Of a stretch of 42,306 bases of DNA, positions 1-42,306 are shown piece by piece. This DNA comes from Methylococcales bacterium. GTDB lineage: Bacteria; Pseudomonadota; Gammaproteobacteria; Methylococcales; Methylomonadaceae. The stretch covers positions 1 to 42,306 of the forward strand of contig QVQE01000167.1 in NCBI GenBank assembly GCA_003584865.1. The letters are read 5' to 3'. Made by a program: the position numbers and the translations under genes. Below the pieces are notes generated by a model. The model had not been told where the DNA came from. It saw nothing but the letters and a program-made list of their open reading frames with translations, and searched no databases. How positions within the stretch are numbered: the first letter of the stretch is position 1; each line of letters begins with the position of its first letter.

Positions 1-78
1 TTAGAAGTTAAAGTCGCCGCAGTAACAACCACAGGCGTTACCGATTTTTGCGCCCCGGTATCAAAGTTAATCAACTAA
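1..78 (+). CDS. 3' end of an unidentified protein (partial)
   Basis: The first frame is open from the window edge to a TAA at 76-78 and would encode the last 25 residues of a protein ending APVSKLIN. A hairpin with a short T tract follows at 101-144, which fits the end of a transcript. The reverse strand is also open here, so the call is weak. No family can be recognised from so short a tail. Confidence 0.3.
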   Translation, partial: LEVKVAAVTTTGVTDFCAPVSKLIN

Positions 79-100
79 CGGCGTTAAACGCTTAAACTGA

Positions 101-151
101 TAATCTGACAGGCATTCCACTTATGAAGAACACCTGCCAGATTAAGTTTTA
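101..151 (+). terminator. Hairpin resembling a terminator after the partial gene
   Basis: TAATCTGACAGG at 101-112 pairs with CCTGCCAGATTA at 133-144 with one mismatch. It is followed by AGTTTT. The loop is about 20 bases, long for an intrinsic terminator, so function is inferred only. Confidence 0.4.
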
Positions 152-180
152 GGCAAATAATAAAACCTAAACGCCACGTA

Positions 181-600
181 AAGATACCTTAACAACCATT
201 TTTAATATTAAAACCCCTGGTATTGATATCTAAACCGGGCTTATTGATATCTAAACCGGACTTATTGATATCTAAACCGGACTTATTGATATCTAAACCG
301 GACTTATTGATATCTAAACCGAGCTTATTGATATCTAAACCGGGCTTATTGGTATCTAAACCGGACTTATTGATATCTAAACCGGGCTTATTAATATCTA
401 AACTGGACTTATTGATATCTAAACCGGGCTTATTGATATCTAAACCGGGCTTATTGATATCTAAACCGGGCTTATTGATATCTAAACTGGACTTATTGAT
501 ATCTAAACTGGACTTATTGATAGCTAAACCGGGCTTATTGATATCTAAACCCTCCCTATTGACGTTAAAGCCCCCCGTCTTAGTATCCAAAACTACCCTA
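181..600. repeat. Tandem array of about twenty 21-bp units
   Basis: Sixteen near-identical 21-bp units fill 223-558, each built around GATATCTAAACC. They differ mainly at two or three positions (CCGGGC, CCGGAC, CTGGAC). Two degenerate units on each side (181-222 and 559-600) keep the same register, the pattern of an array homogenised in its centre. Because 21 is a multiple of three and the unit has no stop codon, long frames exist on both strands: (ISKPGLL)n on plus and (LDINKPG)n on minus, each with only a TTG start. The variable positions change the amino acid in both frames, so I see no sign of protein-level selection. I read it as a minisatellite, with a repetitive peptide as the less likely alternative. 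Confidence 0.9.
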
Positions 601-648
601 TTAATGCCTTAGTCGGTGCTTTTAACTCACATTCAGCACCTCTACTAC

Positions 649-678
649 TCGGAATGAACGAAATCGGAATGAACGAAA
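649..678. repeat. Perfect 15-bp tandem duplication
   Basis: TCGGAATGAACGAAA occurs twice back to back at 649-663 and 664-678. It lies in the non-coding stretch between the 21-bp array and the C1 genes. No function is evident. Confidence 0.75.
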
Positions 679-723
679 ATTGAAACTCAAAATTTCAATA
701 GGTGGCCTTAGAAATCCTATAAA

Positions 724-852
724 ATGTACTATTATCTTCGTATTAATGAATCTCTCAATATGTTTAATCTTATAACTGCTGTAAATGGAAAACTTGATGT
801 CCCTTTAATCCGAGAGTGGGTTGTACAGCTTTATAAAACTGCTTTTTTATGA
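724..852 (+). CDS. Possible 42-residue ORF overlapping the next gene
   Basis: An ATG at 724 opens a 42-codon frame (starts MYYYLRINESLN, ends LYKTAFL) whose TGA overlaps the ATG of the CitG-like gene in an ATGA junction, as in translationally coupled genes. A TATAAA sits immediately upstream at 718-723, and no clear ribosome binding site is visible. It resembles no family I know and could be a leader peptide, a remnant, or chance. Confidence 0.3.
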   Translation: MYYYLRINESLNMFNLITAVNGKLDVPLIREWVVQLYKTAFL

Positions 853-1724
853 TGACTTTAGGTAAGCTGTTAGATGAGCAGTTAAGTGATTTCTACCAGC
901 AAGCGTGTGAAATTGAATTACAGGCGTTTAAGCCAGGTAACGTCAGTGTGTATGCAGACGGTCATGATATGACGGTGGCTGATTTTAGAATCAGTGCCAA
1001 AGTGAGTGCTGAGCCTTTGTGCCATTCTGCGTATTCGTTAGGTGAAAAAATTTATTATGCCGTTAAGGCAACCCGAGCAGCGGTGGGGTGTAACACCAAT
1101 TTAGGAATTATTTTGTTATGTGCGCCATTAATTCAGGCTATGCAAAATAGAGCATCCGATGCTTCTTTAAGGCAGGCTTTAACCGTTGTTTTGGAAACAA
1201 CGACTCAGGAAGATGCGGCATGGGTATATAAAGCCATTTCCTTGGCATCACCGGGTGGTTTAGGCAGTGCTGACCAACAAGATGTAGCAGAAAAGCCGAC
1301 GGTAAACTTAACAGAGGCCATGGTTTTAGCCAGTTCAAAGGATAGAATAGCCTTACAGTATACAAGTTATTATCAAGATATCTTTGATTTTGGTTTAGCG
1401 ATATACTACAATGCAATGAGGGAATGGGGTAAGCAGGATTGGGCGGCGCTGTTTGTTTATGCTAGCTTGCTAAGCCGTTTTCCAGATAGCCACATTGAAA
1501 GAAAACAGGGCAGCAAGTATACACCAGAAATTACCACAATGATGGCTGCTCTTTTACATCAGTTATCTTTAGTTGCAATGCCTGAGCAAGCGTTACCATT
1601 GTTGTACACATTGGATCAATCGCTTAAGGCTAGGGGCTTAAACCCAGGCACTATGGCGGATTTAACTGTGGCAACGGTATTTACAGTATTTTTAGAAGAT
1701 ATTATTCAAATTAAGTCTTCGTAA
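849..1724 (+). CDS. Triphosphoribosyl-dephospho-CoA synthase-like protein (CitG/MdcB family) of the C1 island
   Basis: The 291-residue protein belongs to the CitG/MdcB superfamily, whose classic members make the triphosphoribosyl-dephospho-CoA precursor of the citrate/malonate lyase prosthetic group. Family motifs are visible: FKPGNVSVYADGHDMTVADF near residues 27-46, GCNTNLGIILL near 79-89 and SPGGLG near 135. No lyase genes are nearby. Methylotrophs carry this paralogue beside H4MPT-linked C1 genes, which points to a role in H4MPT or methylofuran biosynthesis rather than lyase activation; the exact reaction is not known to me. Two start codons are possible (849 or 852). fae follows after 92 bp on the same strand and may be co-transcribed. 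Confidence 0.8.
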   Translation: MMTLGKLLDEQLSDFYQQACEIELQAFKPGNVSVYADGHDMTVADFRISAKVSAEPLCHSAYSLGEKIYYAVKATRAAVGCNTNLGIILLCAPLIQAMQNRASDASLRQALTVVLETTTQEDAAWVYKAISLASPGGLGSADQQDVAEKPTVNLTEAMVLASSKDRIALQYTSYYQDIFDFGLAIYYNAMREWGKQDWAALFVYASLLSRFPDSHIERKQGSKYTPEITTMMAALLHQLSLVAMPEQALPLLYTLDQSLKARGLNPGTMADLTVATVFTVFLEDIIQIKSS

Positions 1725-1816
1725 TAAAAATCTTCCGATGTAATTGTCGGTAGTACTTAAAAACTCGATAGCATTAACTCGAATTTTTTCATTTTTCTCA
1801 ATTAGGAACTTTAAAC

Positions 1817-2332
1817 ATGGCAAAAATTAACAACTTGCGCGTAGGCGAATCTTTAGTAGGCGAAGGCAACGAAATCGCTCACATCGATTTAATCATTGGG
1901 CCACGTGGTTCAGCCGCTGAAACTGCGTTCGCAACTGCTTTAACTAACAACAAAGACGGTTTCTCAACTTTATTAGCCGTTGTTGCTCCTAACTTATTAG
2001 TTAAACCAGCTACAATCTTATTCAACAAAGTAACTATCAAAGGTGCTAAACAAGCTGTTCAAATGTTTGGCCCAGCGCAACGTGCAGTTGCTATGGCTGT
2101 TGCTGATTCAGTTGAAGACGGCACTATCCCAGCTGATGAAGCGGATGATTTATTCATCTCTGTGGGTGTTTTCATTCACTGGCAAGCTGAAGACGATGCA
2201 TTAATCGAAAAATTCAACTACCAAGCAACTAGAGAAGCTTTACAACGTGCTGTAGCAGGTTTACCAACTGTTGCTGAAGTTTTAGCGGCTAAATCGACTG
2301 CTAAACATCCGTTTGCTGTTAACAACGAATGA
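1817..2332 (+). CDS. fae: Formaldehyde-activating enzyme
   Basis: This 171-residue protein has the full length of Fae, the cytoplasmic enzyme that condenses formaldehyde with tetrahydromethanopterin to give methylene-H4MPT, the entry step of formaldehyde oxidation in methylotrophs. The N-terminal signature [14 protein letters not shown] is clear; His22 is the expected catalytic histidine. The active-site region [20 protein letters not shown] is at about residues 69-88. The gene has a good ribosome binding site (TAGGAACT). It uses a restricted set of codons (many GCT, AAC, TTA), as expected for a very highly expressed gene, and is closed by a strong terminator. It sits among other C1-cofactor genes. 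Confidence 0.97.
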
Positions 2333-2339
2333 GTTGTTA

Positions 2340-2364
2340 ACAAGATGTGTATAGCACATCTTGT
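2340..2364 (+). other. Perfect 10-bp hairpin directly after fae
   Basis: ACAAGATGTG at 2340-2349 pairs perfectly with CACATCTTGT at 2355-2364 across a 5-base loop. There is no T tract, so it may stabilise the fae mRNA 3' end ahead of the true terminator. Confidence 0.6.
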
Positions 2365-2375
2365 ATCGGCTGTTA

Positions 2376-2407
2376 AAAATACCTCAGCTTGCTGAGGTAT
2401 TTTTTTG
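2376..2407. terminator. Bidirectional intrinsic terminator between fae and the HisA-like gene
   Basis: AAAAATACCTCAGC at 2376-2389 is followed by its exact reverse complement ending in a T run at 2401-2406. The A run on the left gives a T run on the minus strand, so the structure can stop both fae and the convergent gene ending at 2409. Confidence 0.9.
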
Positions 2408-2408
2408 T

Positions 2409-3086
2409 CTACAGACTTTCAATAGCATCCCTATTAATCTCGCATGAATGTAAGGCGCTGGCAACCAGTGCGTATTGAACACCTATCTGTTTTAATGCTA
2501 ATAAATCCTTAATATCTCTAATACCACCCGCAGCAATAAAGTTTTTATGTGGGTATTTATCATAATAGTCTTGGAGCTTTATTAAATCGGGGCCTTGATG
2601 ACTACCTACTCGATTTAGGGTCATGATGATAATCGATTCAGGCCATAGATCGGGTTTAAAGAAAAGATTTTTTGCACCTAAAGCTTCGGAATCAGAATAA
2701 TCAAGAGATAGAATAAAGTGCTTATTGAAAGCTTCAATTTCCAAAATATCTTCCTCGCCGTAACACTCACTGCCTAATACGGGAAAATAATTTTTTGGAT
2801 AGTGTGTCCTGCGTTGAAAACCCTTATCTACCCAAAATTGTAGGTGTGGAAAAGAAGTCAATACGTCTTTAATTAAGGCGTCATGATTACCCTGTAAAGT
2901 GATGGCGTTTAAATCGGCAACATAAAAGGTATCAAAATCATAAATAAGCAGAAATGCTTTAATTACCTCGTAAATATCTGAGGATTGGCACAGTGGGCTA
3001 TTAATAGGTTGGTAATGATCACGCTGACCTTGCCTGGCATGGACTACAACCCCCTCTTTTAAATCAATGACGGGAATAATTTTCAT
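2409..3086 (-). CDS. HisA-like TIM-barrel protein of the H4MPT/methylofuran gene set
   Basis: The 225-residue protein starts MKIIPVIDLKEGVVVHARQG and ends with the barrel phosphate-binding segment FIAAGGIRDIKDL near residue 189. This is the pattern of HisA/HisF-type phosphoribosyl isomerases. It is shorter than true HisA (about 245 residues), no other his genes are present, and it lies within a C1 cluster. It therefore fits the HisA-related family (COG1411 type) found in archaea and methylotrophs alongside C1-carrier genes. The reaction is not established as far as I know; a role in cofactor synthesis is inferred from context. It converges on fae and diverges from the ATP-grasp gene across about 40 bp. 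Confidence 0.8.
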   Translation of the reverse strand: MKIIPVIDLKEGVVVHARQGQRDHYQPINSPLCQSSDIYEVIKAFLLIYDFDTFYVADLNAITLQGNHDALIKDVLTSFPHLQFWVDKGFQRRTHYPKNYFPVLGSECYGEEDILEIEAFNKHFILSLDYSDSEALGAKNLFFKPDLWPESIIIMTLNRVGSHQGPDLIKLQDYYDKYPHKNFIAAGGIRDIKDLLALKQIGVQYALVASALHSCEINRDAIESL

Positions 3087-3127
3087 CGTTAAAGCTGGAT
3101 TTAATATTCTAATGTTAGAATGTGGTA

Positions 3128-4138
3128 ATGAGAATTTTAGTATTTGAGTATATCACTGGTGGTGGCTTTAATAATCAAGAACTTCCTACTTCTTTAGCAA
3201 GTGAAGGGCTATTGATGTTACAAGCATTGCTGGATGATTTAAGAGAGTTAATGATTTGTAGGCGTGAGCAGCCTATATCTGTTTGGGTTATGATGGATGA
3301 GCGGCTTAAAGACAGGATTAACCCACAAGGATTTGAACAGTGCATTATTACCCAAGCTCAAAATACTGATGATGAATTTGTTCGATTGATGCTGCAGTGT
3401 GATGCGGTGTGGCCAATTGCGCCTGAATCGGAGGGTATTTTACAAGACCTTTGTGCGACTGTTGAAGCGACTGGTAGGAGATTGTTAACGTCTCCTGCGC
3501 GTGCAGTTCAGATTGCCGGAAATAAACTTAATACTTATCAACTGCTTATGCAACATGGCATTGCTACTGTGCCAACACAAAGGTATAGCGATTTTGAATG
3601 GGACGGGTGTTTGCAATGGATAGTTAAGCCGATTGATGGGGTGGGTTGTGGAGACAGTTATATTGTGTCTGAACCAGAAGATTTTAAGCTGATGTCTTCA
3701 AGAACGGGTACTTATATTATTCAGCCCCATCTGCAAGGTAAAAAAACCAGTCTATCCTGTATTTTTAAAGCGGGTAAGGGATGGTTACTGTGTGTCAATA
3801 GCCAGCATTTTGAAATTATCAATCAGCAATATCGTTTAGTTAACATAATCGTTAATTATGATATAAAGTCAGAAATCTATTATTCTTTACTTGATAAAAT
3901 TGCAGAAGCCATTCCTGAATTATGGGGTTATGTGGGTATTGATTTAATAGAAACTACAGAACAAATTTTGGTGTTGGAAATAAATCCTCGTTTGACGACT
4001 TCTTTTGCAGGTATTAAGTCCGCATTAGGTATCAATGTTGCCGATAATATACTGCGATTATTAAAAGATGAGCCAGCCATTCAGTTCGTTTGTAACCAGC
4101 CTATAACTATTGCGGTGAAGTATGATGAAGCAAATTAA
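3128..4138 (+). CDS. ATP-grasp ligase, MfnD-like (methylofuran biosynthesis)
   Basis: The protein of about 336 residues starts MRILVFEYITGGGFNNQELP; I chose ATG 3128 over the GTG at 3122. It has ATP-grasp features: WIVKPIDGVGCGDSYIV in the nucleotide-binding region, and the metal-binding C-terminal strand ILVLEINPRLTTSFAG near residue 280. Archaeal homologues (COG1821) include MfnD, tyramine-glutamate ligase of methanofuran synthesis, and methylotroph copies accompany C1 genes. I infer that it attaches glutamate to the tyramine or tyrosine part of methylofuran. Its 3' end overlaps the next gene by 17 bp, so the two are almost certainly co-translated. Confidence 0.82.
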   Translation: MRILVFEYITGGGFNNQELPTSLASEGLLMLQALLDDLRELMICRREQPISVWVMMDERLKDRINPQGFEQCIITQAQNTDDEFVRLMLQCDAVWPIAPESEGILQDLCATVEATGRRLLTSPARAVQIAGNKLNTYQLLMQHGIATVPTQRYSDFEWDGCLQWIVKPIDGVGCGDSYIVSEPEDFKLMSSRTGTYIIQPHLQGKKTSLSCIFKAGKGWLLCVNSQHFEIINQQYRLVNIIVNYDIKSEIYYSLLDKIAEAIPELWGYVGIDLIETTEQILVLEINPRLTTSFAGIKSALGINVADNILRLLKDEPAIQFVCNQPITIAVKYDEAN

Positions 4139-5192
4139 CACAATAGGTTGGGACATAGGTGGCGCTCATGTGAAGGCGGCTGTGCTTAATTCTGAGGCTG
4201 AGGTGGTTGCTGTTTATCAAGAGCCATGCCCCTTATGGAAGGGCTTGGAGCAGTTGCGAATAGCGGTACATAACATCCAGCAAAAAGTGGCTGTATTGGA
4301 TTATTATCATGCAATCACTATGACGGGGGAATTGGTTGATTTTTTTGAAGATCGAAATGACGGTGTAAAGCAAATTAGTGCGACTATGCTGACCTTATTA
4401 TCTCCGAGACGCTGTTTATTCTATGCAGGTGCAACTGGCTTTTTAGAGAGTAATCAAATTGATGCAACACATTATCAAGCGATTGCATCGGCTAATTGGT
4501 TAGCCAGTGCTTCTGTTGCGGCTAAAAAAAGGTGTGGTGGTCTGTTTGTTGATATAGGTAGCACGACTACCGACATTCTTTTGTTCCAACAAGGTCGGGT
4601 TCAAGCTCAGGGATATACGGATTATCAGCGCTTAATATCCCAAGAACTGATCTATACCGGGATTATTAGAACAGCGGTCATGGCGGTTGCTCAGACAGCA
4701 GTCGATCAAAATCAGGTCATTGGCATCATGGCAGAGTATTTTGCAACGATGGCTGATGTTTATCGGGTCACTGAAGAGCTGGATGAGAGGCATGATCAAA
4801 CAGAGTCGGCTGATGGTGCTGAGAAAACCACCATAGCCAGTGCCAGGCGCTTATCACGCATGATAGGGAGTGACTTTTATCCTGAAGAATTGCCACGCTG
4901 GCGGCAGTTTGCGGAAAATATTCGTGCGCAGCAATTACAAAAAATTCAACAGGCTTGTGAACTCAAACTTCAGACTGTTGATTGTTCTAAACCTCATTCT
5001 GTTATAGGCGCCGGTGTTGGGCGCTTTTTAGTGAAACAAATGGCTCAAAACCTAGGCTGTGATTATATTGATTTTTCTGAGTTGATGCAACAGGCAACTA
5101 AGCCAATCGGTCTAGCGGTTGCGGATTGCGCACCCGCTGTTGCCGTTGCTTGGCTGTCTAGAGAAATCATGGCGACTGATGACACCTTTTAA
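4122..5192 (+). CDS. H4MPT-linked C1 transfer pathway protein, MfnF-like (ASKHA fold)
   Basis: The 356-residue protein has the three nucleotide-binding signatures of the sugar kinase/Hsp70/hydantoinase fold. PHOSPHATE-1 is TIGWDIGGAHVKAAVLN near the start. PHOSPHATE-2 is GGLFVDIGSTTTDILLF near residue 139, and the ADENOSINE motif is SVIGAGVGRFLVKQM near 294. This matches the family annotated as H4MPT-linked C1 transfer protein, whose archaeal member MfnF joins the furan and tyramine-glutamate halves of methanofuran. The adjoining MfnD-like gene overlaps its start and supports a shared pathway. The methylofuran role in this organism is inferred, not shown. Confidence 0.85.
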   Translation: MMKQINTIGWDIGGAHVKAAVLNSEAEVVAVYQEPCPLWKGLEQLRIAVHNIQQKVAVLDYYHAITMTGELVDFFEDRNDGVKQISATMLTLLSPRRCLFYAGATGFLESNQIDATHYQAIASANWLASASVAAKKRCGGLFVDIGSTTTDILLFQQGRVQAQGYTDYQRLISQELIYTGIIRTAVMAVAQTAVDQNQVIGIMAEYFATMADVYRVTEELDERHDQTESADGAEKTTIASARRLSRMIGSDFYPEELPRWRQFAENIRAQQLQKIQQACELKLQTVDCSKPHSVIGAGVGRFLVKQMAQNLGCDYIDFSELMQQATKPIGLAVADCAPAVAVAWLSREIMATDDTF

Positions 5193-5203
5193 GCTGTTTT
5201 CTG

Positions 5204-6364
5204 ATGAATATGCCTGATAACTTAATTGAGCCTGTTAGTTCTGAAAAAGAAGAGGCTAAACCCAAACCTAAGCGAAAACCAAGGCAAAAGAAAGTGGTTG
5301 CTGCTATTAGTCCAGACGCCCCCTTCCCTCCGAAGCCAGTTCGACCTCGGAAATCAACCAAAAAAAAGCCGTCGGTACTACCGGTTGTCAGTATTAAGCA
5401 CCGGGTTCTATCGAGTAGCTTAGAAATTCTCGGATTATCGATTGCCGCCGTGGCAACTATTATGGTGCTTTTGGGTTATTCGGCAAAGTTGTTTTCAGGT
5501 ACACACTTTTTAACCAGTTTATTACCTTTTGCCGTTGGCATATTAGCGTTGATTATTGCCACAACGGGATTCTTAATGGCTTGGTGGAAGTCACGAAAAT
5601 GGCTTAAGTCCAAGTATTTGTTTTTACCAGCGCTAGTGTCGGTCAGTTTAGCGGTGATCATTGGTTTGATTTCAATGCAAGATCAATTTGCCTTGGCTCG
5701 AGGACATTTTCGTACGTTGTTGGGCGGTAGGCAAGAAGCGGGAAGAGTGACACTTTCGCATCAGGTTTATGCGGCTTATCGTCGTTATGATCAGGAACAG
5801 TTACAAAAAATTCTTAAGCGTGCCGAAGTTTATAAAGCGACGATTAAAGAAGCGGCTGAAGAATTTGAAATTGACCCTAATATTTTGCAAGGGGTTGCGG
5901 CGACAGAGTCATCTTTTTTGCCCCGCGATAGTGCTGATGGTGGTCGAGGTTTATTTCAAATAACTCAAGTTCCTAAAGAGGTGATAGCAAGGGCCGGTAA
6001 GAAATTGGCAGAGCATCAGCTTTCCCTGGAAAACCCACGGCATAATGCTTTTTTAGCAGCAGCCACTTTAAAATACTATCTGGAGCAAATGCATAATGAT
6101 TTGTTTTTAGGTTTATTAGCTTACAACATAGGCCCTTCCAATGGAGGGCTGCGCTTTATTATGCAGCAATATGGGGCGAATGATTTTTTTACTATTCAGC
6201 CTTATTTACAACAGTTACCTCGCGATTATCCCATTCGTGTTTTATCTTATGCCCTTGCTTTTAGACTCTGGCAAAAAGACGGTGCTTTACTCGCTTACGA
6301 GGAAGGAAAAAATGCTCAACATATCCAGAGTATTGGAATACCTGGATTGTTAATGGATTTTTGA
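5204..6364 (+). CDS. Membrane-anchored lytic transglycosylase (SLT domain)
   Basis: The 386-residue protein has a Lys/Pro-rich cytoplasmic N-terminus of about 65 residues. About three hydrophobic segments follow (near 70-95, 105-128 and 138-158). The C-terminal domain has SLT-type lytic transglycosylase motifs: GVAATESSFLP near residue 231 with the probable catalytic Glu, GGRGLFQI, NAFLAAATLKYYL and LLAYNIGPSNGG. It should cleave periplasmic peptidoglycan. It starts 11 bp after the C1 gene without a terminator between, so it may share that transcript by read-through, but the function is unrelated. The multi-TM N-terminus is unlike classic Slt70 or MltC/E, and I cannot assign a named subfamily. 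Confidence 0.8.
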   Translation: MNMPDNLIEPVSSEKEEAKPKPKRKPRQKKVVAAISPDAPFPPKPVRPRKSTKKKPSVLPVVSIKHRVLSSSLEILGLSIAAVATIMVLLGYSAKLFSGTHFLTSLLPFAVGILALIIATTGFLMAWWKSRKWLKSKYLFLPALVSVSLAVIIGLISMQDQFALARGHFRTLLGGRQEAGRVTLSHQVYAAYRRYDQEQLQKILKRAEVYKATIKEAAEEFEIDPNILQGVAATESSFLPRDSADGGRGLFQITQVPKEVIARAGKKLAEHQLSLENPRHNAFLAAATLKYYLEQMHNDLFLGLLAYNIGPSNGGLRFIMQQYGANDFFTIQPYLQQLPRDYPIRVLSYALAFRLWQKDGALLAYEEGKNAQHIQSIGIPGLLMDF

Positions 6365-6601
6365 TGGCGGATAAGAGCAAGAGATTCGACTCCGACGTGC
6401 ATTTACTATCAAGACTAAATTTTATTTTAAACAACAAATTTAAAGCGTATTAGACTTCGTGCTTATTAAAAATAGCTTATTTTGAGAATGAAAACAAAGC
6501 TCAGTGAATTTAAAGCCGGGTATTTTTGCTTGTTATGGGTGCCCTTTACATTTGAAGCCTACCTATTAACCTTGCGTATTAGATGCTGTACACAGCGTCT
6601 G

Positions 6602-7453
6602 TTATTGATTTAGCACCGTGTTACAGAGTGCAGGTAACTCTAGGGGTTTAGGTGCCGCTTGAGGTTTGCTGGGGTGCTTGGCTTCTTCTGAAAACCACCA
6701 GGCCAGTCCTGCATCACAACCGTTACCCGCAGGTAATGGCTCTTGTCCTTGGCAAAACTTATTACCACTTGGGCATTTTAAGCGCACGTGAAAGTGATCC
6801 TCATGTTGCCACCACGGGCGAACTTTTCTTAACCAGTCTTTGTTTGCAGACTGCGTACAGAGTTCACGTTTGATACTGGGGTTAACGAAGATGCGATCAA
6901 CATCAGGCTGTGCTGCGGCCATTTCAAGAATCTTTTCATTTGACGTAGACCACTTTGTGTAATCAATGGTGTCTGATTGGGCTATCAACATGGACGGCGC
7001 ACCCAATGTTTCACGTTCATTGACTGACAGGCGAGTGTTGGCGGCTTTCTTTGATAATAAAAACCAAATATCGACATCAAGTCCTGTTTGATGGCTGCGG
7101 TGTCCACTTAAGGTTGGGCCGCCTCGGGGCTGTCCTAAGTCACCAATCAGTAATGAGCCCAAGTGTGCATTTTCGGTATTTTGGCCTAGTTTCTCGATAA
7201 ACTGTCTTAAATTGGGATGACCAAAAAAGCGCTTCCTCGATAAGCGCATGACTTGATAGCCGGCGCCATCAAGAGGTAAAGAGACCGCTCCACTAATACA
7301 GCCGGCATTATAGTTGCCTATGCTCTGTGCGGTTGTGTCGTAAGTTGGTTGAGTGACCTTTGCCCATTGTTGAGCAATAGGTGTTGCCAAGCATTCTGGC
7401 GATAGGGCGAATAAAAAGATAGCAACCCAAAGGGATAATTTAATTTTTAGCAT
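6602..7453 (-). CDS. mepA: Penicillin-insensitive murein endopeptidase (peptidase M74)
   Basis: MepA is a periplasmic zinc endopeptidase that cuts D-Ala-mDAP cross-links in peptidoglycan. The signature segments are visible: GPTLSGHRSHQTGLDVDIWF and, near the C-terminus, WWQHEDHFHVRLKCP, which supply the metal and catalytic His/Asp residues. I prefer the ATG at 7453 because it gives a clean signal peptide (MLKIKLSLWVAIFLFALSP...CLA). The open frame extends to 7480. The length of about 283 residues is normal for the family. It faces the SLT gene tail to tail across about 240 bp with no recognisable feature. Confidence 0.93.
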   Translation of the reverse strand: MLKIKLSLWVAIFLFALSPECLATPIAQQWAKVTQPTYDTTAQSIGNYNAGCISGAVSLPLDGAGYQVMRLSRKRFFGHPNLRQFIEKLGQNTENAHLGSLLIGDLGQPRGGPTLSGHRSHQTGLDVDIWFLLSKKAANTRLSVNERETLGAPSMLIAQSDTIDYTKWSTSNEKILEMAAAQPDVDRIFVNPSIKRELCTQSANKDWLRKVRPWWQHEDHFHVRLKCPSGNKFCQGQEPLPAGNGCDAGLAWWFSEEAKHPSKPQAAPKPLELPALCNTVLNQ

Positions 7454-7523
7454 ATAAGCTCCGGATAGCGTTGGCGGCATACAATCAATGCACTGTACTC
7501 ACAGATGCAATTTTCTTCTGCGC

Positions 7524-7712
7524 ATAAAAAAGCCCACATTACATGGGCTCCGTCCTGTTTTTTATTATTATAGCGGACGACTGCGGGTGTTCTGCAGTTT
7601 AAATTGAGTAGCGATTATTAATGTTGTTTTTCCAGAATATCTGGCCGCTTTCCTCCTCTTCCCCCTCCAAAAAGACCAAGAAACTCTGCAATCTAAGTGC
7701 TTCTCTTAAGGT
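7524..7712 (-). ncRNA. Candidate GGA-rich small RNA gene
   Basis: No protein frame fits this 350-bp gap, but the minus strand carries the parts of a stand-alone transcript of about 190 nt. There is a sigma70-like promoter at 7719-7747 and an intrinsic terminator at 7526-7549. I count seven GGA triplets in the predicted transcript: a purine block with GGAGGGGGAAGAGGAGGAAA, a CTGGAA beside a CCAGA/TCTGG stem, and CAGGACGGAG before the terminator. Repeated GGA motifs are the hallmark of CsrA/RsmA-sequestering RNAs (CsrB, RsmY/Z). That function is an inference; 6S or another RNA remains possible, and I could not match a known family. Confidence 0.45.
7526..7549 (-). terminator. Intrinsic terminator of the candidate small RNA
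   Basis: On the minus strand AGCCCA and TGGGCT pair across a 7-base loop and are followed by six T residues. This is a good rho-independent terminator for minus-strand transcription. Confidence 0.8.
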
Positions 7713-7718
7713 GTGCGT

Positions 7719-7747
7719 ATTGTAATCTTAATAATAGGGGTTGTCTA
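7719..7747 (-). promoter_or_regulatory. Sigma70-type promoter for the candidate small RNA
   Basis: The minus strand reads TAGACA (7747-7742), 17 bases, then TACAAT (7724-7719). Both hexamers are 5 of 6 or 4 of 6 to consensus and the spacing is ideal. The predicted transcription start is near 7712. Confidence 0.5.
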
Positions 7748-7753
7748 CAAAAA

Positions 7754-7772
7754 GTGCGACATTTTGTCACAC
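7754..7772 (-). promoter_or_regulatory. Dyad operator upstream of the small RNA promoter
   Basis: GTGTGACA-AAA-TGTCGCAC is a 19-bp dyad with one mismatch. It is centred about 50 bp before the predicted start, a usual site for an activator. I do not recognise the regulator. Confidence 0.45.
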
Positions 7773-7796
7773 CTATTCAGCTGAGCTACGGGCGCC
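7772..7796 (-). pseudogene. 5' fragment of a tRNA-Arg-like gene
   Basis: The minus strand reads GCGCCCGTAGCTCAGCTGAATAG. This matches the acceptor 5' strand and the D arm of bacterial tRNA-Arg (E. coli tRNA-Arg CCG begins almost identically). The anticodon arm, T arm and 3' acceptor strand are missing, so it cannot make a tRNA. It abuts the dyad above. Confidence 0.55.
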
Positions 7797-7831
7797 TGAT
7801 GTCACCCGGTTATAACCTAATCGCAAGGCGA

Positions 7832-9856
7832 TTACGATAACAACATTGATTTAAGGTTAGCTAAGTTAGCTTTACCTCGTTCCTTGATAACTTCTGGGGC
7901 AAGTTGTTTTTTATTGATCCATTCTAAATCATCCACCGGTAGCTCACTTAAAAAGCGGCTAGGCTCGCTTTCACTGACTTCTCCATAACGTTTGCGATGA
8001 GTGCAATAGCTAAACGTACACGTTTTTTGCGCTCTCGTAATGCCTACATAAGCCAGGCGCCGTTCTTCTTCAATATTATTACTATCAATGCTGCTTTGAT
8101 GGGGCAGAATATTTTCTTCTATTCCAATCAGAAATACGTGCGGAAACTCCAAGCCTTTAGCAGCATGTAAGGTCATTAAGCTGACCTGATCACTCACTTC
8201 GGCTTCTTGATTACGTTCCATAATATCCATGAGCATAATCTTGGCCACAATTTCTGCTAAGGGTGCTTTCGATGAGTTTCCATCTTCAGAAGGACTGTTC
8301 TTTTCAGCGATACGCTTAAGCCATTCAATGAGTTCATAGACATTCTTGATTTTACGGTCGGCAGACTCCTTGCTTTTGCTTTCTTCCTTTAAAAATTGCT
8401 CATAACCCATTTGTTGAATAAATTGCTCAATCACAGCGAACATATCCCCCTGATCAATACGTCTAGCGGTATCAAGCACCCAGTCATGAAATTTTTGTAA
8501 TCGGTGCATAGATTTTTCAGATAAGCGTTGAGTTAAACCCAGTTCGGTACTCGCTGCAAATAAACTGATGTGACGTTCATTCGCATAGCCTCCCAGTTTT
8601 TCCAGCGTGGTAGGGCCTATTTCGCGGCGGGGTGTATTAATAATACGTAAGAAAGCGGCATCATCATCAGGGTTAACAAATAAACGCAGATAGCCGAGAA
8701 TGTCCTTAATTTCTGAATAAGAAAAAAACGAGGTGCTACCGCTGATCAAATACGGGATGTTATTTTCTCTAAGTCCTTGTTCAAATAACCGGGACTGATG
8801 GTTGCCACGATATAAGATTGCGTAATCCTGATACCGACCCCCGTTCTTAAATTTGTGATGGATAATTTCTGAAACAATCTGCTGTGCTTCAACTTGATCA
8901 TTTTTATGACTCAGCACACGTAATGGATCGCCGTAGCCCAATTCGCTCCAGAGACGTTTTTCAAACGTATGAGGGTTATTAGCAATAAGATGATTGGCTA
9001 CTTTTAGGATACGACTGGTAGAACGATAGTTTTGTTCTAACTTAATCACCTGTAAACGACTATAGTCTTTTTGTAATTGCGCCAGGTTTTCAGGTTGCGC
9101 ACCCCGCCAGGCATAAATGGATTGATCATCATCACCCACGACGGTAAAGCGACCTAAGGCGCCGGCGAGTAACTTAACGAGTTGGTACTGGGTGATATTA
9201 GTGTCTTGATATTCGTCAACCAGTAAATAACGAATCTTGTTTTGCCATTTCTCTAAAACACTGGGATGTTGTTGGAACAATAATACGGGTAACAAAATAA
9301 GGTCGTCAAAATCAACTGCATTGTAAGACTTTAAGCTACGGGTATATTCTTGATACAGAATTGCAGAAGGATAGTGTTCTTTTGTCGCCTGTGTTAATGC
9401 TTGTTCGGGCGTGATAAAGGCGTTTTTCCATTGCCCGATTTGATGGGCATAATGATCGACCTGATCGATATCACAATCCTTGGCGCCGTGAGTAATTAGG
9501 TTCTTTATCAGAGCTAGCTTATCTTGTTCATCGAATAGCGTAATGGCGGCTTTATACGTCAGAACTTTGTGCTCTTTTCGCAGAATATCCAAGCCTAAGG
9601 AATGAAAAGTAGACACACGTAAGCCGCGAATCTGCGTATCATCGAGCAGCTTTGACACACGACTTTTCATTTCTCTGGCGGCCTTGTTGGTAAATGTTAC
9701 GGCTGCAATATGTCGAGCCGGTAAGCCTTGTTTGACTAAGTAGGCAATTTTTTCTGTGATGACGCGCGTTTTACCACTGCCGGCGCCTGCCAGAACCAGT
9801 AATGGATTATCGATGACTTTAACAGCAGCTTGTTGTTGGGGGTTTAGTTTGGCCAT
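7832..9856 (-). CDS. rep: ATP-dependent DNA helicase Rep
   Basis: The 674-residue protein is a superfamily 1A helicase of the same length as E. coli Rep (673). Visible motifs are the N-terminal Q motif LNPQQQAAV, Walker A AGAGSGKT, motif Ia VTFTNKAAREMK, Walker B LLVDEYQDTN, motif III VGDDDQSIYAWRGA, motif IV LEQNYRST, motif V LMTLHAAKGLEF and motif VI EERRLAYVGITRA. It unwinds DNA 3' to 5' and helps forks pass protein barriers. The near-N-terminal block ARHIAAVTFTNKAAREMK is Rep-like rather than UvrD-like. Confidence 0.95.
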   Translation of the reverse strand: MAKLNPQQQAAVKVIDNPLLVLAGAGSGKTRVITEKIAYLVKQGLPARHIAAVTFTNKAAREMKSRVSKLLDDTQIRGLRVSTFHSLGLDILRKEHKVLTYKAAITLFDEQDKLALIKNLITHGAKDCDIDQVDHYAHQIGQWKNAFITPEQALTQATKEHYPSAILYQEYTRSLKSYNAVDFDDLILLPVLLFQQHPSVLEKWQNKIRYLLVDEYQDTNITQYQLVKLLAGALGRFTVVGDDDQSIYAWRGAQPENLAQLQKDYSRLQVIKLEQNYRSTSRILKVANHLIANNPHTFEKRLWSELGYGDPLRVLSHKNDQVEAQQIVSEIIHHKFKNGGRYQDYAILYRGNHQSRLFEQGLRENNIPYLISGSTSFFSYSEIKDILGYLRLFVNPDDDAAFLRIINTPRREIGPTTLEKLGGYANERHISLFAASTELGLTQRLSEKSMHRLQKFHDWVLDTARRIDQGDMFAVIEQFIQQMGYEQFLKEESKSKESADRKIKNVYELIEWLKRIAEKNSPSEDGNSSKAPLAEIVAKIMLMDIMERNQEAEVSDQVSLMTLHAAKGLEFPHVFLIGIEENILPHQSSIDSNNIEEERRLAYVGITRAQKTCTFSYCTHRKRYGEVSESEPSRFLSELPVDDLEWINKKQLAPEVIKERGKANLANLKSMLLS

Positions 9857-10186
9857 TAGAATTAGGAGTTCGAGTGTGATTCACTCGGTGTACTATGGGT
9901 TGCTAGAGTACTGGATTAATAGCTCTATTATAACTGGATTTTCTGCTTGGTTTTAAGAGGAAAAGAAAGTCTATGATTTATTAACCTAAACCGCTTAATA
10001 ATCTGATGTTGTGTGGTGACTAAACCGTAAGATTATGCAATTGATATTTTTATAGTCTTTTCGTAAGAGTATGTACTAAGGTAAAATACCCAAGAGTCAT
10101 GTTGAGCCAAACCAATAAGTATTAACGCTTATCCTGTTAGCCCACCTTGTTAATCAACAAAACCAATAACTATAAGGAGAAATATT
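9857..10186. other. 330-bp intergenic region between rep and the secreted protein gene
   Basis: It is AT-rich with no frame I would call. It must hold the divergent promoters of rep and of the gene at 10187, but I cannot place convincing hexamers. The only firm element is the AAGGAG at the right edge, the ribosome binding site of the next gene. Confidence 0.4.
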
Positions 10187-10588
10187 ATGAAAAAAAGTTT
10201 GTTTCTGGTGGCAGCCATGTTAGTTTCCAGTAATGCATTGGCGGCGACTGATCACTATATACTGCGTGATGGTGCACATGTTCAACATTTAAAAATTTCA
10301 ACTGTTAAAGGCGAAGTAACTGTTGCTGAAGATGTTGATTTTGAACCTAATGCGACAGAAGCGGGTAGAGAGCCTTGCAGCGCAGATGTTTCTGGAGAAG
10401 TAAAAACAGTTGCTCCCAATGAATTAGTTTTGAAAAAACATGCGGCTGGTCAAGCGGCTTTTTGTGAGTTGAAAATTCATCTTAGCCCAACCGGTGCAAA
10501 GGTTGAACAATCTGAAGATTGTGGTAACTTTGCAGCGGGTATTTGTCATTTTTCAACAGACGGCAAAGAACTGGTTAAGGTTCAGTAA
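10187..10588 (+). CDS. Small secreted protein of unknown function
   Basis: The 133-residue protein begins with a textbook signal peptide (MKKSLFLVAAMLVSSNALAA, cleavage near residue 20) and an AAGGAG ribosome binding site. The mature part of about 113 residues is acidic. It has four cysteines (in EPCSAD, AAFCEL, EDCGNF and GICHF) that could form two disulfides, and it looks all-beta. I do not recognise a family. It stands alone, and the hairpin at 10669-10701 separates it from the convergent large gene. Confidence 0.8.
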   Translation: MKKSLFLVAAMLVSSNALAATDHYILRDGAHVQHLKISTVKGEVTVAEDVDFEPNATEAGREPCSADVSGEVKTVAPNELVLKKHAAGQAAFCELKIHLSPTGAKVEQSEDCGNFAAGICHFSTDGKELVKVQ

Positions 10589-10668
10589 GTTATCCGTTGC
10601 TTTTTGAGACAAATATAGAGCCGACAATTAATTAAGCTACATACTTGTCTGCCAATTAATGCCAGATC

Positions 10669-10701
10669 ATAGCACCTGAATACATAAGATGCAGGTGCTA
10701 T
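10669..10701. terminator. Hairpin between convergent genes
   Basis: ATAGCACCTG at 10669-10678 pairs perfectly with CAGGTGCTAT at 10692-10701 across a 13-base loop. The T tract is poor in both directions, so terminator strength is uncertain. Its position between two gene ends supports the role. Confidence 0.55.
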
Positions 10702-10711
10702 TTAGGAAGAA

Positions 10712-13700
10712 TTACTGAATGTATAACTGATTAGTGCTTGTTGTACATGCGTTATAATTTGATAAGGGCGTGGCTGCCACGGTGTTAAGAGCATTACTTT
10801 TTGGCGTAGATAACGTTAAGTCTTCATAGGCTCCAAACAGATTGTTTGAAGGAGCAGCCAATTTATAATACATAAATAGATCGTTACCGCAGCCAATAGC
10901 ATCAGCTAGTTCCGCTTGAACTACCTGATTAATGCGAATATCGCTCTCAGCTGACTCAACGAGGGCGGCATTGGTATTATTAGCGGATAGATTTGGACCT
11001 CCTTCATACATCAATGTTTTGAGTCCATAATAATTGGCTAAACTTTTGAAAGAGATACCATTATAAACAACCCCACCATTGTATGTAGGTAGTCCTGAAA
11101 AGGCAGGTAATATACTGTTTAACCCCGTTTGTAACGCTGCAAACAAACCGTTCATATCTGAATAAGTCGTTGATGGTGAAGCATAAGGTGCGCCACCAAT
11201 GCCATAGAGATATTGGCTTGGTACTCCAAAATTAGTGTTGAGATACCTGAGTGAGTCTTCAGCAAAATAGGGCTGTGAATATAGCGACATCAAGACGGGT
11301 CTTATTCTTGTATTGATAGCTGCTGGGCCAAACACTTCTGCAAACAATTGACTTATTTTTAAGGTTTGGTGAGCCGCTCTTCTGTATGCCCAATACCACT
11401 GACTATTTGCATTATCGTAATTAAGGCTTGGATCGATCCCTGAAGCAACGTCCGATACTGCTGAGGACATGTTGCCGCTGTCTTGTAAAATTCTATTACT
11501 GTATTCCACATAAACATGGATGCCGGGGTTTAGTGTGTTCTTAATTAAGGCCGCTAACTGAATCACATAATTATCAGCAGTGGGATCATTTAAATCGACC
11601 TGTTCGGGAATATTAACCCAGATGTCTTTACCAGTGGCGTTGGCAAGCTGGATAATATATTCCCAAGCTATACCTCGTGGATCCTGTTGTGTCGGGTCAG
11701 ATGCCAATTTTCTAGTCGCCCAGGATGCCCCGAAAGCTGCATAAGTTAACTGCGCTTCCGTTGTTCGTAGGGTACTAAAAGGTGCGAGTGCGTTCAAGAA
11801 CTCTGAAGTAAATACCTGATTAGTGCCTAGCGAATAACCTGGACGTAGTAATCGTATATTCTGAACGCCATTGGTCGTATTTGAGAAAGTCAGGGCAACA
11901 TAGCCATCAGTCGATCTTATAATCACATCAGCTGTTGTTGTATTGCTTGAAGCATTATAGACTATATTTTGAACCAGACCATAGTTGTAAGGCCTTACGG
12001 TTGCTTTACCCGTAAAGCTCAGTTTATAAGTGCCAAACATACTGGGGTATGTGCTGATCAGTGAACGTCCTAATGGATCACCGGGAGGCGTAAGAAAAAA
12101 CACCCCAAAATCTGTTGTTGGCCAGCCATTAGCATTCAAAGGTACTGGACAGTTAACAGGATCCCATGGACAATTTAAGGACGCAAAGCCACGTGCTTGT
12201 TTCATGATATCAATGAAGGTGAGCTGTCTATCACTTGAATCGTTAATAGGGCCTATATTGATACCCATTTTAGAACCTGCATTAACGACTGGCGAGGTAA
12301 CGGTTACCGTCGTATTTTGGCTTACAGTGCTGCCGTCCGGGAGTGTGCAAGTCAATGTGTAAATGGTTGTGCTATTTAGCGCAGGCGTGGTAAAAGTGCC
12401 TGATAACGCCTGAGAGCCTTTCCATCCCCCAGAGCCTACACAGGCCGTTGTATTGGTTGATGACCATGATAACACCGAATTTGAACCCACAGTAACCGAA
12501 GAGGGGCTGGCGCCGAAAGTTAAGGTGGGAATTGAAGTAGTACACACGTTGTAATTTGACAAAGGTGTTTTTGCTACGGTGTTAAGGGCGATACTTTTTG
12601 GTGTGGGTAACGTTAAGTCTTCGTAGGCACCAAAAGGATCACTTGTAGGAGATGCTAACTTATAATACATAAATAAATCATTGCCGCAGCCAATAGCGCT
12701 AGCTAATTCAGCTTGCACAACCTGATTAATTCGAGCATCGCTCTCGGATGATTGGACGATAGCGTTATTAGTCCTATTAACGGTTAAATCGGGTCCACCT
12801 TCATACATTAATGTTTTGAGTCCAAAATAATTTGCTATACTTCTGAATTTAGCACTATAGTCAATTCCACCGTTGTATGCAGACAACCCAGAAAAGCCTG
12901 GCAATATGGTGTTTAGACCTTTTAGAAGCGATGTAAACAATCCGTTTACGTCAGAATAAGCGATTTGTGGTGAAAAATAGGGTGCACCGCCGACGCCATA
13001 AATATATTGATTAGGCGCACCAAAATTCGCAGCTAGATACCTCAGTGAGTCCTCGGTCAAATAGGGCTGTACGTATTGAGACATATAAACAGGTCTAATC
13101 GTGTCATTGATCGCTGATGGACCAAAAACCCCTGCAAATAATTGACTTATTTTCAAGGTTTGATGGGCTGCTCTTCGGTATCCCCAATACCACTGGTTAT
13201 TTATTTTATCGTAATTAAGGCTTGGGTCAGCACCTGAGTTGACATCTGCGACTGCTGATGCCGTGTTGGTATGGGTCTGAGTAAACCCACCGTTCCATAA
13301 TTCATTACTGTATTCCACATAAACATGGATGCCTGGGTTTAGTGTGTTTTTAATCAAGGTTGCTAACTGAACCACATAATTATTAGCTGACGGATCATTT
13401 AAATCCACTTGATCAGGGATATTAATCCAGATGTCTTTACCGGTGGCATTCGCGAGTTGAATAACGTATTCCCAGGCAATGCCCAATGAACCATGTTGGG
13501 TCGGCGCAGTGGTTAGTGTGCGAGTCGCCCAGCTTGTTGCCGGATTTGAGTTGGTTTCCAGTGCCTCCATCGTACGAATGGTACTAAAAGGCGCGAGTGC
13601 ATTTAAAAATTCTGAAGTAAATACCTGACCAGTGCCCAGTGCGTAACCCGGACGTAGCAATTGCACATTTTGAGCGCCATGGGTGGTATTTGAGAAAGTC

Positions 13701-14425
13701 AGTGCAACGTAGCCATCAGTCGGTCTTATAACCAAGTCAGCCGTCGTGGTATTGGTTAAAGCATTATAGACTACATTTTGAACTTGACCATAGTTGTACG
13801 GCCTCACCGTTGCCTGACCCGTAAAACTCAGCTTATAAGTGCCAAACATGCTGGGGTAAGTGGTGGTTAGTGGGCGCCCTAAAGGGTCTGATGGAGGTGT
13901 AAGAAAAAATACCCCGAAATCTGTTGTTGGCCAACCATTGGCGTCTAATGGCACAGGGCAGGCAACGGGATCCCATGGGCACTGTAAGGATGCAAAACCA
14001 CGTGCTTGCTTCATCACATCAATAAATGTGTGTTGCCTATCGCCCCAATCATTGATGTAACTAATATTGACACCCATTTTAGAGCCTGCATTAACGATCG
14101 AAGAGGTTGTCGTAATGGTGGCATTTTGAGATACAGCGCTGCCATCCAAACCCGTACAAGTCAATGTGTAAATGGTTGTACTATTTAAGGCTGGAGTAGT
14201 AAAGGTGCCTGACAACGTCTGGGTTCCACTCCATCCGCCTGCGCCTACACAATTGGTGGTATTGGTTGTAGACCATGTTAACACCGAAGTTGCACCTATC
14301 GTTACTGAAGAGGGCGTGGCGCTAAATGTCAATGTCGGTGCAGGAATAGTTGCTGCTAGAGGTAGTGTTGTTCCAAAAAAAACAATAGTCAGTAACAACA
14401 GCTTTAATATATTTTGAGTCTTCAT
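10712..14425 (-). CDS. Large secreted protein with two tandem Ig-like plus glycosidase-like units
   Basis: The 1237-residue product has a signal peptide (KLLLLTIVFFGTTLPLAA) and two homologous halves of about 600 residues, breaking near residue 632 (about 12530). Each half starts with an Ig-like module of about 80 residues (TLTFSATPSSVTIG... and TLTFGASPSSVTVG...). A large domain follows with clan-A-like glycosidase features: NIPDQVDLND, HVYVEYSNELWN with a putative acid/base Glu at residue 375, and TLMYEGGPDL with a putative nucleophile Glu. The second half keeps YEGGP, but its acid/base motif reads EYSNRILQ (Arg978 for Glu) with a five-residue deletion beside it. The substrate is unknown; an exported polysaccharide-acting or binding protein is inferred. 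Confidence 0.75.
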   Translation of the reverse strand: MKTQNILKLLLLTIVFFGTTLPLAATIPAPTLTFSATPSSVTIGATSVLTWSTTNTTNCVGAGGWSGTQTLSGTFTTPALNSTTIYTLTCTGLDGSAVSQNATITTTSSIVNAGSKMGVNISYINDWGDRQHTFIDVMKQARGFASLQCPWDPVACPVPLDANGWPTTDFGVFFLTPPSDPLGRPLTTTYPSMFGTYKLSFTGQATVRPYNYGQVQNVVYNALTNTTTADLVIRPTDGYVALTFSNTTHGAQNVQLLRPGYALGTGQVFTSEFLNALAPFSTIRTMEALETNSNPATSWATRTLTTAPTQHGSLGIAWEYVIQLANATGKDIWINIPDQVDLNDPSANNYVVQLATLIKNTLNPGIHVYVEYSNELWNGGFTQTHTNTASAVADVNSGADPSLNYDKINNQWYWGYRRAAHQTLKISQLFAGVFGPSAINDTIRPVYMSQYVQPYLTEDSLRYLAANFGAPNQYIYGVGGAPYFSPQIAYSDVNGLFTSLLKGLNTILPGFSGLSAYNGGIDYSAKFRSIANYFGLKTLMYEGGPDLTVNRTNNAIVQSSESDARINQVVQAELASAIGCGNDLFMYYKLASPTSDPFGAYEDLTLPTPKSIALNTVAKTPLSNYNVCTTSIPTLTFGASPSSVTVGSNSVLSWSSTNTTACVGSGGWKGSQALSGTFTTPALNSTTIYTLTCTLPDGSTVSQNTTVTVTSPVVNAGSKMGINIGPINDSSDRQLTFIDIMKQARGFASLNCPWDPVNCPVPLNANGWPTTDFGVFFLTPPGDPLGRSLISTYPSMFGTYKLSFTGKATVRPYNYGLVQNIVYNASSNTTTADVIIRSTDGYVALTFSNTTNGVQNIRLLRPGYSLGTNQVFTSEFLNALAPFSTLRTTEAQLTYAAFGASWATRKLASDPTQQDPRGIAWEYIIQLANATGKDIWVNIPEQVDLNDPTADNYVIQLAALIKNTLNPGIHVYVEYSNRILQDSGNMSSAVSDVASGIDPSLNYDNANSQWYWAYRRAAHQTLKISQLFAEVFGPAAINTRIRPVLMSLYSQPYFAEDSLRYLNTNFGVPSQYLYGIGGAPYASPSTTYSDMNGLFAALQTGLNSILPAFSGLPTYNGGVVYNGISFKSLANYYGLKTLMYEGGPNLSANNTNAALVESAESDIRINQVVQAELADAIGCGNDLFMYYKLAAPSNNLFGAYEDLTLSTPKSNALNTVAATPLSNYNACTTSTNQLYIQ

Positions 14426-14897
14426 AACCGAAATTCCTTAGGATATGTCCGAACAGAACAGTTCTACTGTATTATTCACTATGTAGAGAATGATAGTAGG
14501 TGTTTGGTGTGGGCGCGACGCCTCCTCAGCAGAAGGTAAACGTCAACGCATGTGAACGTAACCGACGACTATGTCGAGAGGTTTGTTTGAGTGTTGAGTG
14601 AATTAATTTTGACGGCGCTGTCGAGAGAGTGCACCAAAGGAATGGCTAGTGTATTTTTATTTGTTTTCATTTCGGTCACCTTAAAGGTTAAGATGCTGGG
14701 CAATCCAACCGATCCAACTCAGCAAATGTTTAGAAAATAATGCTTATAATTGTTACACTGTACAAAGGATAGTGGTTCAATTAAGTCGTTTTTTAGCGTA
14801 AAAGTTTTTAATTTCACCTGACTTTAGCATATTTCCTAAAGCTAAAGCAAGTTATTTTTTGTCGTTGGGACATAACAAACGATTACGCAACGAATTC
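14426..14897. other. 470-bp intergenic region upstream of the large secreted protein
   Basis: It contains direct ATCCAAC repeats near 14704-14720 and a CTTTAGC/GCTAAAG hairpin at 14822-14847 followed by a T-rich run. A weak minus-strand frame of 33 codons (begins MKTNKNTLAIPLVHS, near 14671-14570) follows a GGTGA. I found no gene I would defend. It presumably holds the promoter of the large gene. Confidence 0.35.
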
Positions 14898-15749
14898 TTA
14901 TTTTTGCCCCGTGTTAAGTTGATAGCCATGCGCAACAAAATGTAAAAAACAGATCAATAATACGCCCGCAGCAATCAAAATAATTTGCTGTAAAGACGTC
15001 TTCATATCTGTTTTTGTATGCAACGAAGGAATCAAATCCGCAACCGCAATATAAATAAAGCTTGATGCTGCCAATGCTAAAAAGTAGGGTAAAGTATTAT
15101 GCAAGTCTTCCAGGCTAAAATACGCTAAAACTCCACCTAATACTGTCGTCAAACTAGCTAATACATTATAAAAAAGGGCTTTACTGCGGGAATAACCACT
15201 GTCTAATAAAATAGCAAAATCACCGACTTCTTGCGGAATTTCATGAGCGGCAACGGCTAAACTAGTGACAATCCCTAATTGTACATCGGTTAAAAATGCC
15301 GCTGCAATCAAAACTCCATCAACAAAATTATGAATACTATCGCCTAAAATAATCAAAGTACCCGCAGACTTTGCGCTCCCGTGAGCATAGCTATGACTAT
15401 GTACGTGACCATGCTCATGCCTTGGGTCATGCTGTCCATCATGCGCCTCACAATGCCCAAAATGACAATGCCGCCATATCAGCAGTTTTTCTAAGACAAA
15501 GAACCCCAGTATTCCCACCAAAATCGTGCCTGATAATGCCTGAAACTGCTCAGACTCCACCTGCTCAAAAGCCTCAGGTATTAACCCCCAAAAAGCCACC
15601 GCTAATAAAGCGCCAATAGCAAAACTAATACCGTGGGGTAATACCGCATTTCTACGATCTTCCTGTAACAACAAAAAAACCGCAGCAGCCATTACACTTA
15701 AAACGCCACCGACTGCCGTAAAAACAATAATCAACGCTAATAAATTCAC
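14898..15749 (-). CDS. ZIP family divalent metal transporter
   Basis: The 283-residue protein has about eight hydrophobic segments. A histidine-rich cytoplasmic loop near residues 93-126 (HCHFGHCEAHDGQHDP then repeated HxH) is typical of ZIP zinc/iron transporters. The transport-site motifs are present: GDSIHNFVDGVLIAAAF (TM4) and AVAAHEIPQEVGDFAILL (TM5). It starts with GTG four bases after the pgeF stop, with GGAGAGAA as ribosome binding site, so it is the last gene of the rluD-pgeF-ZIP transcript. The metal is probably zinc; iron or manganese is possible. Confidence 0.9.
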   Translation of the reverse strand: MNLLALIIVFTAVGGVLSVMAAAVFLLLQEDRRNAVLPHGISFAIGALLAVAFWGLIPEAFEQVESEQFQALSGTILVGILGFFVLEKLLIWRHCHFGHCEAHDGQHDPRHEHGHVHSHSYAHGSAKSAGTLIILGDSIHNFVDGVLIAAAFLTDVQLGIVTSLAVAAHEIPQEVGDFAILLDSGYSRSKALFYNVLASLTTVLGGVLAYFSLEDLHNTLPYFLALAASSFIYIAVADLIPSLHTKTDMKTSLQQIILIAAGVLLICFLHFVAHGYQLNTGQK

Positions 15750-15753
15750 TCTG

Positions 15754-16515
15754 TTATTCTCTCCAAATTAACGTAGCCATTCGCCCAGTCTGCCTATCCC
15801 TGCGATAAGAATAAAACTGCTCTTGCTCGGTAAACGTACAAAATGATCCACCGTAAACATCAACAATACCCAATGAAGATAATTCAATCCGTGCCAACTG
15901 ATAAATATCAGCTAACCATTTATAATGAGATTGACTTTTGAAAGCACTGGCAAAGTCAGGCGATTTCTTCAAAAAAGCCTCACGGACTTCTCCACCCACT
16001 TCAAAACAATGAGGCCCAATCGCAGGCCCTAGCCAAACTAAAAAATCTTTATCATTAACACGTGATGGCTCTACAGATTTTTTCAAAGCAATGACTGTAT
16101 TACTAATAACACCATTCAATAACCCACGCCACCCAGCGTGAATCGCTGCAACCTGTGAACCCTCTTTAGAGCAAACTAATAAAGGCAAACAATCCGCTGT
16201 CATAACAGTACAAACAACCCCTGTCCTATTCGTAAAACTGGCATCCGCTTGTTGCAAGCCTAATGTATTTGTTGCCTCAATAACTGTGGCACTGTGTATT
16301 TGATCCAACCAAACCGGTTCAGAGGGTAGCTTCAAAATATCTCTAATAATCAGTCTATTTTGCTTAACATGCTCACTGTCATCACCCACATGCAGGGCAG
16401 GATTAAGACTAAAATACGCCCCCTCACTCGCACCTTCGGCACGCAACGTTGTAGCGGCGTGAATGTTAGCGGGTGCAGGCCAGTCAGGTATTAAATAGGG
16501 TTTAGTCTTGTTCAT
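15754..16515 (-). CDS. pgeF: Peptidoglycan editing factor / multicopper-oxidase-like YfiH family protein
   Basis: This 253-residue YfiH/PgeF-family protein is also described as a purine nucleoside phosphorylase and laccase-domain protein. The metal/catalytic motifs are clear: VMTADCLPLLVCS with the Cys, VAAIHAGWRGLLNGV with the His, and LGPAIGPHCFEVGGEV. E. coli YfiH removes mis-incorporated residues during peptidoglycan precursor synthesis. It overlaps the 3' end of rluD by 14 bp, the conserved rluD-pgeF arrangement of gammaproteobacteria. Confidence 0.93.
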   Translation of the reverse strand: MNKTKPYLIPDWPAPANIHAATTLRAEGASEGAYFSLNPALHVGDDSEHVKQNRLIIRDILKLPSEPVWLDQIHSATVIEATNTLGLQQADASFTNRTGVVCTVMTADCLPLLVCSKEGSQVAAIHAGWRGLLNGVISNTVIALKKSVEPSRVNDKDFLVWLGPAIGPHCFEVGGEVREAFLKKSPDFASAFKSQSHYKWLADIYQLARIELSSLGIVDVYGGSFCTFTEQEQFYSYRRDRQTGRMATLIWRE

Positions 16516-17446
16516 TATCGGCTAATGCGGCTAATAAATTCGTCATATCTTCAGGCAGAGGTTGAACCCATTCACAATATTCGTTAGTCACAGGATGCAA
16601 TAATCCCAATTTTGCCGCATGCAAAGCCTGCCGCTTAAAGCCCCGTAATTCTTTTTCTAACAATTCACTACAGCCCGCAGGCATTTGAAAACGACCACCA
16701 TACACTTGGTCACCCACTAAGGGATAACGAATATGCGCCATGTGTACACGAATTTGATGAGTCCGTCCGGTTTCTAATTTTACTTGTATAAAAGTATGTC
16801 GAGTAAAGCGCCGCTCAACACGATAATGGGTCACAGAATCTTTACCTGACTCTCTGACTGCGTAACGTTTACGATCGGTAGGGTGCCTAGCAATCGGCTC
16901 ATCTACCGTACCTCCAGCCGTCATCCGTCCACGTGTGATGGCTAAATATTCTCTATTGATAGCCCTGTCCTGCAATTGCTGGGTTAGGTTATTATGTGCC
17001 TGCAAAGTTTTTGCAATCATCAGCAAACCACTGGTCTCTTTATCAATCCGATGCACGATACCCGCACGCGGCAAAGTGTCTAAACTGGAGTCGTGATTTA
17101 ATAAAGCATTCAGCAACGTGCCGCTCCAATTTCCAACTGCTGGATGCACAACCAGGCCTGCGGGCTTATTCACAATAAGCAGACTTTCATCTTCAAAAAT
17201 AATTTCTAAGGGAATAGGCTCTGCTTCTGATGAAATAACAACTTCTGCCTCAGCATCCAATACTATTTCTTCACCTCCTTCTAACTTATCTTTAGGTTTA
17301 AGCGCTAAACCATTGACCTGTACACGTCCTGCTTTAACCCAAGATTGCAATTTACTGCGGGAATAATCTGCAAATAATTCGGCAAGCGCTTGATCCAAAC
17401 GCATACCTGCCATCTCATAAGGTACTTCTGCTGTTAATCTTGTCAT
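16502..17446 (-). CDS. rluD: 23S rRNA pseudouridine synthase RluD
   Basis: The protein of about 314 residues has an N-terminal S4 RNA-binding domain (MRLDQALAELFADYSRSKLQ). The RluA-family catalytic domain contains GIVHRIDKETSGLLMIA, where the Asp is the nucleophile. RluD modifies uridines 1911, 1915 and 1917 of helix 69. I prefer the ATG at 17446 because family members begin about 13 residues before the S4 motif; the frame opens at 17470. It is divergent from bamD, as in many gammaproteobacteria. Confidence 0.93.
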   Translation of the reverse strand: MTRLTAEVPYEMAGMRLDQALAELFADYSRSKLQSWVKAGRVQVNGLALKPKDKLEGGEEIVLDAEAEVVISSEAEPIPLEIIFEDESLLIVNKPAGLVVHPAVGNWSGTLLNALLNHDSSLDTLPRAGIVHRIDKETSGLLMIAKTLQAHNNLTQQLQDRAINREYLAITRGRMTAGGTVDEPIARHPTDRKRYAVRESGKDSVTHYRVERRFTRHTFIQVKLETGRTHQIRVHMAHIRYPLVGDQVYGGRFQMPAGCSELLEKELRGFKRQALHAAKLGLLHPVTNEYCEWVQPLPEDMTNLLAALADNEQD

Positions 17447-17566
17447 AACAAGTTCTTCTGAATAACCCATAGTTAAGTTATACTCACATCAATAAACAAC
17501 CACTTTTTAAGTATCGCCGTTTATCCTGCGAGAAAACCTCTAATATTACAACGTGTCGTTAGTACT

Positions 17567-18412
17567 ATGCGATTAATTTTAATTAAATTTTTATTTATTT
17601 GTTTTTTAAGCTTGTCCATTCAAGGCTGTTCATCATTCAAAGACCTTTTTTCGAGCGACTCAAAAGCGTCTGATGAAAATGAATATGCCGACTGGACTGC
17701 CGAAAAGTTTCAGAAAGAAGCAAAAAAGTCTGTGGATACCGGTAGTTATGAAAAAGCTATCAAACTATACCAGGCACTTGAATCTCGTTATCCTTTTGGA
17801 GAAGACTCTGCCCAGACAGAATTAGACATTGCTTACGCCTATTTTAAAAATAATGACCCAGACTCAGCAATCGCTGCCGCCGACCGCTTCATTAAAACGA
17901 ATCCTCGCAGCCCTTCCGTAGATTATGCCTATTATTTAAAAGGCTTGGTTAATTACAATCGAGGCATAAGCTTTGTTGACCGGTTTTTACCGACAGACAC
18001 TTCTCAACGAGATATCGGAACATCTAAAGACGCCTTAAAAAACTTTGAAGAACTTGTTCATCGATTTCCCGCTAGCAAGTATGTGCCAGATGCCAGACTG
18101 CGAATGATAGCCTTAACTAATAATATTGCAATGCATGAGGTTCACGTCGCGCGTTATTATTTAAAACGAAAAGCTTATGTCGCTGCTGTAGACAGAGCAT
18201 CAACAGTTCTTGAAAAATATCAACGCGCTCCGGCTGTGCCTTATGCCTTACTTGTGTTAAATGAAGCCTACACCAAACTAAACCAACTAGATCTTGCTAG
18301 TGATGTTAAGCGCATTTACGATCTTAACTATCCCAATGGTCCCGTAGTGCTCGATCAGGCAACTTCAACAACTTCTCATAAAATTTGGGATTTTATTGGT
18401 TTGGATAAATAG
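17567..18412 (+). CDS. bamD: Outer membrane protein assembly factor BamD
   Basis: The 281-residue lipoprotein has a lipobox LSIQGC (Cys21) after a hydrophobic signal. TPR-like helical repeats follow, such as EKAIKLYQALESRYPFGEDS, DSAIAAADRFIKTNPRSPSV and DALKNFEELVHRFPASKY. BamD is the essential lipoprotein of the BAM complex that inserts beta-barrel proteins. The length and the divergent rluD neighbour are typical. A TetR gene follows after 20 bp. Confidence 0.95.
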   Translation: MRLILIKFLFICFLSLSIQGCSSFKDLFSSDSKASDENEYADWTAEKFQKEAKKSVDTGSYEKAIKLYQALESRYPFGEDSAQTELDIAYAYFKNNDPDSAIAAADRFIKTNPRSPSVDYAYYLKGLVNYNRGISFVDRFLPTDTSQRDIGTSKDALKNFEELVHRFPASKYVPDARLRMIALTNNIAMHEVHVARYYLKRKAYVAAVDRASTVLEKYQRAPAVPYALLVLNEAYTKLNQLDLASDVKRIYDLNYPNGPVVLDQATSTTSHKIWDFIGLDK

Positions 18413-18432
18413 TTTGAAGAGCTGACGGCAAA

Positions 18433-19044
18433 ATGGCAAAACGAAGTGAACATAGTCCAGAGGAATTAAAAGCGTTGATTCTAGACGCAGCTGAAATAAT
18501 TGTTGCCGAAGAAGGTATTTCAGCTCTGAATGCGCGCAGACTAGCAAGAGAAATAGGCTATACCATTGGTAGTATTTACATGGTCTTTGCGAATATGGCA
18601 GATTTAATCATGCAAATCAATGCAAGGACACTCGATCAGCTTGCTGAAAATTTACTCATGGTAAATGACGAAAATGATACTCAATTCCTTGAGCTATGGT
18701 CGATGAGTTATTTATCTTATGCCCGTCAAAATTTTAATCAATGGTCTTGTGCGCTTAAATATACCCTGCCAACCCAGGTTGGGCATGAAACTCAGACTTG
18801 GTATAAGGCTAAGCTGAATAACATATTCCACCCCGTTGAAGCAAAATTGGCGCAGATTAAACCAGCTTATACCAAGGAACAAATTAATTATGCCGCACGT
18901 GCTTTATCGACAAGTATTCAAGGCGTCTGTGTATTATTTTTAAATAAACAAAGTGATGAAACTGAAATAAAAGAGGTAGAAGATATTATTACTGTGTTGG
19001 TAAGAAATTTTTTACGTGGATGGCTTATAGATACTAGTGAATAA
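18433..19044 (+). CDS. TetR family transcriptional regulator
   Basis: The 203-residue protein has a standard TetR N-terminal helix-turn-helix (LDAAEIIVAEEGISALNARR, then LAREIGYTIGSIYMVFANMA). The C-terminal ligand domain contains YLSYARQNFNQWSCALKY, as in WHG-type TetR proteins. The 20-bp gap to bamD allows co-transcription, and the MFS transporter 56 bp downstream is a plausible target. The ligand is unknown. Confidence 0.9.
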   Translation: MAKRSEHSPEELKALILDAAEIIVAEEGISALNARRLAREIGYTIGSIYMVFANMADLIMQINARTLDQLAENLLMVNDENDTQFLELWSMSYLSYARQNFNQWSCALKYTLPTQVGHETQTWYKAKLNNIFHPVEAKLAQIKPAYTKEQINYAARALSTSIQGVCVLFLNKQSDETEIKEVEDIITVLVRNFLRGWLIDTSE

Positions 19045-19100
19045 GCTCTTTTTAAAGAATGAAAGAACTGTAAATAACCATTATTAAGGATTCGTTAGGT

Positions 19101-20435
19101 ATGAATGGCATTCCGAAAAAAACGTCGATGGATGATAAAAAGTGGGCTGGGCGTAGAGAACTCATATCGTGGGCGTTATATGATTTTGCCAACTCTGGTT
19201 ATACAACGGTAGTGCAAACAACCATATTTAGTGCTTATTTCGTGGCTGTCGTTGCAGGTGTTTCACAAGGCTTTACCCCCGGATTATCGACCTTGTTGTG
19301 GTCGATAGCGATTGGTGTTGCTAATTTTGTGGTGATGATTAGTGGGCCGCTACTCGGGGCGATTGCTGATCATCGTGCCTGTAAAAAGTTTTTTTTGTTG
19401 GTCTCATCGGTGGGTTGCATTATAGCAACCGCTTTATTAGCGTTCGTTGGGCCAGGTGATGTATGGCTAGGCATGGTGCTAGTGACCGGTTCAGCTATCA
19501 TGTTTGCCAGTGGTGAAAGCTTGATTGCCGCTTTTTTACCCGAACTGGTGCCCGAAGAGAATATGGGGCGCTTATCGGGTTATGGTTGGAGCTTGGGATA
19601 TTTTGGTGGATTACTGACCTTGGGGATTTGTTTAGCTTATATCACCTGGGCTAAGCAACAGGGCTTGTCAGAAACGCATTATGTGCCGGTAACTTTATTA
19701 ATTACGGCGACTATTTTTGCCTTGGCTGCTGCCCCCACCTTCATTTGGTTACGTGAGCGAGCGATACCGGTAAGGAGAGACAGTACGCTATCTAATCTTC
19801 AGGTTAGTTATACCCGTTTGGCTAATACATTTAAAGAAGCAGCTCGTTTTCGGGATTTGCTGTGGTTTTTGATAACACTCGGTATTTATCAGTCTGGGGT
19901 TAGTACCGTTGTGGTGTTAGCGGCTATTTATGCTCAGGAAGTGATTGGCTTCGACACTCAATCGTTGATTATTCTAATTATGGTTGTCAATGTCACAGCG
20001 GCAGTGGGTGCGTTAATTTGTGGTCATTTACAAGATAGAATCGGTTCTGTTCCAACGCTTGCTATTACCTTGGTTATCTGGATTATTGCCGTTATTTTTG
20101 CGCTATACGCCAGTAAGCCCGCAGATATGTGGGTTGCTGGAAATATTATTGGCTTAGCGATGGGGGCTAGTCAAGCCGTTGGTAGAGCTTTAGTGAGTAA
20201 GTTTTCACCGACTGAAAGAGCGGGAGAGTTTTTAGGGTTATGGGGCTTAGTGAATCGGTTGTCGGCAATACTGGGGCCATTAAGTTATGGTTTGATCAAT
20301 TATTTCAGTGACGGTAATCATCGTACATCATTAGTATCGACACTCCTGTTTTTTATTTTTGGTTTAGTGCTATTAACCCAGGTTAATGAGCATCGAGGTA
20401 AGGCGTCGGCTATAAGTTATCAGCATCACCCTTAG
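19101..20435 (+). CDS. MFS transporter, UMF1 (Atg22-like) family
   Basis: The 444-residue protein has about 12 hydrophobic segments. The N-terminal signature ISWALYDFANSGYTTVVQT identifies the UMF1/Atg22-like branch of the major facilitator superfamily. GPLLGAIADHRACKKFFL is the loop 2-3 motif, and AMGASQAVGRALVSKFSP is characteristic of the C-terminal half. The substrate is unknown; amino acid or small-solute efflux is suggested for the family. The preceding TetR gene may control it. Confidence 0.88.
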   Translation: MNGIPKKTSMDDKKWAGRRELISWALYDFANSGYTTVVQTTIFSAYFVAVVAGVSQGFTPGLSTLLWSIAIGVANFVVMISGPLLGAIADHRACKKFFLLVSSVGCIIATALLAFVGPGDVWLGMVLVTGSAIMFASGESLIAAFLPELVPEENMGRLSGYGWSLGYFGGLLTLGICLAYITWAKQQGLSETHYVPVTLLITATIFALAAAPTFIWLRERAIPVRRDSTLSNLQVSYTRLANTFKEAARFRDLLWFLITLGIYQSGVSTVVVLAAIYAQEVIGFDTQSLIILIMVVNVTAAVGALICGHLQDRIGSVPTLAITLVIWIIAVIFALYASKPADMWVAGNIIGLAMGASQAVGRALVSKFSPTERAGEFLGLWGLVNRLSAILGPLSYGLINYFSDGNHRTSLVSTLLFFIFGLVLLTQVNEHRGKASAISYQHHP

Positions 20436-20450
20436 TTATCGTTATTTGAA

Positions 20451-21056
20451 TTACTTTGATTTATTAATGCTAATGTAATGATCTTGGCTCTCAACTCTTC
20501 TAAACCAATCTTTGATTCTGCTATACCCTGACAAGTCAAAATCCCCCTCATCTGCAACGTGGGTATAAGCATATAAAGCGATGTCAGCTATGGTATATTG
20601 GTTAGCCACAAAAAAGTCGTTACTCACTAAATGCTGCTCCATGACATCAAGTGCAGCATAACCCGCTTTCATTTTATCTTTGAGCTGCTCTTTATACTCA
20701 TTCTCTGCTTTGAGTATTGAAACCCAATAACGTGGTGTTGCAATATTGGGTTCATGACTGTATTGTTCAAAGAACATCCATTGTAAAACCTGGGCCTGTT
20801 CATACTGATCTTTCGGTAAAAAACGGGTATGAGTTGCCAAATACCATAAGATGGCATTGGACTCGGCTAGATACTTGTCATCATGACAAAGAACCGGTGT
20901 ACGCCCGTTAGGGTTAATCTTAAGAAATTCTGGCGTTCGGGATTCTTTGTTTAATATATCAATATTGATTCTTGTATACTCAATAGCCAATTGATTGAGT
21001 AATAAACGAACTTTGTAGCAATTACCTGAGGGTAAAAAGTCGTATAGTTTATACAT
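20451..21056 (-). CDS. Glutathione S-transferase family protein
   Basis: The 201-residue protein has a thioredoxin-like N-terminal domain (YDFLPSGNCYKVRLLLNQL, with GRTPVLCHDDKYLAESNAIL as the glutathione-binding Pro and Glu-Ser segment). An all-helical C-terminal domain contains FFVANQYTIADIALYAYTHV. It overlaps the RND pump by 8 bp and is the last gene of the efflux operon, suggesting conjugation or detoxification linked to export. The substrate is unknown. Confidence 0.9.
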   Translation of the reverse strand: MYKLYDFLPSGNCYKVRLLLNQLAIEYTRINIDILNKESRTPEFLKINPNGRTPVLCHDDKYLAESNAILWYLATHTRFLPKDQYEQAQVLQWMFFEQYSHEPNIATPRYWVSILKAENEYKEQLKDKMKAGYAALDVMEQHLVSNDFFVANQYTIADIALYAYTHVADEGDFDLSGYSRIKDWFRRVESQDHYISINKSK

Positions 21057-24000
21057 TTACATGATCCAGTTTATGTAATTGCTGTAACAAACAAGGTAAC
21101 AGCACCAGCACCAACGGTATTTGTATCACCAAACCAAAGATCAACGCAATCGCCAGCGGCTGTAGCATTTCAGCCCCCGTCCCAAGCCCCAACGCTAAAG
21201 GCAATAAAGCAAAGATCGCTGCAATCGTGGTCATCGCAATAGGCCGCATCCGATTATTGCCGGCTTTACTAAAGCCCTCAACACCCTGTTTATCTATCGC
21301 AGGTAGATTCTCATATTCTGAATAATAAAACACTGCAACCTCCGTCACAATACCTATCACCATCGTCATGCCCATAATCGCCATAATGTTCAGTTCGGTA
21401 TGAGTTAGCCATAAGCCAATAAACACCGCCGCCATGGACGATAACGTGGTAATGATCATTGCCAAAGCCACCCGGAATGATTCATAAACCATCAACAACA
21501 ATAAAAACACCAAAGCCACGGCCGCCATAAAAACCACTAACATATCCTTAAAGGCAATTTGTTGTTCTGCGTATAAACCACCTAACACGTAATAAATCGG
21601 AGAGGGCAACAAGTCTGATTGGTGTAAGGTCTTTTCAATCTCCACAATAGTAGAACCCAAGTCTCGGCCTTCAAGACGAGCGGTTACCGCCACCATGCGC
21701 TTTAGATTCTCTCGATGTATTTGTGGCTGCCCTATTTCTGTGGTTATTTCTGCAACCCGTTCTAACGGCACCCACTGACCTGTTACAGTACGAATGGGTA
21801 AATTCTTTAACTGTGCGCTCGTCGTCCGCTCTGCTTCAGGAATCCACACTCGCACAGCCAGCATCTTCACGCCTTCCTGTATCTGAGTCGCGGTGGTGCC
21901 GGTTAAATACGCATTCAATGCTAATTTAATCTCTTCTCCACTTAAGCCCGCTAAAGCAGCCTTGTCTGGCAATAGCCGAACCATTAAGGCATCACCAGCG
22001 GGAATCACCCCAGAATTAACATCCACCACACCGTTTATTTTACCAATCGCTTCGGCCACATTTTCTGCTACTGTTCTCAGTAACTCGCCGTTATCTGCAT
22101 ACAACTTAATTTCTATCGGCTGCGGTACTGCCGTTAAATCGCCAATCATATCGGCCATCAATTTAGCCATTTCCACCTCAAGCCCCGGCACTTGCAGTAC
22201 TACTTGGGTGCGAACATCGCTCATAATGTCTTCGAGTCCTCGGCGCGGCAACGGTTTTAACTTAATAAAAAAGTCACCTTCGTTCGCCTCAGTAATATGC
22301 CCCCCTAAACTTAGTCCGGTTCGACGGGAATAAGTCTCCACTTCCGGTGTTTGTTGAATAATTTCTTCAACCTGCTGGAGTAGTCGGTCTGTTTCAGTGA
22401 CTGATGTACCTGACTCTGCCCGATAATCCAGAATAAAACCACCTTCATCCATTGCAGGCATAAACCCAGAGCCAATGGTCTGTTCTGCAATAAAACCACC
22501 CGATAGCAATATCATCAAAGTCCCTAGCACTAACCAGGGACGCGGCAAGACTTGCTGCATCAAACGCGTATAATGTTCATGAATCCATTGGGTCAGTTTA
22601 GAATGCTGCTCTGGCTTTTGAGCTGATTTTGACAATGTTTGCGCGGCTAATAAGGGAACTGCTAACCAGGCGACCAAAAATGATAAGGTTAAGACCGAGG
22701 CAATCGTTAAGGATAGGGCTTTAAAAAAACTGCCACTGACACCCGATAAAAATGCCAACGGGATATGCGTCACAATCGTCGCAGCAGAAGAGGCCGCAAG
22801 TGGCTTACTAAATTCTGCGGCCGCCGCCTGAACACGCTCACGAATAGGCGCACTGCCCTCCGGTAGTCGGCGCATAATATGCTCAATCATCACGATAGCA
22901 TCATCAATGATCAAAGCGACTGCAGCGGCCATACCGCCCAAGGTCATAATATTAAAACTCTGCCCCATCAGCGACAGAATTAAGGTCGTTGCAGCTAAAG
23001 CGAGTGGCACTGTCAATGCGGTAATGATCGTCACCCAGCCATTACGTAAAAACACCCATAACACCAGCACCGCCAACACCAGACCAATCAACAAAGCCTC
23101 TCGCACGGTCGATGCCGAGGCGACAATCAATTCACTTTGGTCATACCATTTCGCCACCTTGACATCACGGGGTATCTGGGTGCTTAATAATTTCAACTTC
23201 TCTGCGACAGCGGCCGCAATATCAACGGTACTACCATCCGGTTGCTGAATCACCTGAAACAACACCGCTTCTTTACCATCTGCCCTAACCCTCTGCCAGA
23301 GTGGTGCTGTAGATTTACTGACGGTCGCTACCTCTTTTAACAACAGTAGACCATTGGCATCATGCCTTAACACCGTTAAGCCGATATCCTGCGCATTTTT
23401 TAGCTGTTGATCCGCTAGCAACAAGTACAATTTATAATGTTCTTCCAAACGGCCTACCGCTTGTAACACATTACTCGCTGCCAAAGTTTTGGCAACCTCA
23501 TCCAGGGTCAGATTAAACGCCCTTAACTTGCCACTATCAATTAAGACTTGATACTCAGCCGTGGCCCCACCTAATACTTCAACCTTAGCCACGCCCGGTA
23601 TCGTTGCCAATAAAGGCCTCACCTGATAATCCGCAATATCACGCAAGGCAACCGCCGATTGCTGACTCGCCGTTAAACTATAGCCCAATACGGGAAACAC
23701 CGTGGGCTCCATTCTTCGCACGGTAAAATTAAGTGCAGCGGGTAGCTTTGAACGAATCTGATTAACCGCCGCATCCACCTGCAACATCGCTGACACCATT
23801 TCAATGCCCCACACAAAATTGATCGAGACATCGGTACTGCCACGGGTGGTGGTTGACCTGACATTCAATACCCCCGGCACCGCTCTTACCGCCTCTTCAA
23901 CAGGCACTGTGGCTTCAAGCACCATCCGCTCTGCGGGTTTATCGCCCGCGTCCATATTGATCACAATGCGCGGAAAAATAACTTGCGGAAACAGGCTCAC

Positions 24001-24093
24001 CGGCAAGGATTGCGTCACATATAGCCCTGCGAGTGCAGCTAAGACCAGGGTTAATAATATAGATCGGCGGTGACTAAAAGCCCATGAGGTCAT
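21049..24093 (-). CDS. RND efflux pump, inner membrane transporter
   Basis: The 1014-residue protein has the AcrB-type plan: TM1 (SILLTLVLAALAGLYV), a periplasmic porter domain, TM2-6, a second porter domain and TM7-12. TM4 carries GGMAAAVALIIDDAIVMIEH with the two adjacent Asp of proton-coupled HAE-type pumps. The TM10 segment reads MVIGIVTEVAVFYYSEYE where HAE pumps have a Lys (Lys940 of AcrB), so the proton relay differs. It overlaps the adaptor by 4 bp. The order outer membrane factor, adaptor, pump, GST is one operon. The substrate is unclear: drug/organic or metal. Confidence 0.92.
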   Translation of the reverse strand: MTSWAFSHRRSILLTLVLAALAGLYVTQSLPVSLFPQVIFPRIVINMDAGDKPAERMVLEATVPVEEAVRAVPGVLNVRSTTTRGSTDVSINFVWGIEMVSAMLQVDAAVNQIRSKLPAALNFTVRRMEPTVFPVLGYSLTASQQSAVALRDIADYQVRPLLATIPGVAKVEVLGGATAEYQVLIDSGKLRAFNLTLDEVAKTLAASNVLQAVGRLEEHYKLYLLLADQQLKNAQDIGLTVLRHDANGLLLLKEVATVSKSTAPLWQRVRADGKEAVLFQVIQQPDGSTVDIAAAVAEKLKLLSTQIPRDVKVAKWYDQSELIVASASTVREALLIGLVLAVLVLWVFLRNGWVTIITALTVPLALAATTLILSLMGQSFNIMTLGGMAAAVALIIDDAIVMIEHIMRRLPEGSAPIRERVQAAAAEFSKPLAASSAATIVTHIPLAFLSGVSGSFFKALSLTIASVLTLSFLVAWLAVPLLAAQTLSKSAQKPEQHSKLTQWIHEHYTRLMQQVLPRPWLVLGTLMILLSGGFIAEQTIGSGFMPAMDEGGFILDYRAESGTSVTETDRLLQQVEEIIQQTPEVETYSRRTGLSLGGHITEANEGDFFIKLKPLPRRGLEDIMSDVRTQVVLQVPGLEVEMAKLMADMIGDLTAVPQPIEIKLYADNGELLRTVAENVAEAIGKINGVVDVNSGVIPAGDALMVRLLPDKAALAGLSGEEIKLALNAYLTGTTATQIQEGVKMLAVRVWIPEAERTTSAQLKNLPIRTVTGQWVPLERVAEITTEIGQPQIHRENLKRMVAVTARLEGRDLGSTIVEIEKTLHQSDLLPSPIYYVLGGLYAEQQIAFKDMLVVFMAAVALVFLLLLMVYESFRVALAMIITTLSSMAAVFIGLWLTHTELNIMAIMGMTMVIGIVTEVAVFYYSEYENLPAIDKQGVEGFSKAGNNRMRPIAMTTIAAIFALLPLALGLGTGAEMLQPLAIALIFGLVIQIPLVLVLLPCLLQQLHKLDHVNV

Positions 24094-25148
24094 GGTTTTA
24101 CGACCTCAACTTCAACGTCCATACCCTCGGTTAATTCGTAATTACCTAAAATCACCAGCTCATCTTGTGGCTTAAGCGTAGGATCAATCAACTCAACGAG
24201 AGTATCCGTTTCTATGCCCAGTTCTACCCTGTGTTTCACTGCCTTTTTATCGATTACCGTAAAAACGCTATAACCCTCGTCATCCGTTAACACAGCCGCT
24301 CTGGGTGCCACCAGAGTGTTTTTTGTTGACAGGGTAATGTGAGCTTTTACCCACTCATTCAACAAGAAATCGACCTGCTTAGACGGCTTAACAATCACAG
24401 TGACCAAATGACTCTGCGGATCAATTTGCTGCGTAATTGCTTCAATAACGCCACTAACCGACTGTTCAAGCTTTCGATTAACAAGCTTCAGTTCAACCGC
24501 TTGCTGTGTTTTTAAGGCGCCAATACGACTCGGCTCAATACCCAAAGCGATACGCCATTGCGCTTGCTCGGCCCATTGCAATAACGGACTGCCTGCGGCT
24601 AGGCGCTGTTCTTGCTGAACATTGACAGCCGCAATAACACCGGGTTTCTCAGCCTTAAGGGTATGGGTTTTTAATGAGCCTCTCGCTGTTAAATCCTGAA
24701 GCAAAGCCTTGGCTTGATCAACACGTAATTGACTGGTGACTAACTCATGCTCTGTTGCCAACTTTAACTGAAATCGGCCTTGTAACAGCTTTTGCTCTTG
24801 GGTGGCTGCTGCCAGTTCTTGCTGGGCCTGTTTAACACTTAATAAGGCATCTTCACTGGGTTCCAGCGTCAATAAAGGATCACCCGCACGCACCGTTTGA
24901 CCATTGCTCACATAAACACGCTCAATACGACTGGCATAGGGCACACTCAGATTTTTTGAGTTTCTGGGCAGGGCAATCACCGAGCCATAAGCGGTTAAGG
25001 TATCCGCTATGTCGGTGAGTTCTAAAGGCTGTGTTTGCACCTTGGCAACCGGTGTCACTTCGGCTTCTTCCTCTTCCGTGTGTGTGTAACAGGCCACTAA
25101 TAAGACACAGCAAAGGGGCAATACGATGTTAAAGAATCTATATTTCAT
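24090..25148 (-). CDS. RND efflux periplasmic adaptor (membrane fusion protein)
   Basis: The protein of about 352 residues has a lipoprotein-like signal ending VLLVACYT (lipobox Cys near residue 20). It shows the alternating adaptor layout: a lipoyl half (SRIERVYVSNGQTVRAGDPL), a helical hairpin (QAQQELAAATQEQKLLQGRF), the second lipoyl half (GVIAAVNVQQEQRLAAGSPL) and the beta-barrel/membrane-proximal part. The frame opens at 25172, but the ATG at 25148 gives the best signal. It overlaps the pump gene and follows the outer membrane factor. Confidence 0.9.
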   Translation of the reverse strand: MKYRFFNIVLPLCCVLLVACYTHTEEEEAEVTPVAKVQTQPLELTDIADTLTAYGSVIALPRNSKNLSVPYASRIERVYVSNGQTVRAGDPLLTLEPSEDALLSVKQAQQELAAATQEQKLLQGRFQLKLATEHELVTSQLRVDQAKALLQDLTARGSLKTHTLKAEKPGVIAAVNVQQEQRLAAGSPLLQWAEQAQWRIALGIEPSRIGALKTQQAVELKLVNRKLEQSVSGVIEAITQQIDPQSHLVTVIVKPSKQVDFLLNEWVKAHITLSTKNTLVAPRAAVLTDDEGYSVFTVIDKKAVKHRVELGIETDTLVELIDPTLKPQDELVILGNYELTEGMDVEVEVVKP

Positions 25149-25168
25149 AAATCTATCAGGACAATAAA

Positions 25169-26617
25169 TCATAAAGCATACCGACCGGTAGCGGTTTCTA
25201 AAGCAATTCGCGCTTCAATTAAATGCAGTTGTAACGTTAACACTTCAATGTGTTTATCTGTGACATTATTCCACGCTGCATAGTACGTCGGTTGGTCAAT
25301 TTGATGTTCATTATTAGCGGTGGTGTAAGCGTTGAATAAAGTCTCTAATTGGCTCAGGCCCGTACGTGCGGTCTTAATTTCTGTGTTGATTGAGGTAATG
25401 GTAGTGAGCAGTTCTGCCACATCCGCTTTGCTCTGAAAATCACGATTACTGTATTCATCAAATAGCAGTTGCCGGCTGGCTGTTGCTAAGGCAATCACCC
25501 CTTGATTTTGATCAAAAAGGGGTAAACTCAAAGCCACGCCAGCACCCACTGTATAATAATTACTGTTATTTTTAGTCTGCGTTAAGCCAAGGCTAATTTT
25601 GGGAAACTGTTGCAGAATGGCAATGCGAAGCTGTTCTTCCTGTGCTTGATAACCTTGCTTTAAGGCTAACAAATCTAAACGGTGCGGGGTTAAATCCTGA
25701 GTGAGTTGTTCAAAGTTAGGGGTTATCAGTTCATCGGGCAAGTCTGTTGCTTGATAAGTCATGATCTGCCCAGGCGGTTGACCTAAGACGCGATTAAGCC
25801 GTTCTTGTTGATGCTGCTTTTGTTGCAATACCGCTTGCAAGCGACTTTCCAGTGCTTCTGCTGCGATAATCGCCGTGGTATTTTCTAAGGTCGTCGCCCA
25901 ACCATGATCCAGTGCTTTTTGTATTTGTAATTTATTACTGTCCAGGCGTTTTAAGCTCTCAGACAATAGTGAGTACTGCTGATCATATACCTGTAATTGA
26001 TAACAGGCTAATTTTGCCGCTTGTGCCACTTGCCATTCTTGCCAGGCAATTTGTAAATCAATCGATTGTTGTTCAGCTTGTGCGGCTAAAACCTTATTAG
26101 ATCGAGTTAACAAGGATGTAAATTCCCAATCTAAACTCAAACCATATCCTTGAACTTTCCCTTGATCTAACCCCCCAGTAACTGCTGCAAAATTATAAGC
26201 CAGGCGTGGGTTCGGTAATAAACCGGCTTGCAATACTTGTGCAGTGGCAATACCCTGCTTTGTTCTTGCCACGCGTAACTCAGGATTTTGTATAACCGCT
26301 ATCATTGCCGCTTCATCCGGTGATAATCCATCAGATAGATCAAAGGGAATTGGCTTTAGTAAGGGGTGTTTAATTTGGCTGGCTTGAATGTGTAGCTGTG
26401 CTATTGACGGGTTCGCATTTTGTTGCGCGATAGCTTGCTCATTTAATTCCTTGGCTTGATAAGTAGCACACGCTGTTAAGGTCAGCGCCAGTAAAACTGG
26501 CGCATGATCTATGATAGATTTAAGCCGCTTAAAGGCGGCTTTGAGGAGGCCAGAAAAGTCGTTTATCAAAGCGGTTATAATAGTTAAAGCAGGTATTAAG
26601 GTTATCCTAACACACAA
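25169..26617 (-). CDS. Outer membrane efflux protein (TolC family)
   Basis: The protein of up to 482 residues has the internal repeat of the outer membrane efflux family: FDLSDGLSPDEAAMIAVIQN and VLQAGLLPNPRLAYNFA in the first half, FPKISLGLTQTKNN and VALSLPLFDQNQG in the second. A lipoprotein-like motif LTLTACATYQ lies near residue 50. That implies an unusually long leader if the TTG at 26617 (preceded by GAGG) is the start; TTG 26569 is the alternative, and no ATG is available. It is the first gene of the efflux operon and exports through the outer membrane. Confidence 0.88.
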   Translation of the reverse strand: MCVRITLIPALTIITALINDFSGLLKAAFKRLKSIIDHAPVLLALTLTACATYQAKELNEQAIAQQNANPSIAQLHIQASQIKHPLLKPIPFDLSDGLSPDEAAMIAVIQNPELRVARTKQGIATAQVLQAGLLPNPRLAYNFAAVTGGLDQGKVQGYGLSLDWEFTSLLTRSNKVLAAQAEQQSIDLQIAWQEWQVAQAAKLACYQLQVYDQQYSLLSESLKRLDSNKLQIQKALDHGWATTLENTTAIIAAEALESRLQAVLQQKQHQQERLNRVLGQPPGQIMTYQATDLPDELITPNFEQLTQDLTPHRLDLLALKQGYQAQEEQLRIAILQQFPKISLGLTQTKNNSNYYTVGAGVALSLPLFDQNQGVIALATASRQLLFDEYSNRDFQSKADVAELLTTITSINTEIKTARTGLSQLETLFNAYTTANNEHQIDQPTYYAAWNNVTDKHIEVLTLQLHLIEARIALETATGRYAL

Positions 26618-27251
26618 GCAAGCCTCACTGACCGAGTACTACGATCTAATGGCTTGTTGCTATACCATGGGGTTTAAGTAAATGGCTAGGAATCGTGATG
26701 TCATTAAGTGTATTACAATTACCTCGTAATCGTCAGTAAGGTAAAAGTACCCTCTTTCATTAGGCAATAAAAGCACACAGGCACTTTAAAGCAAACTGTA
26801 TACCATACTATGCAGACGCAATTTCAAAAGATTCATAACCTAATGCGATGTCTTTACTATGCAACGGTGAAATGAGGGCACTGCACCGGTGCAACCCCCT
26901 GATGTCGATAGTGAAATGCTGGCATGTCGTCCCTGCAAGCCCTCCAGTTATTGCCTTGCTAAGCTACAGTGCAACCCTTGCATGCCCTAACTTCGTATAA
27001 GTATTGCCCTCATGTTACCGGTGCAAAGCGCAGGGTGCGTGAGTGAGAATGTGGGTTGTATATGAGATCGGTGCTAATGATATCGGTGAATGGTGGGGCT
27101 TTAGTCCCTGAGGTGCAGGCACAGTATATGGGGATATTAAGATTATCCTGACAGACCAACAAGCATTGCATCGAAGATTGGGTAAATCGCTAGCTTCTTA
27201 AATTAATGCAGAAACTCTAATTTAATGGCAAACTAAGCTTTTATCACCTCA
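26618..27251. other. 630-bp region without a gene
   Basis: No frame of any length looks coding. The stretch at 27130-27200 (GGGGATATTAAGATTATCCT) resembles 26590-26615 (AGGTATTAAGGTTATCCTAA), suggesting a decayed duplication. The middle part (26880-27040) is richer in GC with repeated GTGCAACCC/TTGCATGCC words. It presumably includes the promoters of the efflux operon and the EVE gene and marks the left edge of the defence island. Confidence 0.4.
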
Positions 27252-27266
27252 GTGACAAACTTTATT

Positions 27267-27728
27267 ATGAATTACTGGCTCATGAAATCTGAACCGGATG
27301 TGTTTGGCATCCATGATCTTTACCAAAGACCTAACCAGACAGAACCCTGGGATGGTGTGCGTAATTATCAAGCCAGAAATATGATGAGAGACGAAATGAA
27401 ACTGGATGACTTGGTGTTCTTTTATCATTCAAACTGTGATGAACCGGGCATTGTCGGGATTATGAAAATAGCGAAGGAAGGCTATCCCGATCCCACCGCT
27501 TTTGATCCAGATGATAAACATTTTGATCCTAAAAGTGATCCTGTAAAGCCTCGCTGGATGATGGTTGATGTCCAATTTGTTAGATACTTATCCCGCACTA
27601 TCAGCCTTAAAGAACTTAAAGCCAAGCCAGAATTAGCTCAAATGGCTGTCGTGCGCCCCGGCAATCGTTTATCTATCATGCCAGTGAGCGCCGAGGAATG
27701 GAACTTTATAATAGACTTAGAAACGTAA
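27267..27728 (+). CDS. EVE domain protein
   Basis: The protein of about 153 residues is a stand-alone EVE (PUA-like) domain of the thymocyte nuclear protein 1 type: MNYWLMKSEPDVFGIHDL, WDGVRNYQARNMMRDEMK, DLVFFYHSNCDEPGIVGI and the C-terminal VVRPGNRLSIMPVSAEEW. The family binds modified bases in DNA or RNA. The frame opens with GTG at 27252, but ATG 27267 fits family starts. It is upstream of hsdR on the same strand, separated by about 280 bp. Such proteins are also widely conserved outside defence loci, so the link is only suggestive. Confidence 0.9.
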   Translation: MNYWLMKSEPDVFGIHDLYQRPNQTEPWDGVRNYQARNMMRDEMKLDDLVFFYHSNCDEPGIVGIMKIAKEGYPDPTAFDPDDKHFDPKSDPVKPRWMMVDVQFVRYLSRTISLKELKAKPELAQMAVVRPGNRLSIMPVSAEEWNFIIDLET

Positions 27729-28005
27729 ACTCCCAGCTATTAATTGACAAATCAATGGGTTGTGCTGGGCTTATCACTTATAAATCTAGCCAGATTAGGG
27801 CACGTATTGTGTTAACTATATGGTTAACTGTTGTGGAATAACTGCAAGTTCCGATTTTGCAGCAACTGGAAAGTGCTTTTAATGAGTACCAAAATGCCTA
27901 CCACAGTATATTTTTTGAATCATAGTGAGTAGGGGCGTTATTTGCTATGATGCCTTCATTATAGTTTGCCAGCAACTCGCGGTAGCCACTTTAAATAGGA
28001 TCAGC

Positions 28006-31000
28006 ATGAGCTTTAACGAAGATACCCGAGTCAAGATTCCGGCAATATTACATTTATGTCGTTTAGGCTATTCTTATCTATCGTTAAATCAAACACCGCG
28101 AGACGAGAGCACTAATATCTTTACTGATATATTTTCAGCCAGTCTTTTAAAAATAAATCCCGATAGCGATGCCAGTGCCATTAATAGAACTTTTGAAAAT
28201 GTATCGCTGGTTTTAGAAAATGAAGACTTAGGCGAAGGCTTTTATAATCTACTGACCGCTACCTCTGGCATAAGGCTGATTGATTTTAAAGATTTCAGTA
28301 ACAATACCTTTCATGTGGTCACTGAACTGACTTATAAAAATGCGGAGGACGAATTTCGTCCCGATATTACTTTATTGATTAATGGGATGCCCTTGGTTTT
28401 TATAGAAGTCAAAAAACCTAATAATCATGAAGGCATCTTGGCCGAAAGGAACAGAATCAATACCCGTTTTAAAAATAAAAAGTTTCGTAAGTTTATCAAC
28501 CTGTCACAAATCCTGGTCTTTTCCAATAATATGGAATATGACCTTGAATCCATTGAGCCTATTCAAGGTGCGTTTTATTCGTCAACCTCGTATTCCAATG
28601 CTAATTTTAATTGTTTCAGAGAAGAACAGACTTTTGATTTACAAACGCTATTAGCGCCCGAAAAGGATGAACTAGAGAACGAGGTATTACAGGATAACAA
28701 TCTGTTAACCATTAAACACACGCCCGAATTTATCACGAATAAAAACCCCAACTCGCCGACTAATCGGCTATTAACGTCGCTCTTTTGCAAAGATAGACTG
28801 GCGCTGCTGTTAAAGTATGGACTGGCTTATGTACAGGAAGCTAAAGGTCTTGAAAAGCATATCATGCGTTATCCGCAATTATTTGCCACCCAAGCCATAG
28901 AGCGAACCCTTGAAAGTGGTTTAAAAAAAGGCATTATCTGGCATACACAAGGTTCAGGTAAAACGGCCTTATCGTATTACAACGTGCATTATTTAACCGA
29001 TTATTTTCAGCAGAAAGCCATCGTCCCCAAGTTTTATTTTATTGTGGATCGACTTGATCTCATGGAGCAAGCCAAGAGCGAATTTTCTAGTCGTGGCTTG
29101 ATCGTACACAATATTAATTCAAAAGACGATCTGGTTAAAAACTTTAGACTCAAACAGGCCATCCATAATTTATCGGGTAAACGGGAAATTACCGTTGTCA
29201 ATATTCAAAAGTTTAAAGATGATAGCCATGTCCTCAAGTTTAATGATTACGATATCAACAGCCAGCGCATTTACTTTTTGGACGAAGTCCATCGCAGTTA
29301 CAACCCTACCGGCAGTTTCTTAGCCAATCTGATTAACTCAGACAGAAATGCCATTGTGATTGGCTTAACAGGCACACCACTGATTGCCAGTGACCGACGT
29401 TCTCGGGATACTTTTGGCGATTACATCCACAAATATTATTACAACGCCTCTATTGCCGACGGCTATACCTTAAAATTGATCCGGGAAGGCATAGAAACCA
29501 AATACCAACTGGAATTACAGCAAGCCTTAAAAGAGGTCGAGGTATTAAAAGGCACCACCGATAAACGCCATCTCTATGCACATGAAAAATTTGTAGAACC
29601 CTTATTGGATTATATCGTTGAAGATTTTGTCCAGAGCCGAAATCGACTGGGTGATCAAACCATGGGTGGCATGATTGTCTGTGATAGCTCAGCACAGGCC
29701 AGAAAGTTATTTGAGATTTTTATCAGCAAATACAACCCGACCCAAAAGACTATCGAAGAAGTGCCGCTACTCGCAAAGGTGGCAGAAGTCGCTGCGCCTT
29801 ATCGTAGCTATTTAATAACCCAGCAAAAGCCGCTTATTGCCTCCTTGATATTGCATGATTTTGGTAGCAAAGCCGATAGAAAACAGGAGGTCTCTGATTT
29901 TAAAGACGGTAAAATTGATTTGCTCTTTGTCTACAACATGCTACTCACCGGCTTTAATTCCAAGCGACTTAAAAAGCTGTACGTTGGTCGAGTCATTAAA
30001 AGCCATAACTTATTACAGACCTTAACCCGCGTTAATCGACCTTATAAAAATTTTAAATACGGTTACGTGGTTGATTTTGCGGACATCCGCAAAGAGTTTG
30101 ACACCACCAATAAAGCGTATTTTGTCGAACTGCAAGCCGAGTTGGGCGATGAAATGGTCAACTATACTCAGCTTTTTAAATCCAAAGAAGAAATAGAAAG
30201 CGAAATTCAGGACATCTACGAGCATTTATATCCTTATGACTTAACGAATGCCGAGCACTTCTCACAGCAAATCAGTCAGATTCAAGATCGTAAGACCGTA
30301 CTGGAAATTAAGAAATCTTTAGAAAATGCTAAAAACCTGTATAACCTGATTCGCTTGTCCGGTCATTTTGATATTCTCGAAGCCGTCGATTTTAAAAAAC
30401 TTCATCAGCTTTATAATGAAACCGCACACCATCTTGAACTGCTGAATTTAAAAGAATCTGTAGAGCATAGTGTGGATAACACTAATCTGCTGAATGTCGC
30501 TTTAGAAAACGTGTTGTTTTTATTTCGTAAGGTATCAGAAGCAGAAATGGTTATTGCCGATCAGCTTAAAGATACATTGCGTAAAACCCGTGAAGCCTTA
30601 AACAGTAATTTTGATCAGCAAGATCCTGAGTTTATAACCCTCTATGAAGAGTTAAAACGCTTGTTTGCTAAAAAGAATCTTGATGAAATAACCCAGGAAG
30701 AGATGAAGCAGAACATGACAGCGCTGCAAAAAATACAGGCGGCGGGCGCAGAACTCAATCGAAAAAACAATTTGCTTAAAGCCAAATATAACCATGATGC
30801 CAAGTATGCCCGTATTCATAAACGCTTGCTAGAACGGGGCAATCTGGGCCATAAAGAAAGTGAAATAGGCGCCACACTGATGACTATCAAACAGCAGGCT
30901 GATAATAAGATTCTGATGAACAGCAAATTATTGAATAACGAAAATTATTTTCAAGGCCTGATGATGAACGTGGTCTTTGATGGCTTTGAACAATCGCAAC

Positions 31001-31089
31001 TAGACTTGGCACCCGAAACCGCACTGTATATTAACGACTGCTTAGTCAAAGAATACCTAAACGAATATCAAGGCAATCCTCAATGGTAA
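28006..31089 (+). CDS. hsdR: Type I restriction endonuclease R subunit
   Basis: The protein of about 1027 residues is the DNA translocase/nuclease of a type I restriction system. The N-terminal nuclease motif RPDITLLINGMPLVFIEVKK is near residues 118-137. Walker A THQGSGKTALS-like (HTQGSGKTALS) is near 316, the DEVH box YFLDEVHRSYNP near 425, motif III IGLTGTPL, and a C-terminal helical domain binds HsdM. I chose ATG 28006 over the longer frame at 27925. It overlaps the hsdM remnant by 7 bp. It appears intact, but with hsdM truncated and no hsdS in the window it should be non-functional unless subunits are supplied elsewhere. Confidence 0.92.
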   Translation: MSFNEDTRVKIPAILHLCRLGYSYLSLNQTPRDESTNIFTDIFSASLLKINPDSDASAINRTFENVSLVLENEDLGEGFYNLLTATSGIRLIDFKDFSNNTFHVVTELTYKNAEDEFRPDITLLINGMPLVFIEVKKPNNHEGILAERNRINTRFKNKKFRKFINLSQILVFSNNMEYDLESIEPIQGAFYSSTSYSNANFNCFREEQTFDLQTLLAPEKDELENEVLQDNNLLTIKHTPEFITNKNPNSPTNRLLTSLFCKDRLALLLKYGLAYVQEAKGLEKHIMRYPQLFATQAIERTLESGLKKGIIWHTQGSGKTALSYYNVHYLTDYFQQKAIVPKFYFIVDRLDLMEQAKSEFSSRGLIVHNINSKDDLVKNFRLKQAIHNLSGKREITVVNIQKFKDDSHVLKFNDYDINSQRIYFLDEVHRSYNPTGSFLANLINSDRNAIVIGLTGTPLIASDRRSRDTFGDYIHKYYYNASIADGYTLKLIREGIETKYQLELQQALKEVEVLKGTTDKRHLYAHEKFVEPLLDYIVEDFVQSRNRLGDQTMGGMIVCDSSAQARKLFEIFISKYNPTQKTIEEVPLLAKVAEVAAPYRSYLITQQKPLIASLILHDFGSKADRKQEVSDFKDGKIDLLFVYNMLLTGFNSKRLKKLYVGRVIKSHNLLQTLTRVNRPYKNFKYGYVVDFADIRKEFDTTNKAYFVELQAELGDEMVNYTQLFKSKEEIESEIQDIYEHLYPYDLTNAEHFSQQISQIQDRKTVLEIKKSLENAKNLYNLIRLSGHFDILEAVDFKKLHQLYNETAHHLELLNLKESVEHSVDNTNLLNVALENVLFLFRKVSEAEMVIADQLKDTLRKTREALNSNFDQQDPEFITLYEELKRLFAKKNLDEITQEEMKQNMTALQKIQAAGAELNRKNNLLKAKYNHDAKYARIHKRLLERGNLGHKESEIGATLMTIKQQADNKILMNSKLLNNENYFQGLMMNVVFDGFEQSQLDLAPETALYINDCLVKEYLNEYQGNPQW

Positions 31090-31700
31090 TGCAAGACTTT
31101 ACAACCCAAACAAAAGCACTGATTGATAACCTGAAAGGTGTTTGTACCTCTTATGGGTTGGGCAATGATGGTAATGAATTTAAAATCATCACTCAAGTGT
31201 TTTTATATAAATTCATGAATGACAAGTTTGTGCATGAAGTGAAATCCATCGATGCCAAATTAAAAACAGCCGACAACTGGGAGCAAGCCATTGCGGGTTA
31301 TACCGATGCACAATATCAATTGTTATTGATGCGGATGAGTCCCGACAGTGCTAAATTAAAGCGGGAACATTACTTATCCAATCTGTTTAACCAACAGGAT
31401 ACCGAAGACTTTGCAAAACTGTTTGATGACACCTTACGCAATATTGCCATTTTTAATAATGACATCTTCTCGGTTAAAACCGGCACCGGTGCCAAGATTA
31501 CCTTGTTTGATAATGAACTCAGCAATTACATTACCGACAGTTCACAGCGTGATAATTTCTGTAAAGCCATCGTTAATCAATTGGTCAACTTTAGTTTTGA
31601 GCAAATCTTTAACCAGAAATTTGATTTCTTCGCGACCATTTTTGAATACCAGAGTAACGGGGTCAGAGTAAACTTAAATATAAATGTGAATAAGAGCTAA
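31083..31700 (+). pseudogene. hsdM: Truncated type I methyltransferase HsdM (N-terminal domain only)
   Basis: The first 190 or so residues are a normal HsdM N-terminal helical domain (LKGVCTSYGLGNDGNEFKII, ending FDFFATIFEYQ). In intact HsdM this is followed at once by the methylase core with the SAM motif and NPPF. Here the frame enters foreign sequence at about 31652 and stops after 15 unrelated residues at 31700. No SAM-binding or NPPF motif and no later hsdM part is seen downstream. The break coincides with the terminal repeat of the decayed mobile element at 31654. Confidence 0.9.
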
Positions 31701-31781
31701 CGCGTTAAAAAACACCTTCGCCCTGATCATTAACATCTATTAATTCTTGGCTTACCACTTAAGCCGGGACATTTAATAATT

Positions 31782-31976
31782 TCAAAGGGTTAGGAATTGC
31801 ACGCTTCCGACTCCTTCGAGCAAGCGGAAGCTCTGATATTTTTTTGAGTAGTCTTTCAACCAAACTGCGTAAGTCGCAAAGTCCTGTTCTCCAGCAAAGC
31901 AAACCTGACGGTTATTGCCTCGCTGGATGATATGTTGTGGAACATCAACTGGGCATATCCTGTTAAGTCGAGCCAT
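31782..31976 (-). pseudogene. REP-associated Y1 transposase, N-terminal remnant
   Basis: From ATG 31976 the product reads MARLNRICPVDVPQHIIQRG then NNRQVCFAGEQDF and WLKDYSKKY. This is the N-terminus of the TnpA-REP/RAYT branch of Y1 transposases. The family continues with an HxH motif (typically MTNHVHLL) and a catalytic Tyr; here the similarity stops after KKYQSF and the frame runs through the REP-like palindrome to a stop. It is non-functional. Confidence 0.85.
31803..31831. repeat. REP-like palindrome inside the transposase remnant
   Basis: GCTTCCG at 31803-31809 and CGGAAGC at 31825-31831 flank a 15-base centre. This is the hairpin size and GC-rich arm expected of a REP element mobilised by RAYT proteins. 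It sits at the point where the transposase reading breaks off. Confidence 0.55.
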
Positions 31977-32076
31977 TTCGCTTTCTCTGAAATAATGAAT
32001 AGAAAGAGACACTATACGGAAAACTAAAATTTAAGTTTACTCTGACCCCAGTTACTCACAGTTACTCACTCAGTTA

Positions 32077-32436
32077 CTACACCAAATCGTCTAGGTCAAT
32101 ATTTAATGCATCCGCAATTCTTTTAAGTGTAGATATACTACCTACACGTTTACCTACTTCCATTTGGGCAATGCTGGCTTGAGCCATACTTACCTTTCCT
32201 GCTAACGCTACTTGGCTTATCCCCCTGTATTCACGCCATACCTTTATTTTGTTTTCACCTGCTATCAAGCGCTCAACAACCTCACTAGGAATAAACACAT
32301 CATCACTGGCTATTGCCTCGTCATAAGCCTTAATATCATCCAGCATTTCCGCTTTTTCAAGTAGCAGTGTATAGGTGTCAACGGGTAAGATAGCGTATTG
32401 CCTGGTACCGTTTTGCTCAATAAATTGTACGTTCAT
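32077..32436 (-). CDS. Xre-family antitoxin of a RelE-type pair
   Basis: The 119-residue protein has an N-terminal part resembling toxin-binding antitoxin tails (QYAILPVDTYTLLLEKAEML). A C-terminal helix-turn-helix reads YRGISQVALAGKVSMAQASI then LKRIADALNIDLDDL. It overlaps the toxin gene upstream by 4 bp, giving a toxin-first operon as in HigBA/RelE-Xre modules. It should neutralise the toxin and repress the pair. The pair lies between the decayed element and a second copy of its outer motif, so it may have arrived with or beside it. Confidence 0.87.
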   Translation of the reverse strand: MNVQFIEQNGTRQYAILPVDTYTLLLEKAEMLDDIKAYDEAIASDDVFIPSEVVERLIAGENKIKVWREYRGISQVALAGKVSMAQASIAQMEVGKRVGSISTLKRIADALNIDLDDLV

Positions 32437-32687
32437 TTGTAAATATCGCCCCTAATGCCTACGTTAATGACATCAATCACCATTATCTCATTTATTTTAT
32501 GATAAATAGCTCTATAACTACCTATTCGTAATCTAAAGCCCTCCCTCCCTTCAAGCTTTTTTATATCCAAACCATCTTCTTGATTATCCGCTAACAAAGA
32601 AAAAGAGCCGGTGAATTTTTCGGCAATTTTTCGGGGCATCTTTGACAATGCTTTGACTGCTGATTTTCGGTATATGATTTTATACAT
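32433..32687 (-). CDS. RelE/ParE family toxin
   Basis: The 84-residue protein is a compact RelE-fold toxin: YKIIYRKSAVKALSKMPRKI, then GREGFRLRIGSYRAIYHKI and a C-terminal IDVINVGIRGDIYK. RelE members cleave mRNA in the ribosome, while ParE members poison gyrase. The KALSKMPRK and RLRIGSYRAIY segments are RelE-like. It is co-transcribed with the Xre antitoxin. Confidence 0.88.
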   Translation of the reverse strand: MYKIIYRKSAVKALSKMPRKIAEKFTGSFSLLADNQEDGLDIKKLEGREGFRLRIGSYRAIYHKINEIMVIDVINVGIRGDIYK

Positions 32688-33155
32688 CGTTAGATTATAG
32701 CATTGAGTAATAATTTAACAATAGCATTAACAAGTATACTACCAAGTCCAATCCCACTGACTGTCCATGACTACATGACTACATGGCTAAAGCCTCAGCC
32801 ATACCCTCAATTACTCTGACCCCTGTTATAACGAAGAACATGGGGAGCAGTGTCGTTAAGTTGGCAAAGTAGTACCAAATATGTGCAAATCAATAAACTT
32901 CGGTACTGCCGAAAGCATTAAAGTAAATCCCCGGTGTAAATTTGACAAATAAGGTGCTGGTTGGAAACTGCACAACAAGTGGTGAAAGTGGATGAAAGAA
33001 AGACAGCTTGGCGAGGTTAGGTGGAGGGAGTTTCATGGAACAAAATCGGCAGTTCATAGGCTAAATCCGGTTATTTACCCTTAACCTATGGCAACAGTCT
33101 TTGATTTGCGAATAATGGTGTCAGGCATTATCACTAAATCAGACGGAGAACGATC
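32688..33155. other. 468-bp region with mobile-element debris
   Basis: TACTCTGACCCC at 32813-32824 repeats the outer motif of the decayed RAYT element. Upstream there are short direct repeats (CATGACTA, CATGACTA, CATGGCTA near 32768-32788). I see no gene. The remaining sequence up to the AGACGGAG ribosome binding site at 33142 looks like old insertion debris. Confidence 0.45.
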
Positions 33156-33731
33156 ATGAACGAAGCGGCACAAACACTCTACCTGAGCATTCAAGCCTAT
33201 TCTTTGGATAAAGTTGGCGCAAGTCTTAGCTTTAGCCGACGCTTAGCCAGAGAAAACAACTGGACCAAGGAGTATAGTCAGCGCGTTATCGGCGAATATA
33301 AAAAATTCATCTTATTGGCGATGGTATCCGGGCACGAGGTGTCACCCTCCGACTCGGTTGATCAAGTCTGGCATTTGCATTTAACCTATACTCGCGACTA
33401 CTGGAATGAATTCTGCGAAAAGATATTGGGTACTCCCTTACATCATGGCCCCACGCGCGGCGGGCAAACAGAACAACAGAAATATTGGCAAATGTACCAA
33501 CAGACTCTTAACAGTTATGAGCGGCTGTTTAAGGAAAAGCCACCCCTTGATATTTGGCCTATGCCCGAACAACGGTTTGGGCGAGACTTGCATTTTGTGC
33601 GGGTTAATACAGAACGCTATTGGTTTATGCCTAAACCGACTTGGTCATGGCTCAGAAAAAAAAGACAAACCATCCAGTTACCATTGCTATTACTGTTGTC
33701 TGTTGTTATCAGTGGGTGTGCAGCGTATTAA
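33156..33731 (+). CDS. Conserved protein of the glycine-rich-domain-like (GRDP/DUF1399-type) family
   Basis: The 191-residue protein has the recurring block PSDSVDQVWHLHLTYTRDYW, then EFCEKILGTPLHHGP near residues 65-100. It is typical of GRDP-like proteins that in other bacteria precede a TIGR04222-type membrane protein gene; no such partner is here. It ends with a hydrophobic segment LPLLLLLSVVISGC close to the C-terminus, which may anchor it in the membrane. It has a good GACGGAG ribosome binding site. Function is unknown. Confidence 0.75.
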   Translation: MNEAAQTLYLSIQAYSLDKVGASLSFSRRLARENNWTKEYSQRVIGEYKKFILLAMVSGHEVSPSDSVDQVWHLHLTYTRDYWNEFCEKILGTPLHHGPTRGGQTEQQKYWQMYQQTLNSYERLFKEKPPLDIWPMPEQRFGRDLHFVRVNTERYWFMPKPTWSWLRKKRQTIQLPLLLLLSVVISGCAAY

Positions 33732-33782
33732 TGGAAATTTTAACAAAATGTCCTCATTAGCTTCATTGATTTCCAGCATTAA

Positions 33783-36446
33783 CTACCCCATCACGTCATC
33801 CAACTGTTGAAAAACACCTTTACCTTGCGCATTCTTCTTTTCAGCCATTAAAAACAAACAGTGGTCGCTGCTCTTCTTGGCCCAAAATTCACCGACCGCG
33901 CGTTTTTCTCTGGAATCATCATTTGTTGCATACACCTTGCCTTTGTATTCAACAACCAATATCCTGCCATCTTCTAACTCTGCAACAAAGTCAGGATAAA
34001 ACCAGCCTTTTGCTAAAGGTAAGCGGAATGCAGCTCCGTCTCGACTTACTAAATTTCTAATCCAGAATTTAACCTTGGGATGACTATCAAGCAGCTTTGC
34101 ACACTCGAACTCTTCACCTTCTTCTTTTAAGTCTTCAATCTCTGGATAGAAATGTTTGGTAAATGCATAGCGCCCCTGATAAAAGGGCGGTCTGGCGGGA
34201 TAATAGCCGGGGGAGAATTCAAATACATGATCAAAGCGGGTGTCTAATAAGTCGCTTTCTTCAAATAAGGCATACTGAAAACCTTTATCTGCCGCTTGTT
34301 GCCGATAGCTTTCAATTTGTTCACTCACTGCGCGCGCCAATACATATTTGCTCCGCACTAATCCCGTTAACGGTAAACCACGCGATTTGGTTAAATAAGG
34401 CATCAACCTCGCCAAGAATCCACGTAACTGCGAGGGAATTAAGCCAATGTGTCTAACTTGCGGCTCCAGCCAAAACAAAAGATCGTTTTCACTCACATTA
34501 CTGGGTACCCAATCCAGGTTGTAAGCTTGATTTTGATCCGCTAAACGATAGCTCAGTTTCTTACCGTCAATATCCACTTCAAACGTATGCGCGGTTTGAA
34601 CCAGATTAAAATTGGGTAATTCGGCGGGATAATCCAGTAACGACCATTCGCCGAGACTATACAAAAAAGCATCAGAATCGAGCAGTTCCCATAATTCACC
34701 TTGCTTTAAGCAAAGCTGCGGTAAGGGTTTAAACGTCTGGCCTCGTTGAGAGGGCGCACGCGCCACGATGATGCGTAAATTATGATACTCACAAGCCCGC
34801 TCAAGTTCTTGCTTTTGGCTACCCGTCACCGTTTTAAGTAATTGTGTTTTTGTCTCAGGCGATACTTCGCCCTTAATCTCAATACGAAAGGTGTTGTGAG
34901 CGGTCGGCGTAATAGTGACATGAGTCGATAGTTCCGGCGTTAAAACCGGCTTTGTTTCCAGCTCAAATCGTAGAGTCGGTTCAGTCCGCACCACAACATT
35001 ATCTTGACCGTCAAACAGGTCATTTTGATCTTGATTTTGATGGCCTCTGGTAATGTTGGCCGCCGCTTCCAATGCCTCAAAGCCCATTTCAATTAACTTA
35101 TCCGTCAGTTGTTTGGCAACTACGGCAAAGTCAGGTGAGGCCAAGTGAGCATAAGCACAGTTCAACGCCTCACTGGTGCGCCGCGTGGCATAAGGCATTC
35201 GCAAGACCCGCCCTAATAATTGCTCTGCATCTTTGCTGGAGCGCACGTCTTTTACTGAACAAAATACATACGCAAACGAACAATCCCAACCCTCTTTTAA
35301 GGCCTCCATGGTAATAATGTATTTGATCGGACAAGCGGGTGAAAATAAATCTAAACCCTCCAATTCACGTTGCTTGCCCGTAGCAATCGCTATTTCTTTT
35401 GCTTCGATATGCAGTTGCTCAATTAAATGCGCCTTGAGTATGTCAACAGTGACTTCGCCATTCTTGGCTTCAGCCTGAAATAAAACCATGGGGCGCACAA
35501 AATCAGATTCTTTTTGCGCTTCCAATACCAGTTTCTTACCCGTCAAAACTGCATCCTGCACCGCTGCCTGCCAATCTTTATGTTCGGTCAATACAATCGG
35601 CAGCTTGATCATGTTTTCGGCTTTTAATTCCGAAGCCGAACAGCGATACAGTATATTGGAGGCTGAGGTATTACTGGTATCGGGTGTTGCTGTTAATTCA
35701 ATAATACACGCCGGATGCAAGCGCTTTAAGGTATCAAAGGTTAATTTAGTTCGCGCGTTATGCGCTTCGTCCATGATGACTAAGGGTTGATGTAAAGCCA
35801 ATAAATTCGCAAACGAGGCTTTTACTTTACCGACGTCTTCTTGTCGCAGTCCATTTTCTTGTAAATCCTTTTCACTGATTCTTTCTAAACGCTGTTCGGG
35901 ATCAGTAATCCCAACAAAGTGCGGCTCAAAATCTTCATGGTGTATATACACTTTACGCCCACTGGTATCTTCAACGCGCAACGCCGCTAAGGTGCCCACA
36001 ATGATCAAGGTTTTACGGCCTATATCCTGGCGGCGAATCTGAGTGACTTCACCCACATCAAACACGCGCAAACGATCTAGACCAAACTCATTTTCTAAGG
36101 CTTGCCGATAGGGATGACCGACCTTTTTTAAGGCTTCCAGGGTTTGTTCACGAATGGTATTGGTCGGCACTAACCACAACACTACCGGATAATCCTGCTC
36201 CAGATAGGCTTTTTGCGCCACACTGACGGCATAAGAAGCCAGTACCGTTTTACCGCCACCGGTAGGTAAACGCAGACAGATATAAGGCATTTCACCAAAG
36301 TCGTAATGACGATAAGGCACTGGCGGTAAGCCTTGCTCAACATAACTTTGCTTATAGGCCTCTGCCACTGAATCAGTACGAGCCTCAACCAAAAACCGTG
36401 ATAAAGCGGTTAATGCCCGGTTTTGATAATCCTTTAATGTAAACAT
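33783..36446 (-). CDS. res: Type III restriction enzyme Res subunit (helicase-nuclease)
   Basis: The 887-residue protein has superfamily 2 helicase motifs: Walker A LPTGGGKT at residues 60-67, DEAH at 226-229, ELTATPDTS for motif III and a motif VI QLLGRVLRMPYA. A C-terminal PD-(D/E)xK nuclease reads YPDFVAELEDGRILVVEYKG with Asp819, Glu833 and Lys835. Res needs Mod for DNA recognition and cuts about 25 bp from the site after translocation or sliding between head-to-head sites. It is the last gene of the six-gene operon, 3 bp after the HigA-like antitoxin. All motifs look intact. Confidence 0.93.
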   Translation of the reverse strand: MFTLKDYQNRALTALSRFLVEARTDSVAEAYKQSYVEQGLPPVPYRHYDFGEMPYICLRLPTGGGKTVLASYAVSVAQKAYLEQDYPVVLWLVPTNTIREQTLEALKKVGHPYRQALENEFGLDRLRVFDVGEVTQIRRQDIGRKTLIIVGTLAALRVEDTSGRKVYIHHEDFEPHFVGITDPEQRLERISEKDLQENGLRQEDVGKVKASFANLLALHQPLVIMDEAHNARTKLTFDTLKRLHPACIIELTATPDTSNTSASNILYRCSASELKAENMIKLPIVLTEHKDWQAAVQDAVLTGKKLVLEAQKESDFVRPMVLFQAEAKNGEVTVDILKAHLIEQLHIEAKEIAIATGKQRELEGLDLFSPACPIKYIITMEALKEGWDCSFAYVFCSVKDVRSSKDAEQLLGRVLRMPYATRRTSEALNCAYAHLASPDFAVVAKQLTDKLIEMGFEALEAAANITRGHQNQDQNDLFDGQDNVVVRTEPTLRFELETKPVLTPELSTHVTITPTAHNTFRIEIKGEVSPETKTQLLKTVTGSQKQELERACEYHNLRIIVARAPSQRGQTFKPLPQLCLKQGELWELLDSDAFLYSLGEWSLLDYPAELPNFNLVQTAHTFEVDIDGKKLSYRLADQNQAYNLDWVPSNVSENDLLFWLEPQVRHIGLIPSQLRGFLARLMPYLTKSRGLPLTGLVRSKYVLARAVSEQIESYRQQAADKGFQYALFEESDLLDTRFDHVFEFSPGYYPARPPFYQGRYAFTKHFYPEIEDLKEEGEEFECAKLLDSHPKVKFWIRNLVSRDGAAFRLPLAKGWFYPDFVAELEDGRILVVEYKGKVYATNDDSREKRAVGEFWAKKSSDHCLFLMAEKKNAQGKGVFQQLDDVMG

Positions 36447-36449
36447 GAG

Positions 36450-36746
36450 TTATCCGCCATGCGGATGGGCATGTAAACGTAAGCCCAGTGCTTTAATGAC
36501 TTTCATGATAGTAGAAAACTCCGGATTTCCATCAGGTGAAAGAGCTTGAGCTAATCCGTCATGCGTCAACCCTGTTTCACTAGCTAAACGCGCCATTCCA
36601 CGAGCACGGGCAATAACTTCCAAAGCATACCGAATTAAGCGACCATCCCCACTGTCTTCTTCAACACAGACATCAAAGTAAAGCGCAATATCTTCTTCGG
36701 TATGAAGGTAGTCAGCACTATCCCAGCGTGAAAATATTTCAGACAT
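36450..36746 (-). CDS. HigA-like addiction module antidote (HI1420 type)
   Basis: The 98-residue protein belongs to the small antidote family found just downstream of HI1419-like toxins: DSADYLHTEEDIALYFDVCV, then a degenerate helix-turn-helix ASETGLTHDGLAQALSPDGN followed by PEFSTIMKVIKALGLRL. It starts 3 bp after the toxin stop and ends 3 bp before res. Its place inside a restriction operon is unusual. It should bind the toxin and perhaps repress the whole operon. Confidence 0.9.
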   Translation of the reverse strand: MSEIFSRWDSADYLHTEEDIALYFDVCVEEDSGDGRLIRYALEVIARARGMARLASETGLTHDGLAQALSPDGNPEFSTIMKVIKALGLRLHAHPHGG

Positions 36747-36749
36747 TGT

Positions 36750-37046
36750 TTACTCCTGCCAATTATTTGCTAATGTAATCGCCCGCTCAATATCACTATC
36801 TTGCGAGCTTTTATCACCGCCAATGAGTAATAAAATCAAGAGCGGCCCTTTTTGCATGTAATAAACGCGGTATCCTGGCCCATGATCCACGCGCATTTCA
36901 TGAATACCACCACGTACTAGTTTGACATCGCCGGGATTACCTAAGGCAAGACGGTCAACACGTGCTTGTATACGTACTTTTGCACTACGATCTTTCAAAC
37001 TTAACAGCCAGCGTTCAAAACTGGACGATTTAATAATTTCAAACAT
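36750..37046 (-). CDS. HigB/RelE-like toxin (HI1419 type)
   Basis: The 98-residue protein matches the HI1419-type RelE superfamily: FEIIKSSSFERWLLSLKDRS, GNPGDVKLVRGGIHEMRVDH and GPGYRVYYMQKGPLLILLL, then GGDKSSQDSDIERAITLA. Such toxins are ribosome-dependent mRNA interferases. It is 5 bp downstream of mod and 3 bp upstream of its antidote. Confidence 0.9.
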   Translation of the reverse strand: MFEIIKSSSFERWLLSLKDRSAKVRIQARVDRLALGNPGDVKLVRGGIHEMRVDHGPGYRVYYMQKGPLLILLLIGGDKSSQDSDIERAITLANNWQE

Positions 37047-37051
37047 TATCG

Positions 37052-38572
37052 CTACACAGCCCTGACATCATAAGGAATTTGTTTGAAGATGATATTTTCA
37101 ACGTCCAAACGAGGTTTACCGAAGCGACTGGCTTCACCGTAAATGATTTTACGTCCCGCATGTTTTGGTAGCACGTCTAATACAGCTTGCGTCAGTACAT
37201 TACCACTTTGCGGCCTACGATCCCCTAGAATACCGTTATACAATAGATAATAAGCGGTTCCGTTATGAATGCCCAATAATGCTGAATCGGCGGGTTTTGC
37301 TAGAGGGCTGCGGGTTTCACAAAACCAGATATGTGCGGCTAATGCCGGAAAACGTACATTGGGATGGATTGAACCCAGTTCATCAAAGATAGTTTCACCC
37401 AAGCGAAAATAATGAAAGCCACCGCCACCTTGCCAGTTAACGACTTTGGAGATACCCCCTTGCTCGCCTTCGATGACTTTTTTTAAGCGCGGCTGGCAAT
37501 GGGTTTCTGCATGATCGCCCATTTCTATGCCTATATAACGGCGATTCATTTTATGGGCAACAGCGGCGGTTGTGCCTGAGCCAAGGAAGCAGTCTAAGAT
37601 GAGGTCATTTGAATTAGTAGCTATGTGAAGAATACGCTCAATTAACCTCTCTGGTTTTGGACTTTCAAATGCTGCAGTCTTTCCAAAAAGGTTATGAATT
37701 TCTTTTTTTGACTCATCGGTATGCCCAACTTCATCTGATGGCCACCATGTCCAAGGTGCAACTCCTGCTACTTCAGATAAATATCTAATGATATTCGGTT
37801 GTGCATCACCTTTTTTACCAAAATAAATTCTACCTTCTAATAAAAGTTTTTCATATGTTGCACGAGCAACGCCCCAACAACGTCCTTCAGGTGGTCGATG
37901 AACTTTTCCAGATGGAGTTATAACTTCATAAAACTGATCTGGTGTTGCATGCCCTTCTTGTGCGGTCATTGGAATTGGTCGCCATCTTCCAAGCGGATCA
38001 TTATTAGGATTTCTGTAAACCTTAGCTTGCTGCTCTGTTAATAAAACCAAGTTACGATTTTTCTTGAATATATCTGGATGTTTTGCGTAAACAAAAAGAT
38101 ACTCATGTACATCACCAATTGCCTCACGATTTTCTCTTGAATACCGTTTTTGCCAAACATTAGAGGCCACAAAACTCTTACGCCCAAAGACCTCATCCAT
38201 CATCACCTTCAAATAATGCGCTTCATTATCATCGATGGATACCCAAATACTACCGTCTTCTGCCAGCAATTCCCTGAGTAATTCCAAACGTGGATACATC
38301 AAACTTAACCACAAAGAATGCTCTAAGTTATCATCATAATGGGTAAAAGCAGAACGGGTATTGTAGGGCGGATCAATATAAATACATTTCACTTTACCCG
38401 CATACAGCGGTAACAAGGTTTTTAAGGCTTGTAAGTTATCGCCTTGTATCAACATGTTTTCTGTATCGGGATCACCACTACTTAATTCCGGCACGGCCTC
38501 TAGCAAACGGTAAGGCACTTTCTGTACAGTTCGCACAGCATCCGGCTTGTTCAACCAATCGAGTAGGGGCAT
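37052..38572 (-). CDS. mod: Type III DNA methyltransferase Mod subunit (beta class)
   Basis: The 506-residue protein has motif IV DPPYNT at residues 67-72, before motif I LDCFLGSGTTAAVAHK near 326-341. This is the beta-class order of Mod (N6-adenine) methyltransferases. The region between them (about residues 130-290) is the target recognition domain and contains WQKRYSRENREAIGDVHEYL. The neighbouring helicase-nuclease gene identifies it as type III. It is somewhat shorter than many Mod proteins. No simple-sequence repeat that would make it phase-variable is visible. It recognises DNA for both modification and cleavage. Confidence 0.93.
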   Translation of the reverse strand: MPLLDWLNKPDAVRTVQKVPYRLLEAVPELSSGDPDTENMLIQGDNLQALKTLLPLYAGKVKCIYIDPPYNTRSAFTHYDDNLEHSLWLSLMYPRLELLRELLAEDGSIWVSIDDNEAHYLKVMMDEVFGRKSFVASNVWQKRYSRENREAIGDVHEYLFVYAKHPDIFKKNRNLVLLTEQQAKVYRNPNNDPLGRWRPIPMTAQEGHATPDQFYEVITPSGKVHRPPEGRCWGVARATYEKLLLEGRIYFGKKGDAQPNIIRYLSEVAGVAPWTWWPSDEVGHTDESKKEIHNLFGKTAAFESPKPERLIERILHIATNSNDLILDCFLGSGTTAAVAHKMNRRYIGIEMGDHAETHCQPRLKKVIEGEQGGISKVVNWQGGGGFHYFRLGETIFDELGSIHPNVRFPALAAHIWFCETRSPLAKPADSALLGIHNGTAYYLLYNGILGDRRPQSGNVLTQAVLDVLPKHAGRKIIYGEASRFGKPRLDVENIIFKQIPYDVRAV

Positions 38573-38588
38573 GGCTTGATTTAATCCT

Positions 38589-39233
38589 TTAAGGTTGATT
38601 AAGTTGTAAGGGTAAACGTGGCTTAAAAGCCAATAGCGGAAGCACTTCTTTGGAGTAAGAACAGAGACATTCGATAAAATCGGCTTCTAAGGTTTCACTT
38701 CTTAACACTAATCTTAGTGTGCCATCAGGTTTGGGTGAACCCAGTAATTTTTGCTTAACAATAGCAAAACCGAATTTATCCATCGCTAATAAAACTGCGC
38801 TTTCAAACGTGACTACCGCATTTTGTAACGAGGAAAAGACAGTGGGTAATTGTTTCTGATGCGCCAGTAAAGCTTTCAAAGCTCTTTTGTCTCCAGTTAT
38901 CAGCAAGGGATTATTAATTTCAACAGCGGCGGCAAATAAGAATTTTTCACCTCCGTCTATGTTATCAATATCTTCAAGTTGGGCTAATAACGCCTCATTT
39001 TTAACAGCGGGTAAGGTTTGCGTTGTATCGAGAAACGCTTTAAGTCTCACCACTGTTTCTTCGTTGCCGCATTTACTCAAGGCTTTAGCAGGTTTTTTGG
39101 GCAGCAATTGGTACTTTGCGGCATCAGTGATAAAAACATCGGTCTCGTCACAACCCAGTATCTCCGGCAAGACATCTAACAAGTCGCATTGTGCCAACTT
39201 AAGTATGATGTCGTTATCGGCAAGAACGATCAA
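38589..39233 (-). CDS. PIN-like domain protein
   Basis: The 214-residue protein begins MIVLADNDIILKLAQCDLLD, with the acidic residue pattern of PIN-type nucleases. It continues with IDGGEKFLFAAAVE and NPLLITGDKRALKAL, which carry the other acidic positions (Glu in GGEK, Asp in TGDK). Sequence similarity to classic VapC is weak and the length is greater. It overlaps the metalloprotease gene by 4 bp, so the two form a translationally coupled pair resembling predicted PIN/COG2856 toxin-antitoxin systems. RNA cleavage is inferred. Confidence 0.7.
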   Translation of the reverse strand: MIVLADNDIILKLAQCDLLDVLPEILGCDETDVFITDAAKYQLLPKKPAKALSKCGNEETVVRLKAFLDTTQTLPAVKNEALLAQLEDIDNIDGGEKFLFAAAVEINNPLLITGDKRALKALLAHQKQLPTVFSSLQNAVVTFESAVLLAMDKFGFAIVKQKLLGSPKPDGTLRLVLRSETLEADFIECLCSYSKEVLPLLAFKPRLPLQLNQP

Positions 39234-40237
39234 TCAGCATTCCCTTTTAAGTGGGTTTGTAATAAGGTGTAATCGTCTTCGTTAAGCTCGTCTAATGCTA
39301 ACAAATTTAATAAAGCGGCACGTAAACTTTCTTGATCAGTTGTTGGGGTATCTTTGCAGATTTTCTTTATCGCTGCATGAGCAACACCCCAATGTTTTTT
39401 TGAGTGACCGTAATTTAAAACAATATGTAGAGGATCGATGTGATTCTTTTCCGCATAAAGTATAGCGGCTGTTGCTAATTCATCACCATTAAGGTTTCGG
39501 CCCCTTGGCACAATTTTACATTCAGGATCACCTGTTAATAACTCCATTGCGAAGCGGTTTGCCGCACTCTCAATCTCATCGTCTGCCTCTGAATCAATTT
39601 TTTTGTCAACCATAGCCTGTTCAGCGGTTACATGACCTAAGGTAATGTGTCCCAACTCATGAGCCAAATCAAACAGGGCGTAACCATAGGGATGGTTTTG
39701 CGTTAAAACGATAACAGGATGACCATTTTGTTCAAACGCCAACCCCTCCATCTTCTTTACTTTTTTGGGTAAATGCTGGAGGTGAATAACAGGAATTCCC
39801 ATATCAAGGCAATGCGCCAGCAAATCTTGAAAGGTAATCCACTTTTTATCGACAAGCAGCAGTCTTCGCAACTCACTGGCATCGGGATAAAAATCGGGGC
39901 GTGGTTTAGTCGGAAAGACTTTTAATACAACTCGGGCAAGTGAACGCGCGATAGCACAGGCAACACTTAAGTCATCTACAATAACATTTTCACGATGCTT
40001 AAAACGAATGCCTTGGGGTAAATTTAACTCGGCTTCTGCGCTGTCTGCCCACAATGTTTCAGCGCGAACGCCAAATGTTTGGCCTAAAATCAGACTGGCT
40101 TGTTGTAATCCAGCGGGGGTTTCGGCTATTTCATCGTCCCACCAGTCAGGTAGCAACGAGTTAATATATTTTGTATTGTAGCCGACTGTTTTTAACTTAC
40201 TGTACAGGCGTTTCATTTGAGGATTTGTTACCGTCAT
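39230..40237 (-). CDS. ImmA/IrrE family metallo-endopeptidase
   Basis: The 335-residue protein carries the zinc protease motif LFDLAHELGHITLGH (His193, Glu194, His197). A downstream DDEIESAANRFAMELL supplies the third zinc ligand, as in ImmA/IrrE (COG2856) peptidases that cleave repressors. The N-terminal part (about 60 residues) may be a diverged helix-turn-helix. It is the first gene of the six-gene operon, with GAGGTG as ribosome binding site. It probably senses a signal and regulates either the PIN protein or operon expression; this is inference from family and gene order. Confidence 0.85.
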   Translation of the reverse strand: MTVTNPQMKRLYSKLKTVGYNTKYINSLLPDWWDDEIAETPAGLQQASLILGQTFGVRAETLWADSAEAELNLPQGIRFKHRENVIVDDLSVACAIARSLARVVLKVFPTKPRPDFYPDASELRRLLLVDKKWITFQDLLAHCLDMGIPVIHLQHLPKKVKKMEGLAFEQNGHPVIVLTQNHPYGYALFDLAHELGHITLGHVTAEQAMVDKKIDSEADDEIESAANRFAMELLTGDPECKIVPRGRNLNGDELATAAILYAEKNHIDPLHIVLNYGHSKKHWGVAHAAIKKICKDTPTTDQESLRAALLNLLALDELNEDDYTLLQTHLKGNAD

Positions 40238-40269
40238 GATTCACCTCGCTATGATTATGATTACTGAAG

Positions 40270-40298
40270 ATTATATTCCTTGAACGGCAACGCATTAA
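40270..40298 (-). promoter_or_regulatory. Putative promoter of the six-gene operon
   Basis: The minus strand has a perfect TATAAT (40275-40270) 17 bases after a weak TTAATG (40298-40293), 33 bases before the start codon at 40237. A second TATAAT lies near 40315. Either could start the operon transcript. Confidence 0.4.
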
Positions 40299-40344
40299 GG
40301 CCGATGTGAGTTTAAATTATAGACTTTATGTCCTCTGAAAGCTA

Positions 40345-40599
40345 TCAATGGCTTATGTTAAGTTTCGACGCAAATTCAAGGAAGCGCTGGAAATCTTCGC
40401 GATCCGCCATGAAATCGGCGGGAATCTTTGTGCGATCAGCAAGTTCGAAAAACTCCGCCCAAGATGCCGGTTTAGGAGATAGTATCACTTCGCCAGTCAC
40501 GGGATCTCGACGAATAAATACTTCGGTTCCCGGGAAACGGAATTCCTTCGGAAGTCGTAGTGCCAGGCTCGATAACTCAATTTTATTTATACTCCCCAC
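40345..40599 (-). CDS. Orphan VapB-like antitoxin (AbrB-type)
   Basis: The core LALRLPKEFRFPGTEVFIRR, then DPVTGEVILSPKPASWAEFF, is the SpoVT/AbrB DNA-binding and toxin-binding pattern of VapB antitoxins. I chose GTG 40599 because a TAGGAG ribosome binding site lies about 10 bases upstream; that gives 84 residues, normal for VapB, while the frame extends to 40668. No VapC gene follows it: the next 108 bp are non-coding and then the metalloprotease operon begins. It is therefore an orphan, although the PIN-like protein two genes downstream might be its partner. Confidence 0.85.
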   Translation of the reverse strand: MGSINKIELSSLALRLPKEFRFPGTEVFIRRDPVTGEVILSPKPASWAEFFELADRTKIPADFMADREDFQRFLEFASKLNISH

Positions 40600-40718
40600 A
40601 AATAAATAGCTCCTATACCTATCTACCAGTCCGAAGCATTTTCTCGTATTATCCTGTAAATAAAGCATTTTTTAACCCTCCCTTATCTAAAATAGGGCCT
40701 ATAGTCGAGGTATCAGTC

Positions 40719-40790
40719 ATGTTTGGCCAGGTATTAGTTATGGTTGCACCTGTTTTAGTTGCTCTGATAGCGGTGATACAGAAGATTTAA
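40719..40790 (+). CDS. Possible 23-residue hydrophobic peptide
   Basis: After GAGG with 8-base spacing, ATG 40719 opens MFGQVLVMVAPVLVALIAVI and ends QKI then TAA, a single predicted membrane helix with a basic end. Small type I toxins and membrane peptides look like this. It is the C-terminal end of a longer antisense frame overlapping the vapB-like gene, so chance is a real possibility. A GGTGTT/AACACC hairpin follows at 40887-40901. Confidence 0.3.
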   Translation: MFGQVLVMVAPVLVALIAVIQKI

Positions 40791-41095
40791 GGATGTTGAG
40801 CTTGATTATTAGGAGTATTTTTAAAGGTGGTAGGCAAATAAGCTACCCTATTCGCTCTATTCAAGCAGTTCGATGCTTGTCACAGGGGTGTTTTTAACAC
40901 CATTATCTGTAATATCAGTTGCCCGATTAACTTCAAACAGGTGTTAGCCATCTATCTCCAGGTATTATGTATTGCTTTAAAGCATCACAGAGCGTTCAGG
41001 TTTAGTTTTTATAAGCGCGTGTAAGGTCTGGGGTAATCTCTGAAGCTATTGAGAAGATTAGCCATGTGGTTTTCTTAATAAAGGATTGAAATATT
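40791..41095. other. 305-bp intergenic region
   Basis: It holds a short hairpin (GGTGTT-TTT-AACACC at 40887-40901) and ends in the GGATTG that may serve as ribosome binding site for the next gene. I recognise nothing else. Confidence 0.4.
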
Positions 41096-41428
41096 ATGTC
41101 TAATCAAGGCTATTTCTCAGCCACTGGGGCTGAACGCTCAGTTAGGCTTGCACATTTTTGCACCAAGCTTCCGGTTCATCGCGTGGAGCTTGGCTTTACT
41201 CTCGATAATATCGCAAATACCCTAGCGAATAGTGATTTTTATATCTGGCAAGTACAGAGTTGTAAACCCGCCGTTCAGAAAAATGCGCTGGAAGCTTATG
41301 CTTTTAAAGCGCTGATTGGCACTGGCTCGGGTAGTGAGCTGGTTGCATTACTCGTCCATGTGGTGTTTGACCCTAAGCCATTGCCTGTGTTATCCGGTGT
41401 TTTGACGCGCTTATTTAATCTGATCTAA
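41096..41428 (+). CDS. Uncharacterised 110-residue protein
   Basis: The frame starts MSNQGYFSATGAERSVRLAH and contains LDNIANTLANSDFYIWQVQS. It ends LPVLSGVLTRLFNLI. It has a plausible ribosome binding site (AAAGGATTG), no signal peptide and no recognisable motif, and looks soluble with two cysteines. It stands alone between the defence island and the flavodoxin. I cannot assign a family. Confidence 0.55.
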   Translation: MSNQGYFSATGAERSVRLAHFCTKLPVHRVELGFTLDNIANTLANSDFYIWQVQSCKPAVQKNALEAYAFKALIGTGSGSELVALLVHVVFDPKPLPVLSGVLTRLFNLI

Positions 41429-41716
41429 CCCATTAAAATGGTCGCGACTTGTAATCGGGTGGTGGGTAAAGATTTAGGTATTATAGGTACTCAAAGCACG
41501 ACTGACTCTGCTATCACTGATTAATGTCGTAAATCATCCAGTTAATAGCCTGATTGTCGGAATAATAGCACTACCCTAGAGATAGCTTTAGGTTAAACAA
41601 ATCTATCCTACTCATATTTAACACAAAATATTTCTTATGATACTGGCTTAAAATTTGCTTCTCTTATTTGTAATGACCATAGCGTCTTATCCCACAATCT
41701 GAAGCACGGGTGATTT

Positions 41717-42163
41717 ATGAGTAAAATAGGCATTTTTTTCGGAACAGATACCGGTAGTACACGTTTAGTCGCTAAAAAGATCTACAGTCTGTTAGGTGAA
41801 GAACTGGCCGACAAACCTAAAAATATCAACCGAACTACAATCACCGAATTATTAAAGTATGATGCCTTAATTCTGGGCACGCCTAGCTATGGGGTGGGTG
41901 ATTTACCGGGGCTTGCGGTCGGCTGTATGGAAGCGAATTGGCAGGAGTTTGTGCCTTATCTGGATGATGTCGATTTAAAAGGTAAGCGTGTGGCTTTATT
42001 TGGTTTGGGTAATCAGGAACGGTATGCGTCTCGCTTTGCCAGTTCCTTGATTCAGTTATATCGGGTATTTTATGGTTACGGCGCCACCATAATAGGCTCG
42101 TGGAGTACAGAAGGTTATCAGTTTAAGGTAATTTCCGAAGAATATTTTACCCATTTAGGATAG
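41717..42163 (+). CDS. Flavodoxin, C-terminally truncated
   Basis: The 148-residue protein has the flavodoxin FMN phosphate loop GIFFGTDTGSTRLVAKKI. The isoalloxazine loop regions are LILGTPSYGVGDLPG and VALFGLGNQERYASRFASSL, followed by TIIGSWSTEGYQF. Long-chain bacterial flavodoxins of this type (NifF-like) run to about 170-180 residues with a conserved tail after GYxF. Here the sequence diverges directly after STEGYQF and ends 12 residues later, so the last strand and helix are missing. It may still bind FMN, or it may be a recently broken gene; a sequencing indel is the alternative. Confidence 0.85.
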   Translation: MSKIGIFFGTDTGSTRLVAKKIYSLLGEELADKPKNINRTTITELLKYDALILGTPSYGVGDLPGLAVGCMEANWQEFVPYLDDVDLKGKRVALFGLGNQERYASRFASSLIQLYRVFYGYGATIIGSWSTEGYQFKVISEEYFTHLG

Positions 42164-42245
42164 AATTTCCGGCATCCTTCATTTACCGGTTTACACTTTA
42201 TGCAATTCTTGGCTTTATAAAGTCATGAAAACGGGTTTCTTTCGA

Positions 42246-42289
42246 TGTACAAATGAACACAAACCTTCAGTTCATGTACAATGAAGGTT
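42246..42289. repeat. Overlapping inverted repeats at the right edge
   Basis: TGTACAAATGAAC (42246-42258) can pair with GTTCATGTACA (42270-42280). AACCTTCA (42262-42269) can pair with TGAAGGTT (42282-42289). The two hairpins share bases and exclude each other. A possible ATG follows at 42297 but the window ends. Confidence 0.5.
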
Positions 42290-42306
42290 TATATCCATGC
42301 CATTAG

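Follow-up and report, generated by a model that had tools for sequence, protein, structure and literature searches.

VapB52-VapC52 (Rv2515c-Rv2514c) consists of an IrrE-type peptidase protein and a PIN protein, the former acting as antitoxin of the latter. According to the available part of its description, VapB52 cleaves itself when given single-stranded DNA (ssDNA) and thereby frees its toxin-binding N-terminal domain, with an FR motif at the domain junction being the probable cut site; tRNA cleavage and phage resistance were reported for VapBC52, the protection being seen with overexpressed toxin and not with co-expressed VapB52 (PMC13273310). In the same text portion CapP, the peptidase of the CapP-CapH pair of CBASS, is stated to cleave its partner protein CapH. 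In the anti-phage system RosmerTA (RmrA-RmrT) an ImmA-domain protein serves as antitoxin of its partner, and the ImmA zone includes PIN-like partners, as far as the accessible text goes (PMC10440598). Operons of a COG2856 zinc peptidase gene beside a PIN gene, with an Xre domain that is fused or separate, were predicted as toxin-antitoxin systems in phages and plasmids, so that the precedent invoked in the original prediction for the locus described below is indeed in print (PMC2701414, available portion). PD-lambda-2, an abortive-infection system resembling toxin-antitoxin modules, is made up of three components, encoded by a HigB-like gene in first place, an Xre-peptidase gene and a P4-antitoxin-like gene; its ImmA-domain component PD-lambda-2B, the fusion of Xre and peptidase, was toxic by itself, and component A relieved this toxicity (PMC9519451, part of the text). 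Classical VapBC modules have a small intact vapB gene beside the PIN gene.

The gene pair imm-pin is a variant of these known ImmA-PIN modules, and its HTH-less branch at a phage hotspot is new. It lies in a window of 42,306 nucleotides from a methane-oxidizing bacterium, the whole stretch of DNA that was analyzed, in which it had been noticed as a coupled two-gene module of an ImmA/IrrE metalloprotease and a PIN-like protein. Both reading frames are found on the minus strand where they had been placed, and the 4-bp overlap between them is confirmed. The pair and its neighbors are arranged as follows.

33783..36446, minus strand: Res subunit of a type III restriction system (PDLC03650, 2.4e-235)
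36450..37046, minus strand: toxin of the RelE/ParE family (HI1419 type) plus an antidote of HI1420 type, located between mod and res (TIGR02683, 1e-37; TIGR02684, 4.9e-28)
37052..38572, minus strand: type III Mod methyltransferase, 16 bp past pin (PDLC03644, 2.5e-192)
38589..39233, minus strand: pin, protein of 214 residues with predicted PIN fold, beginning with TTG, putative RNase toxin (pLDDT 92 for the model, best Z 8.7; PHROG 15597, 1.2e-60)
39230..39233, minus strand: TTGA overlap of 4 bp, joining the imm stop (TGA) and the pin start (TTG), read from the sequence
39230..40237, minus strand: imm, ImmA/IrrE (M78) metallopeptidase of 335 residues (PF06114, 1.2e-10; PHROG 18577, 2.6e-103; model pLDDT 88)
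40345..40668, minus strand: VapB-like open reading frame, middle of vapB kept and both ends replaced

TTG start and 4-bp overlap recur in the loci L015, L016, L017 and L021. If the first start of each open reading frame is used, 29 of 48 pin genes begin with GTG or TTG, as compared to one of 42 imm genes (after skipping 6 and 14, respectively). As second gene with weak starts pin thus fits a toxin held below its antitoxin. Near the imm start no inverted repeats of at least 8 bases were found in the window, L023 or L025, and a promoter search yielded one poor match against 5.2 expected and is uninformative. Both PHROG 15597 (pin) and PHROG 18577 (imm) are phage protein families annotated as of unknown function.

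How tightly are the two genes linked? In a scan from the pin side 58 loci gave a PIN hit, among them the window (L070) and near-identical copies. All but one of them (57 of 58) have imm directly upstream on the same strand, in line with the coupling originally proposed. The sole exception, L044, lacks imm and also the N-terminal portion of pin, D6 included. A scan from the imm side covered 74 loci. In 53 of them pin is adjacent, with imm-profile scores that never fall below 60 bits, and in the remaining 21, which are without adjacent pin, the scores reach 51 bits at most; this split was chosen after the fact, and some members had been used in building the profile. Since 43 of the 53 imm-side contigs were already known from the pin side, the distinct sequences, 54 for pin and 56 for imm, are the fair count. 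The pairing is near-obligate. Moreover, dN/dS was 0.03-0.12 in all of the comparisons in which dS was finite and not zero (11 of 18), and this together with the conservation as a pair suggests that the imm-pin observation goes beyond chance. Carriers are rare in the genomes sampled, with seven of 101 relatives, including the genome of the window itself and one fragment, and in further genome samples three of 398 (own genome included) and one of 369 (the own one).

The 214-residue protein had been called PIN-like from sequence. The window protein gives zero Pfam or NCBIfam matches, and 30 pin homologues gave nothing better than 0.12 against Pfam. An AlphaFold2 model built from 30 homologues (mean pLDDT 92) aligns best in VIA-align with PAE2754 (Z 8.7, rmsd 3.6, 125 residues aligned, 14% identity), a score to be read with the caution that Z below 8 may reflect merely a common arrangement. 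Of the top 24 VIA-align rows, 14 carry a VapC/VapBC, FitAB or PIN/toxin-antitoxin name; the remaining ten are archaeal hypothetical proteins and ribosome-assembly chains, which we take to be mostly PIN proteins. Foldseek likewise ranks VapC-type proteins first, with weak E-values (best 0.43). A pin profile searched against sequences of solved structures produced four matches, the best at E 0.029, that were taken as chance. As the structural matches span approximately residues 1-150 with a helical extension as remainder, the model points to a PIN-like fold, in which the following elements are conserved among the 54 distinct homologues.

39210..39218, minus strand: D6-N7-D8, first acidic cluster (D6 and D8 in 54/54)
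38946..38957, minus strand: D93-x-G-E96 (D93 in 52/54, E96 in 54/54)
38889..38891, minus strand: D115 (54/54)
38802..38804, minus strand: E144 (53/54)
38589..38783, minus strand: helical extension at the C-terminus (residues 151-214 plus stop), from the model (D170 in 53/54)

G95 and L99 are invariant like D6, D8, E96 and D115, and these four acids are candidate active-site residues of the kind expected of a PIN protein. The original prediction had named a fold other than PIN and a lack of conserved acidic residues in homologues as findings that would speak against it; with a PIN-like fold modeled and four acids kept in 54 of 54 homologues, neither was encountered. VapC carries a conserved acid in the segment of the third helix, where pin shows none: within residues 9-92 no acid reaches 95% conservation in the 54 distinct homologues. 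Residue 41 is Y, F, H or S in all 54.

For imm the assignment as peptidase is based on a match to Peptidase_M78 (PF06114, E 1.2e-10, above cut-off) and an AHELGH sequence. The peptidase part of the model (pLDDT 88) has CapP (7t5t) as best structural match with Z 8.9, rmsd 4.4 and 142 residues aligned, followed by a match to IrrE (3dti) with Z 7.4 and 97 residues aligned; these VIA-align rows cover residues 117-297, so that the N-terminal fold is barely probed. A single-sequence search against solved structures returned chance matches only. PDB entry 9vzy was matched over the imm peptidase at E 0.0014 and is presumably VapB52, given the identical His/His/Cys/Glu spacing. The elements of imm on which the proposal below is built were counted among 56 distinct homologues.

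40022..40237, minus strand: N-terminal region, residues 1-72, with LPxWW motif, proposed toxin-binding domain (five helices in the model; P30 and W32 in 55/56)
39998..40003, minus strand: linker motif [F/Y]79-K80, putative site of self-cleavage (F/Y in 54/56, K in 55/56; aligns with [F/Y]R of RmrA-like proteins)
39647..39661, minus strand: HExxH motif, residues 193-197 (H193, E194 and H197 in 56/56)
39569..39571, minus strand: E223, proposed third zinc ligand with inferred role (56/56)

HExxH is also kept in 29 of 29 aligned imm members. The imm N-terminus had been described as weakly resembling a helix-turn-helix. Five helices are predicted there at residues 6-63, and zero HTH families (Pfam) are listed for 29 members of the subfamily at E up to 10, with filters that drop most matches above 0.1. 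By contrast L083, an Xre-ImmA protein of a relative, gives HTH_3 at 3.3e-12. A local hhalign comparison of the imm subfamily profile with nine RmrA-like Xre-ImmA proteins, chosen out of 16 extracted, has a probability of 97.7 over query residues 50-274 and runs from the last Xre helices of these proteins through the peptidase, placing their [F/Y]R at the [F/Y]K of imm. RmrA models cover only residues 138-236 of the window protein, and PADLOC PD-Lambda-2_B matches 27 of 29 imm members at 1e-5, in the window protein over residues 145-236. Presumably the HTH of imm has degenerated, and the N-terminal part, in which LPxWW is nearly invariant, has been retained in another role.

Comparison with the described systems reveals both likeness and difference. 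VapB52 shares with imm the pairing with a PIN protein and HEXXH plus Glu; comparable in layout are its five-helix N-terminal part, as imm is predicted to have five helices there, and an aromatic-basic motif near the junction, which is FR in VapB52 and [F/Y]K in imm (PMC13273310, available part). Unlike VapB52, imm has no recognizable HTH, and the switch cysteine of CapP and VapB52 is no general feature of the imm family: a Cys within 28 residues after HExxH is found in 19 of 56 homologues, at position 208 in eight of 56, and in the window imm there is none between HExxH and third ligand. In addition, imm is shorter (335 as compared to 415 residues), and imm-pin often resides in prophages, unlike VapB52-VapC52. 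RosmerTA has a pairing of ImmA-domain protein and partner in common with imm-pin; imm differs from RmrA by its partial match and the missing HTH. Since no HTH, no match to RmrA over its full length and no general switch cysteine were found, imm-pin appears to be a member of neither RosmerTA nor VapBC, and from the latter it also differs in that no small intact vapB gene stands beside it in the window and the annotated P2-like loci. The predicted COG2856/Xre-PIN operons agree with imm-pin in peptidase, PIN gene and mobile context and differ in their Xre domain, of which none was recognized with imm-pin, nor was an Xre component found adjacent to imm in the annotated P2-like loci. CapP, the best structural match of imm, cuts a separate repressor, and beside imm in the window neither a gene for such a CapH repressor nor a CBASS operon was found. 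PD-lambda-2 resembles what is proposed for imm by employing an ImmA-domain component in abortive infection and differs by having three components, as compared to two with PIN. Five of the nine RmrA-like Xre-ImmA genes (L083, L085, L087, L090 and L096) precede a PIN-like gene, recognized in four cases by weak PIN or PDC-S70 scores and in L096 by eye; L094 has no PIN-like neighbor in view. Profile kinship between imm-linked pin and these Xre-ImmA-linked PINs is weak (probability 22%), and for this reason kinship is not claimed. Three of the PIN-like neighbors match the PADLOC candidate PDC-S70, which the window pin matches weakly.

In the window the gaps from pin to mod, to the RelE/ParE-type toxin, to the HI1420-type antidote and to res are 16, 5, 3 and 3 bp, and based on this spacing imm-pin apparently heads an operon with a type III restriction system. 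The restriction link is local and not family-wide: mod adjoins the pair in the window, L015 and L021 and as a fragment in L016, the pair in L017 lies beside an integrase-like reading frame, and L020 has no mod on its 3.6-kb contig. G012, another genome of the genus, contains a relic of the same locus (L022, 2785-3273) without imm and most of pin; its flanks are 92-94% identical to the window and the vapB piece is retained. When scanned from the pin side this relic gave no row.

The VapB-like protein encoded just upstream had been suggested as an orphan antitoxin and target of the protease. Its DNA resembles an intact vapB (L073) only over 176 bp (40394-40569) at 79%, the ends of vapB and a vapC were undetected, and NCBIfam scores are below cut-off; the reading frame thus looks like a damaged vapB and not like an intact orphan antitoxin. 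Intact vapBC pairs are present in L072 and L073. Furthermore, a vapB just upstream of imm was not seen in the annotated P2-like loci or L015-L019, while L021 ends too early. Owing to the damage, the scores and the missing vapB in the loci read, the idea lacks support, and the VapB-like neighbor was dropped as imm target, although it may still have a function; a likelier substrate would be imm itself. L018 has a small upstream reading frame that is HTH-like by eye. Upstream of the pair in L018 (5896-8323) and L019 (9347-10893) a VakA-like kinase is encoded (PDLC02911, 1.5e-6 and 2.6e-7), and upstream proteins of unknown function in both loci share an FCWTKMG-ESGE motif by eye; possibly these genes form a larger defense cluster.

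Where does the pair reside outside the window? Among 44 viral-contig loci from the pin side, 37, counting the broken L044, have a P2-like portal gene downstream of the pair on the opposite strand at a distance of 10-1747 nt, and in 28 of these gpA is also found upstream. The other seven comprise L031 with gpA only, L055-L059 beside an integrase-like reading frame and L069 among tail genes, the latter two calls made by reading. Both gpA and the portal gene are present in five of five Enterobacteriaceae loci read. In records from Klebsiella, Enterobacter and E. coli the replication endonuclease gene and the portal gene flank the pair, and in L013, L023 and L025 nothing else lies between gpA and portal gene. 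In complete E. coli genomes 25 of 5,426 have a match, 13 of which cover at least 80% of the query (three loci read). Ten viral contigs added from the imm side contain no P2 marker in the available DNA; among them L144 shares the integrase-like reading frame and L140 has a recombinase-like one, both by eye. Isolated-phage records gave zero matches to three pin queries at 1e-5. The pair is also found on a cyanobacterial plasmid.

Between L023 and L038 the module proteins are 98-99% identical and the portals 52%, and between L023 and L033 the portals are identical and the modules 55-56% identical. Over 190 pairs from 20 chosen loci out of 42, identities of PIN and imm correlate with 0.86, as compared to 0.51 (PIN) and 0.39 (imm) with the portal, indicating a cassette that is exchanged between phages and moves independently of the phage backbone. 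In L041 (4996-6639) pin is 87% identical to L023, and imm is 76% identical to L032 and 55% to L023, which suggests partner exchange. The gpA-gpQ (old/tin) site is a documented hotspot in P2-like phages. Of the systems cloned from it, old-tin and three of eight others conferred phage resistance, the remaining five of eight showing no activity; non-defense genes are found there as well, such as a putative partition system in about a quarter of P2-like phages (PMC9122126, available portion). The words 'imma' and 'irre' are absent from the main text of that paper, and among the listed matches and text portions covered by a literature search no publication names imm-pin at the P2 site.

How could such a pair act? 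The toxin-antitoxin frame of the original prediction is probably right. By analogy with the described systems we infer PIN toxicity, self-cleavage of imm and anti-phage defense, and we incline, by a small degree, to the reading that imm-pin is a mobile two-protein abortive-infection switch of toxin-antitoxin type, with imm as antitoxin and sensor whose self-cut at [F/Y]K frees the PIN protein. In the resting cell the PIN protein, an RNase toxin, would be held by the five-helix N-terminal region of imm. The imm peptidase would sense infection, most likely as ssDNA as reported for CapP and VapB52, and cut its own linker at [F/Y]79-K80, thereby detaching the N-terminal region and freeing the PIN protein, which may then cleave tRNA or other RNA so that growth stops before phage release. 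In the window, being first in the apparent operon, the switch could serve as fallback of type III restriction. Against this reading count the linker, which is [F/Y]K and not FR, the lack of a general switch cysteine, the non-defense genes and the five inactive systems at gpA-gpQ, the missing P2 markers in the ten imm-side viral contigs, the reversed precedent of PD-lambda-2, the protection by VapBC52 only with overexpressed toxin in the text available, the lack of a pin acid at 95% in residues 9-92 and the weak kinship to Xre-ImmA-linked PINs.

A bolder version, unlikely as a whole, would see a phage-carried death switch independent of transcription. Here imm, derived from Xre-ImmA proteins, would be DNA-damage sensor and antitoxin without DNA binding, would have kept the N-terminal fold only to hold the PIN RNase, and would cut itself at [F/Y]K without a cysteine switch; heading a type III restriction operon in the window, it might be triggered by DNA ends or ssDNA when restriction acts or fails. 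As a rival reading that is likewise unlikely, imm could control the PIN protein without cutting itself, its substrate being either PIN, for example at the C-terminal extension, or some protein of phage or host. Such activity would be in accord with HExxH and E223 in all 56 homologues, a conservation that makes imm probably more than a binding antitoxin, with the stretch of PIN C-terminal to the fold matches, which might act as a cap to be removed, and with the precedent of CapP and CapH; yet the linker motif within imm is nearly invariant and aligned with that of RmrA-like proteins, and, short of a systematic search, PIN has revealed no candidate cut site.

Rather improbable is that imm-pin is a maintenance (addiction) module or a regulator of prophage induction lacking anti-phage function. 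Prophages and plasmids do carry the pair, maintenance genes are among the occupants of the P2 site (PMC9122126, in part), and B. subtilis ImmA is required to inactivate the repressor of a mobile element (PMC2701414, in part); however, in the annotated P2-like loci no repressor gene stands beside the pair, the phage repressor-like gene being located elsewhere. Reversed roles, with imm as harmful enzyme restrained by PIN as in PD-lambda-2, where 2B alone is toxic and A rescues, are very improbable in view of the conserved PIN acids, the position of pin as second gene with often weak start codons and the antitoxin role of the ImmA partner in RosmerTA and VapBC52 (PMC9519451; PMC10440598; PMC13273310; available text in each case).

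As a natural HTH-less ImmA-PIN module, imm-pin could allow the release of a toxin to be examined separately from transcriptional regulation, and the reading proposed for it gives a testable function to PHROG 15597 and 18577, which are frequent at the P2 old/tin site. PrrC is a suicide nuclease that backs up restriction, and if the link to the restriction operon were functional, imm-pin would provide another one. Elsewhere in the window, an HsdR-like reading frame at 27925-31700 on the plus strand is followed by a short HsdM-like one of 205 residues that looks truncated by eye, and positions 189-612 contain low-complexity (SGLDINKP)-like repeats that are open on both strands.
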